64,000 bases of DNA from positions 93,012-157,011 of IMG/VR virus record IMGVR_UViG_3300028569_002586; one strand, written 5' to 3'. The notes beneath the pieces were generated by a model. It did not search any database and had not been told where the DNA came from. It worked only from the letters and a program-made list of their open reading frames with translations. The first letter of the stretch is position 1; every line of letters starts with the position of its first letter. Of this stretch, positions 1 through 64,000 are shown one piece after another. Made by a program: the position numbers and the translations under genes. The stretch is from a virus.

Positions 1-2
1 AA

Positions 3-320
3 TATATTGGTAAAAAGCAGTGCAAGTCCAAGCTTAAGCGCAAACCTTTGAAGGGTAAGGTTAATAAGAGAATAGAGATCAAGGAATCAGATTGGAGGGA
101 GTACACAAGTTCATCCAATGAACTCAATCAAGACATAGAAAGGATTGGTAAGGATAAATTTGTTTTTAAAATACTCAGAGAGTGTGGATCAAAGTGGGAG
201 TTAGCATATTTTGAAATTAGAGAGCAACTAGACAGGAATGTTCTTCTTAAGGAAGATTATTATAATGGCATTATAAATGTAAGAATTGGCAGACCTCCAA
301 AAAATTTCTTGATTACTTGA
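3..320 (+). CDS. GIY-YIG-type nuclease, C-terminal part (5' end outside window)
   Basis: The frame is open from the window edge, so the start lies upstream. The visible protein begins with YIGKK, the typical second half of a GIY-YIG nuclease core, followed by the basic segment PLKGK, an ESDW motif, a central GKxxF block and a conserved YYN near the C-terminus. This matches the phage family of short GIY-YIG endonucleases (Seg/homing-like or repair-like) found in T4-like marine phages. It probably cuts DNA, but the catalytic Tyr/Arg residues of the N-terminal half cannot be checked. The internal TTG at 48 is probably not the real start. Confidence 0.6.
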   Translation, partial: YIGKKQCKSKLKRKPLKGKVNKRIEIKESDWREYTSSSNELNQDIERIGKDKFVFKILRECGSKWELAYFEIREQLDRNVLLKEDYYNGIINVRIGRPPKNFLIT

Positions 321-337
321 CTGTTTCATGCAATAAT
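309..337 (+). promoter_or_regulatory. sigma70-like promoter directly before the next start codon
   Basis: TTGATT (309-314), 17-nt spacer, AATAAT (332-337), then 5 nt to the ATG at 343. The geometry matches the leaderless-type promoters of queE, queD and dpdA in this window; the -10 differs from consensus at one base. Confidence 0.4.
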
Positions 338-342
338 ACAGT

Positions 343-900
343 ATGCTAAAAGATGTTATACTGAAGGAACACAATCTGCATATTGTAAATTTTTTTTATG
401 TTTTTAAGACACAGGTGGAGAGAGATCTTGTGGATGAGCTGCATAGGTTTGAGCTACTTGGTGATACATGCAGTACGACAATAAGGAGATTGTTCCTACA
501 CCACACCATCTATAAGCTTTGCGAGTATTTGCTGAAATGCAGTAGCAGAGAGAAAGTTATAATTTATTTTGATCTGAATAATATTTACGACAGCGAGCTG
601 GCAAAATATCTTACAGAAGAAAAGGTTAAAAAATATTTAGAATTAGTTTTTCGAAAAATAAAGAGTATACTGCCATTGCGCATATACTTCTCAACATTCT
701 CTCTCGACTATCTCAATAACAAGAGAAAAGAAGGTATAGGCATAGAAACCATTAATAGGATAAAAAATATGCTCTATAAGCATGATTTTAACAGGTTTAC
801 ATTTGAAAGATGTAAGAAGTTCATTAAAAAAGAGGGGCTATACTTTCTTGATAAGCATTACTTTGATAATCTTAAATCTAAACAATTGTTGCTTGTATAA
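343..900 (+). CDS. Hypothetical phage protein, 185 aa
   Basis: I do not recognise a family. The protein is rich in Lys, Leu, Phe and Tyr, has no obvious signal peptide or membrane segment, and looks like a soluble, mainly helical protein. It lies between the nuclease fragment and a late gene, and its ATG follows a sigma70-like promoter by 5 nt, so it may be expressed before the late genes. An N-terminal LKE appears at residues 7-9, but the rest of the N-terminus does not resemble the capsid-targeting leaders seen in its neighbours. Confidence 0.6.
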   Translation: MLKDVILKEHNLHIVNFFYVFKTQVERDLVDELHRFELLGDTCSTTIRRLFLHHTIYKLCEYLLKCSSREKVIIYFDLNNIYDSELAKYLTEEKVKKYLELVFRKIKSILPLRIYFSTFSLDYLNNKRKEGIGIETINRIKNMLYKHDFNRFTFERCKKFIKKEGLYFLDKHYFDNLKSKQLLLV

Positions 901-906
901 TAAATA
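899..906 (+). promoter_or_regulatory. T4-type late promoter octamer AATAAATA
   Basis: AATAAATA followed by exactly 5 nt and the ATG at 912. No Shine-Dalgarno sequence fits between motif and start codon. The motif overlaps the stop codon of the preceding gene. Confidence 0.7.
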
Positions 907-911
907 ATGAT

Positions 912-1376
912 ATGGGATTTAAGGAAAAGCTTAACGAATATGTACTATCTTTAGAACAAGATGCAGCTGCAGTAGGTCAGCCTGCACAACAAGATGCTTC
1001 TCAACCTATTACACAGCCTGTAGCAATGCCTGCCCCTGATAAAGGCAAAGCAGCAGAGCCTCAGGGCATTGCGCCTGAGGGGTATGTGGAGCTTGTAAGA
1101 TTGTTAGCTAAAGCTCTTGTAATGAATGTACCACCAGAATCTATTGATGACCTCTTCTCAACACCTGTAACTAAGGAAAACGCAGAAGAGGTAAGAGAAG
1201 CGCTAGAGAAGCTAATGGGTACATCCAATAACTATAAGAACAATCCAGAGAAAGTTGACAATGTAAGTTTCATGAAATTTTATGATTCAATTAATGAAAA
1301 TAATTTTTATAATAAGCTCAAACATGTCATTTCTGTAATGAAGAAGTATAGTAATGATGTGGATGTAAAGCTATGA
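912..1376 (+). CDS. Late protein with Ala/Pro/Gln-rich linker, possible head-packaged protein
   Basis: The 154-aa product begins MGFKEKLNE, a short amphipathic leader ending in L-N-E, a match to the (L/I)xE cleavage sites used by the T4 gp21 prohead protease. A low-complexity segment rich in Ala, Gln and Pro follows (about residues 18-52), then a helical domain. The start is fixed by a late promoter octamer 5 nt upstream. It overlaps the next gene by 4 nt (ATGA), suggesting translational coupling. Function unknown; a packaged internal head protein is my inference from the leader. Confidence 0.65.
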   Translation: MGFKEKLNEYVLSLEQDAAAVGQPAQQDASQPITQPVAMPAPDKGKAAEPQGIAPEGYVELVRLLAKALVMNVPPESIDDLFSTPVTKENAEEVREALEKLMGTSNNYKNNPEKVDNVSFMKFYDSINENNFYNKLKHVISVMKKYSNDVDVKL

Positions 1377-2530
1377 AGTCAGGAAAAAAGTATACTTCTT
1401 TAGGAGAAGTTTATATAGAAAACACTCTAGGAAAAAAGCTGCCTCCGCTGCCCAGACAAATACTAGAAAGAGTAAGGATTTCGGTACAAAATGATCAGGG
1501 CGATACAGAAGATTTTATTGTTTCAGATACATGGTATAACAAAGCAATTAGAGAAAAGCTTAAATTAGGCAGTCAAAATCAAGATACATATTATGAATTG
1601 ATACACAGCAGGTGTGTTGATGCAGGTATTCTGCCTCAAGGCCATGAAGATATAAATGTAGATGCAGTAAAAATAATCTATAGTTATATTTTAAAGATAG
1701 CTGGTCCAGAGAAGATGAATGTGTTTTTTGAAAAATTTGTTGATAATGGTGAAAAAGTGGCACAGTTATTTGTTGGTGAGTTGAAGAAATTTCAACGGTT
1801 TAATATATTTGATGTATTATCTAGCTTTTATGGCATACCGTTTGTTTATGACCCTGATATCTTTGTATTAAGGCCTTTTAAAGCAGCAAAAAGTACAAGA
1901 GGCGCAGCAGGGCCTGGTGAAGCATTTATGTCGTTTTTCTTTTTTGGTAAAAAATACGAGGTGGGTGATCTTGTTATTCCTTATGGCGGTGCAGCATTTG
2001 AAATAGAAATCAAGAAGCAAAAAGGACGCATAGGGAAAGATGTTAATCGTAACGGTGGGATGAATGCGAGAAAATTATATCCAACGTTGGCAGGACTAGA
2101 TGTAAATGCTTTACAAGAGTTTATTAAAAAGTATAATTTAAAAACATTAAGAGATATATTGCTGGGTACTGATGCCTTTGCAGGTATTTCAGGGGTATCA
2201 AAATATCCTAACTTACAATTAGATTCCTCTTTTTTAAATCAAAATATAACATCATTCAAGGATTATTTTAGTACTTTGAATGATCTAGAGCCATATATTG
2301 GCTTGATGCAGATGAAGCAGTATTTTGAGCTTATTAAAAAGTTTGATTGCATTATGATTTTTACAGAAAAAGGTATTGCTCTGGGTATTGAGAGAGATCT
2401 AGTTTTAGCTAAATCTCTGCTAGATCTTGTAGCGCACATGAAGACCATAGGTGTTAGGTTGAAGAGAAAAACAGCAGTAAAAGGTGGTGCTACGGTTTAT
2501 GATAACGAGGGCTTGCAGATCTTGATATGA
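1373..2530 (+). CDS. Hypothetical protein with a possible PD-(D/E)XK nuclease-like core
   Basis: A 385-aa soluble protein that I cannot assign to a named family. The central part (about residues 172-225) contains GEAF, then VGDLVIP, then FEIEIKKQKGRIG, an arrangement reminiscent of the Glu...Asp...E-x-K core of PD-(D/E)XK nucleases. That reading is tentative. It is coupled to the preceding gene by a 4-nt overlap, so both products are probably made together late in infection. Confidence 0.6.
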   Translation: MKSGKKYTSLGEVYIENTLGKKLPPLPRQILERVRISVQNDQGDTEDFIVSDTWYNKAIREKLKLGSQNQDTYYELIHSRCVDAGILPQGHEDINVDAVKIIYSYILKIAGPEKMNVFFEKFVDNGEKVAQLFVGELKKFQRFNIFDVLSSFYGIPFVYDPDIFVLRPFKAAKSTRGAAGPGEAFMSFFFFGKKYEVGDLVIPYGGAAFEIEIKKQKGRIGKDVNRNGGMNARKLYPTLAGLDVNALQEFIKKYNLKTLRDILLGTDAFAGISGVSKYPNLQLDSSFLNQNITSFKDYFSTLNDLEPYIGLMQMKQYFELIKKFDCIMIFTEKGIALGIERDLVLAKSLLDLVAHMKTIGVRLKRKTAVKGGATVYDNEGLQILI

Positions 2531-2547
2531 TAACTATAGAGCAAATA

Positions 2548-2555
2548 AATAAATA
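2548..2555 (+). promoter_or_regulatory. Late promoter octamer AATAAATA
   Basis: AATAAATA, 5 nt, then the ATG at 2561. The spacer holds no ribosome binding site. Confidence 0.7.
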
Positions 2556-2560
2556 ATAGT

Positions 2561-3466
2561 ATGAACAAAGATGTACATCTAATATATGAAGCATTTGTCA
2601 ACAAAGGTGTGCAGATCACGATTACGGACTACATTGAAGAGGACAAGGTTTTCTCAATTAACACAACAGTCAAACAATTTGATGCCAAGCATGTGGCTCA
2701 TGCATTTGTGAAACATGCATATGGCAAATATGACCAAGAAAGAGTGGAGCCAGCATTGCAATCTGTGTTGGCCAGTATGCAAGTTAATCCATATGGTGAA
2801 AAGCCAGGCATCATAGAATTGAGCATACAAGAATTTGCAGGTGATGGCATGGATCATTATGTGGAAGCCAAGATGTTTGGCAAAGAAGAGAATGCAGAGC
2901 AATATGAACAGAACCGCATTGTGGGTAACACCATCATGCAAGATGATCAGGAAGTTGGAGCATTTTTGGGTGATTCATACAGCAGCAAATTGACCTTGAA
3001 TGGCAAACAAATGTTCATGCCTGGTGCTCCTTATGCTCAAACTGTGAATCAAGGTACACACATGGGGTTGTGGTACCTGAACAGGAGGCACAGATTGATT
3101 GTGAAGGATGCAAGCAAATGGAAAGAATTCTTGAGTGACATTGTGTCCACAAGTGATGACAAATATTGGGATGGCAAGAAGATGCATCAACATGATCACA
3201 TTGGTGACAAGATTGCTGCTTCAAATGCATATTGGACCAAGAAGATTGCTGCAGGAGCAGATCAACGTGCAGAAGATGCAGAGGGAATTTCTTTTAAGAA
3301 GGGTGATAATGTTTATTTTAATGATTCAAATTACCCTTCTTATAAAAATATAGTATTTCAAATAAGAGATTTACATGGAGAAGATGCAAATCTATGGAGT
3401 AATGAGCTGCCTTCTTCTGGGAAGCCATTCTGGGTTAAAATAAAAAATTTAAAAAAAGCTCACTAA
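2561..3466 (+). CDS. Hypothetical late protein, 301 aa
   Basis: Family not recognised. The N-terminus MNKDVHLIYEAF has an I-Y-E/A site that fits the gp21 cleavage rule, so it may be packaged in the head. Residues about 20-240 are rich in His, Met, Gln and Trp codons and use TTG and GTG heavily, whereas the last 60 residues return to the codon style of neighbouring genes, hinting at two origins. A late octamer lies 5 nt before the ATG. No membrane segment or known catalytic motif was seen. Confidence 0.6.
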   Translation: MNKDVHLIYEAFVNKGVQITITDYIEEDKVFSINTTVKQFDAKHVAHAFVKHAYGKYDQERVEPALQSVLASMQVNPYGEKPGIIELSIQEFAGDGMDHYVEAKMFGKEENAEQYEQNRIVGNTIMQDDQEVGAFLGDSYSSKLTLNGKQMFMPGAPYAQTVNQGTHMGLWYLNRRHRLIVKDASKWKEFLSDIVSTSDDKYWDGKKMHQHDHIGDKIAASNAYWTKKIAAGADQRAEDAEGISFKKGDNVYFNDSNYPSYKNIVFQIRDLHGEDANLWSNELPSSGKPFWVKIKNLKKAH

Positions 3467-3482
3467 GGGAATAGTTTTTAAT

Positions 3483-4730
3483 ATGAATACCTTTGAAGAA
3501 TATTTTCTCCTTGAGGGGGGTGCAGCAGGCCATATGGCGCATCCTTTTGATCTGTCTTCTGTACGTACTGGTAGAGATCTTGTAAGTTTTTTTAAGAGAG
3601 CTAGTGATAGTATTAAAAAAGATAAGACCAGCGTTAAATTTGATGGGTTAAATATAAGCTTAAAGCTCATACAAGATGGTGACAAGTATAGATTTGCACT
3701 TGATAGAGGTAGCAACAAGCCAGCAGATATAAAAGGCATTACAGCAGATAATATAGAAGAAAGATTTGATAAGGGGCATGGCATGATTCCTGTGGGTAAG
3801 TTTATATTGAGTGTAATGGATAGTGCTCTTGATACAATACAACCAGAACTCAAGGCACTGGGTCTCTACAATTCAAATAAATTTTTAAATACAGAATATA
3901 TTACAAAGCTGACTAACGTTACAGAATATGATAGAAATATGATTGTATTTCATGGTATTAATGAGTTTTTTAACGAAAAGAGTCCTTTGAAGAGAACAAC
4001 AAGAAGAGTATCACGTGAAATACCATATAATAAGAAAGCGTTAAATGAGCTTGTATTGAAATTGAGACCCATCTTTAAACAACACGAATTTGAAGTGTTT
4101 GGTCCTACAAAAGCAACAAGCACAGGTGACATAGATTATAGCTCTGCACTCAACAGTACCTTTGGTATAGTGTATACAGGTAATGATATGCAGACAAAAT
4201 CTCTCAAGGGATGGTTGGATCAAGCAAAAAATCCAAGTAAGCTCTTTGTTCGTGATTCGAGGAATAAAAAAATACCTGCCATGTCAAAGTCAAATTATCT
4301 TTATGTGCTATCAGGCAAGCCTGTTGCAAATCTTGTGGGTAACAATCCAGATTACCAGAAGGCTGTGGCAGATGGTGCAATATTTTATCATGCAACACGT
4401 CTGCTGGGCAATGAGCTTCTTAAAACTCTTGGCTCAGAAGCAGGAGAGCTTGCAAAACATGAAGGTATTGTGATAAGAGATTCAAAGGTTGCTTCAGTGC
4501 CAGTGAAAATAACAGGTGAATTTATTGTTAAGGGCATGTCCAGTCAATTTCAAAAATCTGAGAATGAAGAGGGCATGGGTGGTTTAACTGGTGCAATTAA
4601 TTACATTAACAACAGAGGATATTCAAATTCTTCAGGTAATCCTGTAGATCCAAATAATTATATGGATAATGTGAATTACATAAACAGACCAAGCTACGGC
4701 TCACCGCCCAAAGTGGGGAGCAATGTATAA
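3483..4730 (+). CDS. KxDG-type nucleotidyltransferase (ligase superfamily-like), head-packaged candidate
   Basis: The 415-aa product starts MNTFEEYFLLE/GG, a capsid-targeting-like leader with an L-L-E cleavage site. AGHMAHPFD follows (residues 15-23), a signature I recall from a phage family annotated as ligase- or nucleotidyltransferase-like. KFDG (52-55) fits motif I of covalent nucleotidyltransferases (DNA/RNA ligases, capping enzymes), where the Lys takes AMP or GMP. Later EGIVIRD and VKITGEFI resemble ligase motifs IV and V. The TAA overlaps the ATG of the NMNAT-like gene (TAATG), so the two are coupled. The substrate is unknown. No late octamer was found directly before this ATG. Confidence 0.6.
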   Translation: MNTFEEYFLLEGGAAGHMAHPFDLSSVRTGRDLVSFFKRASDSIKKDKTSVKFDGLNISLKLIQDGDKYRFALDRGSNKPADIKGITADNIEERFDKGHGMIPVGKFILSVMDSALDTIQPELKALGLYNSNKFLNTEYITKLTNVTEYDRNMIVFHGINEFFNEKSPLKRTTRRVSREIPYNKKALNELVLKLRPIFKQHEFEVFGPTKATSTGDIDYSSALNSTFGIVYTGNDMQTKSLKGWLDQAKNPSKLFVRDSRNKKIPAMSKSNYLYVLSGKPVANLVGNNPDYQKAVADGAIFYHATRLLGNELLKTLGSEAGELAKHEGIVIRDSKVASVPVKITGEFIVKGMSSQFQKSENEEGMGGLTGAINYINNRGYSNSSGNPVDPNNYMDNVNYINRPSYGSPPKVGSNV

Positions 4731-5287
4731 TGACATTTAAAAGGTTTCTTGCAGAACAGTTGAAAGATCGTGTTGTGATATTGCCCGGTGGATTTAAACC
4801 GCCGCATAAGGGTCACTTTGAAGCACTTAAATTCTTATTAAAAGAAGCAAAAGCTACACAAGCAAAAGTTTTTGTGGGCAGAGCAGAGCGCGACGGCATT
4901 ACACAAGATCAAGCAGTTAAGATATGGAATATATACAAGAAGTATATTCCTGCTACAGTGGAAATTGTACCAGTATCTGGTGTTGATAAAGCAGGGAGAG
5001 AGTCAACACCTCTCAGTCTAACATATGACTTCATAGAAGATAATAAAGATTCCTTTAATCGTTTCTATGTTGGTGCAGGACAAGAAGACCTTGCAAGATT
5101 CAAAGGACTAGAAAAAGATAAAGCAAGATATCCCAATACAACAGTAATAGCCATACCACCACAATTTGGCAGGCTATCAGGAACTGATACACGAAAAAAG
5201 ATTCAAAATAAAGACAGTGATGCTTTGAGCTTTGTACCTAGTGGTATTAAAGAAGTGGATGCAATAAAAGCAATCTTAGCTCTCTAA
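4730..5287 (+). CDS. NMNAT/cytidylyltransferase-like nucleotidyltransferase with capsid-targeting-like leader
   Basis: After the leader MTFKRFLAE/Q (L-A-E site), the 185-aa protein has GGFKPPHKGH at residues 20-29. HKGH is the HxGH nucleotide-binding motif of the NMNAT/PPAT/cytidylyltransferase superfamily. Near residue 150, LSGTDTRKKI corresponds to the second signature (ISSTxxR type). It should transfer a nucleotidyl group to a phosphorylated acceptor, possibly NMN or phosphopantetheine, but the substrate cannot be read from the sequence. It is coupled to the upstream KxDG enzyme, so the two probably act in one pathway. Its end converges on, and overlaps by 12 nt, the minus-strand gene at 5276-5956. 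Confidence 0.75.
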   Translation: MTFKRFLAEQLKDRVVILPGGFKPPHKGHFEALKFLLKEAKATQAKVFVGRAERDGITQDQAVKIWNIYKKYIPATVEIVPVSGVDKAGRESTPLSLTYDFIEDNKDSFNRFYVGAGQEDLARFKGLEKDKARYPNTTVIAIPPQFGRLSGTDTRKKIQNKDSDALSFVPSGIKEVDAIKAILAL

Positions 5288-5956
5288 TTGCTTAATAACT
5301 TCAAGAAATAACTTCTCTTTTGTTTCTCTTGATTCTCTATTCAATACATGCTTGAGATTAAGAATTAAATCATCGCCACCCTTATTAATTGCATTATATA
5401 AATCAATTTCTGTCTCTTCTTGCTGCACATCTAATCCCCCCATCATTTTAATTTTCTCTTTAAAACTTTCAAAATCTTTGTATCCAAATACAGAGTTAAG
5501 ATTGTCATGAGCTTTGGAAATTTTATCAAGCACCCAGGCTTCAACTTCAGTACCATTTCTCATGAGTGGGTACAGCATGGAGGCCAATTTAAATATTCTA
5601 AAAATAAGCTGCTTTGCCATGTAGGCATCTGAATCAGTATGTTCTTCTTCTGATCCACAGATGCCACCGCATTCTTCACAGTTCTCATCTTCTTCAGCTT
5701 CAGCTTCAGCTGGATCTGCAGCAGCCTGCTGTTGTGCAGGTGTTTGAATCATTACAGTCTTTTTTAGAGATTGTGGTGTTGCAACACTGGATACCACCCC
5801 GTCCTTGACAACTTTCTTTTTAGGCATTAGCACGGCAACACGTTTTTCAGGTGAAAGGCCTTCAGAAGGACCATCCTGTGGGCCTTGGCCAAGATTTAGC
5901 TCACTGATCCTGGTTCTATATGCCTCTGTAATCAATTCTGCATCACGTCTGAACAT
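5276..5956 (-). CDS. Hypothetical acidic late protein with Cys cluster, head-packaged candidate
   Basis: A 226-aa product starting MFRRDAELITE/A, with an I-T-E cleavage site. The middle is Ala/Glu-rich (about residues 70-95) and followed by CEECGGICG, a compact Cys cluster that could bind a metal. The C-terminal half is helical. The start is supported by an ATTAAATA octamer exactly 5 nt upstream. Family and function unknown. Confidence 0.65.
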   Translation of the reverse strand: MFRRDAELITEAYRTRISELNLGQGPQDGPSEGLSPEKRVAVLMPKKKVVKDGVVSSVATPQSLKKTVMIQTPAQQQAAADPAEAEAEEDENCEECGGICGSEEEHTDSDAYMAKQLIFRIFKLASMLYPLMRNGTEVEAWVLDKISKAHDNLNSVFGYKDFESFKEKIKMMGGLDVQQEETEIDLYNAINKGGDDLILNLKHVLNRESRETKEKLFLEVIKQLES

Positions 5957-5961
5957 ATAAA

Positions 5962-5969
5962 TATTTAAT
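5962..5969 (-). promoter_or_regulatory. Late promoter octamer ATTAAATA (minus strand)
   Basis: On the minus strand ATTAAATA, 5 nt, then the ATG ending at 5956. Confidence 0.6.
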
Positions 5970-5986
5970 CCAACAGGTGGTTAAAA

Positions 5987-5994
5987 TATAAATA
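5987..5994 (+). promoter_or_regulatory. Late promoter octamer TATAAATA
   Basis: Perfect T4 late consensus TATAAATA, 6 nt before the GTG at 6001. It stands back to back with the minus-strand octamer at 5962-5969. Confidence 0.7.
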
Positions 5995-6000
5995 ATTAAA

Positions 6001-6291
6001 GTGAAGACATTTGAAACAATATTTCTTGAATCCATTGATAGTGACCTACTTACTGAAAAAGCAGGTGCACGCTGCACCAAAGTTACAGGCCAGATGTCAT
6101 CAACAAGATCTGATAAAAAATACATGAGATGTGCAAGAGTCGATGGCACTCTTAAAAGAATACATTATGGAGATCCAAATCTGAGAATTAAAAAGTCAAA
6201 TTCTAAGCGTCGCAAGAGTTTTAGAGCAAGACACAAATGCTCTTCAGCAAAGCCTGGTACACCTAAATACTATAGCTGTAAAAACTGGTAA
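6001..6291 (+). CDS. Small very basic late protein, head-packaged candidate
   Basis: A 96-aa product starting from GTG, sequence MKTFETIFLES. The leader resembles the T4 internal-protein signal; a better gp21-type site is LLTE/K near residue 19. The body is Lys/Arg-rich, with a conserved-looking KRRKSFRARH block followed by two Cys near the end, as in small basic proteins of other T4-like phages. DNA binding inside the head is plausible. Its stop overlaps the next ATG (TAATG), indicating coupled translation. Confidence 0.65.
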   Translation: MKTFETIFLESIDSDLLTEKAGARCTKVTGQMSSTRSDKKYMRCARVDGTLKRIHYGDPNLRIKKSNSKRRKSFRARHKCSSAKPGTPKYYSCKNW

Positions 6292-6692
6292 TGAAGACGT
6301 TCAAACAATATATACAGGAAAAGTTAACACTTAGTGTTGTTGAAGCTATTCAGATAAAAGATGTTGGTGAGGCTGCTGCAAAGGTTGATACAGGCAATGA
6401 AGCATTTAATGTATTGCATGGTACAGATATTGAACATACAGAAAGAGGTGTTAAGTTTAAAACCCTGCATGATAAAGCAATGGAAAAGCCTATACTAAAA
6501 GAGATTGAAATTAATATAGGCAGTGGTAATCTTGAAAAAAGACCAGTAGTGGAGATTGAGTTTACAATGAGAGGTAGAACCTATACCAAGCCTTTTAGTA
6601 TTGCAGACAGAAGCACTAACGATGAGCCTGTTTTACTTGGAGAAGTTTTCTTGAGAGAAATTGATGCTGTTGTTGATGTCAATCAACAGTAA
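6291..6692 (+). CDS. Retropepsin-like protein (RimK-associated zinc protease/aspartic protease fold) with capsid-targeting-like leader
   Basis: The 133-aa product begins MKTFKQYIQE/K, close to the T4 internal-protein leader and ending in an I-Q-E site. KVDTGNEA follows (residues 31-38), with D33-T34-G35 matching the Asp-Thr-Gly of single-domain retropepsins and the related PF05618 family; RPVVEIEF and the PVLLGEVF block near the C-terminus fit the same fold. It may act as a dimeric peptidase or only as a fold relative. Coupled to the upstream basic gene. Confidence 0.6.
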   Translation: MKTFKQYIQEKLTLSVVEAIQIKDVGEAAAKVDTGNEAFNVLHGTDIEHTERGVKFKTLHDKAMEKPILKEIEINIGSGNLEKRPVVEIEFTMRGRTYTKPFSIADRSTNDEPVLLGEVFLREIDAVVDVNQQ

Positions 6693-6695
6693 CTG

Positions 6696-7349
6696 TTAAT
6701 CTCTTTTATTCTGAGCAAACTCAACAAACTTATAAAATTCTGCTCTGGAGTTGTCATCATTATCCAGAAATGCACCAGACATGCGAGCAGTGCGCATGGT
6801 AGAGTCATGTCTGATGCCCCTATTTGAGCAACATGTATGGGCTGCTTCAATCATAACTGCCACGCCATTGTTTTTCTCACATACCAAGTCAATATAAGCA
6901 TGAATTTGCATGGTAAGATTTTCTTGCACTTGAGGTCTGCGAGCAAACCAATCCACAATTCTATTCAGCTTGCTCAAGCCAATTACCTTACCATCTGTTG
7001 ATGGTATGTAAGCAACATGTGCATACCCTGTGAAAGGAGCATGATGATGAGAACAAAGTGACGTGAGTTTAATGTTATTCTGACAAACCATGCCATCATA
7101 TTGATCCACATTTATAAAAGCAGTTACCTTGGGTGGGTTACTGTAACAGCCTGCTGCAAAGTCTTCAACAAATGCTTTTGCTACTCTATGAGGTGTGTTG
7201 GAGCTGTTGGGATCATTTCTCCAGTCATAACCCAGGGCATCCATGTATGCTTCATAGGCTTTTGCAGCTTTCTCTATGATTTCATTGCGTTCCTCCAGGG
7301 TATGTGGGTGATTATGGTTAGCGAATTGAAACTTCTTTGTGTTACTCAT
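6696..7349 (-). CDS. folE: GTP cyclohydrolase I
   Basis: Converts GTP to 7,8-dihydroneopterin triphosphate, the first step toward 7-deazaguanine (and folate). Numbered from the ATG at 7349, CSHHHAPF (C99, H102) and CCSNRG (C174) supply the expected zinc ligands, and VIGLSKLNRIVDWFARRPQVQE is the strongly conserved core, shown here only in part: GLSKLNRIV, RRPQVQE. About 217 aa is usual. I prefer the ATG at 7349 over that at 7355 because a TTGAAC-N16-TATAAT promoter ends only 2 nt before the latter. With QueD, QueE and QueF also present, the likely role is DNA modification. Confidence 0.93.
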   Translation of the reverse strand: MSNTKKFQFANHNHPHTLEERNEIIEKAAKAYEAYMDALGYDWRNDPNSSNTPHRVAKAFVEDFAAGCYSNPPKVTAFINVDQYDGMVCQNNIKLTSLCSHHHAPFTGYAHVAYIPSTDGKVIGLSKLNRIVDWFARRPQVQENLTMQIHAYIDLVCEKNNGVAVMIEAAHTCCSNRGIRHDSTMRTARMSGAFLDNDDNSRAEFYKFVEFAQNKRD

Positions 7350-7357
7350 GAACATGT

Positions 7358-7385
7358 ATTATATGATATAAGCTATTGAGTTCAA
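7358..7385 (-). promoter_or_regulatory. sigma70-like promoter of folE
   Basis: Minus strand: TTGAAC (7380-7385), 16-nt spacer, TATAAT (7358-7363), then 8 nt to the ATG at 7349. Transcription would start at or just before this codon. The -35 overlaps the plus-strand late octamer at 7384-7391. Confidence 0.65.
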
Positions 7386-7391
7386 TAAATA
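7384..7391 (+). promoter_or_regulatory. Late promoter octamer AATAAATA
   Basis: AATAAATA, 5 nt, then ATG at 7397. It overlaps the divergent folE promoter. Confidence 0.7.
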
Positions 7392-7396
7392 ATATT

Positions 7397-7834
7397 ATGG
7401 GATTTCATTCTTTATTAAAAGAGTCTCTTTTGAATACTAATTTGAAGAGGATACGCATCAAAACTGATCCAGCACAAGTAGCTAAGAATCAAGATTTTAG
7501 AAAAATTGCAGGGTATGAAGGCTTCATACTAGGGGAGTGTCAAGGTAAGATGAAAATTCTTGTGCTGGATCCAGAGCTCACCATAGCAGGTGACATACCA
7601 GAGGAAATGTTGGAAATGTTAGCACAAAGAAATGATGTGGATGTGATGAATGAATTTAGAGAGTATGCAAAAGAATGCTTAATTAAACTCAAAGGAAAGC
7701 AGAATAATGACCCGGCATTTGCACAGATAGACAATGCTGCAACATTAGCGGATGCAGAGGTATTCCTAAAACAGGGTGGGTTCACAGAAGCAGAGGTGAA
7801 TGATCTGTACAGGAGGTTCATCGGCAATGATTAA
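7397..7834 (+). CDS. Hypothetical late protein, head-packaged candidate
   Basis: The ATG at 7397 was chosen over one at 7376 because of the late octamer 5 nt upstream. The 145-aa protein begins MGFHSLLKE/S, a capsid-targeting-like leader with an L-K-E/S site. The body is soluble, acidic and helical, with no motif I recognise. It overlaps the next gene by 8 nt. Confidence 0.65.
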   Translation: MGFHSLLKESLLNTNLKRIRIKTDPAQVAKNQDFRKIAGYEGFILGECQGKMKILVLDPELTIAGDIPEEMLEMLAQRNDVDVMNEFREYAKECLIKLKGKQNNDPAFAQIDNAATLADAEVFLKQGGFTEAEVNDLYRRFIGND

Positions 7835-8369
7835 TTTCGAGCAATATTATAATGAAGGCCTTGGCAGTTTCGTAAAGAAAATGGGTGGTGACATAAGTAG
7901 AGGTATCAAAAAGACTGTACGTACAGCTCTTAATCCCGGGACATATATAGCTGCAGCTGGTAATGCTATTAAAGCAGCTCCAGGGGTTGTTGGTGCAGCT
8001 GGTAAATTCATGAAACAAGGCCCAAGTATTGCAGGTACAGCAGCAGGTATAGCAGGAGCTGCAGGGGGTGCACTAGCTAAGACAGGTGAATATGTAAAAG
8101 CAGGATGGGGAGATCAAGATATCTTGATCTCCAACAAGCCGGCCGGCGGCGAAAATCTTGATATACCAACATATCAGAACCTTGCAGCATCAGGTAAGAT
8201 AAAATTGAGCCTACCAGCTGGTAAGACAAATCTATCTCAGCTAGCAGCAGGAGATTCATACAGTGTTGTAAACAAGAGAACAGGGCAATCAACACAATAT
8301 AAAGTCACAAATAAGCAGGGCAATACCATCCAGGTAGTTGATGCTGCAGTTATGCAAAAGAAAGTATAG
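7827..8369 (+). CDS. Ala/Gly-rich late protein, possible internal head or membrane-active protein
   Basis: The ATG at 7827 has a strong AGGAGG site at 7811-7816 and overlaps the upstream stop. The 180-aa product starts MINFEQYYNE/G, similar to the packaged-protein leaders, though Y replaces L/I at P3. A basic amphipathic stretch and a long Ala/Gly-rich segment follow (about residues 35-85) that could insert into a membrane, then a beta-rich C-terminal domain. Function unknown. Confidence 0.6.
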   Translation: MINFEQYYNEGLGSFVKKMGGDISRGIKKTVRTALNPGTYIAAAGNAIKAAPGVVGAAGKFMKQGPSIAGTAAGIAGAAGGALAKTGEYVKAGWGDQDILISNKPAGGENLDIPTYQNLAASGKIKLSLPAGKTNLSQLAAGDSYSVVNKRTGQSTQYKVTNKQGNTIQVVDAAVMQKKV

Positions 8370-8393
8370 GTAGCTAAATCTGAAAATAACCAG

Positions 8394-8421
8394 TTGATTT
8401 CTTGTTTTTTTCTGTTATAAT
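8394..8421 (+). promoter_or_regulatory. Upstream sigma70-like promoter of the queD region
   Basis: TTGATT (8394-8399), 16-nt spacer, TATAAT (8416-8421). It would give a leader of about 60 nt before queD and stands in tandem with the promoter at 8455-8482. Confidence 0.5.
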
Positions 8422-8454
8422 ATCAATAGGTATAGAAAGAATAACTTTGGTGAG

Positions 8455-8482
8455 TTGATTATTATTGTTAATCAGTTATTAT
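8455..8482 (+). promoter_or_regulatory. Leaderless-type promoter of queD
   Basis: TTGATT (8455-8460), 16-nt spacer, TATTAT (8477-8482), then 6 nt to the ATG at 8489, the same geometry as the queE, dpdA and 21780 promoters. Confidence 0.6.
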
Positions 8483-8488
8483 GTTGAT

Positions 8489-9190
8489 ATGAAATTTACG
8501 AGTACAAAGATAATAGAATTAGGTTCATGCGCATTCAGACAATGGAGAGCAGACAGTCACTGCAAGTTCATACATGGTTACAGATTAATAGCGAAATTCT
8601 ATTTTACATGTGATTATTTGGATGAAAGAAATTGGGTAGTAGATTTTGGTGGTCTTAAGGAGCTCAAGCAAGTACTAGAGAAGCAATTTGATCATACATT
8701 CTGTGTATCAGCTGATGATCCTTTACTAGAACAATTCAAAGCTTTGCATGCTTCAGGAGCAGCAGATCTGAGAATTATGCCCAAGGGTGTTGGCATAGAG
8801 AGAACAACAGAGTGGTGTTTTGAAATAGCAGATGCACATGTGAGAAGCATTACAAACAACAGATGTTGGGTAGATAAAGTTGAAGTATGGGAGCATGATA
8901 AAAATTCTGCAATTGCAGAGTATGCTGCACCTGCAACATTCATCAATAGCAAACATGACACAAAAGTTGAAGGTAGGTTCATTGCTGAACAATATGAGCT
9001 CAAGCTTGATCAACCCACAACTCCATATGCTACAGCTGTGGGCGCACCAGCACCAGGCATTACAAAGGTTTCTGAGGGTGGTCAAATTGACAATACACCT
9101 CTAAAGAAGGATATTAAACCTGCACCCTTGTACACACAGAAGAGCAGTGGATATGGTAATCTCTTTGGTGGCACCTCCTGGGGTACATGA
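8489..9190 (+). CDS. queD: QueD-like 6-carboxytetrahydropterin synthase with altered zinc site
   Basis: Expected to act after FolE, giving 6-carboxytetrahydropterin for QueE. The fold is visible from SHCKFIHGYRL (catalytic-type Cys and HG pair), WVVDFGGLK, FDHTF and KVEVWEH. Compared with E. coli QueD, the first zinc His falls where this protein has AFRQ and the HGH motif is HGY, so two of three zinc ligands appear changed. A C-terminal extension of about 75 residues is Pro/Thr-rich. The ATG at 8489 was chosen because a promoter ends 6 nt upstream. The 3' end overlaps the next gene (ATGA). Confidence 0.8.
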   Translation: MKFTSTKIIELGSCAFRQWRADSHCKFIHGYRLIAKFYFTCDYLDERNWVVDFGGLKELKQVLEKQFDHTFCVSADDPLLEQFKALHASGAADLRIMPKGVGIERTTEWCFEIADAHVRSITNNRCWVDKVEVWEHDKNSAIAEYAAPATFINSKHDTKVEGRFIAEQYELKLDQPTTPYATAVGAPAPGITKVSEGGQIDNTPLKKDIKPAPLYTQKSSGYGNLFGGTSWGT

Positions 9191-9375
9191 ACATAGACAG
9201 GGATCCTTTCATTGACAGTCTTCAAGAACAGCTTGAAGCTACACTTACAAAGGAATTAAAAGGTAAGATTGAATCTGCACCGGTGTTACAGAACACAAAA
9301 AGCAGTTCTGTCAGAGAAGTTAGCTTGGAAGACGCTTTAAGAGAATTACTGGAATTAGAGAAAAAGATTACTTGA
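9187..9375 (+). CDS. Small hypothetical protein, 62 aa
   Basis: Starts inside the queD stop (ATGA), so probably translated by coupling. The product is a hydrophilic, charged helix with no motif I recognise. It ends converging on phoH, overlapping it by 8 nt. Confidence 0.55.
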   Translation: MNIDRDPFIDSLQEQLEATLTKELKGKIESAPVLQNTKSSSVREVSLEDALRELLELEKKIT

Positions 9376-10108
9376 TCTTGATGCTGGCAATCACCTTGAC
9401 AATAAACTTCAGAAGTTTGCTTCTTGTAATGTCCTCTTCAGTAAAGTGAAATGTGCATATGCCATTCTCCTTGCTGGATGCTGAATCAAAAGCATTCATT
9501 ATCTTTTCAAAACCTGATTTCTGAATATCAGATTGCAAGGAGTCACCTATGACAAACAACTTGCAGTTTTTTCCAAATCTGGTTAAAATTGTAACTAGTT
9601 CACTATGTTCAAGATTTTGTGCTTCATCTACTATTACCACATTATTCATGAATGTGGAGCCTCTCAAAAAATTAACTGGAATACTTTTGAGATAATCACT
9701 GTTAAACAACATTTCTGTTATTTGTTTGCCTACTAATTCATCACATTTCTCCACAAGAGGTATACTCCATGGCTTGAATTTTTCATCCACTTCACCAGGA
9801 AGACTTCCAAGTTTTCTTGTGGCAGATTCAACAATGCTTCTTATGTACACAATCTCATCAATCTTCTTGTCCCTGAGCATTGAAAGAGCCACATATACTG
9901 CCAGGTATGTCTTTGAGGATCCCGCAGGCCCATCACAAAACAGTATTTGTGATCCATCTTCCATAGCTATATCAACGAACGCTTTGTGATGTTCGTTTAA
10001 ATGAAACTTTTGGTCAATTTTAAAATTAAGAAAAATATCATTTCTAATAATACCATTCTCATCTTTAGCTTTGGCAGCTTTTTTCAGCTGTCTGTCTTTT
10101 TTAGACAT
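9368..10108 (-). CDS. phoH: PhoH-like P-loop ATPase
   Basis: The 246-aa protein has Walker A GPAGSSKT (residues 60-67) and Walker B VVIVDEAQN (about 156-164), with the conserved VYIRS and GDSLQSD blocks of the PhoH family. PhoH-like genes are very common in marine T4-like phages; the biochemical role is unsettled, possibly RNA-related. A late-type octamer lies 7 nt upstream on the minus strand. Confidence 0.9.
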   Translation of the reverse strand: MSKKDRQLKKAAKAKDENGIIRNDIFLNFKIDQKFHLNEHHKAFVDIAMEDGSQILFCDGPAGSSKTYLAVYVALSMLRDKKIDEIVYIRSIVESATRKLGSLPGEVDEKFKPWSIPLVEKCDELVGKQITEMLFNSDYLKSIPVNFLRGSTFMNNVVIVDEAQNLEHSELVTILTRFGKNCKLFVIGDSLQSDIQKSGFEKIMNAFDSASSKENGICTFHFTEEDITRSKLLKFIVKVIASIKIK

Positions 10109-10115
10109 CTATAAT

Positions 10116-10123
10116 TATTTATT
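10116..10123 (-). promoter_or_regulatory. Late promoter octamer AATAAATA (minus strand)
   Basis: Minus strand AATAAATA, 7 nt before the phoH ATG. It overlaps the -35 of the divergent queE promoter. Confidence 0.55.
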
Positions 10124-10149
10124 GATTTCTGCTATCTTTATCTTATAAT
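10122..10149 (+). promoter_or_regulatory. Leaderless-type sigma70 promoter of queE
   Basis: TTGATT (10122-10127), 16-nt spacer, TATAAT (10144-10149), 6 nt, ATG at 10156. The seventh base after the -10 is the A of the ATG. Confidence 0.7.
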
Positions 10150-10155
10150 TTGGTC

Positions 10156-10893
10156 ATGGAAAAGCATATCTTTCTTAGTGATGACAAAATCTTTCATACC
10201 ATTGAAGGAGAGGGTGAGCATATAGGCAAGCCTTCTGTATTCATGCGTGTCTCTATGTGTAACCTCACGTGCAAGGGTTTTGCAAGCAAGGACTCACCTC
10301 ATGGTTGCGACAGTTTTGTGAGCTGGTCAGTGAAGAATCGAATGACATATGATGAGATTCTTGATCTAATGGAGCAAAATAACTATATTAAATTTCTAAA
10401 TAGAGGTGATATTTTAAAAATTACAGGTGGTGAGCCTCTCATACAACAGAAAAATCTCTTGGAGCTCATGAAAGCTTTCTTAGATCGATATGGTTTTGTG
10501 CCTCGCATTGATTTTGAAACAAACGCAACTCTCATGCCCCTGGAGCCTTGGTATGAAGAATATTTTGCTACATTTACTACATCTCCTAAATTATCAAATA
10601 ATGGCGATCCTGAGAATAAAAGGTACATACCTGCAACTCTTGAATGGCACGCAAAGAATGGATCAGGATTCAAGTTTGTTGTGGCCAAAGAGAGTGATCT
10701 TGATGAGATTTATACAAAATATATTGACAGATTCAACATCAAGCGTAACAAGATATGGCTTATGCCTTGTTGTGGCAGCAGAGAAGAACACATAAAGATT
10801 GCGCCTATTGTTGCAGAATTTTGCAAAGAAAGAGGATTAAGCTTTAGTCCAAGATTGCAGCTTGTTATTTGGGATAAGGCTCTTAAAGTTTAA
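10156..10893 (+). CDS. queE: 7-carboxy-7-deazaguanine synthase, radical SAM
   Basis: Converts 6-carboxytetrahydropterin to 7-carboxy-7-deazaguanine using SAM and a 4Fe-4S cluster. The N-terminus IFHTIEGEGEHIGKPSVFMR is family-typical; MCNLTCKGF supplies C35 and C39, but the third cluster Cys is C51 in GCDSF, a wide C-x3-C-x11-C spacing instead of CxxxCxxC. GGEPL follows (SAM binding). About 245 aa is normal. The start at 10156 was chosen over the TTG at 10150 because of promoter geometry. Confidence 0.88.
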   Translation: MEKHIFLSDDKIFHTIEGEGEHIGKPSVFMRVSMCNLTCKGFASKDSPHGCDSFVSWSVKNRMTYDEILDLMEQNNYIKFLNRGDILKITGGEPLIQQKNLLELMKAFLDRYGFVPRIDFETNATLMPLEPWYEEYFATFTTSPKLSNNGDPENKRYIPATLEWHAKNGSGFKFVVAKESDLDEIYTKYIDRFNIKRNKIWLMPCCGSREEHIKIAPIVAEFCKERGLSFSPRLQLVIWDKALKV

Positions 10894-10896
10894 AAT

Positions 10897-11940
10897 ATGA
10901 ATATTCTTGTTACCGGTTCTTCCGGTTTAATAGGATCTGAAGTTGTTGAGTATTTCTGTCAACAAGATAATACTGTATATGGTGTTGACAACAACATGCG
11001 CAAAACATTCTTTGGTGAAAGTGGTTGCACAAATAGAAATACAAAAAGACTTAAAAAAACCTTTGATAATTTCAAACACTTAAAATACGATATACGCAAC
11101 AGAGCTAAAATTTTAAGTTTGTTTGAGGACATAAAATTTGATGCAGTAATCCATACTGCAGCTCAGCCAAGTCATGATCTTGCTGCGAGAATACCGTTTG
11201 ATGATTTTGACACCAATGCCGCTGGCACGTTGAATCTGTTGGAAGCAACCAGGCAGCATTGTCCTGAGGCTGTATTTATTCATATGTCCACAAACAAGGT
11301 GTATGGTGATAACCCCAATAAATTAGAGCTCATAGAGCACGAGAAGCGATTTGATTACAAAGATAATACCTTTCTTGGTGTACCCGAGACATTCAGTATC
11401 GATAGCTGCAAGCACTCTCTCTTTGGTGCATCAAAAGTTGCTGCAGACATTCTAGTACAAGAGTATGGAAGATATTTCAATATCAAGACTTGCTGCTTAA
11501 GAGGCGGTTGTCTCACTGGTCCAAATCATTGTGGTGTTGAGCTTCACGGTTTCCTGAGTTATCTTGTAAAGTGTAATATAACACGAAAACAATATAAAAT
11601 ATTCGGCTACAAAGGCAAACAAGTACGTGACAACATACACAGCTTGGATGTTGTGAGATTCATGGATTTTTTTATTGCTTCACCCAAAATTGGTGCCATT
11701 TATAACATTGGTGGTGGCAAACAGAATAGCTGCTCCATTCTTGAAGCTTTTGACAAAGTGGCAGGTGTTACTGGCAGGCAAATGGACTATGAATACATTG
11801 ACTGTGCCAGAGACGGTGATCATATTTGTTATTATTCTGATTTGTCAAAAATGAAAATGGATTATAAAGACTGGGATATTACTAAAAGTCTAGATGTTAT
11901 TTTTCTAGAAATAGTTAATTCACATTTGAAAAAGATTTAA
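10897..11940 (+). CDS. NAD-dependent sugar epimerase/dehydratase, CDP-paratose 2-epimerase-like
   Basis: Extended short-chain dehydrogenase, 347 aa. The N-terminal TGSSGLIGS is the NAD-binding Gly-rich loop; HTAAQPSHD and STNKVYGD resemble CDP-paratose/CDP-tyvelose epimerases, and [11 protein letters not shown] contains a Ser-rather-than-Tyr variant near the usual YxxxK site. It starts 3 nt after queE and opens the sugar island. It probably interconverts a nucleotide sugar used by the glycosyltransferases downstream; the exact substrate is unknown. Confidence 0.75.
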
Positions 11941-11961
11941 ACAAGATTAAATGTATCTAAC

Positions 11962-12699
11962 ATGAGAATAGCTATTTCAGGATCTGCTTGTCAAGGTAAA
12001 ACAACTTTAGTAAATGATTTTATTAAGAATTGGCCTTCTTATAAGAAATCTAATGAAAGCTACAGAAAGGTTATCAAGGAAGATAAATTAAAAATCAATA
12101 AGCAAGTCAATCAAGATAGTCAGTGGAAAATTTTAAACTGTCTCATAGATGATATTCAGAAGGCTTCAAAAGAAACACATGTCATCTTTGACAGATGTCC
12201 GCTTGATAATCTCATCTATTCAATGTGGTGCTTTGAGTCTGGTGCCTCTGATATTGACAAAGCTTTTATTGACAAATGCATTCCTCTTGTAAGTGAAAGC
12301 TTGAAGCTTATAGACATAATCTTCTTCCTGCCCATCACAAGAGTAGCACCTGTTAAAATTTCTGAAAAAGATGACCGTGAAACAGACAAAGTTTTCATCA
12401 AAGAAATTGATAATATCTTTAAAATGGTGCACCAGCAGTATCTTAAAAATGGGGGTGTTCCCTTCTTCTGCGCTGATGATAAGCCAGGCTTCATTGAGGT
12501 ATTTGGCAATCCTGAAGAGAGAATAAAGATGATTGAACTGTATCTTAATAAAGAAGGCGATCTGATTAGTGAAGAAGACAGTGTTTTGAGCCCTGAAAAC
12601 CTGGATTTAATGGAAACTCTTCTGGGAATACAGAAGAAAGCACAAGATTCAGAGAATGAAGAGAAAAGACTTAGGGACAAATTCATCTTCGGCAAATAA
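11962..12699 (+). CDS. P-loop kinase/AAA_28-like protein (NadR or nucleoside kinase-like)
   Basis: Starts MRIAISGSACQGKTT with a Walker A GSACQGKT (residues 7-14), then FDRCPLDNLIYS, resembling the substrate-binding DR motif of deoxynucleoside and NadR-type kinases. 245 aa with a charged helical C-terminal tail. A second member of the same general type lies at 34959-35537. Substrate unknown; nucleotide metabolism is likely. Confidence 0.6.
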   Translation: MRIAISGSACQGKTTLVNDFIKNWPSYKKSNESYRKVIKEDKLKINKQVNQDSQWKILNCLIDDIQKASKETHVIFDRCPLDNLIYSMWCFESGASDIDKAFIDKCIPLVSESLKLIDIIFFLPITRVAPVKISEKDDRETDKVFIKEIDNIFKMVHQQYLKNGGVPFFCADDKPGFIEVFGNPEERIKMIELYLNKEGDLISEEDSVLSPENLDLMETLLGIQKKAQDSENEEKRLRDKFIFGK

Positions 12700-12702
12700 A
12701 TA
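12695..12702 (+). promoter_or_regulatory. Late promoter octamer AATAAATA
   Basis: AATAAATA, 5 nt, then the GTG at 12708; overlaps the end of the kinase gene. Confidence 0.65.
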
Positions 12703-12707
12703 ATTAG

Positions 12708-12923
12708 GTGAGTAAGTTTAACGATAAAATTGAAGAACTAAACGAAGGCTTCAAATCCATTCTTTATAAAAAAAGAGAGTTTTACCCAAAGAATTTCAAT
12801 CTTTCAGAAGAGTTTGTCAAAGCCTTTAAAACAGAATACAAGAGACTACTTGATGAAGGCATAGAGCCAAAAAAAGCTCTTGTAAGACTCAACAAAGCTT
12901 TGCTATTTCACACAGCTAATTAA
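12708..12923 (+). CDS. Small late protein, head-packaged candidate
   Basis: A 71-aa product from GTG. The N-terminus MSKFNDKIEELNE/G includes L-N-E/G, a gp21-type site, after an amphipathic helix. The remainder is basic and helical. A late octamer lies 5 nt upstream. Converges on the minus-strand structural gene with 4 nt overlap. Confidence 0.6.
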   Translation: MSKFNDKIEELNEGFKSILYKKREFYPKNFNLSEEFVKAFKTEYKRLLDEGIEPKKALVRLNKALLFHTAN

Positions 12924-13615
12924 AAGAAATATAATATTCTGTAATAGATATAATTTGCACCAAAGAGAACTGTCTTTGTATTAACTCTAAAGTTTAATGT
13001 ACCAAAATCTCCAAGAGAACTAAACGACAGTGCATCAATTCTAGGCACTGCAGATAATGGCGGTAAATCTATGCCATTAAAATTTGTACCTGCAGGTATC
13101 AAGGTGAAATGCCATGGTTGTATGGCATTTCCAACCACAGAAGGAACATTGTTAATTGCTACAGGGCTTGCTGAAGCATTTGCCAGGATTGTTACCAGTC
13201 CACTTGCTTCATATCTACGGCCAATGGCTGAAGTAGTGGCAACAAGATTGTAAAGAGATGTATACTCTGGTGAGCCAATGACAAAATCAGCTGATGTAAC
13301 AAGCCCATTTGTAAGTGTCATTCTGTTTGTATATCCAAATGCTTTGCTGTTGCCCTGGATGCCGTTAGAGAAATATGCCTGGCTGCTCAAAGCATCAACA
13401 CTTATTGTTGTGAAAATAGCATCATTACCTGTTAGTGAACCAGCAAGTACAGTGTTACCATTAATATCTTCTTTGACAACATTAAAATTATCAAACGTTA
13501 TTGTGCCTGTTCCATTAGCTGTTTGAAGAATAAGAAGATCTGTATCAAGAGCTATTTGTGATTGCGGTAGATCCTGTATATTAACAAAATTGCTATTTGT
13601 TGTATTATTTGCCAT
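12920..13615 (-). CDS. Putative virion structural (fibre-like) protein
   Basis: A 231-aa protein rich in Asn, Thr, Ser and Ala, with alternating hydrophobic/polar residues typical of beta-rich fibres. It has no Cys and no membrane segment. A perfect TATAAATA octamer lies 6 nt before its ATG. Exact location in the virion unknown. Confidence 0.55.
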   Translation of the reverse strand: MANNTTNSNFVNIQDLPQSQIALDTDLLILQTANGTGTITFDNFNVVKEDINGNTVLAGSLTGNDAIFTTISVDALSSQAYFSNGIQGNSKAFGYTNRMTLTNGLVTSADFVIGSPEYTSLYNLVATTSAIGRRYEASGLVTILANASASPVAINNVPSVVGNAIQPWHFTLIPAGTNFNGIDLPPLSAVPRIDALSFSSLGDFGTLNFRVNTKTVLFGANYIYYRILYFF

Positions 13616-13621
13616 TAATGA

Positions 13622-13629
13622 TATTTATA
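13622..13629 (-). promoter_or_regulatory. Late promoter octamer TATAAATA (minus strand)
   Basis: Minus strand perfect TATAAATA, 6 nt before the ATG ending at 13615. Confidence 0.7.
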
Positions 13630-13648
13630 CTAAAATATAGAAGTCAAT

Positions 13649-14464
13649 ATGGATAAAATAGGAGTTGGTGTAGTTACTTGCAATAGACCGAGTTTCTTTC
13701 TTAAATGCTTTAATTCAATACCTGTTGATATTGAACTAGTAGTAGTTAATGATGGTGCAGATTTCTCTGATATTGAAAAGTTAAAACAAAAAAGACATTT
13801 TGACTATATACATAACAATGTTAATCTAGGTGTTGGCAAATCAAAGAACATACTTTTTAAGCAGCTGCTTGCCAAAGATTGTGATCATATATTTCTAATT
13901 GAAGATGATATTGTTATTAAAGACAAGAGCGTCTTTAAAGAGTACATTAAAGCTCGCAATTTAACTGGTATTCAGCATTTCAATTTTGGCTATCACGGCC
14001 CAGCTAACAAGAACGGTGTCTCTGGTGGACCGCCCAAACCGAGATTCATTGTTGACTATGGCAACACAAAAATTGCCATCAATCATCACAGTGTTGGTGC
14101 ATTCTGCTATTACACAAAAGATGTCTTGAAAAAAGTTGGCCTAATAGATGAAGAATACACTAATGCCTTTGAGCACGTAGATCATGATTATAGAATTGCT
14201 AAAGCTGGGTATAGTACGCCATATTGGAATTTTGCTGACATGGCTAATAGTTGTGATTTTCTTGAAGAAATAGAATGTTCAGAGAAGAGCAGTTCTATAA
14301 GACCAAGAGATGACTGGAGCTCCAATATTAGAAAAGGATATGAAACATTTAAAACAAAACACAACTGCTACCCTGCATTTCAAGGCGGGGTACCTGATAC
14401 TGGGGAGCAGGAAGTCAAAAATATTATGAAACAAATTTATAAAAAATATGCTAAACGAAACTGA
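13649..14464 (+). CDS. Family 2-type glycosyltransferase
   Basis: GT-A fold protein, 271 aa: GVGVVTCNRP at the N-terminus, VVVNDGA (nucleotide-sugar site), NLGVGKSKN and LIEDDI, whose acidic pair fits the metal-binding DxD position. It opens the run of tightly packed glycosyltransferase genes; its 3' end overlaps the next by 17 nt. Donor and acceptor unknown. Confidence 0.8.
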   Translation: MDKIGVGVVTCNRPSFFLKCFNSIPVDIELVVVNDGADFSDIEKLKQKRHFDYIHNNVNLGVGKSKNILFKQLLAKDCDHIFLIEDDIVIKDKSVFKEYIKARNLTGIQHFNFGYHGPANKNGVSGGPPKPRFIVDYGNTKIAINHHSVGAFCYYTKDVLKKVGLIDEEYTNAFEHVDHDYRIAKAGYSTPYWNFADMANSCDFLEEIECSEKSSSIRPRDDWSSNIRKGYETFKTKHNCYPAFQGGVPDTGEQEVKNIMKQIYKKYAKRN

Positions 14465-15203
14465 TTTTATTATTCCTGTGTTCATTGATCATGCAGATAG
14501 ATTGCGCAATCTAAAAATCATGCTCTCTTATCTCAAGAAGATTGGTGCAACAAATGTGTATGTCCGCGAGTACTTTGACAGCGCACATAAAACAGGCGAA
14601 CTACAAGCATTGTTTCCTGAGTATCATTTTTCAAGCAAAGAAAGAGATGCGCCTTTCTTCAATAAAATGACATGTGTAAATGAAGTGTTCAAGATGTTTT
14701 CCAGGGGCAAAGTTGTAAGCTTTTATGATGTAGATGTTCTCTTTTCAAAGAAAGACCTCATTGAAGCATCAGATTTAATTCTCAAGAAACAGGCTGATGT
14801 TGTATATCCATATAATGGTTATTTTTATGATGTACCTGCAGAAACTGTAAAGCTACTGGAGACAGATCTCACTACACCTATTAATCTCAATACATGCAAA
14901 CTGTTCAATACTGGCTCACATGGTGGTGGTGCACTTTTTGACAGACAGGTATTCGAAGATGGTGGCATGTGTAACCCTAATTTTAAAAATGTTGGTTATG
15001 ATGATGATGAAATAAGAGTTAGATTTGATAAACTCAATTACAAGATCACAAGAACAAAGGGTGTACTTCTGCACCTAAATCATTTTCGTGGTGCCACCTC
15101 TTTTAATCATAATGACTACACAACAAATAATGTCAATGAGGTCGAAAAAGTAACACACATGACAAAAGAACAGTTACAAGCATACATCAAGGGCTGGAAA
15201 TGA
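14448..15203 (+). CDS. Glycosyltransferase (galactosyltransferase-like, GT-A)
   Basis: A 251-aa protein with FYDVDVLF (DxD motif) in the centre, GYDDDEIRVR resembling the GW/GxExD acceptor motif of GT7-type galactosyltransferases, and a late His motif LHLNHFRG. Overlaps both neighbours, so part of one translational unit. Probably adds a hexose to the same glycan as its neighbours. Confidence 0.7.
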   Translation: MLNETDFIIPVFIDHADRLRNLKIMLSYLKKIGATNVYVREYFDSAHKTGELQALFPEYHFSSKERDAPFFNKMTCVNEVFKMFSRGKVVSFYDVDVLFSKKDLIEASDLILKKQADVVYPYNGYFYDVPAETVKLLETDLTTPINLNTCKLFNTGSHGGGALFDRQVFEDGGMCNPNFKNVGYDDDEIRVRFDKLNYKITRTKGVLLHLNHFRGATSFNHNDYTTNNVNEVEKVTHMTKEQLQAYIKGWK

Positions 15204-15997
15204 ACATACCCTTACTCAAGGGCGGGCTTTGCAATCAATTATTTCAAATTGCTGCAACCTATGCTCATAGCTTAAAACACAATCAAGAATTAGGCATAAA
15301 TTATAATTTTCCATTTGTTGCTCATCAAGGCCTACATCCAAGAAAATACAAAGATAACTTTTTTTCAAAAATACAGTCCACAGACATTATGCCTAGCAAA
15401 ACATTCAATAATCTTGGCTTTACTCTTACTGATATCCCTGTCGAACACAATCTAATTGTCGATGGGTATTTTCAGTGTTATAAATTTTTTGAAAATTATA
15501 CGGCTGAAGTACAGAATTTATTTGTGTTCCCTGATAGCATACAACAAAAAATAACCAAAGCTGTTGAAAAGATTAATAAACCTCTTTGTGCTATTCATGT
15601 GCGCCGCGGTGACTACAAATCGCTTGCACCACACCACATGGTATGCAATACAGATTATTACATTGAATGCGCTAAAAAAATAAAACAAATAAATGCAAAT
15701 GCTCTCTTTATTGTCATGACTGATGACAAGCAGCACGTTTTCTCTGAATTCAAAAAACAGTTTGAAGATGGTGATTTTATTATTAGTAATTCTGCCGATG
15801 AATTAGAAGATTTATACCTGCTTACACAAGCTGACTATATAATTGGCAGCAATAGTTCTTTTTCATGGTGGGGTGCTTTCTTTAATAAGCAGAAAAAGAA
15901 CACACTTTTCCCCGAAGTATGGTTTGGTCCAGAAGGCGTTAAGGAATACGGAAATCCTGATATCTATACTGATTATATGGAAAAAGTAAAAGTATAA
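15200..15997 (+). CDS. GT11-type alpha-1,2-fucosyltransferase
   Basis: 265 aa. The N-terminal GGLCNQLFQIAA is the family entry motif, HVRRGDY (133-139) is the signature of alpha-1,2/1,6-fucosyltransferases that bind the GDP-sugar, and SNSSFSWWGAFF is the third conserved block. Transfers L-fucose, or a related L-sugar, from a GDP donor. ATGA overlap with the preceding gene. Confidence 0.85.
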   Translation: MNIPLLKGGLCNQLFQIAATYAHSLKHNQELGINYNFPFVAHQGLHPRKYKDNFFSKIQSTDIMPSKTFNNLGFTLTDIPVEHNLIVDGYFQCYKFFENYTAEVQNLFVFPDSIQQKITKAVEKINKPLCAIHVRRGDYKSLAPHHMVCNTDYYIECAKKIKQINANALFIVMTDDKQHVFSEFKKQFEDGDFIISNSADELEDLYLLTQADYIIGSNSSFSWWGAFFNKQKKNTLFPEVWFGPEGVKEYGNPDIYTDYMEKVKV

Positions 15998-16013
15998 CCT
16001 ATAATATATAAGA

Positions 16014-16631
16014 ATGAAAAGCTATAGCCAATACGGACAGGATGTTGCACTTTATAATAATTTTTTTAAGGACAAGAAGAATGGTTATTTTGTTGAAATT
16101 GGTGCCTTCGATGGCCTTCTTCTGAGCAATACGTATTTGTTTGAAGAAAGAGGTTGGGATGGTGTTTGTGTTGAGCCAATGAATGACGCCTTTGAACAAT
16201 TGAAAAAGAACCGCAAATGCAAGTGCTTTAATTACGCAGTAACCAACAGGGATGATGAATATCTTGACTTTTGCAAAATTACTGGTTTTAATAATATGTT
16301 AAGCGGGGTAATAGATTCCTATGATGATAAACATAAAGAAAGAATTCTTAGAGAGTGTCCACAGCTTGGAACAAAAGAAAAAATTAAAGTTAAAAATATT
16401 CAGTTTAATGACCTAATTACAGAGACAACAATTGATCTCCTGTCTGTTGATACAGAGGGTGGAGAAGATGCATTGCTCAATTCAATTGACATGGTAAAAT
16501 ATAAAATTGATGTGATTTTAATTGAAGATAATTACAGCCAGTATCGTAACACACTGAGTGAGCAAATTAAAGACCTGTACAAGATATCCGATATCTCTCT
16601 TGGTGATGACATTGTGCTCAAGAGAAGATAA
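16014..16631 (+). CDS. FkbM-family SAM methyltransferase
   Basis: 205 aa: YSQYGQDV, then VEIGAFDG (SAM-binding loop), CVEPM, and SVDTEGGE. These are the hallmarks of FkbM methyltransferases, which often O-methylate sugars. Lying among glycosyltransferases, it probably methylates a glycan residue. A second FkbM gene lies at 17460. Confidence 0.82.
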   Translation: MKSYSQYGQDVALYNNFFKDKKNGYFVEIGAFDGLLLSNTYLFEERGWDGVCVEPMNDAFEQLKKNRKCKCFNYAVTNRDDEYLDFCKITGFNNMLSGVIDSYDDKHKERILRECPQLGTKEKIKVKNIQFNDLITETTIDLLSVDTEGGEDALLNSIDMVKYKIDVILIEDNYSQYRNTLSEQIKDLYKISDISLGDDIVLKRR

Positions 16632-16632
16632 A

Positions 16633-17469
16633 ATGATGGTGGTCAATCTTTTTGATGGTAATTTTGCACATACACCAAGTGTTTGTGGTTTTGATTCTGC
16701 AACTGCATGGAGAAAACCTACAAAGATATCTTACGTAAGAGATCAACCATCATTTGACGGCGTGACAATATTCACAGATGATTTCATCTTCTCCTCACAG
16801 GTTGATAAAGTGCAGTCAAAATACAAGATTGCTTGGTGCCAAGAGTCTCCTGTTGTTAAGCCGTACTCTCATGCAGCTATACATGGGGTAGAGAGTAAAT
16901 TTGATTTCATCTTCACCCACAACAAACAAAAGACAGCTGAAAAACCTGAAAAGTATAAATTCCTACCTGCAGCATGCTGCTGGGTGAAAGACTATGGTTT
17001 TGATATTGAGAAAAAAACAAAACTAGCTTCTCATATATTCACAGGGAAAAACTTTTCTGAAGGACATGCACTACGTCACAACATAACACAGCTGCTTAAA
17101 AACTCTTCTATTGACATATTTGGTGAGAAACAGTTTAATAAAACTGAAGTTCATCAGCCTTATAAATTTTCAATTATCGTGGAAAACTGCAAATCACCAG
17201 GGTATTTTTCTGAAAAAATTATAGACTGTCTCATACAAGGCACCATTCCTATATATTGGGGTGACCCTACCATAAGTTCCTACTTCAACATGAAGGGTAT
17301 TATTAATTTTAATAACATAGATGAAATAGCTAATCTTAAAATTAGCAAGAAATATTATGATGAAAATTTAGATGCAGTAAGAGAGAATATTGCTACATGT
17401 GAAAATAAATATCTCTCTTCTGATGATAATCTTGCTGATTTGCTTAAAGAGGTAGGTGTATGCTCTTAA
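16633..17469 (+). CDS. GT10-type alpha-1,3-fucosyltransferase-like protein
   Basis: I take the ATG at 16633, just after the previous stop, giving 278 aa. The C-terminal half has FSIIVENCKSPGYFSEKI and GTIPIYWGDP, the classic signature of GT10 fucosyltransferases (E/N-rich block, then SEK and P-x-YWG). It uses a GDP-L-sugar donor. Overlaps the next gene by 10 nt. Confidence 0.82.
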   Translation: MMVVNLFDGNFAHTPSVCGFDSATAWRKPTKISYVRDQPSFDGVTIFTDDFIFSSQVDKVQSKYKIAWCQESPVVKPYSHAAIHGVESKFDFIFTHNKQKTAEKPEKYKFLPAACCWVKDYGFDIEKKTKLASHIFTGKNFSEGHALRHNITQLLKNSSIDIFGEKQFNKTEVHQPYKFSIIVENCKSPGYFSEKIIDCLIQGTIPIYWGDPTISSYFNMKGIINFNNIDEIANLKISKKYYDENLDAVRENIATCENKYLSSDDNLADLLKEVGVCS

Positions 17470-18080
17470 ATCTAGATAATCTCATCTCACGATATAATAT
17501 GAATATAACAGGTGTTATACACATAGGAGCACATTTTGGTGAAGAATATGACTTGTATAAAAAACTACCATCCATAAAAGATATAATATTCTTTGAACCT
17601 GATACTGATAGCTTTGCAAAATTAACTGAAAAAACAAAAGACGATAAAAAAGTAATACGCATTAATCGCGCACTTGGCCCTTTCTCTTGTGAAGCATATC
17701 TGCATAAAGAAACAGCAAACAACGGTCAATCCAACTCTTTACTCGAACCACATTTACATGTAAGACAATATCCTGGGATACAATTTACGGATAAAGTAAA
17801 AGTAAAAGTGGAACCACTTGATAGATATGAACCAGGATCCACATTGAACCTTATTAATATTGATGTGCAGGGTGCAGAATTAAATGTTTTTCTAGGTGCA
17901 TCTAATACTTTAAAAAACAATATACAATATATTATTACAGAAGTTAACCGTGATGAGTTGTACAAGAATTGTGCACGGGTTGAGGACTTGGATTACTTTC
18001 TTGGTAAATTTAATTTTAAAAGAGTAGAAACAACTTGGGACGGTGTTACGTGGGGTGATGCTTTTTATATCAAAAACTAG
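17460..18080 (+). CDS. FkbM-family SAM methyltransferase
   Basis: 206 aa: GVIHIGAHFGEE (SAM loop), FFEPD, then INIDVQGAEL, typical of the FkbM family. It differs from the FkbM protein at 16014 and probably methylates another position or sugar of the phage glycan. Confidence 0.8.
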   Translation: MLLNLDNLISRYNMNITGVIHIGAHFGEEYDLYKKLPSIKDIIFFEPDTDSFAKLTEKTKDDKKVIRINRALGPFSCEAYLHKETANNGQSNSLLEPHLHVRQYPGIQFTDKVKVKVEPLDRYEPGSTLNLINIDVQGAELNVFLGASNTLKNNIQYIITEVNRDELYKNCARVEDLDYFLGKFNFKRVETTWDGVTWGDAFYIKN

Positions 18081-18084
18081 CGCC

Positions 18085-18894
18085 ATGAATGATACACTTA
18101 CTGTAAACCATAATGCTGGTTTTTTTTCCTGTTGCTCAGTAAGATTACATGAATTAATTAAATTCTTCAATTACAATAAAAGAGAGCCTGTTAATCTAGA
18201 CATCAAACATCAATTCTCTGGCTATAGAATTAACCCTGCCGATACCAATGAAGATGTCAATTCCTTATTCTTTAAGACACCAGATAAGGAGGAGATATCA
18301 TTTAAAAGAGAGGTTGATTATGACCATGGCTATCAATTTGAATCATATGCAAAATTTGACTTTGAAGGTATTGTGCCATTTATTAAAAAATATTTTGCTC
18401 CAAGCGATACAGTATTGGAATTTGTTAATAATATTATACAAAAATATAATATTAATTTTGAAACAACTGCAGGTGTCTTTTACAGAGGCAATGATAAATG
18501 CACAGAAACAGGAATCGGGACATATGAGGAGTATTTTAATAAATGCAATGAACTTATAAACTTAAATCCAGATATAACATTTCTTGTACAAACTGATGAG
18601 CTAGAGTTTAGAGATTTTTTTAGCTCTAAATTTAAAAACAGTTTTTTTATAGATGAATTACCAGTTATAAACAAAAATACAAACACCGCAATGCATAACA
18701 TGATAGGGTCATATGATAGACCAAAATTTGGTATGCGCATACTAGGAATAACTTACTTACTATCAAAATTAAAATATCTTATCACACACTCTGGTAATTG
18801 TAGTGAATGGGCAATATTTTATAGAGGCAATGCTAATAGTGTATACCAATATCTCAAGCATCCAAGTACTGCTGTTACGGGAGAATGGGTATAA
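18085..18894 (+). CDS. Putative fucosyltransferase-like glycosyltransferase
   Basis: Starting at the ATG at 18085 the product is 269 aa. FYRGNDKCTETG resembles the R-G-D/N-K block of GT23/GT65-like fucosyltransferases, and THSGNCSEWAIFYRG resembles their C-terminal donor-binding loop. Assignment rests on these motifs and on context in the sugar island. Confidence 0.55.
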   Translation: MNDTLTVNHNAGFFSCCSVRLHELIKFFNYNKREPVNLDIKHQFSGYRINPADTNEDVNSLFFKTPDKEEISFKREVDYDHGYQFESYAKFDFEGIVPFIKKYFAPSDTVLEFVNNIIQKYNINFETTAGVFYRGNDKCTETGIGTYEEYFNKCNELINLNPDITFLVQTDELEFRDFFSSKFKNSFFIDELPVINKNTNTAMHNMIGSYDRPKFGMRILGITYLLSKLKYLITHSGNCSEWAIFYRGNANSVYQYLKHPSTAVTGEWV

Positions 18895-18904
18895 TTAATA
18901 GATT

Positions 18905-19840
18905 ATGAAAATAGTAGAAAATTTCACCGGCAATTATGCAGAAGATCCAATAACATTCTTAAACTTTACTCCCCTGCAAGATATTAATGTTACACTCCAT
19001 CTCGGGCTAGGTACAACAATAGACAAAAACAATAGTAGTAGAAAGTTTTATCTTGAGCTTGAAGAGCCAAATAGATTTTGTGTACACGAAGCAGCATTGA
19101 AATATCGTTCTGATTTTATTCATTGTGATAAAATTCTCACATTATGTCCATACACAGCTACATACATGAATAAAGAATTCTACAAAAGGAATGTAGCTAC
19201 ACCAATATTTTTTCCATTCAACAAAGACTTTATACCTGCAGATTTTAACAAAAAATACAGTGTTCTGTATTCTGGTTACACACAGTCACGTTATCATACA
19301 CAGATGTTAAGCGCTATATCAAAATTTGATAATAATGTCATAATTTCATTTAGACCTTTTGACAAAGTAACACATGTTAATGTGTCATACAAGGAAAAAA
19401 TTAATCTTTATGCTCAAACAAAAATTGCTGTTGTACATAATATTATAATAAACAAGGGATTAACAATTGGCTCTCTACAGAATACAGCTTCACAAATCGG
19501 ATTAACAAACATCAGAGAAAATCATGCATTTAATTTCCTAGAAACCGACAATGTGATGCCTCAATTAAAATCTAGAATATTTGAAGCTGCGTTTACTAAG
19601 TGTATAATTCTATGCCAAAGGGATCCTTTTAATGTTATAGAGCAATATTTTACACCTGAAAAAGAATTTGTCTATTTCAATGACCATGCAGATTTAGAGA
19701 ATAAAATTAAATTGATACTTGAAAATTATGATGACTACAGTAAGGTAGCAGACAGTGCATTTACAAGAGCTATCAATAATTATACTACAGATCACTTAGT
19801 CAAAAAAATTTATGAAATACATAGTAACAACAACTATTAA
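18905..19840 (+). CDS. Putative glycosyltransferase (GT-B, CgeB-like)
   Basis: 311 aa. Alternating beta strands and helices, YSVLYSGYT in mid protein, and a C-terminal PQLKSRIFEAAFTKC block with an acidic E for donor binding, typical of GT-B glycosyltransferases of the CgeB/Glyco_trans_1_2 type. Overlaps the next gene by 29 nt. Confidence 0.6.
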   Translation: MKIVENFTGNYAEDPITFLNFTPLQDINVTLHLGLGTTIDKNNSSRKFYLELEEPNRFCVHEAALKYRSDFIHCDKILTLCPYTATYMNKEFYKRNVATPIFFPFNKDFIPADFNKKYSVLYSGYTQSRYHTQMLSAISKFDNNVIISFRPFDKVTHVNVSYKEKINLYAQTKIAVVHNIIINKGLTIGSLQNTASQIGLTNIRENHAFNFLETDNVMPQLKSRIFEAAFTKCIILCQRDPFNVIEQYFTPEKEFVYFNDHADLENKIKLILENYDDYSKVADSAFTRAINNYTTDHLVKKIYEIHSNNNY

Positions 19841-20747
19841 TAAACCTACAAAAGCTACATTAGAATATTGTAAGTTTACAGATTGGAAATTCATTATTGT
19901 GGGTGATTTGAAGACACCACATGATGAGTATCTTGCTCTTGAAAAGAAGTATAATGTTGAATACTTGTCACCTGAAAAGCAAGAAAAACTATATAAAGAC
20001 ATTAGCGACATAATTGGATGGAAGACCATTCAGAGAAGAAACATAGGCTTTATTGAAGCATACAATCAAGGCGCCCAAGTTATTGCTACCGTTGACGATG
20101 ATAATATTCCCTACAGCCATTGGGGTAAAAATATTCTAGTTGACAAAGAGATTGAAGTTGATGTTTACGATCCAAAAGACCATGACATTTTTGACCCTCT
20201 TTCAGTTACAGATTCGAATCATGTATGGCATAGAGGATTTCCAATTGACTACCTGCAGAAAAGACATAATGTTGAGTACAAAGGAAAAGCTTTTCGAAAA
20301 ATCTTAGCTCAAGCTGATCTTTGGGATGGTGATCCTGATATTGATGCTATAGCTAGATTGACTCATAAACCAATAGTTAAGTATTCTGAAATCACTGCCC
20401 CTTATTGCAGTAACTTCAGATCACCATTTAACAGCCAAAATACATTCATATCCAGATCAGCTCTAAAATACTATAGCGTATGGCCACATGTAGGCAGAAT
20501 GGATGACATTTGGGCAAGTTATTACTTCCAACAAAAATTTCCTAACAGCTTAATATACAATACTGCTTCTGTTTATCAGGAAAGAAATATTCAAGATCTT
20601 ATAACAAACCTAGAGAAGGAGATCATAGGATACAGAAATACTCTCAACTTCACCAAACTACTAGAAACCACAGAAGTAAAAGACATACCCTTTGTACCAC
20701 AAGCTACCAAAGACTTTATAGTTGAATACGAGAAACATTTCAATTAA
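19812..20747 (+). CDS. Putative glycosyltransferase (STELLO/reversibly glycosylated protein-like)
   Basis: 311 aa. IQRRNIGFIEAY followed by TVDDDNIPY gives an acidic DDD metal site as in STELLO-like (DUF288) and RGP-type proteins. C-terminal WPHVGRMDDIWASYY fits acceptor-side motifs. The donor sugar is unknown. Likely works on the same glycan as the surrounding enzymes. Confidence 0.6.
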   Translation: MKYIVTTTINKPTKATLEYCKFTDWKFIIVGDLKTPHDEYLALEKKYNVEYLSPEKQEKLYKDISDIIGWKTIQRRNIGFIEAYNQGAQVIATVDDDNIPYSHWGKNILVDKEIEVDVYDPKDHDIFDPLSVTDSNHVWHRGFPIDYLQKRHNVEYKGKAFRKILAQADLWDGDPDIDAIARLTHKPIVKYSEITAPYCSNFRSPFNSQNTFISRSALKYYSVWPHVGRMDDIWASYYFQQKFPNSLIYNTASVYQERNIQDLITNLEKEIIGYRNTLNFTKLLETTEVKDIPFVPQATKDFIVEYEKHFN

Positions 20748-20756
20748 AATTTAACA

Positions 20757-21749
20757 ATGAAAACAGCATTAGTATTAGGTGCAGGTGGGTTTATAGGCAG
20801 CCATCTTGTTACAAGATTAAAAGAGAATGGTTATTTTGTTCGTGGTGTTGATTTAAAACTTCCAGAATATTCAGGATCCACAGCTAATGAATTCATACTT
20901 GGTGATTTGCGCAACCAGCCTTTTGTTGATAAGATTTTAAACATCAATTGTAATGCACAAGACAAACAAGCAGTACCTTTTGATGAGGTTTATCAGTTAG
21001 CTGCTGATATGGGTGGTGCAGGCTATATATTCTCTGGTGATCATGATGCAGATGTGATGCATAATTCAGCTACCATAAATCTTAATGTTGCTGATGTTTG
21101 CAAAAGACACGGTGTTAAGAAAGTTTTTTATAGTAGTAGCGCTTGCATGTATCCAGAGCACAATCAGCTTGATCCTAACAATCCAAACTGTGAAGAAAGC
21201 TCAGCTTACCCAGCCAATCCTGATAGTGAATATGGTTGGGAAAAGCTTTTTAGTGAGCGTCTCTTTTTAGCTTACAAGAGAAATTATAATTTAAATGTCT
21301 GTATAGCAAGATTTCATAACATCTTTGGCCTACAAGGCTCCTGGAGCAATGGCAAAGAAAAGGCACCTGCTGCTATCTGCAGAAAAGTAGCAGAAGCAAA
21401 AGATGGCGGTGAAATTGAGATTTGGGGAGACGGTGAACAGACAAGAAGCTTTCTGTACATTGACGAGTGTTTGGATGGTATATTGAAGCTAATGTCCTCT
21501 GATTTCACTGGCCCAGTAAACATTGGCTCAGAACAAAGAGTTACTATCAATCAATTGGTAGACATTGCTTGTGATATTGCAGGCAAAAAGCTAATCAAAA
21601 AACACATCAAAGGACCCACAGGTGTAAGGGGTCGCAATTCAGACAACAAGCTCATTAAAGAAAAATTAAATTGGGCACCTTCGCAGGATCTTAGAATTGG
21701 CTTGGAAAAGACATACAATTGGATTAACAGTCAAGTTCACAGCAGTTGA
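20757..21749 (+). CDS. GDP-mannose 3,5-epimerase-like enzyme
   Basis: 330 aa extended SDR. GAGGFIGSHL binds NAD; LAADMGGAGYI, SSACMYPEH, the YGWEK (catalytic Y-x3-K) block, ARFHNIFG and REKAPAAxCRK-like segment (KEKAPAAICRK) closely follow plant-type GDP-mannose 3,5-epimerase, as do GDGEQTRSFLYIDEC and PVNIGS. That enzyme makes GDP-L-galactose (and GDP-L-gulose) from GDP-mannose. GDP-L-galactose is a 6-hydroxy analogue of GDP-L-fucose, which fits the GT10/GT11 enzymes nearby. Confidence 0.82.
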   Translation: MKTALVLGAGGFIGSHLVTRLKENGYFVRGVDLKLPEYSGSTANEFILGDLRNQPFVDKILNINCNAQDKQAVPFDEVYQLAADMGGAGYIFSGDHDADVMHNSATINLNVADVCKRHGVKKVFYSSSACMYPEHNQLDPNNPNCEESSAYPANPDSEYGWEKLFSERLFLAYKRNYNLNVCIARFHNIFGLQGSWSNGKEKAPAAICRKVAEAKDGGEIEIWGDGEQTRSFLYIDECLDGILKLMSSDFTGPVNIGSEQRVTINQLVDIACDIAGKKLIKKHIKGPTGVRGRNSDNKLIKEKLNWAPSQDLRIGLEKTYNWINSQVHSS

Positions 21750-21773
21750 TATTTTAAAATTTTATACTAGAAT
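21746..21773 (+). promoter_or_regulatory. Leaderless-type sigma70 promoter
   Basis: TTGATA (21746-21751), 16-nt spacer, TAGAAT (21768-21773), 6 nt, ATG at 21780. Confidence 0.6.
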
Positions 21774-21779
21774 AGACAT

Positions 21780-22364
21780 ATGATTATTGACCAGAAGATC
21801 TACGACGGTAACCTGATTCATTCACGATTTGCATACAAGTACTTTAAAGACCGTACGCTCCCCATTGGCAACATTGTTGTTTTCAGAGCGCCCATGAAAG
21901 TGGAAGCTGCAGGCATGATTGACACAGAAGACATTCTTAATAATGATTTCATCTACAGTGATGATGCTATTAACTTTTGCTGGGAAATTCCTAACCTGGA
22001 TCCCTTTGGTGCAGTTGCTTGGCAGAGACTTTTCAATACCCAGATAGCAAACATACTTGGCAATACGTATCTCAAAGCACCCATTGAAGTTGATGGTGAT
22101 GATTTAATTGTTCACAAGGAACACAATCAAGGTGGCATTGAGCAGAAGAAGGGCAAGTGTAGTGTCAGTATTACATATTCTAAGAACAATGTTGCTTTAG
22201 GTCATACGGGTATCAATATTGCTGCAGGCAAGAAAGCACCTGCATTTGCTTACTCTACTAATCTTACAGATGAACAAGCAACAGCTTTTATGAAGAATGT
22301 TATTGATGTATTCTATAGCTTAAATGATGACATCTTTATTGCCACCTCCAAAGTTATTGCTTAA
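21780..22364 (+). CDS. DUF366-like conserved phage protein
   Basis: 194 aa. MIDTEDILNNDFIYSDDAINFCWEIP and the WQRLF block recall DUF366-type proteins of T4-like phages, whose function is unknown to me; quoted in part: TEDILNNDFIYS, PFGAVAWQRLF, EVDGDDLIV. The first gene after the sugar island, it has its own promoter and its stop overlaps the next start (TAATG). Confidence 0.55.
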   Translation: MIIDQKIYDGNLIHSRFAYKYFKDRTLPIGNIVVFRAPMKVEAAGMIDTEDILNNDFIYSDDAINFCWEIPNLDPFGAVAWQRLFNTQIANILGNTYLKAPIEVDGDDLIVHKEHNQGGIEQKKGKCSVSITYSKNNVALGHTGINIAAGKKAPAFAYSTNLTDEQATAFMKNVIDVFYSLNDDIFIATSKVIA

Positions 22365-22732
22365 TGTCAATATTTGACTTCTTAAAAGATATTTTATTCC
22401 TCAAGAATAAACAATCTCTTGCCAATGTGGATAATGAGTCTGCATTTTCACCATATATGGTTAACAGATGGTCAAGCATGTATTCAAATCAGGTAGCACT
22501 AAGATGCAATATCTTGAACAAGTACTTTGCCTTTAGTCCTATAAAGACTGATGTGTTCAATCTCTTCTTTCATTTCCTGCCTAGAGTTGTACAGAGAAAA
22601 ATTACTTACTTCAAGAAGACCAAAGAAGAAAAACAGCCGGATAACAACAATGATTTACTTGCTAAATCTCTTGAAGTTTCAACAAGAGAAGTTGAAAACT
22701 ACACTGATATGTTGAAAACTCTAAAAAGGTAA
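22364..22732 (+). CDS. Possible gp62-like clamp-loader small subunit
   Basis: 122 aa. The layout FDFLKDI near the start, then PYMVNRWSSMYSN and RKITYFKK resembles the N-terminal half of marine-phage gp62 clamp-loader proteins (PYMVNR-type motif followed by a basic segment). It lacks the length of T4 gp62 (187 aa), so this is tentative. It lies beside replication-type and chaperone genes. Confidence 0.4.
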   Translation: MSIFDFLKDILFLKNKQSLANVDNESAFSPYMVNRWSSMYSNQVALRCNILNKYFAFSPIKTDVFNLFFHFLPRVVQRKITYFKKTKEEKQPDNNNDLLAKSLEVSTREVENYTDMLKTLKR

Positions 22733-22744
22733 TTAATTATACAT

Positions 22745-23188
22745 ATGCCTGCAAATATTGACGCACTACCGACACAAAAAAGTTTAATTGATTTAGCTGA
22801 ACTGCCCAAAAATTCATTTAACTCTACATTTCTTGGCTTCAATTTGAAGAAGCTGTTAGATGATGTGATGCTTGTTAAGTTTGTTGATGAATCTACAGAT
22901 GGTGCTGCTATTATTCGCAATGGGATTCATATCCCAACAAATGCTGATACAAGAGCATGGAGAATTGGTGAAGTCATTCTTGCTGGTCCTAACGTTAAGC
23001 ATACAGTGATTGGCGATTTTGTTTGCTTTCCCAACAACCTGGGCATGCCTGTTGCAAACCTGGATGTTGATGGTTATGGCACCTTGAAAAAAGGTATCTT
23101 TTTGAATGAACAGCGCATATTTGGCATATGTTCTGTTAGACAAGAAAAAGATACTATTGCAGCTAACGTGTTAAAGAAGAAGAAATAA
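22745..23188 (+). CDS. GroES-like co-chaperonin (gp31-type)
   Basis: 147 aa. VMLVKFVDES, then RNGIHIP, RAWRIGEVILAGP and GDFVCFPN follow the GroES/gp31 beta-barrel pattern, including the mobile-loop position. T4 gp31 replaces GroES on host GroEL to fold the large capsid protein gp23, and the same role is likely here. The C-terminus is Lys-rich. Confidence 0.75.
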   Translation: MPANIDALPTQKSLIDLAELPKNSFNSTFLGFNLKKLLDDVMLVKFVDESTDGAAIIRNGIHIPTNADTRAWRIGEVILAGPNVKHTVIGDFVCFPNNLGMPVANLDVDGYGTLKKGIFLNEQRIFGICSVRQEKDTIAANVLKKKK

Positions 23189-23193
23189 CCTTC

Positions 23194-23571
23194 ATGAAGG
23201 TATCCTTTTCAACACTAAAAACATTAGTGCTTACTAATGTTGTTGAAATAAAGTTTGCGCGCAAGAGACCCAAGGCAGGATTTCCACCCACCAGAAGAAT
23301 GCTTTGCACAAACAGCTTCCCTCTGTTAAATAGCCCGGAAGGTAGATTGGCCCTCAACTTCAAGCCTGCAAAAACAGTGCCCAAGTTTAATATGGTGGAA
23401 AGAAATGTTTTAATTGTGTGGGATATCTTTATGCAAAATTTCAGGTGTATAAACATGAGTGCTTGTAATTTAATTTCTGTTATTCCAGCCAATAAAGAAT
23501 TCTGGAAATATTTCAACCAAAAGCTAGCCAGGCTTTCTGTACAACAAAAAATGGTATTCATGAACAAATGA
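23194..23571 (+). CDS. Conserved phage protein of unknown function
   Basis: 125 aa, basic, with RRMLCTNSFPLLNS and VWDIFMQNFR, segments I associate with small conserved proteins of T4-like marine phages but cannot tie to a function. Starts 5 nt after the GroES-like gene and overlaps the next by 4 nt. Confidence 0.6.
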   Translation: MKVSFSTLKTLVLTNVVEIKFARKRPKAGFPPTRRMLCTNSFPLLNSPEGRLALNFKPAKTVPKFNMVERNVLIVWDIFMQNFRCINMSACNLISVIPANKEFWKYFNQKLARLSVQQKMVFMNK

Positions 23572-23915
23572 TTTCTCCTGAAATAGTAGAAGCGGAAATT
23601 GTTAAAAATTTACAAAAAAAAGTAGATTTTATTCTTGAGAATAAAACTCTCAAGACAGGAAAAATTCTTTTATTTTCAGTAAAAGATTTTTATTGCACAT
23701 TCTTATTGGATGTAGAGCACAAGAAGAAGAAGATTTTGTATGAAATTCCTTATCCGTATAACTTTGAAAAAGTTAATACAGGTTTCATCTTTGACTATAC
23801 ACTTGAGACATTCTTTAAAAACAACTCTCATATTGAAGATAATATAAGCATCTTCCGCGGCTCAAAAACTTCTAAAATTTTCAATAAGAAACTATTATTA
23901 AAAATTTATATATAA
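23568..23915 (+). CDS. Hypothetical protein, 115 aa
   Basis: Coupled to the preceding gene by an ATGA overlap. Lys/Phe/Ile-rich, soluble, no recognised motif. Followed by the helicase promoter region. Confidence 0.5.
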   Translation: MISPEIVEAEIVKNLQKKVDFILENKTLKTGKILLFSVKDFYCTFLLDVEHKKKKILYEIPYPYNFEKVNTGFIFDYTLETFFKNNSHIEDNISIFRGSKTSKIFNKKLLLKIYI

Positions 23916-23930
23916 TCCGTGTTTGTAGTA

Positions 23931-23936
23931 TATAAT
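23931..23936 (+). promoter_or_regulatory. Candidate -10 element of the helicase gene
   Basis: Perfect TATAAT with 6 nt to the GTG at 23943, the same spacing as the other leaderless-type promoters. No good -35 was seen 16-17 nt upstream. Confidence 0.45.
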
Positions 23937-23942
23937 TAACTT

Positions 23943-25574
23943 GTGTTCAGTCGCTATTTAAATCATTTTCCAAAAGAATATAGTCCCTCTCCACAGCAAA
24001 TTAAGCTCATTAAGAGTGTGGAGAATGCTTTTAATAAGGGAAAAAAATTTGTAATTGCTTGTGCACCTACTGGATCTGGAAAAAGCTTTCTTTCCAAAAC
24101 TATATCCGGACTTGGTCAAAAGCCTTCTGCAGAATTCATCAATCTGATCAAAAGCTACAGCGCCTATAAACAAGACTATACTGGTAACTATATAAGTGAG
24201 GTTGAATGCATGTCACAGCCCCCCTTTGGTACATTTGCTCTAACTATCACCAAGTCTTTACAAGATCAATATCTCTCACTATTTCCTGACACTGATCTTT
24301 TGAAAGGTAAGACAAATTACATTTGTGATGTGGATCCAAATTTTGATGTGGAAACTGCACCTTGTTTGTTTGTGAGCTCTTTGAAAGATGACTGCTGTAA
24401 AGCAAATAGATGCCCCTATTATAATGCAAGAAATACAGCTTTACTTTCTCCCTTTGCAGCACTTAACTACAAAATGTTTCTTGCGCTTCCAAGACATCTG
24501 AAACGCAAAAACTTTATCATATGTGATGAGGCAAGTGAACTTGAAGATGAGCTTGTTAGACAATTCTCTGCAGAAATTAATTACGAACGTCTTAAAAATT
24601 ATGGCATAAATTACAGGATACTCACCACAGAGAGTTATGACAAAGCAAGAGCATGGATAAGTGATCTGCTCTTATGTGTGAGTGAAAAGATTAATGCACT
24701 GTCAACAAAAGCCATCAAAAAGCAAAATGTATTCTCACAACCTGACAGAATCAAACTTCTATATCTCAAGAATCTGTCAAACTCTCTTCTCATGGTTGAT
24801 ACATTATGGACAGATTGTGAATTTATAATTGACAGAGATTCCAAGCGAGCAGTCTTTACTCCATTAAAGATTAACAGGCTTTCAAAGAACATCTTTGACC
24901 ATGGGGACAATATCTTGCTCATGTCTGCTACAATTATTGATCATAAGAATTTTGCCAAGACACTTGGCATAACAGATTATGAATATGTGGAAGTTGAGAG
25001 TGAGTTTAGTCCCGATAAATCTCCCATCTATGTAACATCAAAAAACAAATTGAACTATAAGAACTATAGAGTGCTCTTACCTGAGATAGCTGATCAAATA
25101 AAAACAATCATAGAACACCACAAGAATGATAAAGGCATCATTCATACTCATAGCCAAGAGATCACCAACATATTGAGAGACAAGCTTAGAGGAAATAAAA
25201 GGTTTCTTTTCAGAGATGAAACGTCAAATAATGAGGCAATTCTCAAGGAACATTATAATACTGATTTTCCTACTATTCTCATGTCACCGTCTCTTTCTTA
25301 TGGTGTTGATCTTAAAGATGATCTGGCAAGATTTCAGATTATTGTAAAACTGCCATTTCCACCGCTTTCTGTTAAACGTATCAAGAAAATGTTTGATTTG
25401 GACAAAGATTGGTATGAGAACAAGATGCTGAATACTCTTGTGCAAGCATGCGGAAGAGCCACAAGAAGTAAAAATGATTTCTCTACTACCTATATCCTTG
25501 ATGGCAATATTGTTAACACTCTCAAAAGAACACGCTCAAAACTACCTCAATCATTTATAGATAGGATAGTTTAA
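23943..25574 (+). CDS. DinG/XPD-like superfamily 2 helicase with Fe-S cluster cysteines
   Basis: 543 aa from GTG. Walker A APTGSGKS (41-48), Cys cluster C128, C141, C151/C152, C157 between motif I and the DEAH-type box CDEASEL (194-200), and C-terminal motifs SPSLSYGVDLK and QACGRATRS (motif VI). The Cys spacing is that of the 4Fe-4S domain of XPD/DinG helicases, which unwind 5' to 3'. Probably a DNA or R-loop helicase in replication or repair. Confidence 0.85.
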   Translation: MFSRYLNHFPKEYSPSPQQIKLIKSVENAFNKGKKFVIACAPTGSGKSFLSKTISGLGQKPSAEFINLIKSYSAYKQDYTGNYISEVECMSQPPFGTFALTITKSLQDQYLSLFPDTDLLKGKTNYICDVDPNFDVETAPCLFVSSLKDDCCKANRCPYYNARNTALLSPFAALNYKMFLALPRHLKRKNFIICDEASELEDELVRQFSAEINYERLKNYGINYRILTTESYDKARAWISDLLLCVSEKINALSTKAIKKQNVFSQPDRIKLLYLKNLSNSLLMVDTLWTDCEFIIDRDSKRAVFTPLKINRLSKNIFDHGDNILLMSATIIDHKNFAKTLGITDYEYVEVESEFSPDKSPIYVTSKNKLNYKNYRVLLPEIADQIKTIIEHHKNDKGIIHTHSQEITNILRDKLRGNKRFLFRDETSNNEAILKEHYNTDFPTILMSPSLSYGVDLKDDLARFQIIVKLPFPPLSVKRIKKMFDLDKDWYENKMLNTLVQACGRATRSKNDFSTTYILDGNIVNTLKRTRSKLPQSFIDRIV

Positions 25575-25580
25575 TAAATA
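25573..25580 (+). promoter_or_regulatory. Late promoter octamer AATAAATA
   Basis: AATAAATA, 5 nt, then the GTG at 25586; overlaps the helicase stop codon. Confidence 0.7.
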
Positions 25581-25585
25581 ATTGA

Positions 25586-26389
25586 GTGAGAAACATCACA
25601 TTTCACTTTGAAATAAAAGATCTTATAACTCAGTTTGTTACTGCGTTTGATAATATTATCATAAAACGGTATGATAGTAACAGAGTACCACAGAATTTAC
25701 TGCAAGTGCGATATGTTTACTCTCCCAAACAAAGAGTAATGTATGACCTGGTTAACAAAGCACAAAACCTAACAGTGCCTGTTGTGGCTGTAAACATCAC
25801 AAGTGTGAGCAGAGATGAGACCCGGGTTTTCAATAAATTAAATGGCTTTTATTTTTCAAAAGGCACTTCTGATACCAGTGCAAAAAGCAAGAGTACTTTT
25901 GTTGCTTCACCAATACCAGTCAACATTGGCATAAACATGTCCATATTAACCAAGTTTCAATCTGACATGGATCAAATCATAAGCAACTTTGTTCCATACA
26001 ACAATCCTTACATCATCATATCTTGGAAAGTGCCTCAAGATTTGGCTGCAGAAGGCTTGTCACCTCTGCAAGAAATTCGTAGTGAAGTTCTTTGGGATGG
26101 TAACATTGCTCTCAGCTACCCAACAGACATTAATGCATCTGACAAATATCGTATTGCAGGAGACACAACATTCATTATCAAGGGATGGCTGTTTCAAGCT
26201 TCAAAGGATAGTGTAAGCAATATATTCTATGTTGATGCTAATTTTTATAATAGTAGAATCATTTCTAATTATGAGACCTTAAGCTCCATAGATTATGCAG
26301 CTTCACCTTCTGGTGAAATTATATCAACAACTGAGACAGTAAGTGTGTCAGGATTCCCTCAAATAACAAACATTGATTACCAGCTCTAA
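25586..26389 (+). CDS. 15: Tail completion/sheath stabiliser protein, gp15-like
   Basis: 267 aa, near the 272 aa of T4 gp15. Shared features are FDNIIIKR followed by VRYVYSPKQRVMY, an NIGINMSILTKFQSDMDQI block (quoted in part: MSILTKFQSDMDQI), VPYNNPY and a late FIIKGWLF. gp15 caps the tail and joins it to the head. It begins the morphogenesis run leading to the portal. Confidence 0.72.
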   Translation: MRNITFHFEIKDLITQFVTAFDNIIIKRYDSNRVPQNLLQVRYVYSPKQRVMYDLVNKAQNLTVPVVAVNITSVSRDETRVFNKLNGFYFSKGTSDTSAKSKSTFVASPIPVNIGINMSILTKFQSDMDQIISNFVPYNNPYIIISWKVPQDLAAEGLSPLQEIRSEVLWDGNIALSYPTDINASDKYRIAGDTTFIIKGWLFQASKDSVSNIFYVDANFYNSRIISNYETLSSIDYAASPSGEIISTTETVSVSGFPQITNIDYQL

Positions 26390-26390
26390 A

Positions 26391-26720
26391 ATGAATATTA
26401 TAACTGTAGCTTCAGGGTTAACTGCCAGTATTGCTTTTGAGGGGTATTTTTATGATAAACTGAATGCTGTCTATTTGAGCGCTTCAAATGCTTCTGCATT
26501 CCCATATGTAAGCGCAGTAAATCTCTTTCCATCCAACACTGCTCTTGCTACTGCATTTCCACCATTCTCCGGTTACCCGTGGCAAAATTATACTGTATTA
26601 AACAACAATAAACTGTTTGTATACTTCTACAATAACAGTAGTTCTTTATTTGACATCATATTAGTCAATAACGCAGGGTATTCAAAATTATCAAGCAGGA
26701 ATTATCTGCTATCAAGCTAG
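26391..26720 (+). CDS. Small putative structural protein
   Basis: 109 aa from the ATG at 26391, 1 nt after the gp15 stop. Rich in Asn, Ser, Ala, Phe and Tyr with beta-strand periodicity, like small virion decoration or tail proteins. Family not recognised. Confidence 0.5.
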   Translation: MNIITVASGLTASIAFEGYFYDKLNAVYLSASNASAFPYVSAVNLFPSNTALATAFPPFSGYPWQNYTVLNNNKLFVYFYNNSSSLFDIILVNNAGYSKLSSRNYLLSS

Positions 26721-26753
26721 ATAACATATAGATCTTTTAATATTATAGTGTAT

Positions 26754-26761
26754 CATAAATA
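26754..26761 (+). promoter_or_regulatory. Late promoter octamer CATAAATA
   Basis: CATAAATA, 7 nt before the portal ATG at 26769. Confidence 0.65.
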
Positions 26762-26768
26762 ATACTAT

Positions 26769-28565
26769 ATGGCAGACTCCAATCGTGAATCTACGTTCGG
26801 CAGGGACTTGATGAAGTTTGTCTCCTCTAAACTACCATATCAATCTGTGGATGTTGCATCAAAAGTTAATGCTCTTAATCCGAAATATGAACTCTTTTAC
26901 AGTCAAGGCACCAAATATAACGATGCTCTGTCAAGACAATCCATCTCCAACACAACAACCTATTCAGAAGACTTGTATGCAAATGTTGTACAAAATAAAG
27001 ACTTCCATGAATTCATGTATGCAAATATTCAGCCTGATAAAGGCAGAAGACTCATGGATTACAGGGTCATGGCTGCTTTTGCAGAAGTGGCAGATGCATT
27101 AGATGAAATATGCGATGAATTTATTAACAAAGATGAGAGCGGTGAAGTTGCAAAAGTACAGTTCAGAGATTGTGAACTTTCTGAACAACAAAAGAATGAA
27201 ATAAGAAAAGAGTTTCAAAAGTATGTAGATTTTTTTGATCTAGAAAACAAAGGATGGGAATACTGCAGGCATCTTCTCATTGATGCTGAATTGTACTGGG
27301 AACACATTGTGCACAAAGATCACAAAGACAAGGGTGTATTAGGCATATTGCAAATACCTTCTGATACAATTGATCCTGTGTATCAAAATGTCCAGAACAT
27401 GAACATCAAGGGTTATTTGTTACGCAAGCCTATTTATGATTCCAAGAACCCTGGAAAAATTGTTAAAACTGAAATGGTTCCAATGGATCTCAATCAAGTT
27501 ACATATGTCAATTCTGGCATATGGAATGAATCAAAAACCATAAGACTGCCTTTCATTGAAAATTCTAGAAGAGCTTACAGACAATTATCTCTCATAGAAG
27601 ATTCAATCGTTATTTACCGACTGGTCAGAGCACCAGAGCGTCTTGTTTTTAATGTTGATGTGGGCAACATGGCACCACCCAAAGCTGAAGCTTACCTGCG
27701 CAAGTTAATGACAAATTATTGGTCCAAGAGAACATATGATGCAGATCAAGGTGCTTCAGTACAGAAATTTAACCCACAGTCAATGCTGGATAGTTTTTGG
27801 TTTGCAAAACGTTCTGGTAGTGAAGGTACAACTGTTACCTCGCTGCCTGGTGGACAGAATCTCGGTGAGCTTACAGACTTGATGTACTTTGTCAAAAAAC
27901 TTTACAAGAGCTTGAAGGTGCCAGTTAACAGACTTAATCCTGAAGATCAATACAATGATGGTGCAAATATTCTTAGAGAAGAATTAAAATTTGCTAGATT
28001 TGTTATCCGCTTGCAACAAAGATTTGCTGCTGGCATTACCCCAGGATTCATTACACACCTCAAGTTGAAAGGCATTTTTGACAAGATTAAGCTAAAAGAA
28101 TCAAATATAGATATTAATTTCAATGTACCTACAAACTTCTATGAGATAAGAGAGAATCAAAAATTCCAACTCAAGTTTGAAAACTTTAATAATATTACAC
28201 AGAGTGATCTTGTTTCCAAGACATATGCACAAAAGAAATATCTTGGATGGCATGACAGTGACGTCATGGCCAATAGAGAGTTTCTTAGAAAAGATAAAGA
28301 ACTTCTCTGGGAGCTTGCTCAAATTGAAAATGCTGGTCCAAATTGGAGAGAAGGCGGTGAAACTGTGCCCGGTGGTGAAGCTGGTGGCGGAGGAGCAGCT
28401 GGTGGTGCATCCATGGCTGCTGGGACACCACCTGCATTTGGCCCTGCTCCTGAAACACCTGAAGCTGGTGGTGCAGAAGGTGAAGGTGCTGGTGAAACAG
28501 GTACAGCAGCTGCAGCTCCTGAAACATCTGCTGGTGGTGGTGGGTCTTCTGCATTGCCCACATAA
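26769..28565 (+). CDS. 20: Portal vertex protein, gp20-like
   Basis: 598 aa. The body matches T4-type portals, with DEICDEFINKDE-like acidic helix, WEHIVHKDH, FRLVRAPERLVFNVDVGNMPP-type core (here VRAPERLVFNVDVGNM) and DGANILREELKFARFV. The dodecameric portal nucleates the prohead and is the DNA entry/exit channel. Unusual: about the last 70 residues are a Gly/Ala/Pro/Glu low-complexity tail. Confidence 0.92.
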   Translation: MADSNRESTFGRDLMKFVSSKLPYQSVDVASKVNALNPKYELFYSQGTKYNDALSRQSISNTTTYSEDLYANVVQNKDFHEFMYANIQPDKGRRLMDYRVMAAFAEVADALDEICDEFINKDESGEVAKVQFRDCELSEQQKNEIRKEFQKYVDFFDLENKGWEYCRHLLIDAELYWEHIVHKDHKDKGVLGILQIPSDTIDPVYQNVQNMNIKGYLLRKPIYDSKNPGKIVKTEMVPMDLNQVTYVNSGIWNESKTIRLPFIENSRRAYRQLSLIEDSIVIYRLVRAPERLVFNVDVGNMAPPKAEAYLRKLMTNYWSKRTYDADQGASVQKFNPQSMLDSFWFAKRSGSEGTTVTSLPGGQNLGELTDLMYFVKKLYKSLKVPVNRLNPEDQYNDGANILREELKFARFVIRLQQRFAAGITPGFITHLKLKGIFDKIKLKESNIDINFNVPTNFYEIRENQKFQLKFENFNNITQSDLVSKTYAQKKYLGWHDSDVMANREFLRKDKELLWELAQIENAGPNWREGGETVPGGEAGGGGAAGGASMAAGTPPAFGPAPETPEAGGAEGEGAGETGTAAAAPETSAGGGGSSALPT

Positions 28566-28568
28566 ATA
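28561..28568 (+). promoter_or_regulatory. Late promoter octamer CATAAATA
   Basis: CATAAATA, 5 nt, then ATG at 28574. It contains the portal stop codon. Confidence 0.7.
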
Positions 28569-28573
28569 ATTAA

Positions 28574-29656
28574 ATGGCATGCACAGAGATAACCCCGGTT
28601 TCTGCTTTTCAGAGTACTAATCTCAATAGTAAGATTGCTTCATTCTCACGTCTAAGCGAACGCGTTATGAGGTCTCTTGGAGCTCCTCTGGTCAATGTAG
28701 AAATACATCATGATCAACTGTTTGAAAATATTAGTCTTGCTTGTGAAATGTTTACTAAATTTGCAGGGTACACAGAAGAATATCTTATTTTTAATTCTGA
28801 CCTTTATGTTGATAACAAAGGTCTCAAGTTAGACGAGCTCTTCAGCATCACACCCTACTTTAACAAAGTCATTAACCCTGCAAAACCTACAGTTTATGCT
28901 GCAACTTCTTCCATCCCTGGAACAGCGTTCAGCACATCCTACCTGCTGTCAACAACATATGTTGACGGTATTTTCAAAAATCAAATTCTCACATCAACTA
29001 ATTATTTGAGTGTTATAAATTTTGATGCTACACTTTCTGGTTATTTCCTGGCTTCATCCAACAGCAACAAAGAACAAATTGTCAACAGCTTTGATTATGA
29101 TATCATGGATTACAGGAAAGTCATGGACATAGTAGACTTTGAAGAAGGCACTAGCACAGGTATTAATACTCTGTTCACCATTGAGCAAACTCTTGCTCAA
29201 CAAACATATTTTAGCTACGCCATGGGTAATTATGGCTTTGATTTAATCAGCTGGTATGTTCTTAAGAACTGGCTGAAAGATCGTGAGAAGATGTTAGCAC
29301 AGAGAAGACATTTAACATTTGATGACAGAACACAATACATGGTCATGTTTCCCCCGCCCAGAACACCAGGCTCAGGATCTCAATTCTGGGGAATAGTTAA
29401 ATGTTATGTGGAAAGAGCATTGAGAGACATCATCAAAGAGCCTTGGGTGTATCAATATGCTCTTGCATTGAGTAAAATAACCGTTGGCAACATACGTGGT
29501 AAATATCAAGGCACAAGTCTTTTCGGGGGAGGTCAAATCAATGGCACAGATCTTCTCTCGCAAGGCTTGGCTGAAAAAGAAAAACTTGAGACTGCTCTGC
29601 AAGAAGGGCCCCCAGGGTTCGGTGATGCTGATCCACCCATGTTTTTTGTAGGATAA
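28574..29656 (+). CDS. Conserved T4-like virion protein, possibly neck (gp13-type)
   Basis: 360 aa. RVMRSLGAPLVNVEIHHDQL and NWLKDREKMLAQ near the middle, then ERALRDIIKEPWVYQYALALSK-type and RGKYQG...LFGGGQ blocks, which I associate with a structural protein conserved in marine T4-like phages and sometimes annotated as neck protein. It sits between portal and gp4, fitting a head-neck role. Confidence 0.5.
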   Translation: MACTEITPVSAFQSTNLNSKIASFSRLSERVMRSLGAPLVNVEIHHDQLFENISLACEMFTKFAGYTEEYLIFNSDLYVDNKGLKLDELFSITPYFNKVINPAKPTVYAATSSIPGTAFSTSYLLSTTYVDGIFKNQILTSTNYLSVINFDATLSGYFLASSNSNKEQIVNSFDYDIMDYRKVMDIVDFEEGTSTGINTLFTIEQTLAQQTYFSYAMGNYGFDLISWYVLKNWLKDREKMLAQRRHLTFDDRTQYMVMFPPPRTPGSGSQFWGIVKCYVERALRDIIKEPWVYQYALALSKITVGNIRGKYQGTSLFGGGQINGTDLLSQGLAEKEKLETALQEGPPGFGDADPPMFFVG

Positions 29657-29657
29657 A

Positions 29658-30119
29658 ATGCTACCTCTCAGAAAAGATGACAAGTACAGGCAAGGGGTGT
29701 TTAAACCAAAAAACGCATCAAAATACATTGGTAAAACACATCCAGTCTACAGATCAGGATGGGAATTAAAATTCTTTAGATGGTGTGATGATAACGATAA
29801 CATACTGGAGTGGGCCAGTGAAGCAATTATTATACCATATACAAATCCTGTGGACGGCAAAGTGCATAGATACTACACAGATGGCGTAATAGTTATTAAA
29901 GAGGGTGAAACAAGAGCAAGGTACATAATTGAAATTAAACCATCAAGTCAGCTCAAAGTGCCAGTCAGAGGGAAAAAGCGGCAACAAACTGTTTTATATG
30001 AGAATCTTAGGTACATCCAGAACCAATCCAAATGGAAAGCTGCTAAAACATGGTGCGACAAACATGGTTATAAATTCTTAATCTTGACTGAAAAGGAACT
30101 AGGACTAAGTAAAAAGTAA
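29658..30119 (+). CDS. 4: Head completion protein, gp4-like (TnsA/PD-(D/E)XK fold)
   Basis: 153 aa. YRSGWELKFFRWCD, WASEAIIIPY, YYTDGVI and YIIEIKP reproduce the Glu...Asp...E-x-K pattern of TnsA-like nucleases shared by T4 gp4 (gp50/4), which finishes filled heads before tail joining. Length agrees with T4 gp4 (about 150 aa). Confidence 0.82.
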   Translation: MLPLRKDDKYRQGVFKPKNASKYIGKTHPVYRSGWELKFFRWCDDNDNILEWASEAIIIPYTNPVDGKVHRYYTDGVIVIKEGETRARYIIEIKPSSQLKVPVRGKKRQQTVLYENLRYIQNQSKWKAAKTWCDKHGYKFLILTEKELGLSKK

Positions 30120-30127
30120 CAGAAAGA

Positions 30128-30135
30128 TATAAATA
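30128..30135 (+). promoter_or_regulatory. Late promoter octamer TATAAATA
   Basis: Perfect consensus, 5 nt before the gp21 ATG at 30141. Confidence 0.75.
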
Positions 30136-30140
30136 ATAAT

Positions 30141-30803
30141 ATGGCGCTTCGTCTAATAGTTGAAACCCCTCAAGATAATTCTGACTTCGAGTATATCTAT
30201 GAGGAGAAAAATCACAAAGAACTTTCAAAGCTTTTTATCTCCGGACCTTACATGATGTGTGAAACAGTCAATAAGAACAAGCGCATTTACTCAAGAGATG
30301 ACATGGAGAGAGAGGTGGGCCGTTATGTGGGTGAAATGGTTAATACAAAGAGAGCCATGGGTGAACTCAACCACCCTGAGAGTGCTGATGTTAATCTGGC
30401 CAATGCATGTCACCTTGTTACATCTTTAAAGATGAATGATAATTTTGTTGTTGGCAGATCACAAGTTCTCTCCACACCCTCAGGCAAGATTGTTGAATGT
30501 CTCATTAAGGATGGTGTCAAGGTTGGAATGTCTTCCCGTGCACTTGGCGAGCTCAAGGAAGAGAATGGTGTTAACAAGGTCAATAACATGCGGTTGATTG
30601 CAGTTGACTGTGTTGCCGACCCATCGTGTCCAAAAGCTTTTGTTAATGGTATTCTGGAATCTAAGGAATATGTTCTCAAGGACAATGGAGAGCTTCAGGA
30701 ATTTTATGATAAATTTGAAAAGTCAATTTCTAAATTACCTAAACATGATGTGGAGAGCTTCCTAAAGGAACAATTCATTAATTTCATAAGAAAAATCAAA
30801 TAA
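30141..30803 (+). CDS. 21: Prohead core protease, gp21-like
   Basis: 220 aa, serine protease of the herpesvirus-assemblin-like class. GELNHP holds the catalytic His (H78) and VGMSSRALG the catalytic Ser (S131/S132); VDCVADPSCP follows. It should mature the prohead by cutting scaffold, capsid and packaged proteins after (L/I)xE, the site that recurs at the N-termini of many small late proteins in this window. Confidence 0.92.
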   Translation: MALRLIVETPQDNSDFEYIYEEKNHKELSKLFISGPYMMCETVNKNKRIYSRDDMEREVGRYVGEMVNTKRAMGELNHPESADVNLANACHLVTSLKMNDNFVVGRSQVLSTPSGKIVECLIKDGVKVGMSSRALGELKEENGVNKVNNMRLIAVDCVADPSCPKAFVNGILESKEYVLKDNGELQEFYDKFEKSISKLPKHDVESFLKEQFINFIRKIK

Positions 30804-30806
30804 ATA

Positions 30807-30814
30807 GATAAATA
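30807..30814 (+). promoter_or_regulatory. Late promoter octamer GATAAATA
   Basis: GATAAATA, 5 nt, then the ATG of the 54-aa gene at 30820. Confidence 0.65.
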
Positions 30815-30819
30815 TCATT

Positions 30820-30984
30820 ATGAGCGACAAAAATAACAATAAAGGCGTAGAACAAAACATTCTTGCATTTATTAAGAACATTTCTCAAAAAAATTACTCT
30901 GAAGCAAATAAATACTTACAAGAGGTACTTGATTCTAAATTAAAGAATAGAATTAAAACATCCTCAGAGAATAAATTATATTAA
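30820..30984 (+). CDS. Small prohead core protein, gp67-like
   Basis: A 54-aa gene between gp21 and gp22 with its own late octamer 5 nt upstream and the gp22 ATG 1 nt after its stop. The segment FIKNISQKNYSEANKYLQ then VLDSKLKNRI resembles the N-terminus of T4 gp67, the small core protein (helix, N-x2-A, then KxxxRI). It lacks the long acidic tail of T4 gp67. Confidence 0.65.
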   Translation: MSDKNNNKGVEQNILAFIKNISQKNYSEANKYLQEVLDSKLKNRIKTSSENKLY

Positions 30985-30985
30985 C

Positions 30986-31861
30986 ATGAGCACAATCATA
31001 GACGTACTAAAAGAAGCAACAAAAGACATTCTTTCTGAAGAAACATTGAAAGATATTGAGACAGTATTTAACACCTCAGTAAATGAGAAAGTTGAATTGC
31101 ATGTAAATAAAGCCTTAACAGAGCAGGATGCAGATTATGCTTCTAAGCTAGAAAAGCTTGTTGAAGCCATTGATAGTGATCATACTGACAAGCTCAAGAA
31201 AGTCGTTGAAGCAATTGATGCAGATCGTGCAAACAAGCTCAAAGCTGTTGTTGAAAAGTATGAAAACGCTCTCAAGAATGAAGCTAGCAAGTTCAAAGGA
31301 ACACTAGTAAATAACATTTCCAAATATCTAGAACTTTATCTAGATGAAAAACTACCTGTTACAGCTGTTAATGAAGCTGTAAAAAACAAGAAAGCTCAAA
31401 ATGTTCTTGAAGGTATCAGAAAAACTCTCGCCGTTGACATGGCATTCTCCAAAGATAGCATCAAGGAAGCCGTTGTTGAAGGTAAGAACAGACTCGATGA
31501 AGCTGCAAAGCAGCTTGAAGCCTCCAATGCGAAAGCAACAGCTCTTGAAAAAGAGCTAACAAAATTAAAGGCAGAACTTACTCTTGAACAAAAAGTTCAA
31601 GGATTAGATGAAGAAAGAAAAACATACGTAAAAAAGATGTTTTCTGGAAAATCTGACAAGTTCATAGCTGAAAATTTTGACTACGCAGTGGGGCTTTATG
31701 AGAAGTCAGAAGAAGAACAAGTTGATTCCCTAAAAGAGGAAGCAGTAAATGATGCTGTTTCTGCCAAAGTGGATCGTCCTGTTATTGCAGAGTCTGTAGC
31801 CAGGCCAGTTAATGAAGACCCTGCCTTCAATAATTACCTATCTGAATTAGGTAAGTACTAA
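30986..31861 (+). CDS. 22: Prohead scaffolding core protein, gp22-like
   Basis: 291 aa, highly charged and predicted almost wholly helical. It has repeated 15-residue units of the type KLxxVVEAIDxD (about residues 52-90) and later long heptad-like stretches, as expected of the T4 core scaffold. Its N-terminus MSTIIDVLKE/A and other (L/I)xE sites should be cut by gp21 during maturation. Confidence 0.88.
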   Translation: MSTIIDVLKEATKDILSEETLKDIETVFNTSVNEKVELHVNKALTEQDADYASKLEKLVEAIDSDHTDKLKKVVEAIDADRANKLKAVVEKYENALKNEASKFKGTLVNNISKYLELYLDEKLPVTAVNEAVKNKKAQNVLEGIRKTLAVDMAFSKDSIKEAVVEGKNRLDEAAKQLEASNAKATALEKELTKLKAELTLEQKVQGLDEERKTYVKKMFSGKSDKFIAENFDYAVGLYEKSEEEQVDSLKEEAVNDAVSAKVDRPVIAESVARPVNEDPAFNNYLSELGKY

Positions 31862-31930
31862 TTTCTCTGAGGCATTAAGCCTGAACAGAAACAATAAGGT
31901 CGACAATTTACAAAGGAAATACATATTATT

Positions 31931-33400
31931 ATGTCAAAATCTATTCGTCCTTCGCAGTCTTACATCAGTGAAGATCGCGCTAAACTATTAACAGAGAAGT
32001 GGGCTCCAGTATTGGATTACACATCTGCTAATGTTGCAGCAATCGAAGACGACCATACTCGCTTAAACACTGCTATCCTCTTGGAAAACCAAGAGAAGTG
32101 GTGCATGGAAGCTAACACTGCCGGTCCTGGTTCCACTCTTGGTTCTTGGACAGATGTTGGGAATCAGTTCCCTTCACAAAACGACAGCGGTTACGCCCCA
32201 GGTGATTACCGTCTTCCAAAGATCCTCATTCCGATGATTAGACGTACCTTCCCTGAGTTGATCACTAACGAAATCGTTGGTGTTCAGCCCATGAGTGGTC
32301 CAGTTGGTCTTGCCTTCGCCCTCCGTTATAAATACGAAGGTGCCGCTCTTGGCTCACAGATCAACAGTGGTGACGCAGCTCCTAACGTCAGTGGTCCCGT
32401 TGGTGGTCCTCAGTCCCAGTCTGATGGTGCAGAACTCGGTTATCAGTATCTAGATTCTAGATTCACTGGTACCTCTGCTTCCAATCTTTCTGGAAATGCA
32501 GACTTCTCAATGGTTGCTAGTGATCAGGGTGTTGCTCAGTTGCTTGCCAACTTTGAGCTCACATCCAAGATCCCTCAGATCGTAGTTAGCTTCGAAAAGA
32601 CAGCCGTTGAGGCTGGTACTCGTAGGCTCGCTGCCCGCTGGTCCGTTGAACTCGAGCAGGATTTGAAGAACATGAACGGTATTGATATCGACACTGAGCT
32701 CACAAACGCTATGTCTTATGAGCTACAGGCCGAAATCGATCGTGAAATGATCATCAGAATGATCCAGACAGCTCTTAACGGTGGCTTCGGCCGCGGTTAT
32801 TCTATCTGGTCTCCTGCTTCAGCAGATGGCCGTTGGTTGGTTGAACGTAACCGTGACTTCTATCAGAGACTCATCATCGAAGCTAATCGTATTGCCGTTC
32901 GTAATCGCCGTGGTAGCGCCAACTTTGTTGTTGCTACTCCTCGCGTTTGCGCAATCTTGGAAATGCTCCCTGAATTTCAGTGGGTACCAGTCCAGGGTAA
33001 CGTTAATACCCAGCCCGTCGGAGTCGCTAAGGTTGGTACACTCGCTGGTAGATTCAATGTATATCGTGACACACGTACAGAGGCACAATTTGAAGCCGCT
33101 GGTGGTGGAAACTACGCCGGAAACGCCGCAGCTCCCGTCACCCGTAATGCTCGTCTTGAGTACGCCCTATTGGGCTACAAGGGACCAGAGTTTTACGACA
33201 CTGGTATCATCTATTGCCCATACATCCCTGTCATGGTACAAAGAACAATTGGACCCAATGATTTCGCTCCCCGTGTTGGTCTCTTGACCCGCTACGGTGT
33301 TGTCGATAACATCTTTGGTGCCAACTTGTACTACCACGTTATCATCCTGCAGGGTCTCGGCACTGCGTTCCAGCCTGGATTGCAGTCTGTTTACTTCTAA
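31931..33400 (+). CDS. 23: Major capsid protein, gp23-like
   Basis: 489 aa. LLENQEKW near the N-terminus, FPELITNEIVGVQPMSGPVG, RWSVELEQDLKNMNG-type core and the FAPRVGLLTRYGV C-terminal block, quoted in parts, match T4 gp23. The codons differ from neighbours, with frequent CGT, GGT, ATC, AAC and CTC, as expected for the most abundant protein. AAAGGA lies about 14 nt before the ATG, so this gene has a Shine-Dalgarno-type leader. The expected N-terminal cleavage may be at WCME/AN, where P3 is Cys instead of Leu/Ile. Confidence 0.94.
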   Translation: MSKSIRPSQSYISEDRAKLLTEKWAPVLDYTSANVAAIEDDHTRLNTAILLENQEKWCMEANTAGPGSTLGSWTDVGNQFPSQNDSGYAPGDYRLPKILIPMIRRTFPELITNEIVGVQPMSGPVGLAFALRYKYEGAALGSQINSGDAAPNVSGPVGGPQSQSDGAELGYQYLDSRFTGTSASNLSGNADFSMVASDQGVAQLLANFELTSKIPQIVVSFEKTAVEAGTRRLAARWSVELEQDLKNMNGIDIDTELTNAMSYELQAEIDREMIIRMIQTALNGGFGRGYSIWSPASADGRWLVERNRDFYQRLIIEANRIAVRNRRGSANFVVATPRVCAILEMLPEFQWVPVQGNVNTQPVGVAKVGTLAGRFNVYRDTRTEAQFEAAGGGNYAGNAAAPVTRNARLEYALLGYKGPEFYDTGIIYCPYIPVMVQRTIGPNDFAPRVGLLTRYGVVDNIFGANLYYHVIILQGLGTAFQPGLQSVYF

Positions 33401-33459
33401 AAAAAGTAGACAGAGATCATAAAAGAAAGCAATTTCACCTAGTCAGTCCTAGGAAATTT

Positions 33460-33493
33460 AAAAAAGGGCCTCTTGCGGGGCCCTTTTTTTTTT
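33460..33493 (+). terminator. Intrinsic terminator after gp23
   Basis: AAAAAAGGGCC, 8-nt loop, GGCCCTTTTTT and further Ts: an 11-bp stem (5 GC pairs plus A-T pairs) with a run of 10 T. The best terminator in the window. Confidence 0.92.
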
Positions 33494-33522
33494 GTTAAAT
33501 TATAAAAATAAAGACACAAGAG

Positions 33523-33530
33523 AATAAATA
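33523..33530 (+). promoter_or_regulatory. Late promoter octamer AATAAATA
   Basis: AATAAATA, 5 nt, then ATG at 33536, directly after the gp23 terminator. Confidence 0.7.
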
Positions 33531-33535
33531 TTTGT

Positions 33536-34057
33536 ATGGCCTTACTAACATCTTCACTGTCTTCACAAGCTACTAACACTAGCACATACAACCCAGTTAA
33601 CTCTGCTTTCACAGGCACAGTGACTGTTTCTGGTCAAATTGATCCTAGATTCAATGGTTCTTTATCTGGTAGCAGCTATGCTTTTAGCGGAACGTTTAGT
33701 TACAGTGTAACAGGTGCTGCAGGTAGCACATTGACTGCTGGTGCAAATCAGTTGGTATTAACCATTCCTTTTGCTGGTGGTTCAAATGTAGCTTATGGTG
33801 CTTTGCAAGGTAATAGCGTATACTTCCCTGGTTCAAGTGCTGCAAACATTGTTGTAGGTTTCAGTGCACCTTTAAACAACACCACAATAAGTGTTTCAGC
33901 AAATAGAGCTGCAGCATCTCTTCCATCTAGTAATGGATTTGTTAATCAAATTGATGTGCCTTATAAGACTACCAGTACTGATACAGCTCTAGGTGCTAAT
34001 AACGTCACCTTCCGTACTGTGGGTGACTTCTTGAGACTCTGGAGTCTCAACGGTTAA
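33536..34057 (+). CDS. Putative capsid-associated or other small structural protein
   Basis: 173 aa, very rich in Ser, Thr, Gly, Ala and Asn with beta-strand alternation; no Cys or known motif. Separated from gp23 by the terminator and expressed from its own late octamer. A decoration protein is possible from context alone. Its stop abuts the queF stop. Confidence 0.5.
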   Translation: MALLTSSLSSQATNTSTYNPVNSAFTGTVTVSGQIDPRFNGSLSGSSYAFSGTFSYSVTGAAGSTLTAGANQLVLTIPFAGGSNVAYGALQGNSVYFPGSSAANIVVGFSAPLNNTTISVSANRAAASLPSSNGFVNQIDVPYKTTSTDTALGANNVTFRTVGDFLRLWSLNG

Positions 34058-34978
34058 TTATTGTCTAACTGTTTTAGTAAAGTACTTCCGCTCATCCCAC
34101 AAGGCGCTGTTCTGTTTGAGTAATTCCTGACTGCTGGCCCTGATAGGATTGATGTCAATACCACCGCGCCTCACATACAAGCAAGCCACCATCAATTCCT
34201 CTGGCTTGACCAAGTCATATAAACGCTTGTAAATGGTCTCACAAATTTCTTCATGGAAATGACATTCATCCCTAAATGAGACTATGTATTGCAGCAAAGA
34301 AGTCTGATTGAGTTCATAAGGTCCTTTGTAATGAATATAAACATCCCCCCAATCTGGTTGGGATGTGACCCTGCAATTACTCTTTAACAGGGCTGAATGA
34401 TATCTCTGCACGCGACTTGTAGTCCCATTCACCCAACTAATCAGAGAGGGATCTTCATTATAACCTCTGGACTTGATGGTCGTTACATCAATATAATTCT
34501 CCATGGTGGGGTAGTGACGAGTGGCAAACAACGGTGGGTAGTAGATTGAGTCATCAATTGCTTGAGTGAGTTGCACAGACACCCGAACATCTGTTTCAAG
34601 TAACTTGGACAAATCAGATTGCATGACTGCTTCAAGTTGCTGCAATACCCTTACAATATTACCTTGATACGTTTCCATGTTAAACGAATTCATGTACAGT
34701 TTTATGGACTTGGACTCCACAATGTACTTGTTAGTGGCAGGATAAACAACCTTAGCAATAGCAGCAATGGGCATTCCTTCGTTTGTTAGGCAAGATACTT
34801 CATAAGCATTCCAGGTATCATATCCACAGAAAGGAGGATTTTCATCACTAATGCCCAGATGCTTTCTGTTGTTAGCTCTGGGCTCGCGAACCAAGAGCGA
34901 GGGGTCATAGGTGCACTTGTACCCTGTTATTCTGCCAAGATGCTTTGATATGTTACTGTTATCTAATTCCGTGTTCAT
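34058..34978 (-). CDS. queF: NADPH-dependent preQ0 reductase, QueF (long type)
   Basis: Reduces 7-cyano-7-deazaguanine (preQ0) to preQ1. 306 aa, the long two-domain form. ESKSIKLYMNSF (88-99) is the QueF substrate/NADPH motif; SNCRVTSQPDWGDV holds the catalytic Cys (C202) and Asp (D209); RRGGIDINP closes the domain. Last gene of the dpdA operon and overlapping the upstream kinase gene by 20 nt. Its presence predicts preQ1, not preQ0, as the base for DNA insertion. Confidence 0.93.
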   Translation of the reverse strand: MNTELDNSNISKHLGRITGYKCTYDPSLLVREPRANNRKHLGISDENPPFCGYDTWNAYEVSCLTNEGMPIAAIAKVVYPATNKYIVESKSIKLYMNSFNMETYQGNIVRVLQQLEAVMQSDLSKLLETDVRVSVQLTQAIDDSIYYPPLFATRHYPTMENYIDVTTIKSRGYNEDPSLISWVNGTTSRVQRYHSALLKSNCRVTSQPDWGDVYIHYKGPYELNQTSLLQYIVSFRDECHFHEEICETIYKRLYDLVKPEELMVACLYVRRGGIDINPIRASSQELLKQNSALWDERKYFTKTVRQ

Positions 34979-35537
34979 TAAGTTTTATTTTAATAGCTTC
35001 CATGCGTTCTTCCACTGTTCCTTTTAAAATAGTTACCTTGCCCTTTAATCTTTCATCTTTAAGCCAGCAATTTTCATACGAATCAATAATTGCATCTCTA
35101 AATTCTTTATTTGTACTTCTCTCGCCATCATCCACCAAGGAAACATCATGAGGGCTTGGATAAAAAATATGATCATATCTATGAATATGATTCACATAAT
35201 ACATCAAACCAAGACTATTGGACACAGGAAAATCTTTTAACCTATTATAGGCAAAGTAGCTTGTATAAATCATACCATCCATTATGCATCTATCATGCAG
35301 GGCACCTTCAAACTTGCTCAGCTTGTAATTGAACATCAAGTTCTCAAATTCTTTATTTAATATTAGAGTTTGAGTCACATCATTTGCACCTGACTCATTG
35401 ATATCAATCCCATACTCACGGCTAATTAATCTTGTGACCTCATCCACATACCATAGCTTAGAACCATAAAATTTCTTGCACTCTTTGAGCAGAGTAGTTT
35501 TACCAGAAGACTGAGGGCCTGTGAAGGTGAACATCAT
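34959..35537 (-). CDS. P-loop kinase, NadR/AAA_28-like
   Basis: 192 aa. FTGPQSSGKTT is the Walker A loop, HDRCIMDGMIYTSYF the DR-type substrate motif, and YPSPHDVSLVDDGERS the lid region, as in NadR-like ribosylnicotinamide or nucleoside kinases. In a 7-deazaguanine operon it might phosphorylate a nucleoside or base-sugar intermediate. Overlaps both neighbours, so it is translationally coupled. Confidence 0.65.
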   Translation of the reverse strand: MMFTFTGPQSSGKTTLLKECKKFYGSKLWYVDEVTRLISREYGIDINESGANDVTQTLILNKEFENLMFNYKLSKFEGALHDRCIMDGMIYTSYFAYNRLKDFPVSNSLGLMYYVNHIHRYDHIFYPSPHDVSLVDDGERSTNKEFRDAIIDSYENCWLKDERLKGKVTILKGTVEERMEAIKIKLNEHGIR

Positions 35538-35704
35538 TTGCGTATGTTCCTAGTATAATTGACTTCAATGTCATGTACAAGCTTTTTTAATGAACTTATT
35601 TCCTTCAGAAGTAAATGATTTTCCTTTTTGGCCAATTCAAGCTTGTTTTGAAGCTCAACAATTTCATTATTATCTACTTTGCGCAACCACTTCATTATAA
35701 ACAT
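35534..35704 (-). CDS. Small coiled-coil protein, 56 aa
   Basis: I start at the ATG at 35704, one base after the upstream stop, instead of the longer open frame. MFIMKWLRK is followed by a Leu/Glu/Lys heptad pattern over about 40 residues, predicting a coiled coil. Overlaps the kinase gene by 4 nt (ATGA). Function unknown. Confidence 0.55.
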   Translation of the reverse strand: MFIMKWLRKVDNNEIVELQNKLELAKKENHLLLKEISSLKKLVHDIEVNYTRNIRK

Positions 35705-35705
35705 G

Positions 35706-36053
35706 CTATTTGCCCCATTTGCTGTTGTATACAATTTCGGCAATAATGCAATATACTGCTGAGTCCTTGAATGCATCCATGACTGGCTCATTTGCAGTTT
35801 GAAAGGTTTGCTTTTTAAGCACAAGATTTATAAGGCGCTGTATTTTGTCATTGAGTCTCACAACTGTGGCAGAAATTGCAGCAAAACGATCTTCCTTTTT
35901 ATTTAAATCCGATCCAAGAGATATATTACCAGGACCGTAGTCGAACTGCTTTTTGCAGAACATTTCATAATGTTCGTTTTGTATTCTTTTGAACTCCTTC
36001 ACAGTTTCAGGAAAGTTCTTTTCCACATATTCAATAACATCTTCTTTATTCAC
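35706..36053 (-). CDS. Nucleotide-modification-associated (Nmad1/DUF1599-like) protein
   Basis: 115 aa from GTG at 36053, which overlaps the guaC-like stop as GTGA. KKQFDYGPGN, then VVRLNDKIQRLINL and DAFKDSAVYCIIAEI, follow the pattern of small proteins I know as nucleotide modification associated domain 1, often found beside DNA base-modification genes. The longer frame upstream of GTG lies inside guaC and is unlikely to be used. Confidence 0.5.
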   Translation of the reverse strand: MNKEDVIEYVEKNFPETVKEFKRIQNEHYEMFCKKQFDYGPGNISLGSDLNKKEDRFAAISATVVRLNDKIQRLINLVLKKQTFQTANEPVMDAFKDSAVYCIIAEIVYNSKWGK

Positions 36054-37021
36054 AATCGTACCCCATAATGAACTGTATTTAAATTCAACGCACCAAGATT
36101 GCAACCCCCTGCATAGCTAATGGCACTCTGCAAGTCTTGTTTAATTTCTGCAAGTTTTTCAACATATGTAACAGTATCAGTCTCCATTAATTTCATAGTA
36201 CCTTCAATATTTTTCTTTTCAATTTTATTATGCACGCTGGCAGAGCCAAAGTATTGCTTGAATCGTCTGCCATTTGCATCCTTAACTAATGGTGCAGGGC
36301 TGTCTGCACATGCAGCAAATATGGAACCGCACATCACCATGGTTGCTCCTGCCACAAGAGCTTTTACAATGTCTCCATTGCAGCGTACACCTCCATCAGC
36401 AATGACAGGTATTCCTCTGTCCTTGGCACACTCCACGATGCAACTAAACATGGGATAAGTAAACCCAGTCTTGTCTTTTGTTGTGCAAGCATAACCACCA
36501 CCAATGCCCACCTTCACAGCATCTGCACCAGCACTATGCAAATATTCCACCCCCTGAAAGGTTGCAACATTCCCAGCGATAACTTTTGTGTATGGTAATT
36601 TGTTTTTGATATGAATAATTTGATCTGCTACTTTGGAATGATGACCATGGGCCACATCTATGGTTATAAAATCAACACGCAGCTGACGAGCTGCTAATTC
36701 TGTAATTATATTTGCATCTTTAGGCTGTATGCCCACACTGATGGAAATCGTCTTGAATTCACCCATCCAAGCTTTGTTATTAGCCTCTTCAACGAATTGC
36801 ATGATATCAATGCCAAACCGGTGCATAATGTAGAAATAATTTTCAAAATCTAGCATCTTGCAAACATCATAATCAATGCAGCATTTCATGTTGGCAGGTA
36901 CCACAGGCAATGCAAAAGTTTTACCGCAAAACATTACGTCTGTGTCTATTTCAGATCTAGTTTGAACAGAGTTAAAGTTTGGCTTGAGAAAGATATTCTC
37001 ATAGTGTAAGGATATGTCCAT
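36050..37021 (-). CDS. guaC: GMP reductase/IMP dehydrogenase family enzyme
   Basis: 323 aa TIM barrel. GADAVKVGIGGGYACTT places the catalytic Cys at 179; VIADGGVR binds phosphate; FKQYFGSAS fits the GMP reductase subgroup (GuaC) better than IMPDH, and no CBS domains are present. GMP reductase converts GMP to IMP with NADPH. In this operon it may adjust the guanine nucleotide pool while GTP is drawn off and free guanine is released by DpdA. Confidence 0.85.
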   Translation of the reverse strand: MDISLHYENIFLKPNFNSVQTRSEIDTDVMFCGKTFALPVVPANMKCCIDYDVCKMLDFENYFYIMHRFGIDIMQFVEEANNKAWMGEFKTISISVGIQPKDANIITELAARQLRVDFITIDVAHGHHSKVADQIIHIKNKLPYTKVIAGNVATFQGVEYLHSAGADAVKVGIGGGYACTTKDKTGFTYPMFSCIVECAKDRGIPVIADGGVRCNGDIVKALVAGATMVMCGSIFAACADSPAPLVKDANGRRFKQYFGSASVHNKIEKKNIEGTMKLMETDTVTYVEKLAEIKQDLQSAISYAGGCNLGALNLNTVHYGVRL

Positions 37022-37022
37022 A

Positions 37023-37595
37023 TTACTGTTCGAGGATTTTAAATGCGGTAAAGAAACTCTTCCAGAGGTCTAATGCTGTCACACGCAAAGCACCATGCAC
37101 TTCATTTAATGTTTTGTTTTTTATATCTATGCCCTGGCTCATTAATATTTCTCCTTCATCCACCCCTGGTGTAACTCTGTGAATAACACAGCCTGCCACA
37201 TCATATCCTTCTGTAAAAGCTCTCTGTTGTGGATTAAACCCCTTCAATGAGGGGAATTTATCAATGAGCCCTGGGTGTAAATTGTAGATTTCATATTTTT
37301 CACATATTTGTTTGGGAATAATTCTCAGATACCCATGCAATGTGACAATTGGATTGTCATACCTGGACAGAACATTCTCATAGTTTGTTACACTTGGTTT
37401 GGATGGCAGATGCTGCCAGCAGTGCATCATGTTGAGTTTGGTTGCTCTGAAAGTGGTTAGCTCAACAAGCTTTGGATTAACACCATCATTATTGTGCTTG
37501 TTATGCACAACACAATCTGGGTAGACACCCAGTGCATTACTGAGATCATATATCTCAGTGCCAGTTTGAGAAAAAAAAGTTATCCAGGGTCTCAT
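37023..37595 (-). CDS. dpdN: PurN-like formyltransferase, candidate dPreQ1 formyltransferase (DpdN)
   Basis: 190 aa. The catalytic set of the 10-formyltetrahydrofolate-dependent formyltransferases is present: N105 and H107 in YNLHPGL and D146 in VTPGVDEGEIL, with HGYLRIIP before them. Purine synthesis is an unlikely role in an operon with DpdA and QueF. Published work on phage 7-deazaguanines predicted a formyltransferase, DpdN, that formylates dPreQ1 in DNA; context fits that role well. It overlaps dpdA by 4 nt (ATGA). Confidence 0.7.
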   Translation of the reverse strand: MRPWITFFSQTGTEIYDLSNALGVYPDCVVHNKHNNDGVNPKLVELTTFRATKLNMMHCWQHLPSKPSVTNYENVLSRYDNPIVTLHGYLRIIPKQICEKYEIYNLHPGLIDKFPSLKGFNPQQRAFTEGYDVAGCVIHRVTPGVDEGEILMSQGIDIKNKTLNEVHGALRVTALDLWKSFFTAFKILEQ

Positions 37596-38422
37596 CTGCG
37601 AATGATCTTCTTAAACATTGTAGTGTTATACTTCACCAATGCAAGCTGATCATCTGTAAAATTGTGAGTAATGAGGTCAGCTAATTTTGTTGATGGCTTG
37701 CTATCCAGTCCATAGTCTGCATCATACTTCAATCCATGAATAGCAGCAACAATGGGATTACTGGTGTCACAACTAACAATATTGTGAACATTTTTATCCA
37801 CATAATGTCTAAACTCCCTGGCCAAGGAACAACCGAGCAGATGATGAGGCTTGTTCCAATTCCATACACCTGTGCTTATCAAGTCCTGAATAAAGCGCTG
37901 ACGACCTGAACACCATCTGTCAAGAGGGCTGCTGCCCTCGCCAGTGATCTGATAATAACTAAAATCAAAACTTATTGCGATCATGTCTGCATTATCAGAC
38001 ATGAACTTGTAGCACTCTTTGAGCTCATGCCAGTTCCTGCCCTGTACTGCACCAATGGCTTTTGTTTGAAATGTATTTCTGATGTTATCTCTCTTGTCGC
38101 TAAACTCCCTGAAGCTCTGCACAGTGCCATGCATGTCTTCCAGCACATCAGGTACAATGTACATGTTTGGCTCAATATCCAGTACAGACTTGTAAAATTC
38201 TGCAGGATCAAAAGCTTTGCCAAGCTCGAATATGGAGTTGTCCAGCAACACCTCTCTGTTGTACAGCGTTCTACTGAATTTATAGAAATTGTAATAAGCT
38301 AATTGTTCAGGTGCACCTGCATTTTGATGCAACAAATGCACCAAGCAGTAATCAAAATCATTGTATTCTTTAGAATAATCAAGTATAGATACAGGAGACT
38401 CATGAGATACTTTCATTAGCAT
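37592..38422 (-). CDS. dpdA: DpdA-like DNA guanine transglycosylase
   Basis: 276 aa, TGT-like fold as in phage DpdA enzymes that replace guanine in DNA by 7-deazaguanine bases. LLDNS (D61) and SCDTSNP (D219) are the probable catalytic Asp positions, with IVPDVL, AVQGRNW and LLGCSL in between following the phage DpdA pattern. First gene of a seven-gene operon ending in queF. The ATG at 38422 is chosen because a promoter -10 ends 6 nt upstream. Confidence 0.75.
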   Translation of the reverse strand: MLMKVSHESPVSILDYSKEYNDFDYCLVHLLHQNAGAPEQLAYYNFYKFSRTLYNREVLLDNSIFELGKAFDPAEFYKSVLDIEPNMYIVPDVLEDMHGTVQSFREFSDKRDNIRNTFQTKAIGAVQGRNWHELKECYKFMSDNADMIAISFDFSYYQITGEGSSPLDRWCSGRQRFIQDLISTGVWNWNKPHHLLGCSLAREFRHYVDKNVHNIVSCDTSNPIVAAIHGLKYDADYGLDSKPSTKLADLITHNFTDDQLALVKYNTTMFKKIIRR

Positions 38423-38428
38423 ACATTA

Positions 38429-38456
38429 ATACTAAATGTAAATACTAATATATCAA
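38429..38456 (-). promoter_or_regulatory. Leaderless-type sigma70 promoter of the 7-deazaguanine operon
   Basis: Minus strand: TTGATA (38451-38456), 16-nt spacer, TAGTAT (38429-38434), 6 nt, ATG of dpdA. The -35 lies 1 nt from the divergent gp5 start codon. Confidence 0.65.
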
Positions 38457-38457
38457 G

Positions 38458-41319
38458 ATGAAAACCCCTTTATATCAAGGAAATTATTTGGGCATTGTGG
38501 TGCAGAATAATGATCCCTTAAAAAGAGGCAGAGTTAAAGTATTTGTTCCACATGTGTCCCCTACTGTATATAAAGGCTGGAATGATATAGTTAGAGATAA
38601 GAAATTTAAATTTGTTGGGGTTAATACATACAGTGATTTGACTAATGTTGTTGAGGATCTGAAAAAAATCTTACCTTGGGCAGAATGTGCAGCTCCATTG
38701 GCAGGGGAAAGTTCATCTGGCAGATACAGTATCTATAAAAACACTGGAACCATAAGTGATAGCAACAGACTTGATACAACAGTATCAAATGTTTCTTCTT
38801 GTGAGATAAATCCTAAAATACTCACAAAGTATACACAAAATCTAGATAAAATTGGTGAAAAGCCTGCCAACCTGTATGACACATATGCATATAAAATTAA
38901 TGATGCTTTTACTACACCTGAAGAAACAAATGTCAATAATGTAAACAAGTACAGCTATAACTACACCCCTGAAGCTTACAGTAATAGCGCCAAGGGAGCT
39001 TTTGCTGTCCCCTCTGTTGGTTCTCACCTTTGGGTTTTCTTTGCAGGTGGTGAGGCCTTGAAGCCTGTTTACTTTGCTACATCTTTTGGTGTTGAAGACT
39101 GGAATAGCATATATCAGCAAAGTGCAGATACAGAAAATTCTGACCCTGGTACTGATTATCCTGGTGAATATGAAAATAAGAGGCTCAAGAATGAGGATAA
39201 TTATTCACCAAATATTGAAACATACAGAAACAAATATGTAATAAATCAAAAAGGTGGTACACTCTCTTTCGTCAATACTGACAACAGAGAGACATTAAAG
39301 CTTACACACTTCTCTGGATCGTTCAAAGAATTTAATAATTTTACAAACATTGAATTAGCATCCAAGAACGATCAAAAGCTTGTTCTTGAAGACTCTTTTT
39401 TAACTATTAGAGGAGATAGAAATGAATACACACAGAGGGATTATGATAATGTCATCAAGGGCAATTTGTACAAAAAAATTGGCAACTTGAAGCAAGACCT
39501 TGCTCAACAATGGAAAGACATAGTAAACGAGCTTTCCAACATTAAACAGCTTTTTGAAATAAAAAGAGCAAGAAAGATCACAAATGCTGTACTAAGATAC
39601 ACATCTACAAAACAAACACTGGAGGGCAATTATGCACCATGCCCCGTGTGCAGTTCAGATAAAGATACATATTACACATATAATAACTCTTATGCAAATG
39701 CTGCAATGGGATTTTTAAATTCTGTATTTCCTTCAACAGCAGATCAGTCTGGTGATTATACTTTCTCCAAAACAATTTCCATTCAAGGCCTTTTGAACAC
39801 CATATCTTTTCCTGGCATCTTGGGAAGTCCCATTGTCACAACTGCCATAGGCTCTCTCGGTGGTGGTGTTTTAGGTGGCGGTACCCGCAATGCCAATGGA
39901 CAGATTTTTGGTGATGCATGCCCTGCTTGTGGTGGATCTGGCATATCACCTTCCTCACAAGATGGTGTATGGAACAAAGAAGACAAAAAAGAACAAATGC
40001 AAAGTTTCTTTAATAGAAACTTAAAAAAGCTTGCTGACATTGAAGAGCAGCTTGGCACAGGTGGCAGTGAGATAATAGAAATTACCAAGCACAAAATTGA
40101 AACAATTGGCACTGTGATGAATGATTTTGCTTCCATTAGACTGGACGATGTGGGTAAGATGGATCTGTCAGAAGTAAGAATAGCAAAATATGGAACATTT
40201 TACAACAGAACACCTTCACCAGTTATTGAATACGTGAATGTGGATGATCTGCCAGGTGGTAATTACACCTTAAATGTAAGCAACAGGTACAACATTCTAG
40301 TAGGTGCAGGTGGATTGAATCTGAAATCTTTTGGCCCTGTTAACATGTCTGGTACCATTACCAATGTCACAGGTGATCAATTGAATCTTGCCAGTGGCAA
40401 TGAAGTTAACATTGATGGTGGCAAGAGATTGTCTGTTATTGCAGATATCATTTCCATAAGACAGAGAAACAAGCAGCAAGTGTTAATTGATAGCTCTCTG
40501 GGTGTTTCTAGAAATCTAATAGTAGCAGGTGGTGCTTACATAGATGGTGAATTGTTTGTTAACCATGTTACTGCTCCTGTGGAATATCAGCAAACAGAAG
40601 GCAAAGTTATCTGGGGGGCAGCTGCAACTGACCCAACAAACAGCTTGGGTAAAATCATAGGGTTTGGTGTACCCATGTCTAATTTCCCAGTAAGAGCAGG
40701 TACCAAATTTGAGCCTATACTAGGAGGTGTGTCAGGGCCACCGTATGTAGGATTCACAGATGCACAATTGCCATGTGGGAGATTAAAAAAAGGGGAGTTT
40801 ATTGGATACATTCCGGGAGATGGAGCCACATTTATAGGATACATCCAAGCAGGGACACTGCTTGGAGTAAATGCCGGGGGCCCTGTTAATGCTGCAGGTC
40901 CTTTACCTGTTTACGCATCACAGACAGGTGCACCAGCGATAGGACCTGGAGCAGGAGATGTTAAGCTGTATGCATCCAGTACTGGAAATGCGCTTGGTTT
41001 CGATACACCGGTATATGGATCTGGGTTTGGCTCCTATCTTGGACCACTAGGTCCTATAGGTGGTACAGGCGCTCCAGGTGTTGGGTGCATCAAAGGTGCT
41101 GATACAGGATTCGGTGGCATGGCTGCAGATGCAATGACTATTGTAGTGTATGGCACAGGTCGGGATAATGATTCAATCTTCATACCTGAACACAGTCACA
41201 TGTTCAAGAATTTACCGCTCAATCTGGTTGATACAAATGCTGATGTCAGAGAAGCAGCAAAAGTTATGCACAGTGGACCAGCAATACCCCCTGCACCAAT
41301 CAATAATAGTAAAAAGTAA
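38458..41319 (+). CDS. 5: Baseplate central spike/hub protein, gp5-like
   Basis: 953 aa. The N-terminal OB-fold signature is clear: GNYLGIVVQNNDPLKRGRVKV in parts, then VPHVSP. The middle has two zinc-knuckle-like pairs, CPVC and CPACGGSG. Later come beta-helix repeats (LNLASGNEVNI, IDGGKRLSV) that form the needle, and a long Gly/Pro-rich C-terminal domain with an HSHMF motif. The T4 lysozyme domain is not seen. It probably pierces the outer membrane during contraction. Confidence 0.8.
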   Translation: MKTPLYQGNYLGIVVQNNDPLKRGRVKVFVPHVSPTVYKGWNDIVRDKKFKFVGVNTYSDLTNVVEDLKKILPWAECAAPLAGESSSGRYSIYKNTGTISDSNRLDTTVSNVSSCEINPKILTKYTQNLDKIGEKPANLYDTYAYKINDAFTTPEETNVNNVNKYSYNYTPEAYSNSAKGAFAVPSVGSHLWVFFAGGEALKPVYFATSFGVEDWNSIYQQSADTENSDPGTDYPGEYENKRLKNEDNYSPNIETYRNKYVINQKGGTLSFVNTDNRETLKLTHFSGSFKEFNNFTNIELASKNDQKLVLEDSFLTIRGDRNEYTQRDYDNVIKGNLYKKIGNLKQDLAQQWKDIVNELSNIKQLFEIKRARKITNAVLRYTSTKQTLEGNYAPCPVCSSDKDTYYTYNNSYANAAMGFLNSVFPSTADQSGDYTFSKTISIQGLLNTISFPGILGSPIVTTAIGSLGGGVLGGGTRNANGQIFGDACPACGGSGISPSSQDGVWNKEDKKEQMQSFFNRNLKKLADIEEQLGTGGSEIIEITKHKIETIGTVMNDFASIRLDDVGKMDLSEVRIAKYGTFYNRTPSPVIEYVNVDDLPGGNYTLNVSNRYNILVGAGGLNLKSFGPVNMSGTITNVTGDQLNLASGNEVNIDGGKRLSVIADIISIRQRNKQQVLIDSSLGVSRNLIVAGGAYIDGELFVNHVTAPVEYQQTEGKVIWGAAATDPTNSLGKIIGFGVPMSNFPVRAGTKFEPILGGVSGPPYVGFTDAQLPCGRLKKGEFIGYIPGDGATFIGYIQAGTLLGVNAGGPVNAAGPLPVYASQTGAPAIGPGAGDVKLYASSTGNALGFDTPVYGSGFGSYLGPLGPIGGTGAPGVGCIKGADTGFGGMAADAMTIVVYGTGRDNDSIFIPEHSHMFKNLPLNLVDTNADVREAAKVMHSGPAIPPAPINNSKK

Positions 41320-41493
41320 TTAAGCTTTGTTTTTTTTGTGGAAAACCCAATCTAATAAAGCTCTCTCAAACCCCACATCTTTTCCTTCTTTTTCACTCAT
41401 GTACCATTTATTTTTAAGGACATGCTCTCTTTCCTCTCGAAATCTCTTGTAAAGACTAGAGTGCTCAACAAATGTCCCTGACAATGTATTCAT
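41320..41493 (-). CDS. Small conserved phage protein, 57 aa
   Basis: Below the usual ORF size limit but convincing: it starts 3 nt after the upstream stop and its product has KNKWYMSEKEGKDVGFE and ALLDWV, a pattern of a short conserved phage domain (H-KWYLSE-x-G-x-DVGFExAxxDW). Function unknown. Its stop directly abuts the gp5 stop on the other strand. Confidence 0.7.
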   Translation of the reverse strand: MNTLSGTFVEHSSLYKRFREEREHVLKNKWYMSEKEGKDVGFERALLDWVFHKKNKA

Positions 41494-41496
41494 ATC

Positions 41497-41943
41497 CTAT
41501 CTATTGATATTTAATAAATCCAAAATGGATTTTATCTTGTTATCATGCATATTCTTCTTTATTAACCAGGGATGATCTGCAGATGGAGCGACCATAAAAG
41601 ATTTCATATCTTTCCTATAATATTGAACCAGGTCTCCTGTGTCAATATCCAGATGCACAATAATGTCTGATATTTTTTTCTTCGCCCAAAGCCAACCTGA
41701 AGCTTTGTTATCAATATAAAAGCTTCCCAATTTTAAATTAGCTTTGACGTCAACTGTGTAAGTTCTAGGCCATTTATTATTCTTGATACTAAAGTCAGCA
41801 CCAGCTGCTTGATCTGTTTTGCTTGATTGATTCCAAGACACACTGTCATATCTTTTCACAGCAAAGTCATAATAGAGACGTTCACCTTGGTCGCCTTTAA
41901 TACCAGAAGCCCCATACTTCTCGCCTGCAGTATCATACCACAT
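41497..41943 (-). CDS. Putative PD-(D/E)XK nuclease-like phage protein
   Basis: 148 aa from the ATG at 41943. GIKGDQGERLYYDF gives a helix Glu, GADFSI and TYTVDVKANL give the Asp and D-x-K of a PD-(D/E)XK core, and GWLWAKKKISDIIVHLD follows. An ATG 39 nt further up would add a hydrophobic segment and cannot be excluded. Similar small proteins occur near nrd genes of T4-like phages; role unknown. Confidence 0.55.
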   Translation of the reverse strand: MWYDTAGEKYGASGIKGDQGERLYYDFAVKRYDSVSWNQSSKTDQAAGADFSIKNNKWPRTYTVDVKANLKLGSFYIDNKASGWLWAKKKISDIIVHLDIDTGDLVQYYRKDMKSFMVAPSADHPWLIKKNMHDNKIKSILDLLNINR

Positions 41944-42053
41944 AGCCACAGTATAAAGGAACAATAAAAATAAAGCAAGCATTTTTATACCAGTAGCAGA
42001 CGTTATCTGCTCCCACCACCCACCCCTGATATAAATACTCCTTCAGAATTTAT

Positions 42054-42275
42054 TTATATTGGAGCAAGTAACTTTTTTTGCAAATTCTCTAAAATAACTG
42101 CACCTTCATCTGTGAGGCTTGCTTTGAGTTTTTCTAGCTTTTTTGCAGCAACATCACGCCGTACTGTCTTGAGTATAGGATAGGAAACTTCAAATGTTAA
42201 TTCATCTTGAGTAACAATAGCTAGTAACCCCAACTCTTCTTCAGAAAGCTCCTTCAAAGCATAATCAAAAATCAT
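42054..42275 (-). CDS. Small hypothetical protein, 73 aa
   Basis: Coupled to nrdB by a 4-nt overlap. Acidic N-terminal half (LKELSEEELGLLA) and a helical, Lys-rich remainder. No family recognised. Confidence 0.55.
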   Translation of the reverse strand: MIFDYALKELSEEELGLLAIVTQDELTFEVSYPILKTVRRDVAAKKLEKLKASLTDEGAVILENLQKKLLAPI

Positions 42276-43336
42276 AGCTTGATATCTTCAAAAACATCTT
42301 CTGTTATATTGGTATCTCGAGCACCAATCTTATAAGCACCAATTTCAGTTTCCTGGGGAGCCACTTGCACCTTGCTGCTATCCAAGTAGGTGTCTAACCA
42401 ACCAGAAATTGGATTTGACTTTTCGTTAAAAATCTTCTTATATCCCAAAGAGCGCAATCGATTATCACAAAGCCACTTAGCATAACCACCAAGAACCTCA
42501 GCATTCAATCCTAACAAAGAGCCTTTGCTGAACAAATACTGAGCCCATTCAATCTCATTCTTTGCTGCCTGTTCATAGAAGGCATAAATCTTATCTTCAT
42601 TCTTCTTCACTACACCTGTGAAGCCTTCTTTATCTTCATCTCTCAAGATTTTAATTAAATTTTGTGTAATTGCAAAGTGCTGCGATTCATCCCGTTGAAT
42701 GAACTTAATAATTTTAGCGTTTCCCTCCATCTTACCTCTGTAGCCAAAGTAAAATGAACATGCAAATGATACATAAAACACAAGCCCCTCCATGCAGTTA
42801 ATTGCAAGAATACAATCAAATATTTTTTCTTTCAAGTCCTTCTTATCGCTACTGCCAAGAATTTTGTCATAATTATTGCGAATTAATTCTGCTCTGCTTA
42901 CAATTTCCTTATCCTCCATGATGCTATCAAAGAATGCTGATGCATCTGGATGCACATTGTTAAGAAGGTAGCTGTAGCTGTAGCTATGAATACCCTCAAA
43001 GCGCTGCCATGTATTCATGCATATCTCAAGCTCAGGATTACTAACATAATCTTTGAGTGAATGGATGGAGCGAGATAGCATGCTGTCACCCAAAGTCTGA
43101 AATTTTAAATTTGTATCAAAAACAAATCGTTCTTCTTTGGTAAGCTCTCTATAATCACTACGATCTTTTTGCAAAGATATTTCATGCGGCCACCAGAAAA
43201 ACTCTTCTTGTTTTTTAAACAGCTCAAAGAATGCAGGATATTTGAAGCGATCATATCTCTGCAGATTCAGATCTTCACCAAAGAACAAAGGTTGCTTTGT
43301 ATAGTCTACATTCTTAAGATTGAGCACAGATTTCAT
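42272..43336 (-). CDS. nrdB: Class I ribonucleotide reductase, small subunit
   Basis: 354 aa, ferritin-like. WPHEISLQKDR, the LTKEERFVF block, a di-iron ligand set in helices carrying E (EIEWA, MEDKEI) and ExxH patterns (HSYSYSYL, RDESQHFAI), and a C-terminal tail that should dock to NrdA. Makes the radical that lets NrdA reduce ribonucleotides, supplying dNTPs for phage DNA. Confidence 0.92.
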   Translation of the reverse strand: MKSVLNLKNVDYTKQPLFFGEDLNLQRYDRFKYPAFFELFKKQEEFFWWPHEISLQKDRSDYRELTKEERFVFDTNLKFQTLGDSMLSRSIHSLKDYVSNPELEICMNTWQRFEGIHSYSYSYLLNNVHPDASAFFDSIMEDKEIVSRAELIRNNYDKILGSSDKKDLKEKIFDCILAINCMEGLVFYVSFACSFYFGYRGKMEGNAKIIKFIQRDESQHFAITQNLIKILRDEDKEGFTGVVKKNEDKIYAFYEQAAKNEIEWAQYLFSKGSLLGLNAEVLGGYAKWLCDNRLRSLGYKKIFNEKSNPISGWLDTYLDSSKVQVAPQETEIGAYKIGARDTNITEDVFEDIKL

Positions 43337-43357
43337 GATGGATATACTATTATATAT

Positions 43358-45622
43358 TTATAGCTTGCAGGCTCCACTGGAACAATCTGTGTCTTTATTC
43401 ATGGATTGTTCTCTGTCACCATCATCTGTGTTGTTGTAATATAAACTAATAAGACCTAAGCTATAAGCACTCATTATCTCCTTCATTACCTTGCTATCTG
43501 GCAGCACGTGATTCTCATAATGCCCATAGTTGTAATAGATGTTTGTTGATATGGCCATATCAAGGTATTTCTGAATAACAGCATTAACGTTAATAACACC
43601 TGTATTATCTTTAAGATTGTATGCTAGGTCATAATGCTCATCGTATTTACCTATACCAGGAACCAATACCGGCAGTTTACCCATCTTGGACATCTTGTAT
43701 GTGATAAGTGATCTTACCGGTTCAACACCATTGGTAGAACATTGAATAACAGAGCTAGATTCACAAGGCATGCAGCTGGACAGTGTGGAATGGCGCAGAC
43801 CATGCTTCTTGATGTCTTCACGCAAAGCTGACCAATCGTGGGTGAGTTTTCGCTTCACAATATCATCAACTTTTCTCTTGTAGGTATCAACAGGCAGAAT
43901 ACCTTTGGCATATTTTGTGTGTTCAAACTTCTCACATTTGCCTCTTTCTTTTGCCAGCTCCACACTGGCTTTCAGCAAATAATATTGAAAATGTTCCATC
44001 CACTCATCAACAAGCACAAGCGCATGTCTGGAGCTATATGCAACTCCATTCCTGGCTAAGAATGCTGCAAGGTTGGTAATTCCAATTCCAAGACTTCTGC
44101 GCTTCTTTGCAAAATTTTCTGCAGCTTTGTTAAAATAATCCTGCGCATCAATAATTTCATCCAAGAATCTTACCACCAAGTTGCATGTCTTCTCCAGGTC
44201 TTTCCAATCCTTGATCTCCAACATGTTGATGGCAGACAGAATGCACATGCCAATTTCTGCATCAGGATCATTAAAGTCTTTGAGAGGTATAGTGGGATGT
44301 ATCACTTCTGTGCAAAGATTGCTCATGGTTACTTTGTCAAGCCATGCACCGTGTTCATTGGCAGTATCCACATTGAGAATGTAGATCCTACCAGTTTCTA
44401 CTCTTTCCTTTACAATCAAAGAAAATAGATTGCGAGCAGATACTTTCTTTTTCATCTTTATCTTGCGATCTGCTTCACACTCTTCATACACTCTGTTGAA
44501 CTTCGATGTGCCCCAAGCTTCAAATAAATGAGGCACCTCATGGGGGCTAAAAAGAGTCACATCCTCATTCTTGATGACACGGTCATAAAACATCTTGGAC
44601 ATGCCAACTGTGTAGTCCAACTTTCGAACTCTATTGTCATCTGTGCCTGCATTATTCTTGAGTACCACAATATCTTCTATCTCATAATGCCACCATTGAA
44701 TATTAGCAGTAGCAGAACCACCTCTCAAGCCATTCTGTTGCCAGGCTTTAACTGATGCTTCAAATATTTTGAGAAAAGGAATTACACCTGTGTGTACAAC
44801 TTCACCATTCCGGACTGGAGCTCCAAGTGCTCTAATTCTAGAAATGTCTATACCAATACCACATTTGTTTGCTGTGGCAATGGATACAGCTGTACTGGAT
44901 GAAGTAATAGATTCTTTATTATCATCCACCCCAATCAAGCAACAACTGGCATAGCTTCTTGAATTGGTGCGCACACCTGCCATGATGGGTGTAGGCAAAT
45001 TGATCTTATGCCTAGATACTGCGTTATAGAATTTTCTTACATATTCCAGGCGCGTCTCTTTGCTGTAATTAATAAAGGCATAAGCTGAGATTAGTATATA
45101 AGCAAATTGAGGTGTCTCATGAATTATGTCGGTGATTCTGTTTTTAATAAGATATTTGTCACACAGTTGCTTCAGACCAGCGTAGGTAAAGAGAAAATCT
45201 CTTTCATGGTCAATAAACTCTCCCATTTTGTTTATTTCATCTTCAGAATACTTCTCGAGAATTACAGGGTCATAAATCTTCTTCTTGAGACCATTGTGAA
45301 TAACATCCAGAAGTCTTGGTGAATGCTTGCCACCCCAAACATCTTTCCGGAGTTGATAGTTAAGAAGCCGGCTGGCGACAAATTGATAATTTGGAGTTTC
45401 AAGGGTGATTAGGTTTGCAGCTGACTCAATAAGCACTTGATGTATTTCTTTTGAAGTGATATTATCAATCATATTGAGCTTTGCGTTGATCTCAATATTA
45501 GACAAGCTTACATCTGATATGCCTTCAATGGCCCAATTTATAACTTTATGAATTTTCTCAATATTAAATTTCTCTGCTTCACCATCACGTTTTTTTACAG
45601 AAATTTGAGAACTCATAACCAT
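43358..45622 (-). CDS. nrdA: Class I ribonucleotide reductase, large subunit
   Basis: 754 aa. N-terminal ATP-cone region (VKKRDGEAEKFNIEKI), then TPIMAGVRT, ASCCLIGVDD, NLCTEVI, the LSSCMPCESSS loop and C-terminal thiol pair CSSGAC. A full-length NrdA with no visible intein or split, unlike several phage homologues. Just upstream of nrdB by 21 nt; a variant late octamer lies 5 nt before the ATG at 45622. Confidence 0.94.
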   Translation of the reverse strand: MVMSSQISVKKRDGEAEKFNIEKIHKVINWAIEGISDVSLSNIEINAKLNMIDNITSKEIHQVLIESAANLITLETPNYQFVASRLLNYQLRKDVWGGKHSPRLLDVIHNGLKKKIYDPVILEKYSEDEINKMGEFIDHERDFLFTYAGLKQLCDKYLIKNRITDIIHETPQFAYILISAYAFINYSKETRLEYVRKFYNAVSRHKINLPTPIMAGVRTNSRSYASCCLIGVDDNKESITSSSTAVSIATANKCGIGIDISRIRALGAPVRNGEVVHTGVIPFLKIFEASVKAWQQNGLRGGSATANIQWWHYEIEDIVVLKNNAGTDDNRVRKLDYTVGMSKMFYDRVIKNEDVTLFSPHEVPHLFEAWGTSKFNRVYEECEADRKIKMKKKVSARNLFSLIVKERVETGRIYILNVDTANEHGAWLDKVTMSNLCTEVIHPTIPLKDFNDPDAEIGMCILSAINMLEIKDWKDLEKTCNLVVRFLDEIIDAQDYFNKAAENFAKKRRSLGIGITNLAAFLARNGVAYSSRHALVLVDEWMEHFQYYLLKASVELAKERGKCEKFEHTKYAKGILPVDTYKRKVDDIVKRKLTHDWSALREDIKKHGLRHSTLSSCMPCESSSVIQCSTNGVEPVRSLITYKMSKMGKLPVLVPGIGKYDEHYDLAYNLKDNTGVINVNAVIQKYLDMAISTNIYYNYGHYENHVLPDSKVMKEIMSAYSLGLISLYYNNTDDGDREQSMNKDTDCSSGACKL

Positions 45623-45627
45623 TAAAT

Positions 45628-45635
45628 AATTTATT
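45628..45635 (-). promoter_or_regulatory. Variant late octamer AATAAATT before nrdA
   Basis: Minus strand AATAAATT (last base deviates), 5 nt, then ATG at 45622. Weaker than other examples. Confidence 0.35.
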
Positions 45636-45707
45636 CATCACTCCAAGAGAATTGGAAGAAAGTTATAGAATAATTCATACATGAGTATAAATTATTTTTC
45701 CGCTAAA

Positions 45708-46151
45708 TCAATGCACTCTTTTCAGTATCTCTGCAACTATTACAACACAGATGGATGTGAAGGAAGCCAATGTACCTGCCGCGATAGCTGTCTTGAAATC
45801 CCACTTTTTACTTGCAGCAACCTGCTCTTTGCTGAATTCAGTCTTGATTTGTGTACTCAAATTATTAAATCTTTCCATGACAACATCAGTAACATTTTTA
45901 AATTTTAAAGTTATCTCAGTATCAAGAGATTTAATTTTTTCATTCATGTGGTTTGACACATCCACTATTCTCAACTTTATTTCTTCATCTATTGAGTCAA
46001 TTCCTTCTTGAACTGTTTTTAATTGTGTTTCCAGGTTTGCCAATTGTGTCATGACAGAAGGCTTGCCATTGCCTTGATATACAGTCTTGTACAAGAGTTC
46101 TACGTTTTTCTTTAAAGCTGTAATATGGCTAGGGTTAGATGACTTTTTCAT
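45708..46151 (-). CDS. Coiled-coil protein with C-terminal membrane segment
   Basis: 147 aa. Residues about 30-115 form long amphipathic helices with heptad-like spacing; residues about 122-143 (AAGTLASFTSICVVIVAEIL) make one membrane helix. The layout recalls XhlA-like or other phage membrane-anchored coiled coils. Possible lysis or superinfection role; no direct evidence. Confidence 0.5.
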   Translation of the reverse strand: MKKSSNPSHITALKKNVELLYKTVYQGNGKPSVMTQLANLETQLKTVQEGIDSIDEEIKLRIVDVSNHMNEKIKSLDTEITLKFKNVTDVVMERFNNLSTQIKTEFSKEQVAASKKWDFKTAIAAGTLASFTSICVVIVAEILKRVH

Positions 46152-46155
46152 GTTT

Positions 46156-46395
46156 TTATCTTACACTGAAAGTGTATTTAATTGTACCTCTGCTTAATGT
46201 GTACACTTTGCCTTTTAATCTGCCACTTGGATCTTTTACAACCAAGCTCAACACATCACCTGTGACAACAGGCCCATTAACCAGTGTATCTACTCCAAGA
46301 CTAATGGTATATTCTCTTGTGCCTTTTTCAGTATTGAAAACTTTGATAACATTGTTATCCGCGACAGCAGAATACCCTTTGTACATATATAACAT
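46156..46395 (-). CDS. Small beta-rich hypothetical protein
   Basis: 79 aa, starts 4 nt upstream of the coiled-coil gene in transcription order. Beta-strand alternation with GDVLSLVVKDPSGRLKG suggests a small barrel, as in virion accessory proteins. A second ATG at codon 4 is possible. No family recognised. Confidence 0.5.
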   Translation of the reverse strand: MLYMYKGYSAVADNNVIKVFNTEKGTREYTISLGVDTLVNGPVVTGDVLSLVVKDPSGRLKGKVYTLSRGTIKYTFSVR

Positions 46396-46409
46396 TATTT
46401 AATGTTGTA

Positions 46410-46429
46410 CATAAATACTTTAATAAATA
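46410..46429 (+). promoter_or_regulatory. Two late promoter octamers before the tail fibre
   Basis: CATAAATA (46410-46417) and AATAAATA (46422-46429), 24 and 12 nt before the ATG at 46442. This gene breaks the 5-nt rule. Confidence 0.55.
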
Positions 46430-46441
46430 ATTATAATTCAT

Positions 46442-47689
46442 ATGGCTGACCAAATTACCAAAATAGTAATACGCAGAGGAACAGATATACAGAGAAGAAC
46501 AGCAAATGTTACAGGCATAACATTTGATCTCGGAGAGCCTGCTTACTGTACAGATACAAAGAGACTGTTCATAGGTGATGGCGCTACAGTGGGTGGAACT
46601 GCAGTAGGTGTAAGAAATCTTGGCCCTGTAGCACAGCTATTTGGTTCAGATATACAAGGTTATACAAATGAAGCATATAATATTTTGACATTTCAAGGTG
46701 CTGAAGTTGGAGACATAATTTATGATAAGACAACAAGAAACATATACAGCCTAACAGCAAAATCCAACTTCCCACCATTAACATCTGATTTTACAAAATA
46801 TGATTCTCTAACACTTATTAATAGTAGCCAATTTGAGTATGGTGCTGGTCTTGTTTTAAATATAAAAGAACAAGGTGTCAGCAGAACAAACGTCAATTCC
46901 AATATTGCAGATGGCATTGGTCTTGTAAAGGCACTACCAACAGACCCTATTTCACTCTCCCCAGGAGGCATTGCAAATGGTGTTTCTGTTTCTAACTTGC
47001 AATTTATTGCAGGAAATTCACTTTATTTAAATACTGAAGGGTCAACTGTAGCACCAAAAGTGGTTCAAGTCAACCCCCGTCAACTCATAGGCAGGACATC
47101 TACATCAACACTCTCAACCATTAACTACAGTACATTAGCTTCAGAATTAATTTCAACAGGGCTTATTAAAGGTGATAACGGTGTACAAGTAAATGCAGTT
47201 GGTGACACAGCAGTAATATCGCTCTCTACAAACATTTTTAATATTACACCTTTTTCTGCTGCAATAAGCGTTCCTTTGCGCGTTACAGGTAATACAATAG
47301 CAACAGGCTTTCTTTCTGCAGGTAGTAATATTTTTGCAAGTGGAAATATTTTTGCAAGTGGAAATATTTTCTCTTATGGTGACGTTGTTGCATATTATAC
47401 ATCAGATAGAAGTCTTAAGACAAATATTAATAGAATTGACCAACCTCTTATCAAACTCAAGACATTAAATGGCTATGAATTTGATTGGAAGGATAATGCA
47501 CCAGAGCATCTAAGAGGACATGACATTGGTGTGATTGCAAATGAAGTTGAAGATACACTTCCTGAAGCTGTGACCAACCGCCCTGATGGCATCAAAGCTG
47601 TTAATTACAATAAGATTGTACCTTTGTTAATTGAGTCAATTAAAGAACTAACAAGCAAGGTGGAACAACTTGAATCTAAAATTCTATAA
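46442..47689 (+). CDS. Tail fibre with C-terminal S74 intramolecular chaperone
   Basis: 415 aa. The N-terminal IVIRRGT and FDLGEPAYCTDTKRLFIGDG are typical of phage fibre/tropism proteins. The C-terminal 95 residues, from SDRSLKTNI through GVIANEVEDTLPEAV and VNYNKIVPLLIESIKEL, form a peptidase S74 domain that trimerises the fibre and then cleaves itself off. A tandem FASGNI repeat lies just before it. Confidence 0.85.
   Translation: MADQITKIVIRRGTDIQRRTANVTGITFDLGEPAYCTDTKRLFIGDGATVGGTAVGVRNLGPVAQLFGSDIQGYTNEAYNILTFQGAEVGDIIYDKTTRNIYSLTAKSNFPPLTSDFTKYDSLTLINSSQFEYGAGLVLNIKEQGVSRTNVNSNIADGIGLVKALPTDPISLSPGGIANGVSVSNLQFIAGNSLYLNTEGSTVAPKVVQVNPRQLIGRTSTSTLSTINYSTLASELISTGLIKGDNGVQVNAVGDTAVISLSTNIFNITPFSAAISVPLRVTGNTIATGFLSAGSNIFASGNIFASGNIFSYGDVVAYYTSDRSLKTNINRIDQPLIKLKTLNGYEFDWKDNAPEHLRGHDIGVIANEVEDTLPEAVTNRPDGIKAVNYNKIVPLLIESIKELTSKVEQLESKIL
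47330..47365 (+). repeat. Tandem 18-bp repeat in the fibre gene
   Basis: Two exact in-frame copies of an 18-bp unit (47330-47347 and 47348-47365) encoding FASGNI twice, followed by a partial third. It could vary in copy number without a frameshift. Confidence 0.8.
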
Positions 47690-47885
47690 TCTTGTAGCTA
47701 GCCTACTAGAAGCTAGCATATCACCCTTTGTCAGCAGGTCACAAGACGTGCATGCATCATCGGGTACAAATCAAGGAATAACTGTAGCTGACATTAATAA
47801 TACTTTTCCTTCTTCAATAAAGAGCATCAATGTAGCATTGCCTGGTAAAAGAAAAAAAATTAAGAAGCTGAAGAAAAAAGATTAA
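47670..47885 (+). CDS. Small basic-tailed protein, head-packaged candidate
   Basis: 71 aa from a TTG at 47670, overlapping the fibre gene by 20 nt. FYNLVASLLE/AS matches the gp21-type leader, and the C-terminus is strongly basic (KRKKIKKLKKKD), suitable for DNA binding. The leader and tail argue that it is real despite the weak start. Confidence 0.5.
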   Translation: MNLKFYNLVASLLEASISPFVSRSQDVHASSGTNQGITVADINNTFPSSIKSINVALPGKRKKIKKLKKKD

Positions 47886-48432
47886 TTATATTTCTGGCTC
47901 TATTGCCTACTTGTCCTGCCCACTTGCTATTCTTTAATTCCATGGCAGCATTTTTATAATCACCTTTTTGTATTAATTCTTTTGTCTTTACAAATTTACT
48001 CAATCGAGTGTAGCCAAGATTAAAAGACATATCCAATAAACCTAATTTTATATTGCGTGGTAAGCTATCAAATCCTGGTATATAGTGTTTAACGTCCTTA
48101 TAAGCTATCTGAAGACACTCAGTAAAAAGAGCTTTTATCTGTTCATCAGTTAAATTGATCTTACCAGAAAGAACATCATCATAATTAACATTTAACTTGT
48201 TAAAAATTAACCTGGCATCAGGTCTTTGCAAATTGAATCCTATGCCCACTGTTGGTATACCGAGTGAATCAGGATACACATGAGGTCTTACACCTTCATG
48301 TTTCTTAATGAAACTCAGGATATCATCAAATGTGAGACGTGTATCTTCTGCTTTTTGAATGATGGCAGGAGGTGGTGGTGGGACATCAGCTACCGCTTCT
48401 AAGATTTGCTTGATTAGCTTGTAGAATCGCAC
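47860..48432 (-). CDS. T4-type lysozyme (GH24) with capsid-targeting-like leader
   Basis: 190 aa from GTG. FIKKHEGVRPHVYPDSLGIPTVGIGFN in parts supplies the catalytic set of T4 lysozyme: E46, D55, T61. It cuts the MurNAc-GlcNAc bond of peptidoglycan. Ahead of it are MRFYKLIKQILE/AV, with a clear I-L-E/A site, and a Pro-rich linker, instead of a signal peptide. It may therefore travel inside the virion instead of, or besides, acting at lysis. An octamer lies 5 nt upstream. Confidence 0.85.
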   Translation of the reverse strand: MRFYKLIKQILEAVADVPPPPPAIIQKAEDTRLTFDDILSFIKKHEGVRPHVYPDSLGIPTVGIGFNLQRPDARLIFNKLNVNYDDVLSGKINLTDEQIKALFTECLQIAYKDVKHYIPGFDSLPRNIKLGLLDMSFNLGYTRLSKFVKTKELIQKGDYKNAAMELKNSKWAGQVGNRARNIINLFSSAS

Positions 48433-48437
48433 CTAAT

Positions 48438-48445
48438 TATTTAAT
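48438..48445 (-). promoter_or_regulatory. Late promoter octamer ATTAAATA (minus strand)
   Basis: ATTAAATA, 5 nt, GTG of the lysozyme gene. Confidence 0.6.
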
Positions 48446-49016
48446 TAAGCACAGCGACCTTTACAATTTTTGGATGTGAATCGGCAAAATCAATGGCATC
48501 ACTTTTGTTGACAAAGAACACATCAATCACTGGTAGTTTGCCACCAGAAGCAACTTTGTCTTTAACAGCTGAACCTGTATCAACTGCTTTCACAAGACCT
48601 ACGTTGGGTATAATAACCTCTTTGTTGTAGGGAATAATGCGTGGGTCGACTGCAATAGAGTCACCTTGCTTGAGTGTGTAGCCTGTGGAGCTCCTCATTC
48701 TGCGGCTATCAGCATCTGTACCACTGCCTCGAGCCCAATATACAGTTAATCTAACAGTAAGCACTCTGTAATTATTGTTATCTGTCTTGGGAATAAAGGT
48801 ACCATTGTAATTGATACCATCTTTCTTTACTTCTATATTTTTTGCTAGCTCTCTCTCTTTACCAGATGAGAGAGATTTTAGCTCTCTCTTTACATCATTA
48901 ACTGTTAGCTTCTTCTCTATACGCTGAAAAGCAGACATGCTTATGGGATTAGCTGTTAGAATTAAGCCTACTAGTATTAATAGAAGCTTATTAGTTTTTG
49001 TGTTTTTTGTTTTCAT
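48441..49016 (-). CDS. Secreted 3D-domain protein (lytic transglycosylase-like)
   Basis: 191 aa. Residues 10-29 form a signal peptide (KLLLILVGLILTANPISMSA). The C-terminal half, TVYWARGSGTDADSRRM to VKAVDTGSAVK, is a 3D (Asp-Asp-Asp) domain as in MltA and RpfB-type proteins, including GDSIAVDPRIIPY. Likely acts on peptidoglycan in the periplasm during lysis. An intrinsic-terminator-like hairpin stands just before its ATG. Confidence 0.8.
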   Translation of the reverse strand: MKTKNTKTNKLLLILVGLILTANPISMSAFQRIEKKLTVNDVKRELKSLSSGKERELAKNIEVKKDGINYNGTFIPKTDNNNYRVLTVRLTVYWARGSGTDADSRRMRSSTGYTLKQGDSIAVDPRIIPYNKEVIIPNVGLVKAVDTGSAVKDKVASGGKLPVIDVFFVNKSDAIDFADSHPKIVKVAVLN

Positions 49017-49021
49017 AGATT

Positions 49022-49042
49022 AAAAAAGAGTCGCTTAGCGAC
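49022..49042 (-). terminator. Terminator-like hairpin in front of the 3D-domain gene
   Basis: Minus strand GTCGC-TAA-GCGAC followed by T-C-TTTTTT. It ends 5-6 nt before the ATG at 49016 and lies downstream of a promoter at 49083-49110, so it could act as an attenuator or simply end transcripts from the gene upstream. Confidence 0.6.
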
Positions 49043-49082
49043 AGGCCAAATAAGGTACTAATGTATGTTTTAATATTTAATC

Positions 49083-49110
49083 AGTATACTGGAAATTGCT
49101 ATTGCATCAA
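49083..49110 (-). promoter_or_regulatory. sigma70-like promoter upstream of the 3D-domain gene
   Basis: Minus strand TTGATG (49105-49110), 16-nt spacer, TATACT (49083-49088). It would give a leader of about 60 nt containing the terminator-like hairpin. No gene lies in the 49017-49118 gap. Confidence 0.5.
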
Positions 49111-49118
49111 GAAGAAAA

Positions 49119-49616
49119 TTATGCTAAATTCTCTATATACTTGCGCAAGTTATTATTTCTATTGGTCCAACCCTTGAGAAACACACCTAACTTGGGTCTT
49201 GATTCAGATAAATTTTTATAAAAAGTTTGACGTTGATCAATGATTTTTTTTGCAAGCTGTTTTGCATTTGCCTGATCTGCAGCCTTTAAAGTGACAGGCC
49301 CGACAACACCATCTGCAGCAACACTCAAAGCTCGTTGTAAGAATTTATTTGCTTGTTTGCGCCCTGCATTAACAACAGAGTCAAAATATGAGATATATGC
49401 AGGTTCAGACAATTTATCTGCAACACTAGGAAGCCAGTAATCGTTATAAAAGATTTCATCTGCTTTTTCACGTGAAAGATTTTTAATATCTAGATCTGGA
49501 TAATCCCTTTTCGTAATACCATACATGGTTTCCCCACCTGGGTCGTTGGGGTGATTGTAGTATCCACCTTCTGCTTCTCTGACAAACTTCATGGCTTTTT
49601 GGAAGCGCTCGTTCAT
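49119..49616 (-). CDS. GH108-type peptidoglycan hydrolase
   Basis: 165 aa from the ATG at 49616, fixed by an octamer 5 nt upstream; a longer frame exists but lies inside the next gene. FVREAEGGYYNHPNDPGGETMYGIT in parts (catalytic Glu in EGGY, E16) is the GH108 signature, and GVVGPVTL with RQTFYKNL follow in the C-terminal domain. An N-acetylmuramidase for lysis or entry. Confidence 0.88.
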   Translation of the reverse strand: MNERFQKAMKFVREAEGGYYNHPNDPGGETMYGITKRDYPDLDIKNLSREKADEIFYNDYWLPSVADKLSEPAYISYFDSVVNAGRKQANKFLQRALSVAADGVVGPVTLKAADQANAKQLAKKIIDQRQTFYKNLSESRPKLGVFLKGWTNRNNNLRKYIENLA

Positions 49617-49620
49617 GTGA

Positions 49621-50079
49621 TTATTTATCCCAGGGAAACTCAACCCATACATCATGCTCATATTCTTTTGAGCTATAACTGGGTTTGTGTGTAGTTTTAT
49701 TCTTTGTAACAAGGCTTATTGTTGTTAGGGATATCCCTGGGTCTAGACGATGGAAATACTTCAAAAGATAATCAAAGGTATCTCCTGTATCAGAAATATC
49801 ATCTACAATAAGGACATGCCTCTTTAAATCAGATGCTTTGACAGACTGGTATACAATAAAATCTTGTTGTGTCTTTTCATCTGAATAACTTCTTATTCCA
49901 ATACTGAAAACGTTCTTAATATCAAGTTTGTATGCAAGTGAAGCAGCTAAAATTAACCCACCTCTCGATAAACCTACAATATCATATTTTTTAATATCTT
50001 TAATATCATTCTTTACTCTGTCAACAATAAAATCTAAATGAGAGTTATATTCGCTCCAAGAAATAGTGCTCTTTGCCAT
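49621..50079 (-). CDS. Purine-type phosphoribosyltransferase
   Basis: 152 aa. VGLSRGGLILAASLAYKL is the type I PRTase pyrophosphate-binding region and LIVDDISDTGDTF the PRPP-binding loop. The size and arrangement fit xanthine/guanine PRTases (Gpt-like). It could salvage guanine, including guanine displaced by DpdA, to GMP; that link is inference. Confidence 0.78.
   Translation of the reverse strand: MAKSTISWSEYNSHLDFIVDRVKNDIKDIKKYDIVGLSRGGLILAASLAYKLDIKNVFSIGIRSYSDEKTQQDFIVYQSVKASDLKRHVLIVDDISDTGDTFDYLLKYFHRLDPGISLTTISLVTKNKTTHKPSYSSKEYEHDVWVEFPWDK
49622..49629 (-). promoter_or_regulatory. Late promoter octamer GATAAATA (minus strand)
   Basis: GATAAATA, 5 nt, ATG at 49616. It overlaps the 3' end of the phosphoribosyltransferase gene. 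Confidence 0.6.
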
Positions 50080-50113
50080 TCCTTATTATGATGAAAGTGG
50101 CAGCAATATCAAC

Positions 50114-50596
50114 TTAAGAGTTGAAATTATATCTTTTTAACATTCCAGGCATCTTACCTGCTCTTCTCAGCTTTTCTATATCTCGCTCAACTTCAACAAG
50201 GGCCTTGATTCCATGCATTAAAAATCCATATTTTTCTTTGATTCTCTTCCATACAAACACAGGTTCATTGTTATTAATTCTTTTGGCAAGATCTTCAATC
50301 TTTTTAGATACATTGTCTTTTAGTTGACCTAGGGTAACAACACCAAAGCCAGCAACATTAACTTGAGATTTGTCTAGATCTGTTTTGTCAATCTTCTCTA
50401 TCCAGCCTGCCCTCTCTGGTTTAACAGAAACAGGTTCTTCAACAACAGAGTTCTCCTCCTGTTCATTGCGATAAGTTACAGGAGCCTGTGCACCGTCTGG
50501 TATGTTTTGTGTCTGGATTTCAGTATGATTGGCACTCATCCTGGGCTTCACCTTCTGCAGGTAAGCCTGCTCAAGTAACAAAATATCACTGTTCAC
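50114..50596 (-). CDS. Hypothetical late protein, head-packaged candidate
   Basis: 160 aa from GTG. The leader MNSDILLLE/QAY has an L-L-E site. A Glu/Pro-rich segment then a basic helical C-terminal half follow. The octamer CATAAATA lies 5 nt upstream and overlaps the start codon of the divergent gene at 50609. Confidence 0.6.
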   Translation of the reverse strand: MNSDILLLEQAYLQKVKPRMSANHTEIQTQNIPDGAQAPVTYRNEQEENSVVEEPVSVKPERAGWIEKIDKTDLDKSQVNVAGFGVVTLGQLKDNVSKKIEDLAKRINNNEPVFVWKRIKEKYGFLMHGIKALVEVERDIEKLRRAGKMPGMLKRYNFNS

Positions 50597-50603
50597 TTAA
50601 GTA
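50596..50603 (+). promoter_or_regulatory. Late octamer CTTAAGTA
   Basis: CTTAAGTA, 5 nt, GTG at 50609. Its first base is the last base pair of the divergent start codon. Confidence 0.55.
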
Positions 50604-50609
50604 TTTATG
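50602..50609 (-). promoter_or_regulatory. Late octamer CATAAATA (minus strand)
   Basis: CATAAATA, 5 nt, GTG at 50596. Interlocked with the plus-strand octamer at 50596-50603. Confidence 0.65.
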
Positions 50610-50839
50610 TGAAAGAGAAGAGGTTTTCCTCTCGAAAAGAAGCTGCAGAATATGTAGCTATTAATTACAAGCGTTACAAGGTGTGTGAAGGGTGTGATTC
50701 AGTGCTCGCCAAGACATTAGCCATGTGTCCAATATGTTATACGTATAGATTTGATGACTCAAAAGAAGCAGTTATTAATACTTCTGTGAGGCTGGGTAAC
50801 AACGATAGATCCACATTACTTGATAGTGATCTTTTCTAG
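50609..50839 (+). CDS. Small zinc-ribbon-like protein
   Basis: 76 aa from GTG. CEGCDS and CPICYTY make two Cys pairs about 14 residues apart, a probable zinc ribbon. An octamer 5 nt upstream supports the start. Its 3' end overlaps the convergent small gene by 24 nt. Function unknown. Confidence 0.65.
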   Translation: MKEKRFSSRKEAAEYVAINYKRYKVCEGCDSVLAKTLAMCPICYTYRFDDSKEAVINTSVRLGNNDRSTLLDSDLF

Positions 50840-50977
50840 ATCAACACGTTCATTTAAAATATTTGAGAAAAAGATGACCTTTTTCATTAGATCTTCTTTC
50901 TTAATACTCTTGGATTTTTTTGCCTGCTCGTACATATCAAGTATGAAATCAGCAGTAATTTTCTTACGCTCTCCCAT
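50816..50977 (-). CDS. Small hypothetical late protein, 53 aa
   Basis: Short gene supported by an AATAAATA octamer exactly 5 nt before its ATG. The product is a basic amphipathic helix protein (MGERKKITADFILDMYEQ and on). No family recognised. Confidence 0.6.
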   Translation of the reverse strand: MGERKKITADFILDMYEQAKKSKSIKKEDLMKKVIFFSNILNERVDLEKITIK

Positions 50978-50982
50978 GATAG

Positions 50983-50990
50983 TATTTATT
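50983..50990 (-). promoter_or_regulatory. Late octamer AATAAATA (minus strand)
   Basis: AATAAATA, 5 nt, ATG at 50977. Confidence 0.65.
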
Positions 50991-51019
50991 AATAGTTGAT
51001 TTAATAAAGATCTTTAGTA

Positions 51020-51027
51020 TATAAATT
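51020..51027 (+). promoter_or_regulatory. Late-like octamer TATAAATT
   Basis: TATAAATT only 2 nt before the ATG at 51030; does not fit the common spacing and may be used differently. Confidence 0.3.
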
Positions 51028-51029
51028 AT

Positions 51030-51221
51030 ATGGAAAACACCTTCATCGAACAAATTGTAAATGCAGCAAACACCCTAACAGAGGATTTTGAAAAGTTTTT
51101 TGTCAAGGGTCAAAATGCAGCCTCCTCCAGACTCCGTAAAGGCCTAAAGGCAATCGCAGATGTATGCAAAGCAGAGCGCAAGAGGATCTCAGAAGTACGC
51201 AACAGCCGAAAAGCAAAATAA
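51030..51221 (+). CDS. Histone H1-like (Hc1-type) small basic protein
   Basis: 63 aa. After an amphipathic N-terminus with an L-T-E site, ASSRLRKGLKAIADVCKAERK-type residues match the short Hc1/histone H1-like pattern (A-x2-RxRKxLx2-L). Probably binds and condenses DNA; the leader-like N-terminus fits packaging in the head. Confidence 0.6.
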   Translation: MENTFIEQIVNAANTLTEDFEKFFVKGQNAASSRLRKGLKAIADVCKAERKRISEVRNSRKAK

Positions 51222-51234
51222 GTCTAAACTATCT

Positions 51235-51242
51235 CCTAAATA
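51235..51242 (+). promoter_or_regulatory. Late octamer CCTAAATA
   Basis: CCTAAATA, 5 nt, ATG at 51248; it decides this start over a longer upstream frame. Confidence 0.6.
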
Positions 51243-51247
51243 CTTTC

Positions 51248-51505
51248 ATGAAAGATTGTGTTTGGGGCAGAGGCATTCTCTATTTTCTTATCGCAGCTCT
51301 AGCTACCTTCATACCAGCCATAAGTCAGTACAAGGCTCTTGGTGATATAAGTGATATCGCAAAAATTATAATTGTCTCTAATGTGTTTCTGCAAGGCTTC
51401 ATTGCAGTGAGAGCATTTGTAGATCAATCAATAAGCAGAGCTACTGATAGAAAAAATACCGTAAGCAAGCGTGAATTGATAATCGAAGATAAAAAAATTA
51501 TTTAA
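51248..51505 (+). CDS. Holin-like membrane protein
   Basis: 85 aa from the ATG at 51248. Two membrane segments (about residues 7-25, GILYFLIAALATFIPAIS, and 36-53, IAKIIIVSNVFLQGFIAV) and a charged C-terminal tail: the size and topology of a class II-type holin. It lies between peptidoglycan hydrolases and lipoprotein genes, consistent with a lysis role. Confidence 0.6.
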   Translation: MKDCVWGRGILYFLIAALATFIPAISQYKALGDISDIAKIIIVSNVFLQGFIAVRAFVDQSISRATDRKNTVSKRELIIEDKKII

Positions 51506-51917
51506 CTATGTCTTTGGCTCTGTCCCAGATGGAATCTGGTTCCTTACCATCTTTGCGCCAGCTGTTGAGAACAGCATAATAAACTAAATGCTGCTGGTCT
51601 ATGATGAACAGCTTATTGTTGCGCTTATCAGTATACTCAGTTACACCTGCATTCTCATTTAAATCAACGCCCTTAAAGCTCTTGAACCGTATCTTGTACG
51701 CTTTGATGAGGGTGTTGTAGCGGAGCAGACCAAACTGGGTAATGAGACCTCTGCCGTCATCAGTAAAGCCAATAAAGCCAGAGTTCTGTACATCATATCC
51801 ATTGGGTGTTGTTGCATCATAAGAAGCTATTTCATCTTCCACTTTGTCGGGTGTAACAGTTGTACACGCACATAATAGGAGGCTACTCAGAGAGAATATC
51901 GCGAATTTTCTTAACAT
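51498..51917 (-). CDS. Lipoprotein of unknown function
   Basis: 139 aa. Signal peptide with lipobox LLCAC (Cys near residue 18), then a soluble beta-rich domain. In a lysis-type neighbourhood it might be an outer-membrane spanin-like partner, but the sequence does not show that. Overlaps the upstream small gene by 35 nt. Confidence 0.65.
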   Translation of the reverse strand: MLRKFAIFSLSSLLLCACTTVTPDKVEDEIASYDATTPNGYDVQNSGFIGFTDDGRGLITQFGLLRYNTLIKAYKIRFKSFKGVDLNENAGVTEYTDKRNNKLFIIDQQHLVYYAVLNSWRKDGKEPDSIWDRAKDIVK

Positions 51918-52083
51918 CTTTGTCCTTTATGGCTTTTTCCACATCATTATTGAAGTCGACTTCTTTCTGTTGTTCTTGAGCCTTTTTCATCTCTGGTGTA
52001 TTCTTTGCCCCGAACACATTGTTAATAGCTCCAAAGATTCCGGAAATGGCGCTCAATAGTGCTTGTAAGATTCCAGCAGGCAT
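51883..52083 (-). CDS. Small amphipathic protein
   Basis: 66 aa from the ATG at 52083 (TAATG overlap with the lipoprotein upstream). The N-terminal third (ILQALLSAISGIFGAINNVFG) is an amphipathic or membrane-associating helix; the rest is highly charged. Possibly a pore or lysis accessory protein; speculative. Confidence 0.55.
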   Translation of the reverse strand: MPAGILQALLSAISGIFGAINNVFGAKNTPEMKKAQEQQKEVDFNNDVEKAIKDKDVKKIRDILSE

Positions 52084-52529
52084 TAGTTTACGTAGCTCTC
52101 TGTAGCATCCTTGCATCCTTTGGCAATGGCATTGAGAACATCCACAGCAAGTTTTGCATTGCCACCCACCTTGTTGAATTGAGTAGCATACAGATCTTTA
52201 ATGGCCACAACATACTTGGACCAATGCGTCTTTTCAACTGGAAGATAATCAGTGAGTGCTTTTTGCAGTTGATCAGGAGTGGGAGTGGACCCGCGGGTTA
52301 GCCCTTCAACAATGGTGGCGACGTTGTTAATCATCTTGGCCTTTTCAGCTCTGTCAGTGGCTGAAACTGCTTGATCCAGCACAACAGTGCAAGTCAAGGT
52401 AACAGCAGGAGCAATGTAGGGCAAAGCATTCTCAACTGTCTGTGCTGGATCAACTTTGTTGTCAGGACCTGTGGTGACACAGCCAGCAACCAAGAGAGGA
52501 ATCAAAATAAATGGTAAGAAATTTTTCAT
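52083..52529 (-). CDS. Lipoprotein of unknown function
   Basis: 148 aa. Lipobox LVAGC at about residues 13-17 after a hydrophobic signal sequence. The mature part is helical. An ATTAAATA octamer lies 5 nt before the ATG; its stop overlaps the next start. Probably anchored in the host outer membrane or periplasmic face. Confidence 0.65.
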   Translation of the reverse strand: MKNFLPFILIPLLVAGCVTTGPDNKVDPAQTVENALPYIAPAVTLTCTVVLDQAVSATDRAEKAKMINNVATIVEGLTRGSTPTPDQLQKALTDYLPVEKTHWSKYVVAIKDLYATQFNKVGGNAKLAVDVLNAIAKGCKDATESYVN

Positions 52530-52534
52530 AAAAG

Positions 52535-52542
52535 TATTTAAT
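52535..52542 (-). promoter_or_regulatory. Late octamer ATTAAATA (minus strand)
   Basis: ATTAAATA, 5 nt, ATG at 52529. Confidence 0.6.
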
Positions 52543-53357
52543 CATGCATAGATTTTTGCAACAACATCTGCATGTGATTTGCCACAGAGGTATGCCGCTT
52601 TCATCAGTGACCCATTTGTGCCCAAATAGCAGTTTGGGTTAATATCAAAGATGTAAATCCTGTCGTCTTTAATTCTGTAATCTATTCTAAAATAACTGGT
52701 TATATTGAAATGGTTTTTAATTTTACTAACAATGCATTTCATATCATCATGTTCTGCAAGTTTACAGTTTTCTGCTGTTTCTTTCTTCCATTTGAAATGA
52801 AAGTCACAAATCTTATTTTTTTCCACTTCTTTCTCTATGGATGCTTCAAATAAACCTGGCACCTCACAATAACTAAATTCATCTCCTTCTATAAATTCTT
52901 CCAAATAATTCTCTTCATTTATTGTTGCTGGTATATCATGCAAGATGTTTTCTGGTGTCATCTTGTAGCTGCCATGTGAAAATTTATTCTTAAGAATAAC
53001 AGGTACAGTAAAATGGCTATTAAAAAAAGAACTATTTGGTGTGGTGATTTTTTTGTGTATGCTTCTTAACCATATCTCTTTGTTTACAAAATTTCTTAAC
53101 ACACTACTTGAAGCACCAGTAAAAAATATTTTTCTCTTTTCAAGCTCTTGTGCACTCTCAAAAAGACCTGTGCCAGTATTCTCATCATTGTCACATAAAT
53201 TAAAAACTTTTGTAAAATTGTCTTTAAGACATTTTATGTCATTTACTGGCAATGCAGGGATGTTGAGAATTTTACTTATCTGTTGTGCTACAGTACAATT
53301 TGAGAGTGTTTCTTCTTTAGACAGATCTTTGTTGCTGCTATAAATTACACACTCCAC
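52542..53357 (-). CDS. ATP-grasp ligase-like enzyme
   Basis: I use the GTG at 53357 (271 aa), 8 nt after the upstream stop; an ATG at 53432 would overlap that gene. VILKNKFSHGSYKM, EEFIEGDEFSYCEV and YFRIDYRIKDDRIYIFDINPN in parts show the ATP-grasp lid, acidic metal site and terminal E/D-x-N motif as in D-Ala-D-Ala ligase-like enzymes. It should join a carboxylate to an amine using ATP; substrate unknown. Confidence 0.7.
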   Translation of the reverse strand: MECVIYSSNKDLSKEETLSNCTVAQQISKILNIPALPVNDIKCLKDNFTKVFNLCDNDENTGTGLFESAQELEKRKIFFTGASSSVLRNFVNKEIWLRSIHKKITTPNSSFFNSHFTVPVILKNKFSHGSYKMTPENILHDIPATINEENYLEEFIEGDEFSYCEVPGLFEASIEKEVEKNKICDFHFKWKKETAENCKLAEHDDMKCIVSKIKNHFNITSYFRIDYRIKDDRIYIFDINPNCYLGTNGSLMKAAYLCGKSHADVVAKIYA

Positions 53358-53365
53358 ATAATAAT

Positions 53366-53665
53366 TTATGATTGAAGCTTGTAATAGATCTTGTAAAGAT
53401 ACACAGCAAATAAATGTGTTATGAGACCACACACTGCAGTGGAAATAATATTATACTGGTCAAAACAATTAAAAAATGGATTAAAGAAGAAAGAAGTAAG
53501 CACTCCCATCCAAAAACTACTGCACTCAGGGCAGAGCAAGGGTTTTCTGATGTAAGGAATTCTGGCAATAAAATTCCTCACAGGAATAAAAATAGTACTG
53601 TAACTGTACATCTGTGCTACAGCCAGAGAGACAATCAAATAAACTGCAACATCAGCTAATGTCAT
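53366..53665 (-). CDS. DUF1360-like small membrane protein
   Basis: 99 aa. Three hydrophobic segments and a CPECSSFWMG motif typical of DUF1360 proteins. It overlaps the upstream gene by 4 nt and precedes the ATP-grasp gene. Function unknown. Confidence 0.6.
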   Translation of the reverse strand: MTLADVAVYLIVSLAVAQMYSYSTIFIPVRNFIARIPYIRKPLLCPECSSFWMGVLTSFFFNPFFNCFDQYNIISTAVCGLITHLFAVYLYKIYYKLQS

Positions 53666-54084
53666 AAAAAGTATATCTTAATATTGTCACCAGCAGGCAC
53701 AACACTGAACCCACGAAACACATATCTCTCACTAATTGCTTTTGTGTAGAACTCAGCAAATGCTTGCTCTGTGTTGGGCAGAGTCACTATGGTACCACCA
53801 ATTGTTGCAGTTGCATGTCTTTGAATGATGGCTTGTGGGTTGAAACTGGGTTGCGGGTTCTGCAGCAACCAATCTGTAATAAAAGCATGACTGGAGTTGC
53901 GGTTGGAATTGACATGTGCTTCAATTCTGCCCCTGCATGAGCAATTGGGATTAATTTTGAATGATTCTACATCTGCAAAAATAGCAGGCATTGTGGCTTG
54001 AATATCAGTCTTGAATTTTGCATTGGTTTGAATTAATTCTAAAAATAGCTTGGAAAAAAAGGGAGAGTCTCTATCAATATTCAT
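53662..54084 (-). CDS. Hypothetical late protein, 140 aa
   Basis: An ATTAAATA octamer 5 nt before the ATG sets the start. The protein holds a CSCRGRIEAHV segment and a beta-rich C-terminal half (GGTIVTLPNT, FRGFSVVPAGDNI). I do not recognise a family; a virion-associated role is possible. Confidence 0.55.
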   Translation of the reverse strand: MNIDRDSPFFSKLFLELIQTNAKFKTDIQATMPAIFADVESFKINPNCSCRGRIEAHVNSNRNSSHAFITDWLLQNPQPSFNPQAIIQRHATATIGGTIVTLPNTEQAFAEFYTKAISERYVFRGFSVVPAGDNIKIYFL

Positions 54085-54089
54085 AATAT

Positions 54090-54097
54090 TATTTAAT
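54090..54097 (-). promoter_or_regulatory. Late octamer ATTAAATA (minus strand)
   Basis: ATTAAATA, 5 nt, ATG at 54084. Confidence 0.6.
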
Positions 54098-54113
54098 TTG
54101 GAATGTATTTAAT

Positions 54114-54314
54114 CTACCAGTGGTGAATGGCATTGGCAATGATGAAGCCACATGTTATGAAATTGACCAGCACAATTAATGTACGTATGATCAAGCTGAT
54201 GTTTGCATCTCTCACCTTGAGATTTGGCACATCTGGTCTCTCTTCATCAGTGAGACCTACTCTATGATCCACAGCTCGAGCCCAAATAAGCCACAATTTC
54301 TTTCTCAATCCCAT
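54114..54314 (-). CDS. Small single-pass membrane protein
   Basis: 66 aa from the ATG at 54314 (MGLRKKLWLIWARAVDHRVG), chosen because a TACAAT -10-like hexamer lies 6 nt upstream; ATG 54320 is an alternative. One C-terminal membrane helix (LIIRTLIVLVNFITCGFIIA). Function unknown. Confidence 0.55.
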   Translation of the reverse strand: MGLRKKLWLIWARAVDHRVGLTDEERPDVPNLKVRDANISLIIRTLIVLVNFITCGFIIANAIHHW

Positions 54315-54336
54315 GTGCATATTGTACACACAAACC

Positions 54337-54344
54337 TATAAATA
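54337..54344 (+). promoter_or_regulatory. Late octamer TATAAATA
   Basis: Perfect consensus, 5 nt before the ATG at 54350. Confidence 0.75.
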
Positions 54345-54349
54345 TCCAT

Positions 54350-54844
54350 ATGGCACAACAATTTGAAAACATTATCAAGAGAATAGAAGAAGGCTTTTTT
54401 GACCGCATCAAAGCGCAAGGAGCTGGGACAGTGGGTGCCATGCAGGGATTGAAGCAAAGGGCACAAGGTGTAGTGCAGGGAGCCATTGCAGGTGCCAAGA
54501 GAGATGTGGCAGGTGTCAAAGCAGCAAAGAAACTGAGTGCTCAGGGTGCAGCTGCAGGTGAAGTTGCCAAGATACAGAGTTACAAAGAGATTGCTAATAA
54601 AAAATTGCAACAAGCATTAAATGACATTGTTGTAGACTTGGGCAAACTAGGTGTCAATACAACAAATTTTAGAGAGTTGGGGTATTACAATGTAATTGAT
54701 ACATTAGACAAAACTCTGGATAACATTGCTCAATCTATTCAAAATCCTGCTCCTGCTGCTAAGCCAGTCAAGTACAGGCCAAAGACAGCTGCAGCTCCTG
54801 GTGTAATTTCTGATGATGAAGCTCGTGCATGGGCAACAGCATAA
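54350..54844 (+). CDS. Ala-rich basic late protein, head-packaged candidate
   Basis: 164 aa. Leader MAQQFENIIKRIEE/GF carries an I-E-E/G site. An Ala/Gly/Gln/Lys-rich middle (residues about 22-72) with histone-like composition and a helical C-terminal half follow. Probably a DNA-associated internal protein; family unknown. Confidence 0.6.
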   Translation: MAQQFENIIKRIEEGFFDRIKAQGAGTVGAMQGLKQRAQGVVQGAIAGAKRDVAGVKAAKKLSAQGAAAGEVAKIQSYKEIANKKLQQALNDIVVDLGKLGVNTTNFRELGYYNVIDTLDKTLDNIAQSIQNPAPAAKPVKYRPKTAAAPGVISDDEARAWATA

Positions 54845-54870
54845 TATTAGTAGCATAAGGAAAACCACCA

Positions 54871-54878
54871 GTTAAGTA
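54871..54878 (+). promoter_or_regulatory. Late octamer variant GTTAAGTA
   Basis: GTTAAGTA, 5 nt, ATG at 54884. Confidence 0.5.
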
Positions 54879-54883
54879 CTGGT

Positions 54884-55081
54884 ATGAACATAATCCTTGA
54901 GACCACATTTAAGAAGAATAAAAAAACAATTGATACACTCAGCGTAGAACTTAATGTGGATGAATTAACAAAGCTAGTAGAGTCCAGAGGCATTGCTCAG
55001 GGTAATCAAGCCATTGATAACTTTGTTGCAAAGTATACTAATGATATCAAGAAGAGAATTGCTGCAGCTCTAAAATCTTAA
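54884..55081 (+). CDS. Small hypothetical late protein, 65 aa
   Basis: Basic helical protein starting MNIILE/T, a minimal I-L-E site. Octamer variant 5 nt upstream. No family recognised. Confidence 0.5.
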   Translation: MNIILETTFKKNKKTIDTLSVELNVDELTKLVESRGIAQGNQAIDNFVAKYTNDIKKRIAAALKS

Positions 55082-55100
55082 TAAAAACAATACTCTTGTG

Positions 55101-55130
55101 ATGTAGGTATAGTTCCTATCGATACTACAT
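55101..55130 (+). repeat. Imperfect inverted repeat before the fibre cassette
   Basis: ATGTAG and CTACAT arms (6 bp) enclose further self-complementary sequence including the palindrome TATCGATA. There is no T-run, so it is not a clear terminator; it could be a protein site or RNA structure in the 55082-55187 gap. Confidence 0.4.
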
Positions 55131-55158
55131 AATTATGCAATTAAAGGGGGTGGAGAGA

Positions 55159-55166
55159 TATAAATA
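55159..55166 (+). promoter_or_regulatory. Late octamer TATAAATA with downstream Shine-Dalgarno
   Basis: TATAAATA is 21 nt before the TTG at 55188, and AAAGGAG lies 8 nt before that codon, so this fibre gene has a conventional leader. Confidence 0.7.
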
Positions 55167-55187
55167 TACTTTAAAGGAGTATGAATC

Positions 55188-56630
55188 TTGCCTAATGTAC
55201 CGGATTTTCGTGATTTAGAGAGAGGAAAAAGATCTGCATTAGATAGATTTTCCTTCAAGAATGTAATTGGTGGTATATCTGTGCAAAATGCGGTACCTAG
55301 GTTCATACCTCCACCTGCACCACAAGACAACCCCGTCTTTAGCTATGTCACTGATAATAATGAAGTTATTGTTATCACAAACCCAGAGACACCTAACTAC
55401 ATCATTGTATCTACAAATGTGGCAACATTTAGTGCGGCTTTTGACTCACAAGTACTTGGATTTACGAATAATTTTGATATCAGTGATTTTTCTAACTGTA
55501 GCTTAATTTTTAATTATGGTATTGGTTTATCTGCTAATGTACAAGAAATTTTTGTAACTGAAAATGCTGCCATATCAAGCAATCTAGGAAACCTATACAC
55601 AGTTTATTACACAAATACAGGCTCTGTTATTGTTGGGTTTGCTGCCAGCAATGTGTATGTACCACCTATCACAAGTTATCCGCCCGTACCATCTCCAACT
55701 ACAACACCTACTCCCACACCCACAATCTCTGTGACACCAACCATTAGTGTCACACCCACCATTTCTGTTACTCCAACACCCACACCTACACCAACACGAA
55801 CACCCTCTCAGACACCTACCAATACTTTACCTCCCGGCGTGACGCCTTCTCCTACACCGCCCTCTTCAACTCCTACACCGACACCTACTGATAGTAGAAC
55901 GTTTATTACATATGGTGTTGCGGTTTCTGCTACTAAGTTAGATATAATCGCCGATGCACAATGTAATTTTGGTTTCTTTATGGGCGGTTATTTTGGTATA
56001 CAAGCTGAAAATTATTATCTCTTCAGTTCAACATTTAGTGATTATATTGAAACCCCGATATATGAATACGGAAACGGTACTTGGAGAATACGTAATAGTG
56101 ACGGTGATGTATATTTCACTAATAGTTATCCTTTAGCGGATAAGTTCCCTGCAAATAACTGGCAACGGGGTTCCTTCTTTGATACATATTGTACTACATA
56201 TTCAGCTGTTCCTGTATTTGTTGCTGCTGTTTTCCCCACACCCACGCCCACACCAACAAATACACCCACACCTTCAAGAGCACCTGCTCTTGTGTACAGT
56301 AGCAGTTACATACCTTTTGAAATAACAAATACAGGAATATCTTACAATATTAGTCAAATTGGCACAGGCAACCCACCCCTGACATGCTTCAGAGGTACCA
56401 ATTATGATTTTATAGTTCTAACCCCATCTCATCCTTTTGCTTTAAGAATATCAGCAGGGAACACATCTTCACCGGTTTCTGGGGCTTATAATAATAATCC
56501 TGCTGCAGGCATCACATCAGGCAGAGTAATGTTCACTCCTAATAGTGCAACACCTGACACAATTTACTATCAATGCACAATTCATAGTTCAATGATTGGC
56601 ACAATAAGTATAAAAAATTACAGTTTATGA
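55188..56630 (+). CDS. Fibre-like virion protein with MPNVPDF module, Pro/Thr stalk and cupredoxin domain
   Basis: 480 aa from TTG. The N-terminus MPNVPDF then FSFKN is shared with two later genes, probably a docking module. Pro/Thr-rich stalks (about residues 162-235 and 346-363) separate domains. The C-terminal domain has H415 in SHPF and C463, H466 and M469 in [12 protein letters not shown], the full ligand set of a type 1 blue-copper site. Likely displayed on the virion; whether it binds copper is untested. It overlaps the protease gene by 4 nt. Confidence 0.75.
55690..55890 (+). repeat. Pro/Thr codon repeats of the fibre stalk
   Basis: In-frame imperfect repeats of ACACCTACT/ACACCCACC-type units encoding TPT and TISV. 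Similar repeats occur at 56230-56285 and 59110-59285, giving homology for recombination between fibre genes. Confidence 0.8.
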
Positions 56631-57904
56631 ACGTTTACAAAGCAGTAGAATACCTAAGATCACTAGACATGAGCTCTCTACCCTACAAAGGGCTAACAGG
56701 CATTTACTACGATGATAAAACTGTCAACGGAATTGATACAGGAGAAAAATGCATTAAATTTTATTTTGAAACAAAAAAATCTTTATCTGAGCTTACTGCA
56801 GAAGAAATTGTACCGCAAACTGTAACTTACAACAACACTGTATTCCAAACAGACGTTGAACAAGCTCCTATATCAGAAAAACTAGTAACAGATTGTCACA
56901 ACTTGAGCAGCGCTGTTGAACCAGTGAAGAGCAACTACATCAAGAGAAGACCTCTCATGGGAGGGTGCAGCAGCATTAACATAGGAAGTTCAGATGCAAC
57001 CTTAGGCATCATGGTTCTAGATAAAAAAGATGGTCAAGTAGTGGCCCTGTCCAATTCTCATGTGTTTGCTGCAAGTCAATTGCATGGTTATTATGCCGGG
57101 GGCAATGAGATCACAGGCAACAATGTTTTAGGATTAAGTGCCAGGCAACCTGGTACAAATGGTTATAACCCTTATGGCAGTGTGGTTCCTGCCATTGATT
57201 ACATAGGCAATTGCAAAAGAGCTGTAGTGATAGGCAACAAAGATTATACAACTGATGGCTCTGGATGGATAAGAGACACCACAGTGGATGCTGCCATAGT
57301 GGGTGTGAATAAAAATTTAATCTCCAGTGTGAGTGTGAGTGCCATAGGCCTGAATGCTTCTGGTCCATTTGCATTTGCATCTGACAATGAAATTACTTCT
57401 TTGTTGGATCCTGTTTCTCCCAATTACAAAGCCCCAGTTTTCAGATCTGGAAGAACATGTGGTCCCATAGGAGCTCCAGGAAACACATATTCATGTGCAT
57501 TGAGTGTGCAATCATTTGGCATAGAACCAGTGGGAGCATACACAGGGTATGTATCAAATTTCTCTGAGAGCTTTGTAATAGAAGGCAATGTCATTGCCAC
57601 CAGAGGTGGAGATTCTGGATCTGCAATATATGCTTTGCTAAGTGCCAATGTACCTGCTCTTTCCACATGGAAGTGCATAGGACTGGTGTTTGCTGGGCCC
57701 AGTGTCACTCCAAGCTTTGGTATAGGAAGCAGAATCTCAGCTGTGTCTCAAGATCTAGATGTGGTTGCATGGAATGGCATAGTGCCTGTTCTGTCTGCAA
57801 GAACTGATACCATAGTCTTATCTGCAGGTGAATATTTGCCATATTCCACAAGTGCCATTATCACTCTATCAGGCAGAAGATATCATCAATTGGGCAGAGC
57901 ATAA
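56627..57904 (+). CDS. Trypsin-like (S1-fold) serine protease in the fibre cassette
   Basis: 425 aa. The triad is visible: H145 in LSNSHVFA, D221 in [10 protein letters not shown] and S330 in [10 protein letters not shown]. It has no signal peptide and lacks the MPNVPDF module, but is coupled (ATGA) to the cupredoxin fibre upstream. About 110 N-terminal residues precede the protease domain and about 70 follow. It may cut host surface proteins, the fibre itself or a partner; the target cannot be read here. Confidence 0.82.
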
Positions 57905-57926
57905 TTTGAGTTTTAATCCTTGCGAG

Positions 57927-57934
57927 CATAAGTA
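57927..57934 (+). promoter_or_regulatory. Late octamer variant CATAAGTA
   Basis: CATAAGTA, 5 nt, ATG at 57940. Confidence 0.55.
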
Positions 57935-57939
57935 TAGGT

Positions 57940-58953
57940 ATGCCCAATGTACCAGATTTTAGAAATATCGCCAGAGCAACCAGAGCAGGAACTGATGTCT
58001 TTTCCTATAAAAACATAATACAGAGAACCAATCAAACAGGCGGTTCAACTGCCATGGCATCACCAGAGCCCATACAACCAGGCTACACAGCAACTGTAAG
58101 AACAACATATCCTGGTGCAGTACTGGCTGAAGCATTTGGTAGCAGGTGCACTTCTTTCATACAGACATTGTGTGGATATGCACCAAATGATGTGGTGACT
58201 GCAGCCAGCATATGTTCAGATGATAAAAACGCTCCTGTATTTCCAGGCAATACTTTTGGTCAGTACCCAGTTTCTCTGCAAGCATTTCTGGGACCTTTCT
58301 TTGCTGGTGGCATTGGTGGGTATCCTTTCCCTGGCATTGTGGGCACCTTTGCATGGGCATCACATGTGACTGATACTGGTGCATTGTTCATTTACTCACA
58401 ACCTCACATTGGCATCACAGCTGCAGGGCAAGTGGGATTCATGGTGAGACAAGGTCAATCTGTAAATTCAGCCACATGTGGTGCTGTGAATGCTGCACAG
58501 AACAGAATCATTGGACCATTGAGTGCCACACCTCCTGCATTTCCAAGCGCAGAATTTACTGTGAATGACTTTCAACAATACACCCTGACAAATATTCTGT
58601 ACTCCAACACAACCACAAGAAATGCATTGACAGCCAACAGAGCTGCAAATGATGATGTGTCCAATCCAACCAATGCAGGATTTGGTGCAAGAATGAAAAT
58701 TGCCACAGATGCCATCAGGGATGAAGCTAACAGTGTGCTTGAAACAACTATTATTCCTGCAGCATATGCAGCTCTAAGCGGTGCATTAGGTGCAGCAGCC
58801 AACTTCAACAGTGACTTGTTCTTGAGCTCTGGCACCTTCATCAATGTGGATGATGGTTACAAGGCATATGTGGATGTCACCAGCTTCAAGAAATACAATC
58901 CTGACACTCAAACATTCACAAATTACACATCACAGTTTAGCGCGGGATTGTAA
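57940..58953 (+). CDS. MPNVPDF-module protein fused to an LCIB-type (beta-carbonic anhydrase-like) domain
   Basis: 337 aa. Residues 1-26 carry the shared MPNVPDF/FSYKN module. The rest follows the LCIB/LCIC family: TYPGAV at the start of the domain, C92-S-D94-D-K96 at the CxDxR site, PHIGITAAGQVG with H156, then RQGQSVNSATCGAV with C180, and a C-terminal AIRDEANSVLETTIIPAAY plus GYKAYVDV, all in family order. C92, H156 and C180 would bind zinc. Lys replaces the usual Arg of the Asp-Arg dyad. LCIB proteins act on CO2/bicarbonate; activity here is unknown. Confidence 0.7.
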   Translation: MPNVPDFRNIARATRAGTDVFSYKNIIQRTNQTGGSTAMASPEPIQPGYTATVRTTYPGAVLAEAFGSRCTSFIQTLCGYAPNDVVTAASICSDDKNAPVFPGNTFGQYPVSLQAFLGPFFAGGIGGYPFPGIVGTFAWASHVTDTGALFIYSQPHIGITAAGQVGFMVRQGQSVNSATCGAVNAAQNRIIGPLSATPPAFPSAEFTVNDFQQYTLTNILYSNTTTRNALTANRAANDDVSNPTNAGFGARMKIATDAIRDEANSVLETTIIPAAYAALSGALGAAANFNSDLFLSSGTFINVDDGYKAYVDVTSFKKYNPDTQTFTNYTSQFSAGL

Positions 58954-58974
58954 TAAAACCACAGCTTTAGGCTG

Positions 58975-58982
58975 TATAAATA
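58975..58982 (+). promoter_or_regulatory. Late octamer TATAAATA
   Basis: Perfect consensus, 6 nt before the GTG at 58989. Confidence 0.7.
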
Positions 58983-58988
58983 TTATTT

Positions 58989-60641
58989 GTGCCCAATGTA
59001 CCTGACTTCCGTGATTTATCAAGACAGCAAAGAGCTGCTACAGATAGATTCTCTATAAAGAACGTTATCGGTCAAATATCTGGTCAGAGTGTGGTACCAC
59101 CTGCAGGTCCTTCTCCAACCCCAACTCCTAGCATAACACCTACCATCACACCCACTGTAACTGTTACACCCACCAACACATGCACTCCAACCATTACTCC
59201 AACCATTACTCCAACATCTTCTGTTACTCCCACTGTGACACCCACAAATACAGTTACACCAACAATCACACCAACTCAAACACCACCACCAACTCTTCAG
59301 CTACAAGCCATGGATGAAGTTGCTATAATATACAATCAAAATAGCAGTGATAGCGTTGCTGTAGCAAATTATTATAAGAATAATAGACCCAACTTTAATT
59401 TAGTTCGTACAGTGGGTCTGGATATTCCACAAGCTATTTACCCCGCAAGAATAGATGGGAGTGGAAATTATTTCTGTGTATCAGGTTGTGATATTGATTC
59501 ACCTTATGAGGGTTGCAGAAAATATGATCACATCAGTATAACATTAGCACAGACCCAGATAGCAAGTGTATTATCTGCATACAAAGTACAATATCCCACA
59601 ACAAAATATTTTGTGTTCATGATTGATGTACCCATTATCACTGTGCCTGATGCAGTGTTTAATGTACCTACACTCTCAGCCAGTCAAATACCTTTACTGG
59701 GTCAAAATGTTACAGGCATGGTTTATGCTAGCGCAGGCATATGGCCATTTTATATCACAGCAGCATTGAGTGCAGATTGCATTGCATACATTGACAAGAT
59801 AAAAAACGCAACACAATCTGGTCTCACACTCTATAAAGACAGGGGCACCATATACAGTGAAGACTCATATGGTGCAGGGTATGATAATCTGTTATGGGCA
59901 AAATATCCACAAACAATGTCACAGTTGAGCGCTTTCTCTGTTTATAGATCTGGCAAGCCAACAGCCAATGCACAAACCACTGGATTGACAGGCATCTTCA
60001 TGGATCAAAACACATACTGGCCTCACAACACAGGCAACATAACAGTATCTTCTGTTGCAGCATGGTCATCTTGGGGCTTCAATGGCAGAAGGTACAGTCC
60101 TTATTCAAATTCAGATAGCTTATCTGCATGGAATTGGTACAATGATCCCAGATCACCTGGCAAGCTCACCTTCACAGGCAATGACACAGGTTGGTATTTC
60201 ACCCTCACACTTGAATCTTGGAATGGACAACCACATGGTGGTTCATATGGCTATTTTGGTGGATATAGTGGTGTAGGCAATACTTCTTGGGGCAGCTTTC
60301 CAGCAGCATATGCTGGCATAAAAGATTTTAATGCTTTCAAATTGTCATCTCAATTCAATCAAGGACTACGACCCATAAGACACTCATCATACACTCAGTA
60401 TTTTGCCAAGAGCGCATTTGGTGGATCCAACTATGAATACACACCAGTTGCATGGGCTGGAAACACAGCAGAACCATTTTACCCTGGATCACTCAATATT
60501 GAATATTTGAATTACTGGATGTCAGGTGCCACAGCATATGAATCAATAAAAAATAATATAAACAACACATTCAGAATACTTGTCATAGGAGATCCTCTGG
60601 TGAGACTGCAAGGAGTGGTACCTGCGCTCGCACCCCGTTAA
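58989..60641 (+). CDS. MPNVPDF-module protein with Pro/Thr stalk and TIGR03790-like domain
   Basis: 550 aa from GTG. After MPNVPDF/FSIKN and a Pro/Thr stalk (about residues 41-98), the main domain starts VAIIYNQNSSDSVAVANYY, and ends with VIGDPLVRL; both resemble the TIGR03790 family of bacterial proteins of unknown function (VxxxYNxxSxxSxxxAxYY and GDPLxR). The middle is rich in Trp, Gly and Tyr. Likely a receptor-binding or surface-active virion protein. Confidence 0.6.
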   Translation: MPNVPDFRDLSRQQRAATDRFSIKNVIGQISGQSVVPPAGPSPTPTPSITPTITPTVTVTPTNTCTPTITPTITPTSSVTPTVTPTNTVTPTITPTQTPPPTLQLQAMDEVAIIYNQNSSDSVAVANYYKNNRPNFNLVRTVGLDIPQAIYPARIDGSGNYFCVSGCDIDSPYEGCRKYDHISITLAQTQIASVLSAYKVQYPTTKYFVFMIDVPIITVPDAVFNVPTLSASQIPLLGQNVTGMVYASAGIWPFYITAALSADCIAYIDKIKNATQSGLTLYKDRGTIYSEDSYGAGYDNLLWAKYPQTMSQLSAFSVYRSGKPTANAQTTGLTGIFMDQNTYWPHNTGNITVSSVAAWSSWGFNGRRYSPYSNSDSLSAWNWYNDPRSPGKLTFTGNDTGWYFTLTLESWNGQPHGGSYGYFGGYSGVGNTSWGSFPAAYAGIKDFNAFKLSSQFNQGLRPIRHSSYTQYFAKSAFGGSNYEYTPVAWAGNTAEPFYPGSLNIEYLNYWMSGATAYESIKNNINNTFRILVIGDPLVRLQGVVPALAPR

Positions 60642-60724
60642 CCCACAGGCGGCGCAGCCGCTCCAAGCACAGCCCCCCTGATGCTTTTGCACCAGATTGC
60701 ATGGGTGGTGACACTGAGCATTCC

Positions 60725-60732
60725 AATAAATA
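60725..60732 (+). promoter_or_regulatory. Late octamer AATAAATA
   Basis: AATAAATA, 5 nt, ATG at 60738; it identifies a small gene missed by length filters. Confidence 0.65.
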
Positions 60733-60737
60733 ATGGC

Positions 60738-60899
60738 ATGAGACTCATGATGCTGATGCTGATGCCAGTGGTGCTCATGAGCTGTGCACCGGTGCCTGTG
60801 TCTGCACCTGGCCAAACCAAATACCCTGATGTGCCAACCATGCAAGCTGCACAAGATGCTGGTACTGATGCATTTGATACACATTCTTTTGACCGGTGA
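60738..60899 (+). CDS. Small lipoprotein, 53 aa
   Basis: MRLMMLMLMPVVLMSC is a short signal sequence ending in a lipobox (VLMSC); the mature part is about 38 residues, Pro/Asp/Thr-rich. The start is set by the octamer 5 nt upstream. Size and type fit an Rz1-like spanin or exclusion lipoprotein, but this is a guess. Confidence 0.6.
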   Translation: MRLMMLMLMPVVLMSCAPVPVSAPGQTKYPDVPTMQAAQDAGTDAFDTHSFDR

Positions 60900-61149
60900 A
60901 TTGTGGAGTGTGTGTGGCTGCGCTATGCACTAAAGTACTGTGTATTTGCCAGGAGCACAGTGATCAGTGCTGTGCATGGCAGGTGCTGGGGGGAATTCAT
61001 GTGCAATGCATGCGTGTAACAAGCTGGTACACAAGAACAAACAAAGCGCCATATAAGAGAGTTCGCGGATTTTGCTAAAAAAAATTGGCATGCACCTCTA
61101 GAACCCAGAACCCAACCCTGTATATATAGTGAATTCGCGTACCCTGGTT
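60900..61149. other. Gene-free junction between late plus-strand and early minus-strand genes
   Basis: No ORF here has a start signal or family resemblance, and no clear terminator was found although two transcription units converge. It is more GC-rich and contains several inverted or repeated short words such as GAACCCAGAACCCAACCC. Confidence 0.5.
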
Positions 61150-61338
61150 CTATATAACAGGCAGTGGCTCGCGATGCACTTGTTGTTCCAGATACCATGG
61201 TCTGGAATTGAAGACCACTTCTGAATGCACATCACCATACCATGCATGTTCACCTTGCACATAACGATCAATATGTTTCTTTCTGCTCAAGAAGTACTCT
61301 GCAGCTGTTAATGTGTTCACCTCTGTACCATCATTCAT
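61150..61338 (-). CDS. Small hypothetical early-type protein, 62 aa
   Basis: The ATG at 61338 follows a perfect AGGAGG (61344-61349). The protein has an ILSRKKHIDRYV-like helix (AAEYFLSRKKHIDRY) and a Trp/His/Tyr-rich C-terminal half; no family recognised. It lies downstream of the tRNA in the same direction. Confidence 0.6.
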   Translation of the reverse strand: MNDGTEVNTLTAAEYFLSRKKHIDRYVQGEHAWYGDVHSEVVFNSRPWYLEQQVHREPLPVI

Positions 61339-61387
61339 ATGATGCCTCCTATTGTATATGCTATTGATCCATCAACAATATCCATTA

Positions 61388-61460
61388 TGGGCTTGGCAGG
61401 ACTTGAACCTGCAACCAAAGCATTATGAGTGCTCCGCTCTGACCATTGAGCTACAAGCCC
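61388..61460 (-). tRNA. tRNA with CAU anticodon, probably tRNA-Ile2
   Basis: 73 nt on the minus strand. All arms fold: acceptor GGGCTTG/CAAGCCC with A73, D stem GCTC/GAGC, anticodon stem GAGCA/TGCTT with loop CTCATAA, T stem GCAGG/CCTGC with loop TTCAAGT. The anticodon is CAT. A paired 1-72 position and no GGG/CCC anticodon stem exclude an initiator tRNA. The variable and T arms resemble E. coli tRNA-Ile2 more than elongator tRNA-Met, suggesting lysidine-modified Ile (AUA). CCA is not encoded. Confidence 0.93.
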
Positions 61461-61466
61461 AACGTC

Positions 61467-61763
61467 CTAGCTGTCCAATGTCTCGTACCGCTTCAATGCC
61501 TCATCAATCGATGTGCATGTCCAAGCTGTGATGCCCCACAAGCTACTGCCTGGATAGGTCTCTGCTGGCTCAATGGTCATGCCACCCATGGTGTATCCAT
61601 TGTGCCGTCCAATCTTAACCACCTCATAGTTGTTCAAGCTACTGCCCATTCTGGTCTGTTGAAAGATGGCTCTGGCACCTTCTCTCTTCAATTGAGTGTA
61701 GGTGAAGCCTTTCTTCTTGAAGGCAGTGGGTATGGTCTTGTATTCCATTGTTGTATTCATCAT
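61467..61763 (-). CDS. Hypothetical early-type protein
   Basis: 98 aa from the ATG at 61763 (61760 also possible). Soluble, mixed alpha/beta, no recognised motif. It lies between the SprT-like gene and the tRNA in one minus-strand unit. Confidence 0.6.
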   Translation of the reverse strand: MMNTTMEYKTIPTAFKKKGFTYTQLKREGARAIFQQTRMGSSLNNYEVVKIGRHNGYTMGGMTIEPAETYPGSSLWGITAWTCTSIDEALKRYETLDS

Positions 61764-61782
61764 GTGTACAATTGTACAGGCA

Positions 61783-62466
61783 TTAAGCCAGCTGCTCAAG
61801 CTCTTGCCGACGAGTGGTATCAAGTACTGCACCCTCAGACACATATGACTGCAACAAGTGCTCCACTAACTCTCTGAGTGTGCCTGCATCATGTTGCGCT
61901 TCTGCTGCAGCAGCCAATGCACGATCAATGGCAATGAACCGCTTGCCATTCTTCTTCACAATGCTCACCCGCTCTTCAGTAACACGGTACACATGAAAGG
62001 GGTTCTTATCACCCTTGCAATATTTGTTCTTGTACTTCTTCACCATGTTAGCAGCCTTCTCATCCAGAGACGTCCTGGCATAGCCTTTGTTCTTCACCTT
62101 GTCCACCTTGAGACCAAATGATTCAGCCTTGCTCTTGAAATGTTTGTTATGATACTGATTGGCATTGCAGTCTGCCACACCAGCCACATTGTTGGCATAG
62201 TGCACCATCTCATGTATGATGGTCTCACAAATTTCTTCCACCGACCTCTTCAAGGTGTCAGCGGTGATATTGATCTCAGGCAGAGTCTTCTTGCCATCCT
62301 TCCACCTGCCTTGCCAATACCATCCATAGTACGATTGACGTCCACGGTTGGGTATCAAAGTGAATACGGGGTTGTCTAGCTGGGTATCCAGCTCAGCATT
62401 GAAGAACTCAAATGCTTCTACTAGTTTGTCGGTTACTGCTCCTGTGATGTTGGTATTGTTACTCAT
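61783..62466 (-). CDS. SprT-like zinc metalloprotein
   Basis: 227 aa. IIHEMVHYAN gives the HExxH zinc motif (H85, E86, H89); a later NKHFKSKAESFGL supplies the third His typical of SprT/Spartan-like domains. A basic middle and an Ala/Glu-rich helix complete the protein. SprT-like proteins cut DNA-bound proteins; in phages their target is unknown. GGAG lies 9-10 nt before the ATG. Confidence 0.78.
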   Translation of the reverse strand: MSNNTNITGAVTDKLVEAFEFFNAELDTQLDNPVFTLIPNRGRQSYYGWYWQGRWKDGKKTLPEINITADTLKRSVEEICETIIHEMVHYANNVAGVADCNANQYHNKHFKSKAESFGLKVDKVKNKGYARTSLDEKAANMVKKYKNKYCKGDKNPFHVYRVTEERVSIVKKNGKRFIAIDRALAAAAEAQHDAGTLRELVEHLLQSYVSEGAVLDTTRRQELEQLA

Positions 62467-62651
62467 TTCTGATTCTCCTTATTGTATTGGGTTGCATTGC
62501 GTTCGTCAAGCATGTAATCGGCATACCTGTACGCTTGGTGTGCCACCCACTTGTGAGTGGCAGCTGGTTGATTCATTAAACTGCACATGGCCACAGCTGC
62601 AAAGATGTCTCGCAAGTCACCATGCTGGTCAAACTGATTATGATTTTTCAT
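62463..62651 (-). CDS. Small conserved phage protein, 62 aa
   Basis: HQFDQHGDLRDIFAAVAMCSL in parts (FDQHGDLRDIFAA) and AYRYADYMLDER form a helical pattern I have seen in short proteins of other phages; function unknown. 4-nt overlap with the SprT-like gene; AGGAG lies about 12 nt before the ATG. Confidence 0.6.
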   Translation of the reverse strand: MKNHNQFDQHGDLRDIFAAVAMCSLMNQPAATHKWVAHQAYRYADYMLDERNATQYNKENQK

Positions 62652-62892
62652 TTACATCTTCTCCTTGGTAAGGTTTCTCTTTCTTAAAAGGCACGAAAGG
62701 TTCCACGTACAGATGGTTGAAGTCTTTGACTTGTGCATCCGTGGGATAATCTGGGACTGTCTCCAAGTACTGTTCCAGAGTCTGGTTCTGGTAATCCCAA
62801 TCGGGTGAATGCTTAACCATCCAAGCAATCTTCTTGCAATGCAGGTCAGCATCATAGGGTGTTTCATATGCTGTGGTCTGTTCTGTAGTCAT
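62638..62892 (-). CDS. Hypothetical early-type protein, 84 aa
   Basis: Acidic, soluble, Tyr/Asp-rich protein. AAAGGAGAAC places a good Shine-Dalgarno site 5 nt before the ATG. Overlaps the next gene by 14 nt. No family recognised. Confidence 0.6.
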   Translation of the reverse strand: MTTEQTTAYETPYDADLHCKKIAWMVKHSPDWDYQNQTLEQYLETVPDYPTDAQVKDFNHLYVEPFVPFKKEKPYQGEDVNEKS

Positions 62893-62900
62893 GTTCTCCT

Positions 62901-63134
62901 TTAAACTTTGTAAGGGTATGTGATGGTGTTGAGCTTGTCAATGGCTCGATCAAACTCTGACATGAGCTTGGCTTTGCCCCACATGGGATGCAAGCCAGTC
63001 ACACCTTCCAGGTTGTTGGCATAGTCGGTCATGTTCTGTTCCACCATGCGCTTCAAGTTAATAAGAGTACCAATGGCAGTGCCCAAGGCATATGCTGTGG
63101 TCTCTTCCGTCGTGGTTGCCGTTTCATTTATCAT
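62901..63134 (-). CDS. Hypothetical early-type protein, 77 aa
   Basis: I choose the ATG at 63134, exactly 6 nt after a TATACT -10, instead of 63140 which touches it. The protein is helical with MVEQNMTDYANNLEGV; no family recognised. Its promoter starts a short unit with the genes at 61.8-62.9 kb. Confidence 0.6.
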   Translation of the reverse strand: MINETATTTEETTAYALGTAIGTLINLKRMVEQNMTDYANNLEGVTGLHPMWGKAKLMSEFDRAIDKLNTITYPYKV

Positions 63135-63140
63135 ACTCAT

Positions 63141-63168
63141 AGTATACAGGAATTGTGGTTAACAGCAA
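63141..63168 (-). promoter_or_regulatory. Leaderless-type sigma70 promoter
   Basis: Minus strand TTGCTG (63163-63168), 16-nt spacer, TATACT (63141-63146), 6 nt, ATG at 63134. Confidence 0.6.
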
Positions 63169-63282
63169 CTACCAAATGCTCTTCCAGATCACATATGTGA
63201 CCAATGCATACAATGCCAATGCTATGCAGTTGGCTAACAGGTTCAGCAAGAACTGTATCAACTTATCAGGCCCCTCGCTCAT
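63169..63282 (-). CDS. Very small membrane protein, 37 aa
   Basis: Starts inside the preceding gene's end (17-nt overlap). FLLNLLANCIALALYALVTYV is one membrane helix followed by the short tail IWKSIW. Too short for certainty, but operon position supports it. Confidence 0.45.
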   Translation of the reverse strand: MSEGPDKLIQFLLNLLANCIALALYALVTYVIWKSIW

Positions 63283-63418
63283 CTTCATGCTCCTTCCAGA
63301 ATTCAGCTAATTGCTTCTCTTGTAACACCTTCTGTTCTTTATGTTCAAAGTACTCCTGCACCACCTGCACAGGATCCTCCCAATCACTGCCACACAACTT
63401 GCGTGCAGCCCAGCCCAT
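63266..63418 (-). CDS. Small hypothetical early-type protein, 50 aa
   Basis: ATG at 63418 overlaps the upstream stop (TGATG), so it is translated by coupling. Highly charged helix (EYFEHKEQKVLQEK). The longer frame reaching 63493 lies inside the neighbour and is unlikely. Confidence 0.5.
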   Translation of the reverse strand: MGWAARKLCGSDWEDPVQVVQEYFEHKEQKVLQEKQLAEFWKEHEDERGA

Positions 63419-63636
63419 CAGATTACTCCCATGCCTTCGAACTTGAGCAAAGCGTTGTAGAACAAGCGCTGTATATCCTTGATGGTCATGCACCTGTCAA
63501 TGGCTATGATGAGCTTGCGCTTATCCTTCATGGGTATATCACTGTCCTGGATGAAACAAACAAGCGATCCCTTGAGCTCCCTAGGTTCTCGCACTGTTAA
63601 AAGGATGTCTTCTGCTAGTCTGAGCTTACTTGGCAT
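63418..63636 (-). CDS. Small hypothetical early-type protein, 72 aa
   Basis: AGGAG lies 7 nt before the ATG at 63636. Helical and charged, with DKRKLIIAIDRCMTIKDIQ; no family recognised. Follows the operon's first gene by 1 nt. Confidence 0.6.
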   Translation of the reverse strand: MPSKLRLAEDILLTVREPRELKGSLVCFIQDSDIPMKDKRKLIIAIDRCMTIKDIQRLFYNALLKFEGMGVI

Positions 63637-63637
63637 G

Positions 63638-63958
63638 TTAGTCTCCTATGTGGTAGCAGAGCTCCACTTTAATATGTTGATCATCAAGTTGTTTAACAGC
63701 ACTCACTGTGGAATAGCCACCGAACTTGTTGAAGCGAGCAGGATATAACTTGTTGAGCGCTCTATGGATACGATGCTGATCATAAGGACCATAGAAAGGC
63801 ACCTTGTAGAAAGAGTGATCGTAATAGGCGGACTGCTGCTCACCACCTAAAGACTCACGCTTATGCCACTTGATGCCACCAATGGCGGGCTCAGTTACCT
63901 GGCGCCACTCACCTGTATTGTCGTCGTACTGTTCGTTGGTTACTTGTTTATTCATCAT
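63638..63958 (-). CDS. Hypothetical early-type protein, 106 aa
   Basis: First gene of the unit; ATG 63958 lies 6 nt after a TATACT -10. The product is rich in Tyr, His, Gly and Gln, soluble, with SFYKVPFYGPYDQHRIHRAL; no family recognised. Confidence 0.6.
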   Translation of the reverse strand: MMNKQVTNEQYDDNTGEWRQVTEPAIGGIKWHKRESLGGEQQSAYYDHSFYKVPFYGPYDQHRIHRALNKLYPARFNKFGGYSTVSAVKQLDDQHIKVELCYHIGD

Positions 63959-63964
63959 ACTAGT

Positions 63965-63993
63965 AGTATATGGGAATGTTAGGTTGACGTCAA
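63965..63993 (-). promoter_or_regulatory. Leaderless-type sigma70 promoter with palindromic -35
   Basis: Minus strand TTGACG (63988-63993), 17-nt spacer, TATACT (63965-63970), 6 nt, ATG at 63958. The -35 is half of the palindrome TTGACGTCAA (63984-63993), a possible operator. Confidence 0.65.
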
Positions 63994-64000
63994 CTACTAA

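What the first reader, a model, noticed from the sequence alone, without database searches (positions are those of the whole stretch)
57940..58953. LCIB-type carbonic anhydrase-like domain fused to a virion docking module
The domain keeps the LCIB order: CxDxx (C92, D94), PHI with H156, ACGAL-like TCGAV with C180, and the C-terminal AIR..., TTIxPA..., YVDV pattern. LCIB proteins work in the algal CO2-concentrating mechanism and occur in some bacteria. I know of no phage structural protein with this fold. The first 26 residues match the N-terminus of two neighbouring fibre-like proteins, so it should be displayed on the particle. Lys96 replaces the usual Arg, which may change activity. It could change local CO2/bicarbonate at the host surface or use the fold only for binding.
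Basis: partly seen in the sequence, partly recalled or inferred. Interest (0 to 1): 0.9.

Follow-up and report, generated by a model that had tools for sequence, protein, structure and literature searches.

The report
Phage-particle protein carrying carbonic-anhydrase (LCIB) domain
An uncultured T4-like phage, and about 50 other viral genome fragments including crAss-like phages, encode an algal-type carbonic anhydrase joined to short peptides that look like anchors to the virus particle, with every catalytic residue kept, which suggests a CO2/bicarbonate enzyme carried on phage particles.

Summary
ORF 57940-58953 (337 aa) matches Pfam LCIB_C_CA at 93 bits (cut-off 25). Two AlphaFold models significantly match only LCIB-family crystal structures (best E 9e-13, TM 0.83 to the target). 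Its first ~28 residues recur on exactly two other genes of this 157 kb phage, both nearby.

It is not a one-off. IMG/VR holds 51 contigs with relatives. Of twelve records checked, seven carry a T4-type major capsid gene and four a crAss-type one. Neither of two copies tested matches any of 50,697 GenBank phages. Phage copies form one clade and join the domain to at least five different N-terminal modules, or none. Genes lie directly after portal or capsid genes, or beside genes sharing the module. In 11 of 13 T4-like copies a late-promoter motif precedes the start codon.

C92, D94, H142, H156, R170 and C180 are invariant in 41/41 phage, 9/9 bacterial and 3/3 solved sequences.

Most likely a late-made virion protein displaying an active LCIB-type carbonic anhydrase. 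Particle location and activity are inferred. A CO2-concentrating role is unsupported (no psbA in six records).

The parts
57940..58953 (+). CDS, 337 aa: N-terminal module + LCIB-type carbonic anhydrase domain
57940..58023 (+). putative virion-docking module (MPNVPDFRNIARATRAGTDVFSYKNIIQ)
   Evidence: shared with the 55188 and 58989 genes only; related modules on 4 genes of L054 and 3 of L034; low-confidence short helices in the models
58084..58950 (+). LCIB_C_CA domain, residues 49-337
   Evidence: Pfam match residues 74-228; C-terminal GTFINVDDGY block aligns to bacterial LIN.DD block and in relatives lies inside the Pfam match
58213..58215 (+). C92 codon, zinc ligand by homology
58219..58221 (+). 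D94 codon, active-site Asp by homology
58363..58365 (+). H142 codon, equals PtLCIB4 H88; probably CrLCIB His162
58405..58407 (+). H156 codon, zinc ligand by homology
58447..58449 (+). R170 codon, probably CrLCIB Arg194 by spacing and alignment
58477..58479 (+). C180 codon, zinc ligand by homology
57927..57934 (+). CATAAGTA, possible variant of the T4 late-promoter motif, 13 nt before the ATG
   Evidence: same variant before two module genes of L036
55159..55166 (+). TATAAATA before the 55188 gene
58975..58982 (+). TATAAATA before the 58989 gene
55188..56630 (+). module-bearing fibre-like protein; C-terminal part matches a baseplate wedge/tail-fibre connector PHROG
56627..57904 (+). protease-like protein between the module genes, without the module; overlaps the 55188 stop codon
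   Evidence: PHROG 20754 'protease'; 89% identical in L034, same gene order
58989..60641 (+). module-bearing protein with T/P-rich stalk and weak TIGR03790-like stretch

Best explanation
The gene makes a late-phase virion protein. Its N-terminal ~28 residues dock it to the particle, much as the N-terminal 38-58 residues of the crAss001 head fibres dock into capsid pockets. The remaining ~290 residues form an LCIB-type (beta-class-like) zinc carbonic anhydrase, probably a dimer, facing outward. It interconverts CO2 and bicarbonate plus proton at the particle or the host surface. Shown by computation: LCIB homology and fold, a complete set of active-site residues, module sharing, several module swaps, structural-gene neighbourhood, and late-promoter motifs in relatives. 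Inferred: incorporation into the particle, outward orientation, zinc binding, activity and benefit. Step estimates: LCIB homology 0.99; virion component 0.8; catalytically competent 0.65; displayed outside rather than packaged inside 0.65 to 0.8.
For: Domain: Pfam 93 bits; PDB profile search with 39 relatives returns only LCIB-family chains; all Foldseek hits with E<1e-3 are LCIB family, TM up to 0.83 to target. Active site: six residues invariant in 41/41 phage, 9/9 bacterial, 3/3 PDB sequences; chance of all six falling among 35 invariant columns of 289 is about 2e-6. S93 matches PtLCIB4 S47 and not the Arg of the S47R mutant. Purifying selection: dN/dS 0.03-0.51 in the closest pairs. Virion: module shared only with neighbours; other modules recur in neighbours of L095, L096, L097, L104, L105; gene 14 nt after the portal gene in L006 and L010 and 104-113 nt after the capsid gene in L016, L055, L056; capsid/structural block in crAss-like L108. 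Late expression: ATAAATA in the -20 to -5 slot in 11/13 T4-like copies, background 0.2-1%. Docking precedent: crAss001 gp21/gp29 (PMC10172136).
Against: No proteomics or assay exists; every relative comes from a metagenomic contig. The window gene itself has only a variant late motif (CATAAGTA). CrLCIB and CrLCIC have a zinc-binding motif yet showed no activity in vitro (review PMC5876011), so residues alone do not prove activity. Residues 96-102, next to the active site, are predicted with low confidence. No clear benefit to the phage is known.
Confidence: 0.55

Rival explanations
1. The domain is on the particle but serves only as a binding or decoration domain; catalysis is irrelevant or lost.
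For: Architecture like head fibres that display binding domains; some LCIB homologues with a zinc motif showed no activity.
Against: All six catalytic residues are invariant in 41 phage copies down to about 35% identity, while most other Cys/Asp/His/Arg positions vary. A pure adhesin need not keep the site.
Confidence: 0.22
2. The protein is packaged inside the head and ejected with the DNA, so the carbonic anhydrase works in the host cell from the start of infection. The N-terminus would be a packaging signal.
For: Genes next to portal and capsid genes in several phages; crAss001 carries cargo proteins in its head (PMC10172136).
Against: In the window the same module sits on proteins with long T/P-rich stalks, and in relatives on repeat-domain proteins, which look external. 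No head-protease site was demonstrated.
Confidence: 0.15
3. An ordinary auxiliary metabolic enzyme made in the infected cell, with the N-terminal peptide incidental.
For: Copies without any module exist (second gene in L038, L052, L067, L085); carbonic anhydrase genes occur in giant viruses and are treated as auxiliary metabolic genes (PMC13037468).
Against: Late-promoter motifs, structural neighbourhoods and repeated fusion to modules shared with virion-like neighbours. The module-free copies lie directly beside module-bearing copies.
Confidence: 0.08

Closest known systems
PtLCIB4 (diatom LCIB homologue, PDB 5b5y)
   Same: Same fold (TM 0.80-0.81 to target), same six active-site residues, Ser after the first Cys
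   Different: About 20% structure-aligned identity; no docking module; the phage proteins carry a longer segment after the first Cys motif (GQ.P.SL)
Bacterial LCIB_C_CA proteins (phylum of Planctomycetaceae, e.g. L042, L044)
   Same: Pfam family, catalytic residues, C-terminal LIN.DD block
   Different: Stand-alone 230-280 aa proteins; lie outside the phage clade (100/99 support)
crAss001 head fibre proteins gp21 and gp29
   Same: Short N-terminal capsid-binding segment plus displayed C-terminal domain, virion protein (PMC10172136)
   Different: The displayed domains are phi29 gp8.5-like or Ig-like, not an enzyme; homology of the docking segments was not shown
Carbonic anhydrase genes of giant viruses
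   Same: Viral genes for CO2/bicarbonate interconversion (PMC13037468)
   Different: Eukaryotic viruses; auxiliary metabolic genes, not virion fusions; the best BFVD match, a Pandoravirus CA, is not significant (E 0.023)

Membership tests
LCIB-type carbonic anhydrases (PF18599) | Profile match above curated cut-off | tested here: met
   93.1 bits against 25; relatives 64-120 bits
LCIB-type carbonic anhydrases (PF18599) | LCIB fold | tested here: met
   AlphaFold pLDDT 80, all significant Foldseek hits LCIB family
LCIB-type carbonic anhydrases (PF18599) | Cys-His-Cys zinc ligands and active-site Asp | tested here: met
   C92, H156, C180, D94 aligned and invariant; that these are the ligands rests on family knowledge, and geometry was not measured
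LCIB-type carbonic anhydrases (PF18599) | Catalytic His and Arg (CrLCIB His162, Arg194) | tested here: met
   H142 equals PtLCIB4 H88, seen directly in the H88A chain; R170 by spacing and alignment
LCIB-type carbonic anhydrases (PF18599) | Zinc content and CO2 hydration activity | not testable with these tools
   needs recombinant protein
LCIB-type carbonic anhydrases (PF18599) | Dimer with active site at the subunit cleft | not testable with these tools
   only monomer prediction available
Virion structural/display protein | N-terminal module shared with other virion-like proteins of the same phage | tested here: met
   window, L054 and L034, L095, L096, L097, L104, L105
Virion structural/display protein | Structural-gene neighbourhood | tested here: met
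   after portal or capsid gene in T4-like relatives; head block in crAss-like L108
Virion structural/display protein | Late promoter | tested here: inconclusive
   11/13 T4-like copies have the motif; the window gene has only a CATAAGTA variant
Virion structural/display protein | Detected in purified particles | not testable with these tools
   no isolate or proteome known
T4-like phage (the record the window lies in) | T4-type major capsid and portal proteins | tested here: met
   PHROG 138 and 213, E 3e-83 and 2e-102

The most novel reading that the evidence does not exclude
Phages of two unrelated groups (T4-like and crAss-like) carry a working carbonic anhydrase on the outside of their particles, passed around as an interchangeable domain on different docking peptides, and use it to change CO2, bicarbonate or pH where the particle meets the host.
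Probability: 0.4. Interest if true: 0.9.

Novelty: new variant of a known kind. Interest (0 to 1): 0.78.

Why it matters
Known enzymes on phage particles mostly cut glycans, cell wall or protein (general knowledge). A conserved small-molecule metabolic enzyme on the particle would be a new use of virion display, and it would extend the LCIB family, whose role in algal carbon concentration is debated, to viruses. The family is large enough (51 contigs, two phage groups) to be sought in existing viromes and tested directly with one recombinant protein or one relative in culture.

Tried and rejected
K96-for-Arg: rejected, the column is free to vary. Cyanophage/CCM reading: no psbA in six records; the capsid and portal proteins are only about 31-34% identical to isolates. 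Relatives in isolated phages: none at E<=1 for the window protein or the crAss-like copy. Bacterial-type LCIBs in viral contigs: none confirmed. Source of the docking modules in GenBank phages: no convincing match. Solved relatives for the neighbouring protease and the C-terminal part of 55188: none. NCBIfam and PHROGs have no family for the LCIB fusion. Literature: no paper found joining LCIB with phages or virions; PMC13232217 mentions carbonic anhydrase only as a size marker. The primary LCIB structure paper was not held, so its findings come from a review. Active-site distances could not be measured because model coordinates are not exposed.

Full report
What is there. The ORF 57940-58953 encodes 337 aa in a 157 kb virus record; the window is its bases 93012-157011. 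The phage is T4-like: the window holds a T4-type major capsid protein (PHROG 138, 3e-83) and portal (PHROG 213, 2e-102), about 31-34% identical to the nearest isolates. The ORF matches Pfam LCIB_C_CA with 93.1 bits (cut-off 25), and phmmer hits LCIB-family crystal structures (6kfs 5e-17, PtLCIB4 9e-13). AlphaFold with 18 and then 39 sequences gave pLDDT 74 and 80, pTM 0.77 and 0.80. Foldseek against the PDB returns seven hits below E 1e-3, all LCIB family, TM up to 0.83 to the target. No predicted viral structure in BFVD matches at E<=1e-3. The first ~45 residues are predicted with low confidence.

Active site. A review (PMC5876011) ties the lack of activity of Chlamydomonas LCIB/LCIC to disorder of His162/161 and Arg194/193. 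The solved H88A and S47R mutants of PtLCIB4 appear in the profile alignments: H88 is the His of AGHIPDGG, which aligns with window H142, and S47 aligns with S93. R170 lies 28 residues after H142, as the corresponding Arg does in PtLCIB4. C92, D94, H142, H156, R170 and C180 are identical in 41 phage sequences, 9 bacterial sequences and 3 solved structures. Only 35 of 289 domain positions are invariant among the phage sequences, so finding all six among them by chance has p about 2e-6 (sequences are related, so this is a rough guide). That part of the finding is wrong.

It is a phage family. Scans of IMG/VR with successively broader queries gave 17, 24 and 51 contigs. The window protein and a crAss-like copy have no match among 50,697 GenBank phage records. 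Of twelve checked records, seven have a T4-type capsid gene (PHROG 138) and four have a crAss-type one (PHROG 11589); the twelfth has neither in its contig. The capsid protein of L108 matches crAss-like and Cellulophaga phage proteins. A tree of 53 sequences puts all 41 phage copies in one clade (100/99) and divides them into a 16-row branch (95/90), which holds the crAss-like records checked, and a 25-row branch (93/52), which holds the T4-like ones. The bacterial sample is thin: 9 of 392 genomes of one phylum and one confirmed hit in the species-wide scan.

Modules. The domain is joined to different N-termini: PNVPDFRD-type (window, L018, L034, L036; more divergent in L002 and L037); MAIIPVSALKDAFA..TPDSNDF.NLIDT-type (L003-L017 except the two just named); RQYVDGLKQ(F/Y)D-type (L038, L052, L067, L068); a ~134 aa module (L082, L085, L086); KPY..G.IVPGSL...W.EV-type (L089-L110); and none (second copy in L038, L052, L067, L085). 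In the window the module is found on exactly three genes, close together. In L054 four genes bear it and in L034 three. In L095, L096, L097, L104 and L105 a neighbouring ORF carries the same module as the LCIB gene. Such swapping onto modules shared with neighbours is what a displayed domain would show.

Position and timing. The LCIB gene starts 14 nt after the portal gene in L006 and L010 and 104-113 nt after the capsid gene in L016, L055 and L056. In crAss-like L108 it lies between the capsid gene and another structural gene. In the window and L034 the order is module-fibre, protease-like protein, module-LCIB. The T4 late-promoter core ATAAATA occurs 5-20 nt before the start codon in 11 of 13 T4-like copies, against a background of 0.2-1%. 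TATAAATA stands before the neighbouring genes 54350, 55188 and 58989; the window LCIB gene has CATAAGTA. Because the 55188, 56627 and 57940 genes overlap or lie 35 nt apart, the LCIB gene may also be read from the motif at 55159 (inference).

Rate of change. Between the window and L002 the fusion is 75% identical, between a fibre gene (44%) and ribonucleotide reductase (80%); against L055 it is 65% with capsid 75%; against L010 it is 67% with portal 58%. The closest pairs have dN/dS 0.03-0.51. It therefore evolves roughly like core proteins and not like a fast receptor-binding tip.

Mechanism. The best reading is a late virion protein with an active LCIB-type carbonic anhydrase. The structural precedent for docking is crAss001, whose head fibres gp21 and gp29 bind capsid pockets with their first 38 and 58 residues and display a C-terminal domain; the authors note that uncharacterised proteins might play analogous roles in other crassviruses (PMC10172136). 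What the enzyme does for the phage is open: a local proton or bicarbonate change at the host surface, or delivery into the cell, are both possible. A CO2-concentrating link is not supported: no psbA in six records.

Limits. All phage relatives are metagenomic contigs and many are close copies, so counts are not independent events. Particle location, zinc, oligomer and activity are untested. The in vitro inactivity of Chlamydomonas LCIB and LCIC is a warning that a full set of residues is not proof of activity.

Noticed in passing
window 56627-57904 and L034:3474-4805: Protease-like protein (PHROG 20754 'protease', contains GDSGSA) sits between module-bearing genes and is 89% identical in L034, more conserved than its neighbours.
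   Followed up: partly
window 55188-56630, last ~110 residues: C-terminal part ending in [12 protein letters not shown] looks cupredoxin-like by eye; it matches PHROG 677 (baseplate wedge tail fibre connector). No solved relative found by sequence.
   Followed up: partly
window 58989-60641: Module-bearing protein with T/P-rich stalk; weak start of TIGR03790 (25 residues, below cut-off).
   Followed up: partly
L052 (G007), L085 (G402), L067 (G403), L038: Two different LCIB genes in tandem in the same phage, one with and one without an N-terminal module.
   Followed up: partly
L054:8889-10847: Subtilisin-like protease (mycosin/PrtP matches below cut-off) among module-bearing genes.
   Followed up: partly
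L096:6837-7880: Gene next to the LCIB fusion carries two copies of the same N-terminal module and a Fib_succ_major domain (E 6e-36).
   Followed up: partly
L034:988-3531: Module-bearing fibre-like protein with RCC1-like repeats (by eye) and the same C-terminal domain as window 55188.
   Followed up: no
window 13649-22364: Run of genes whose N-termini look like glycosyltransferases and nucleotide-sugar epimerases; not tested.
   Followed up: no
L042 (Planctomycetaceae MAG) and L043-L051: Bacterial stand-alone LCIB proteins occur in only 9 of 392 sampled genomes of that phylum; the nearest to the phage clade is L042, on a long branch.
   Followed up: partly
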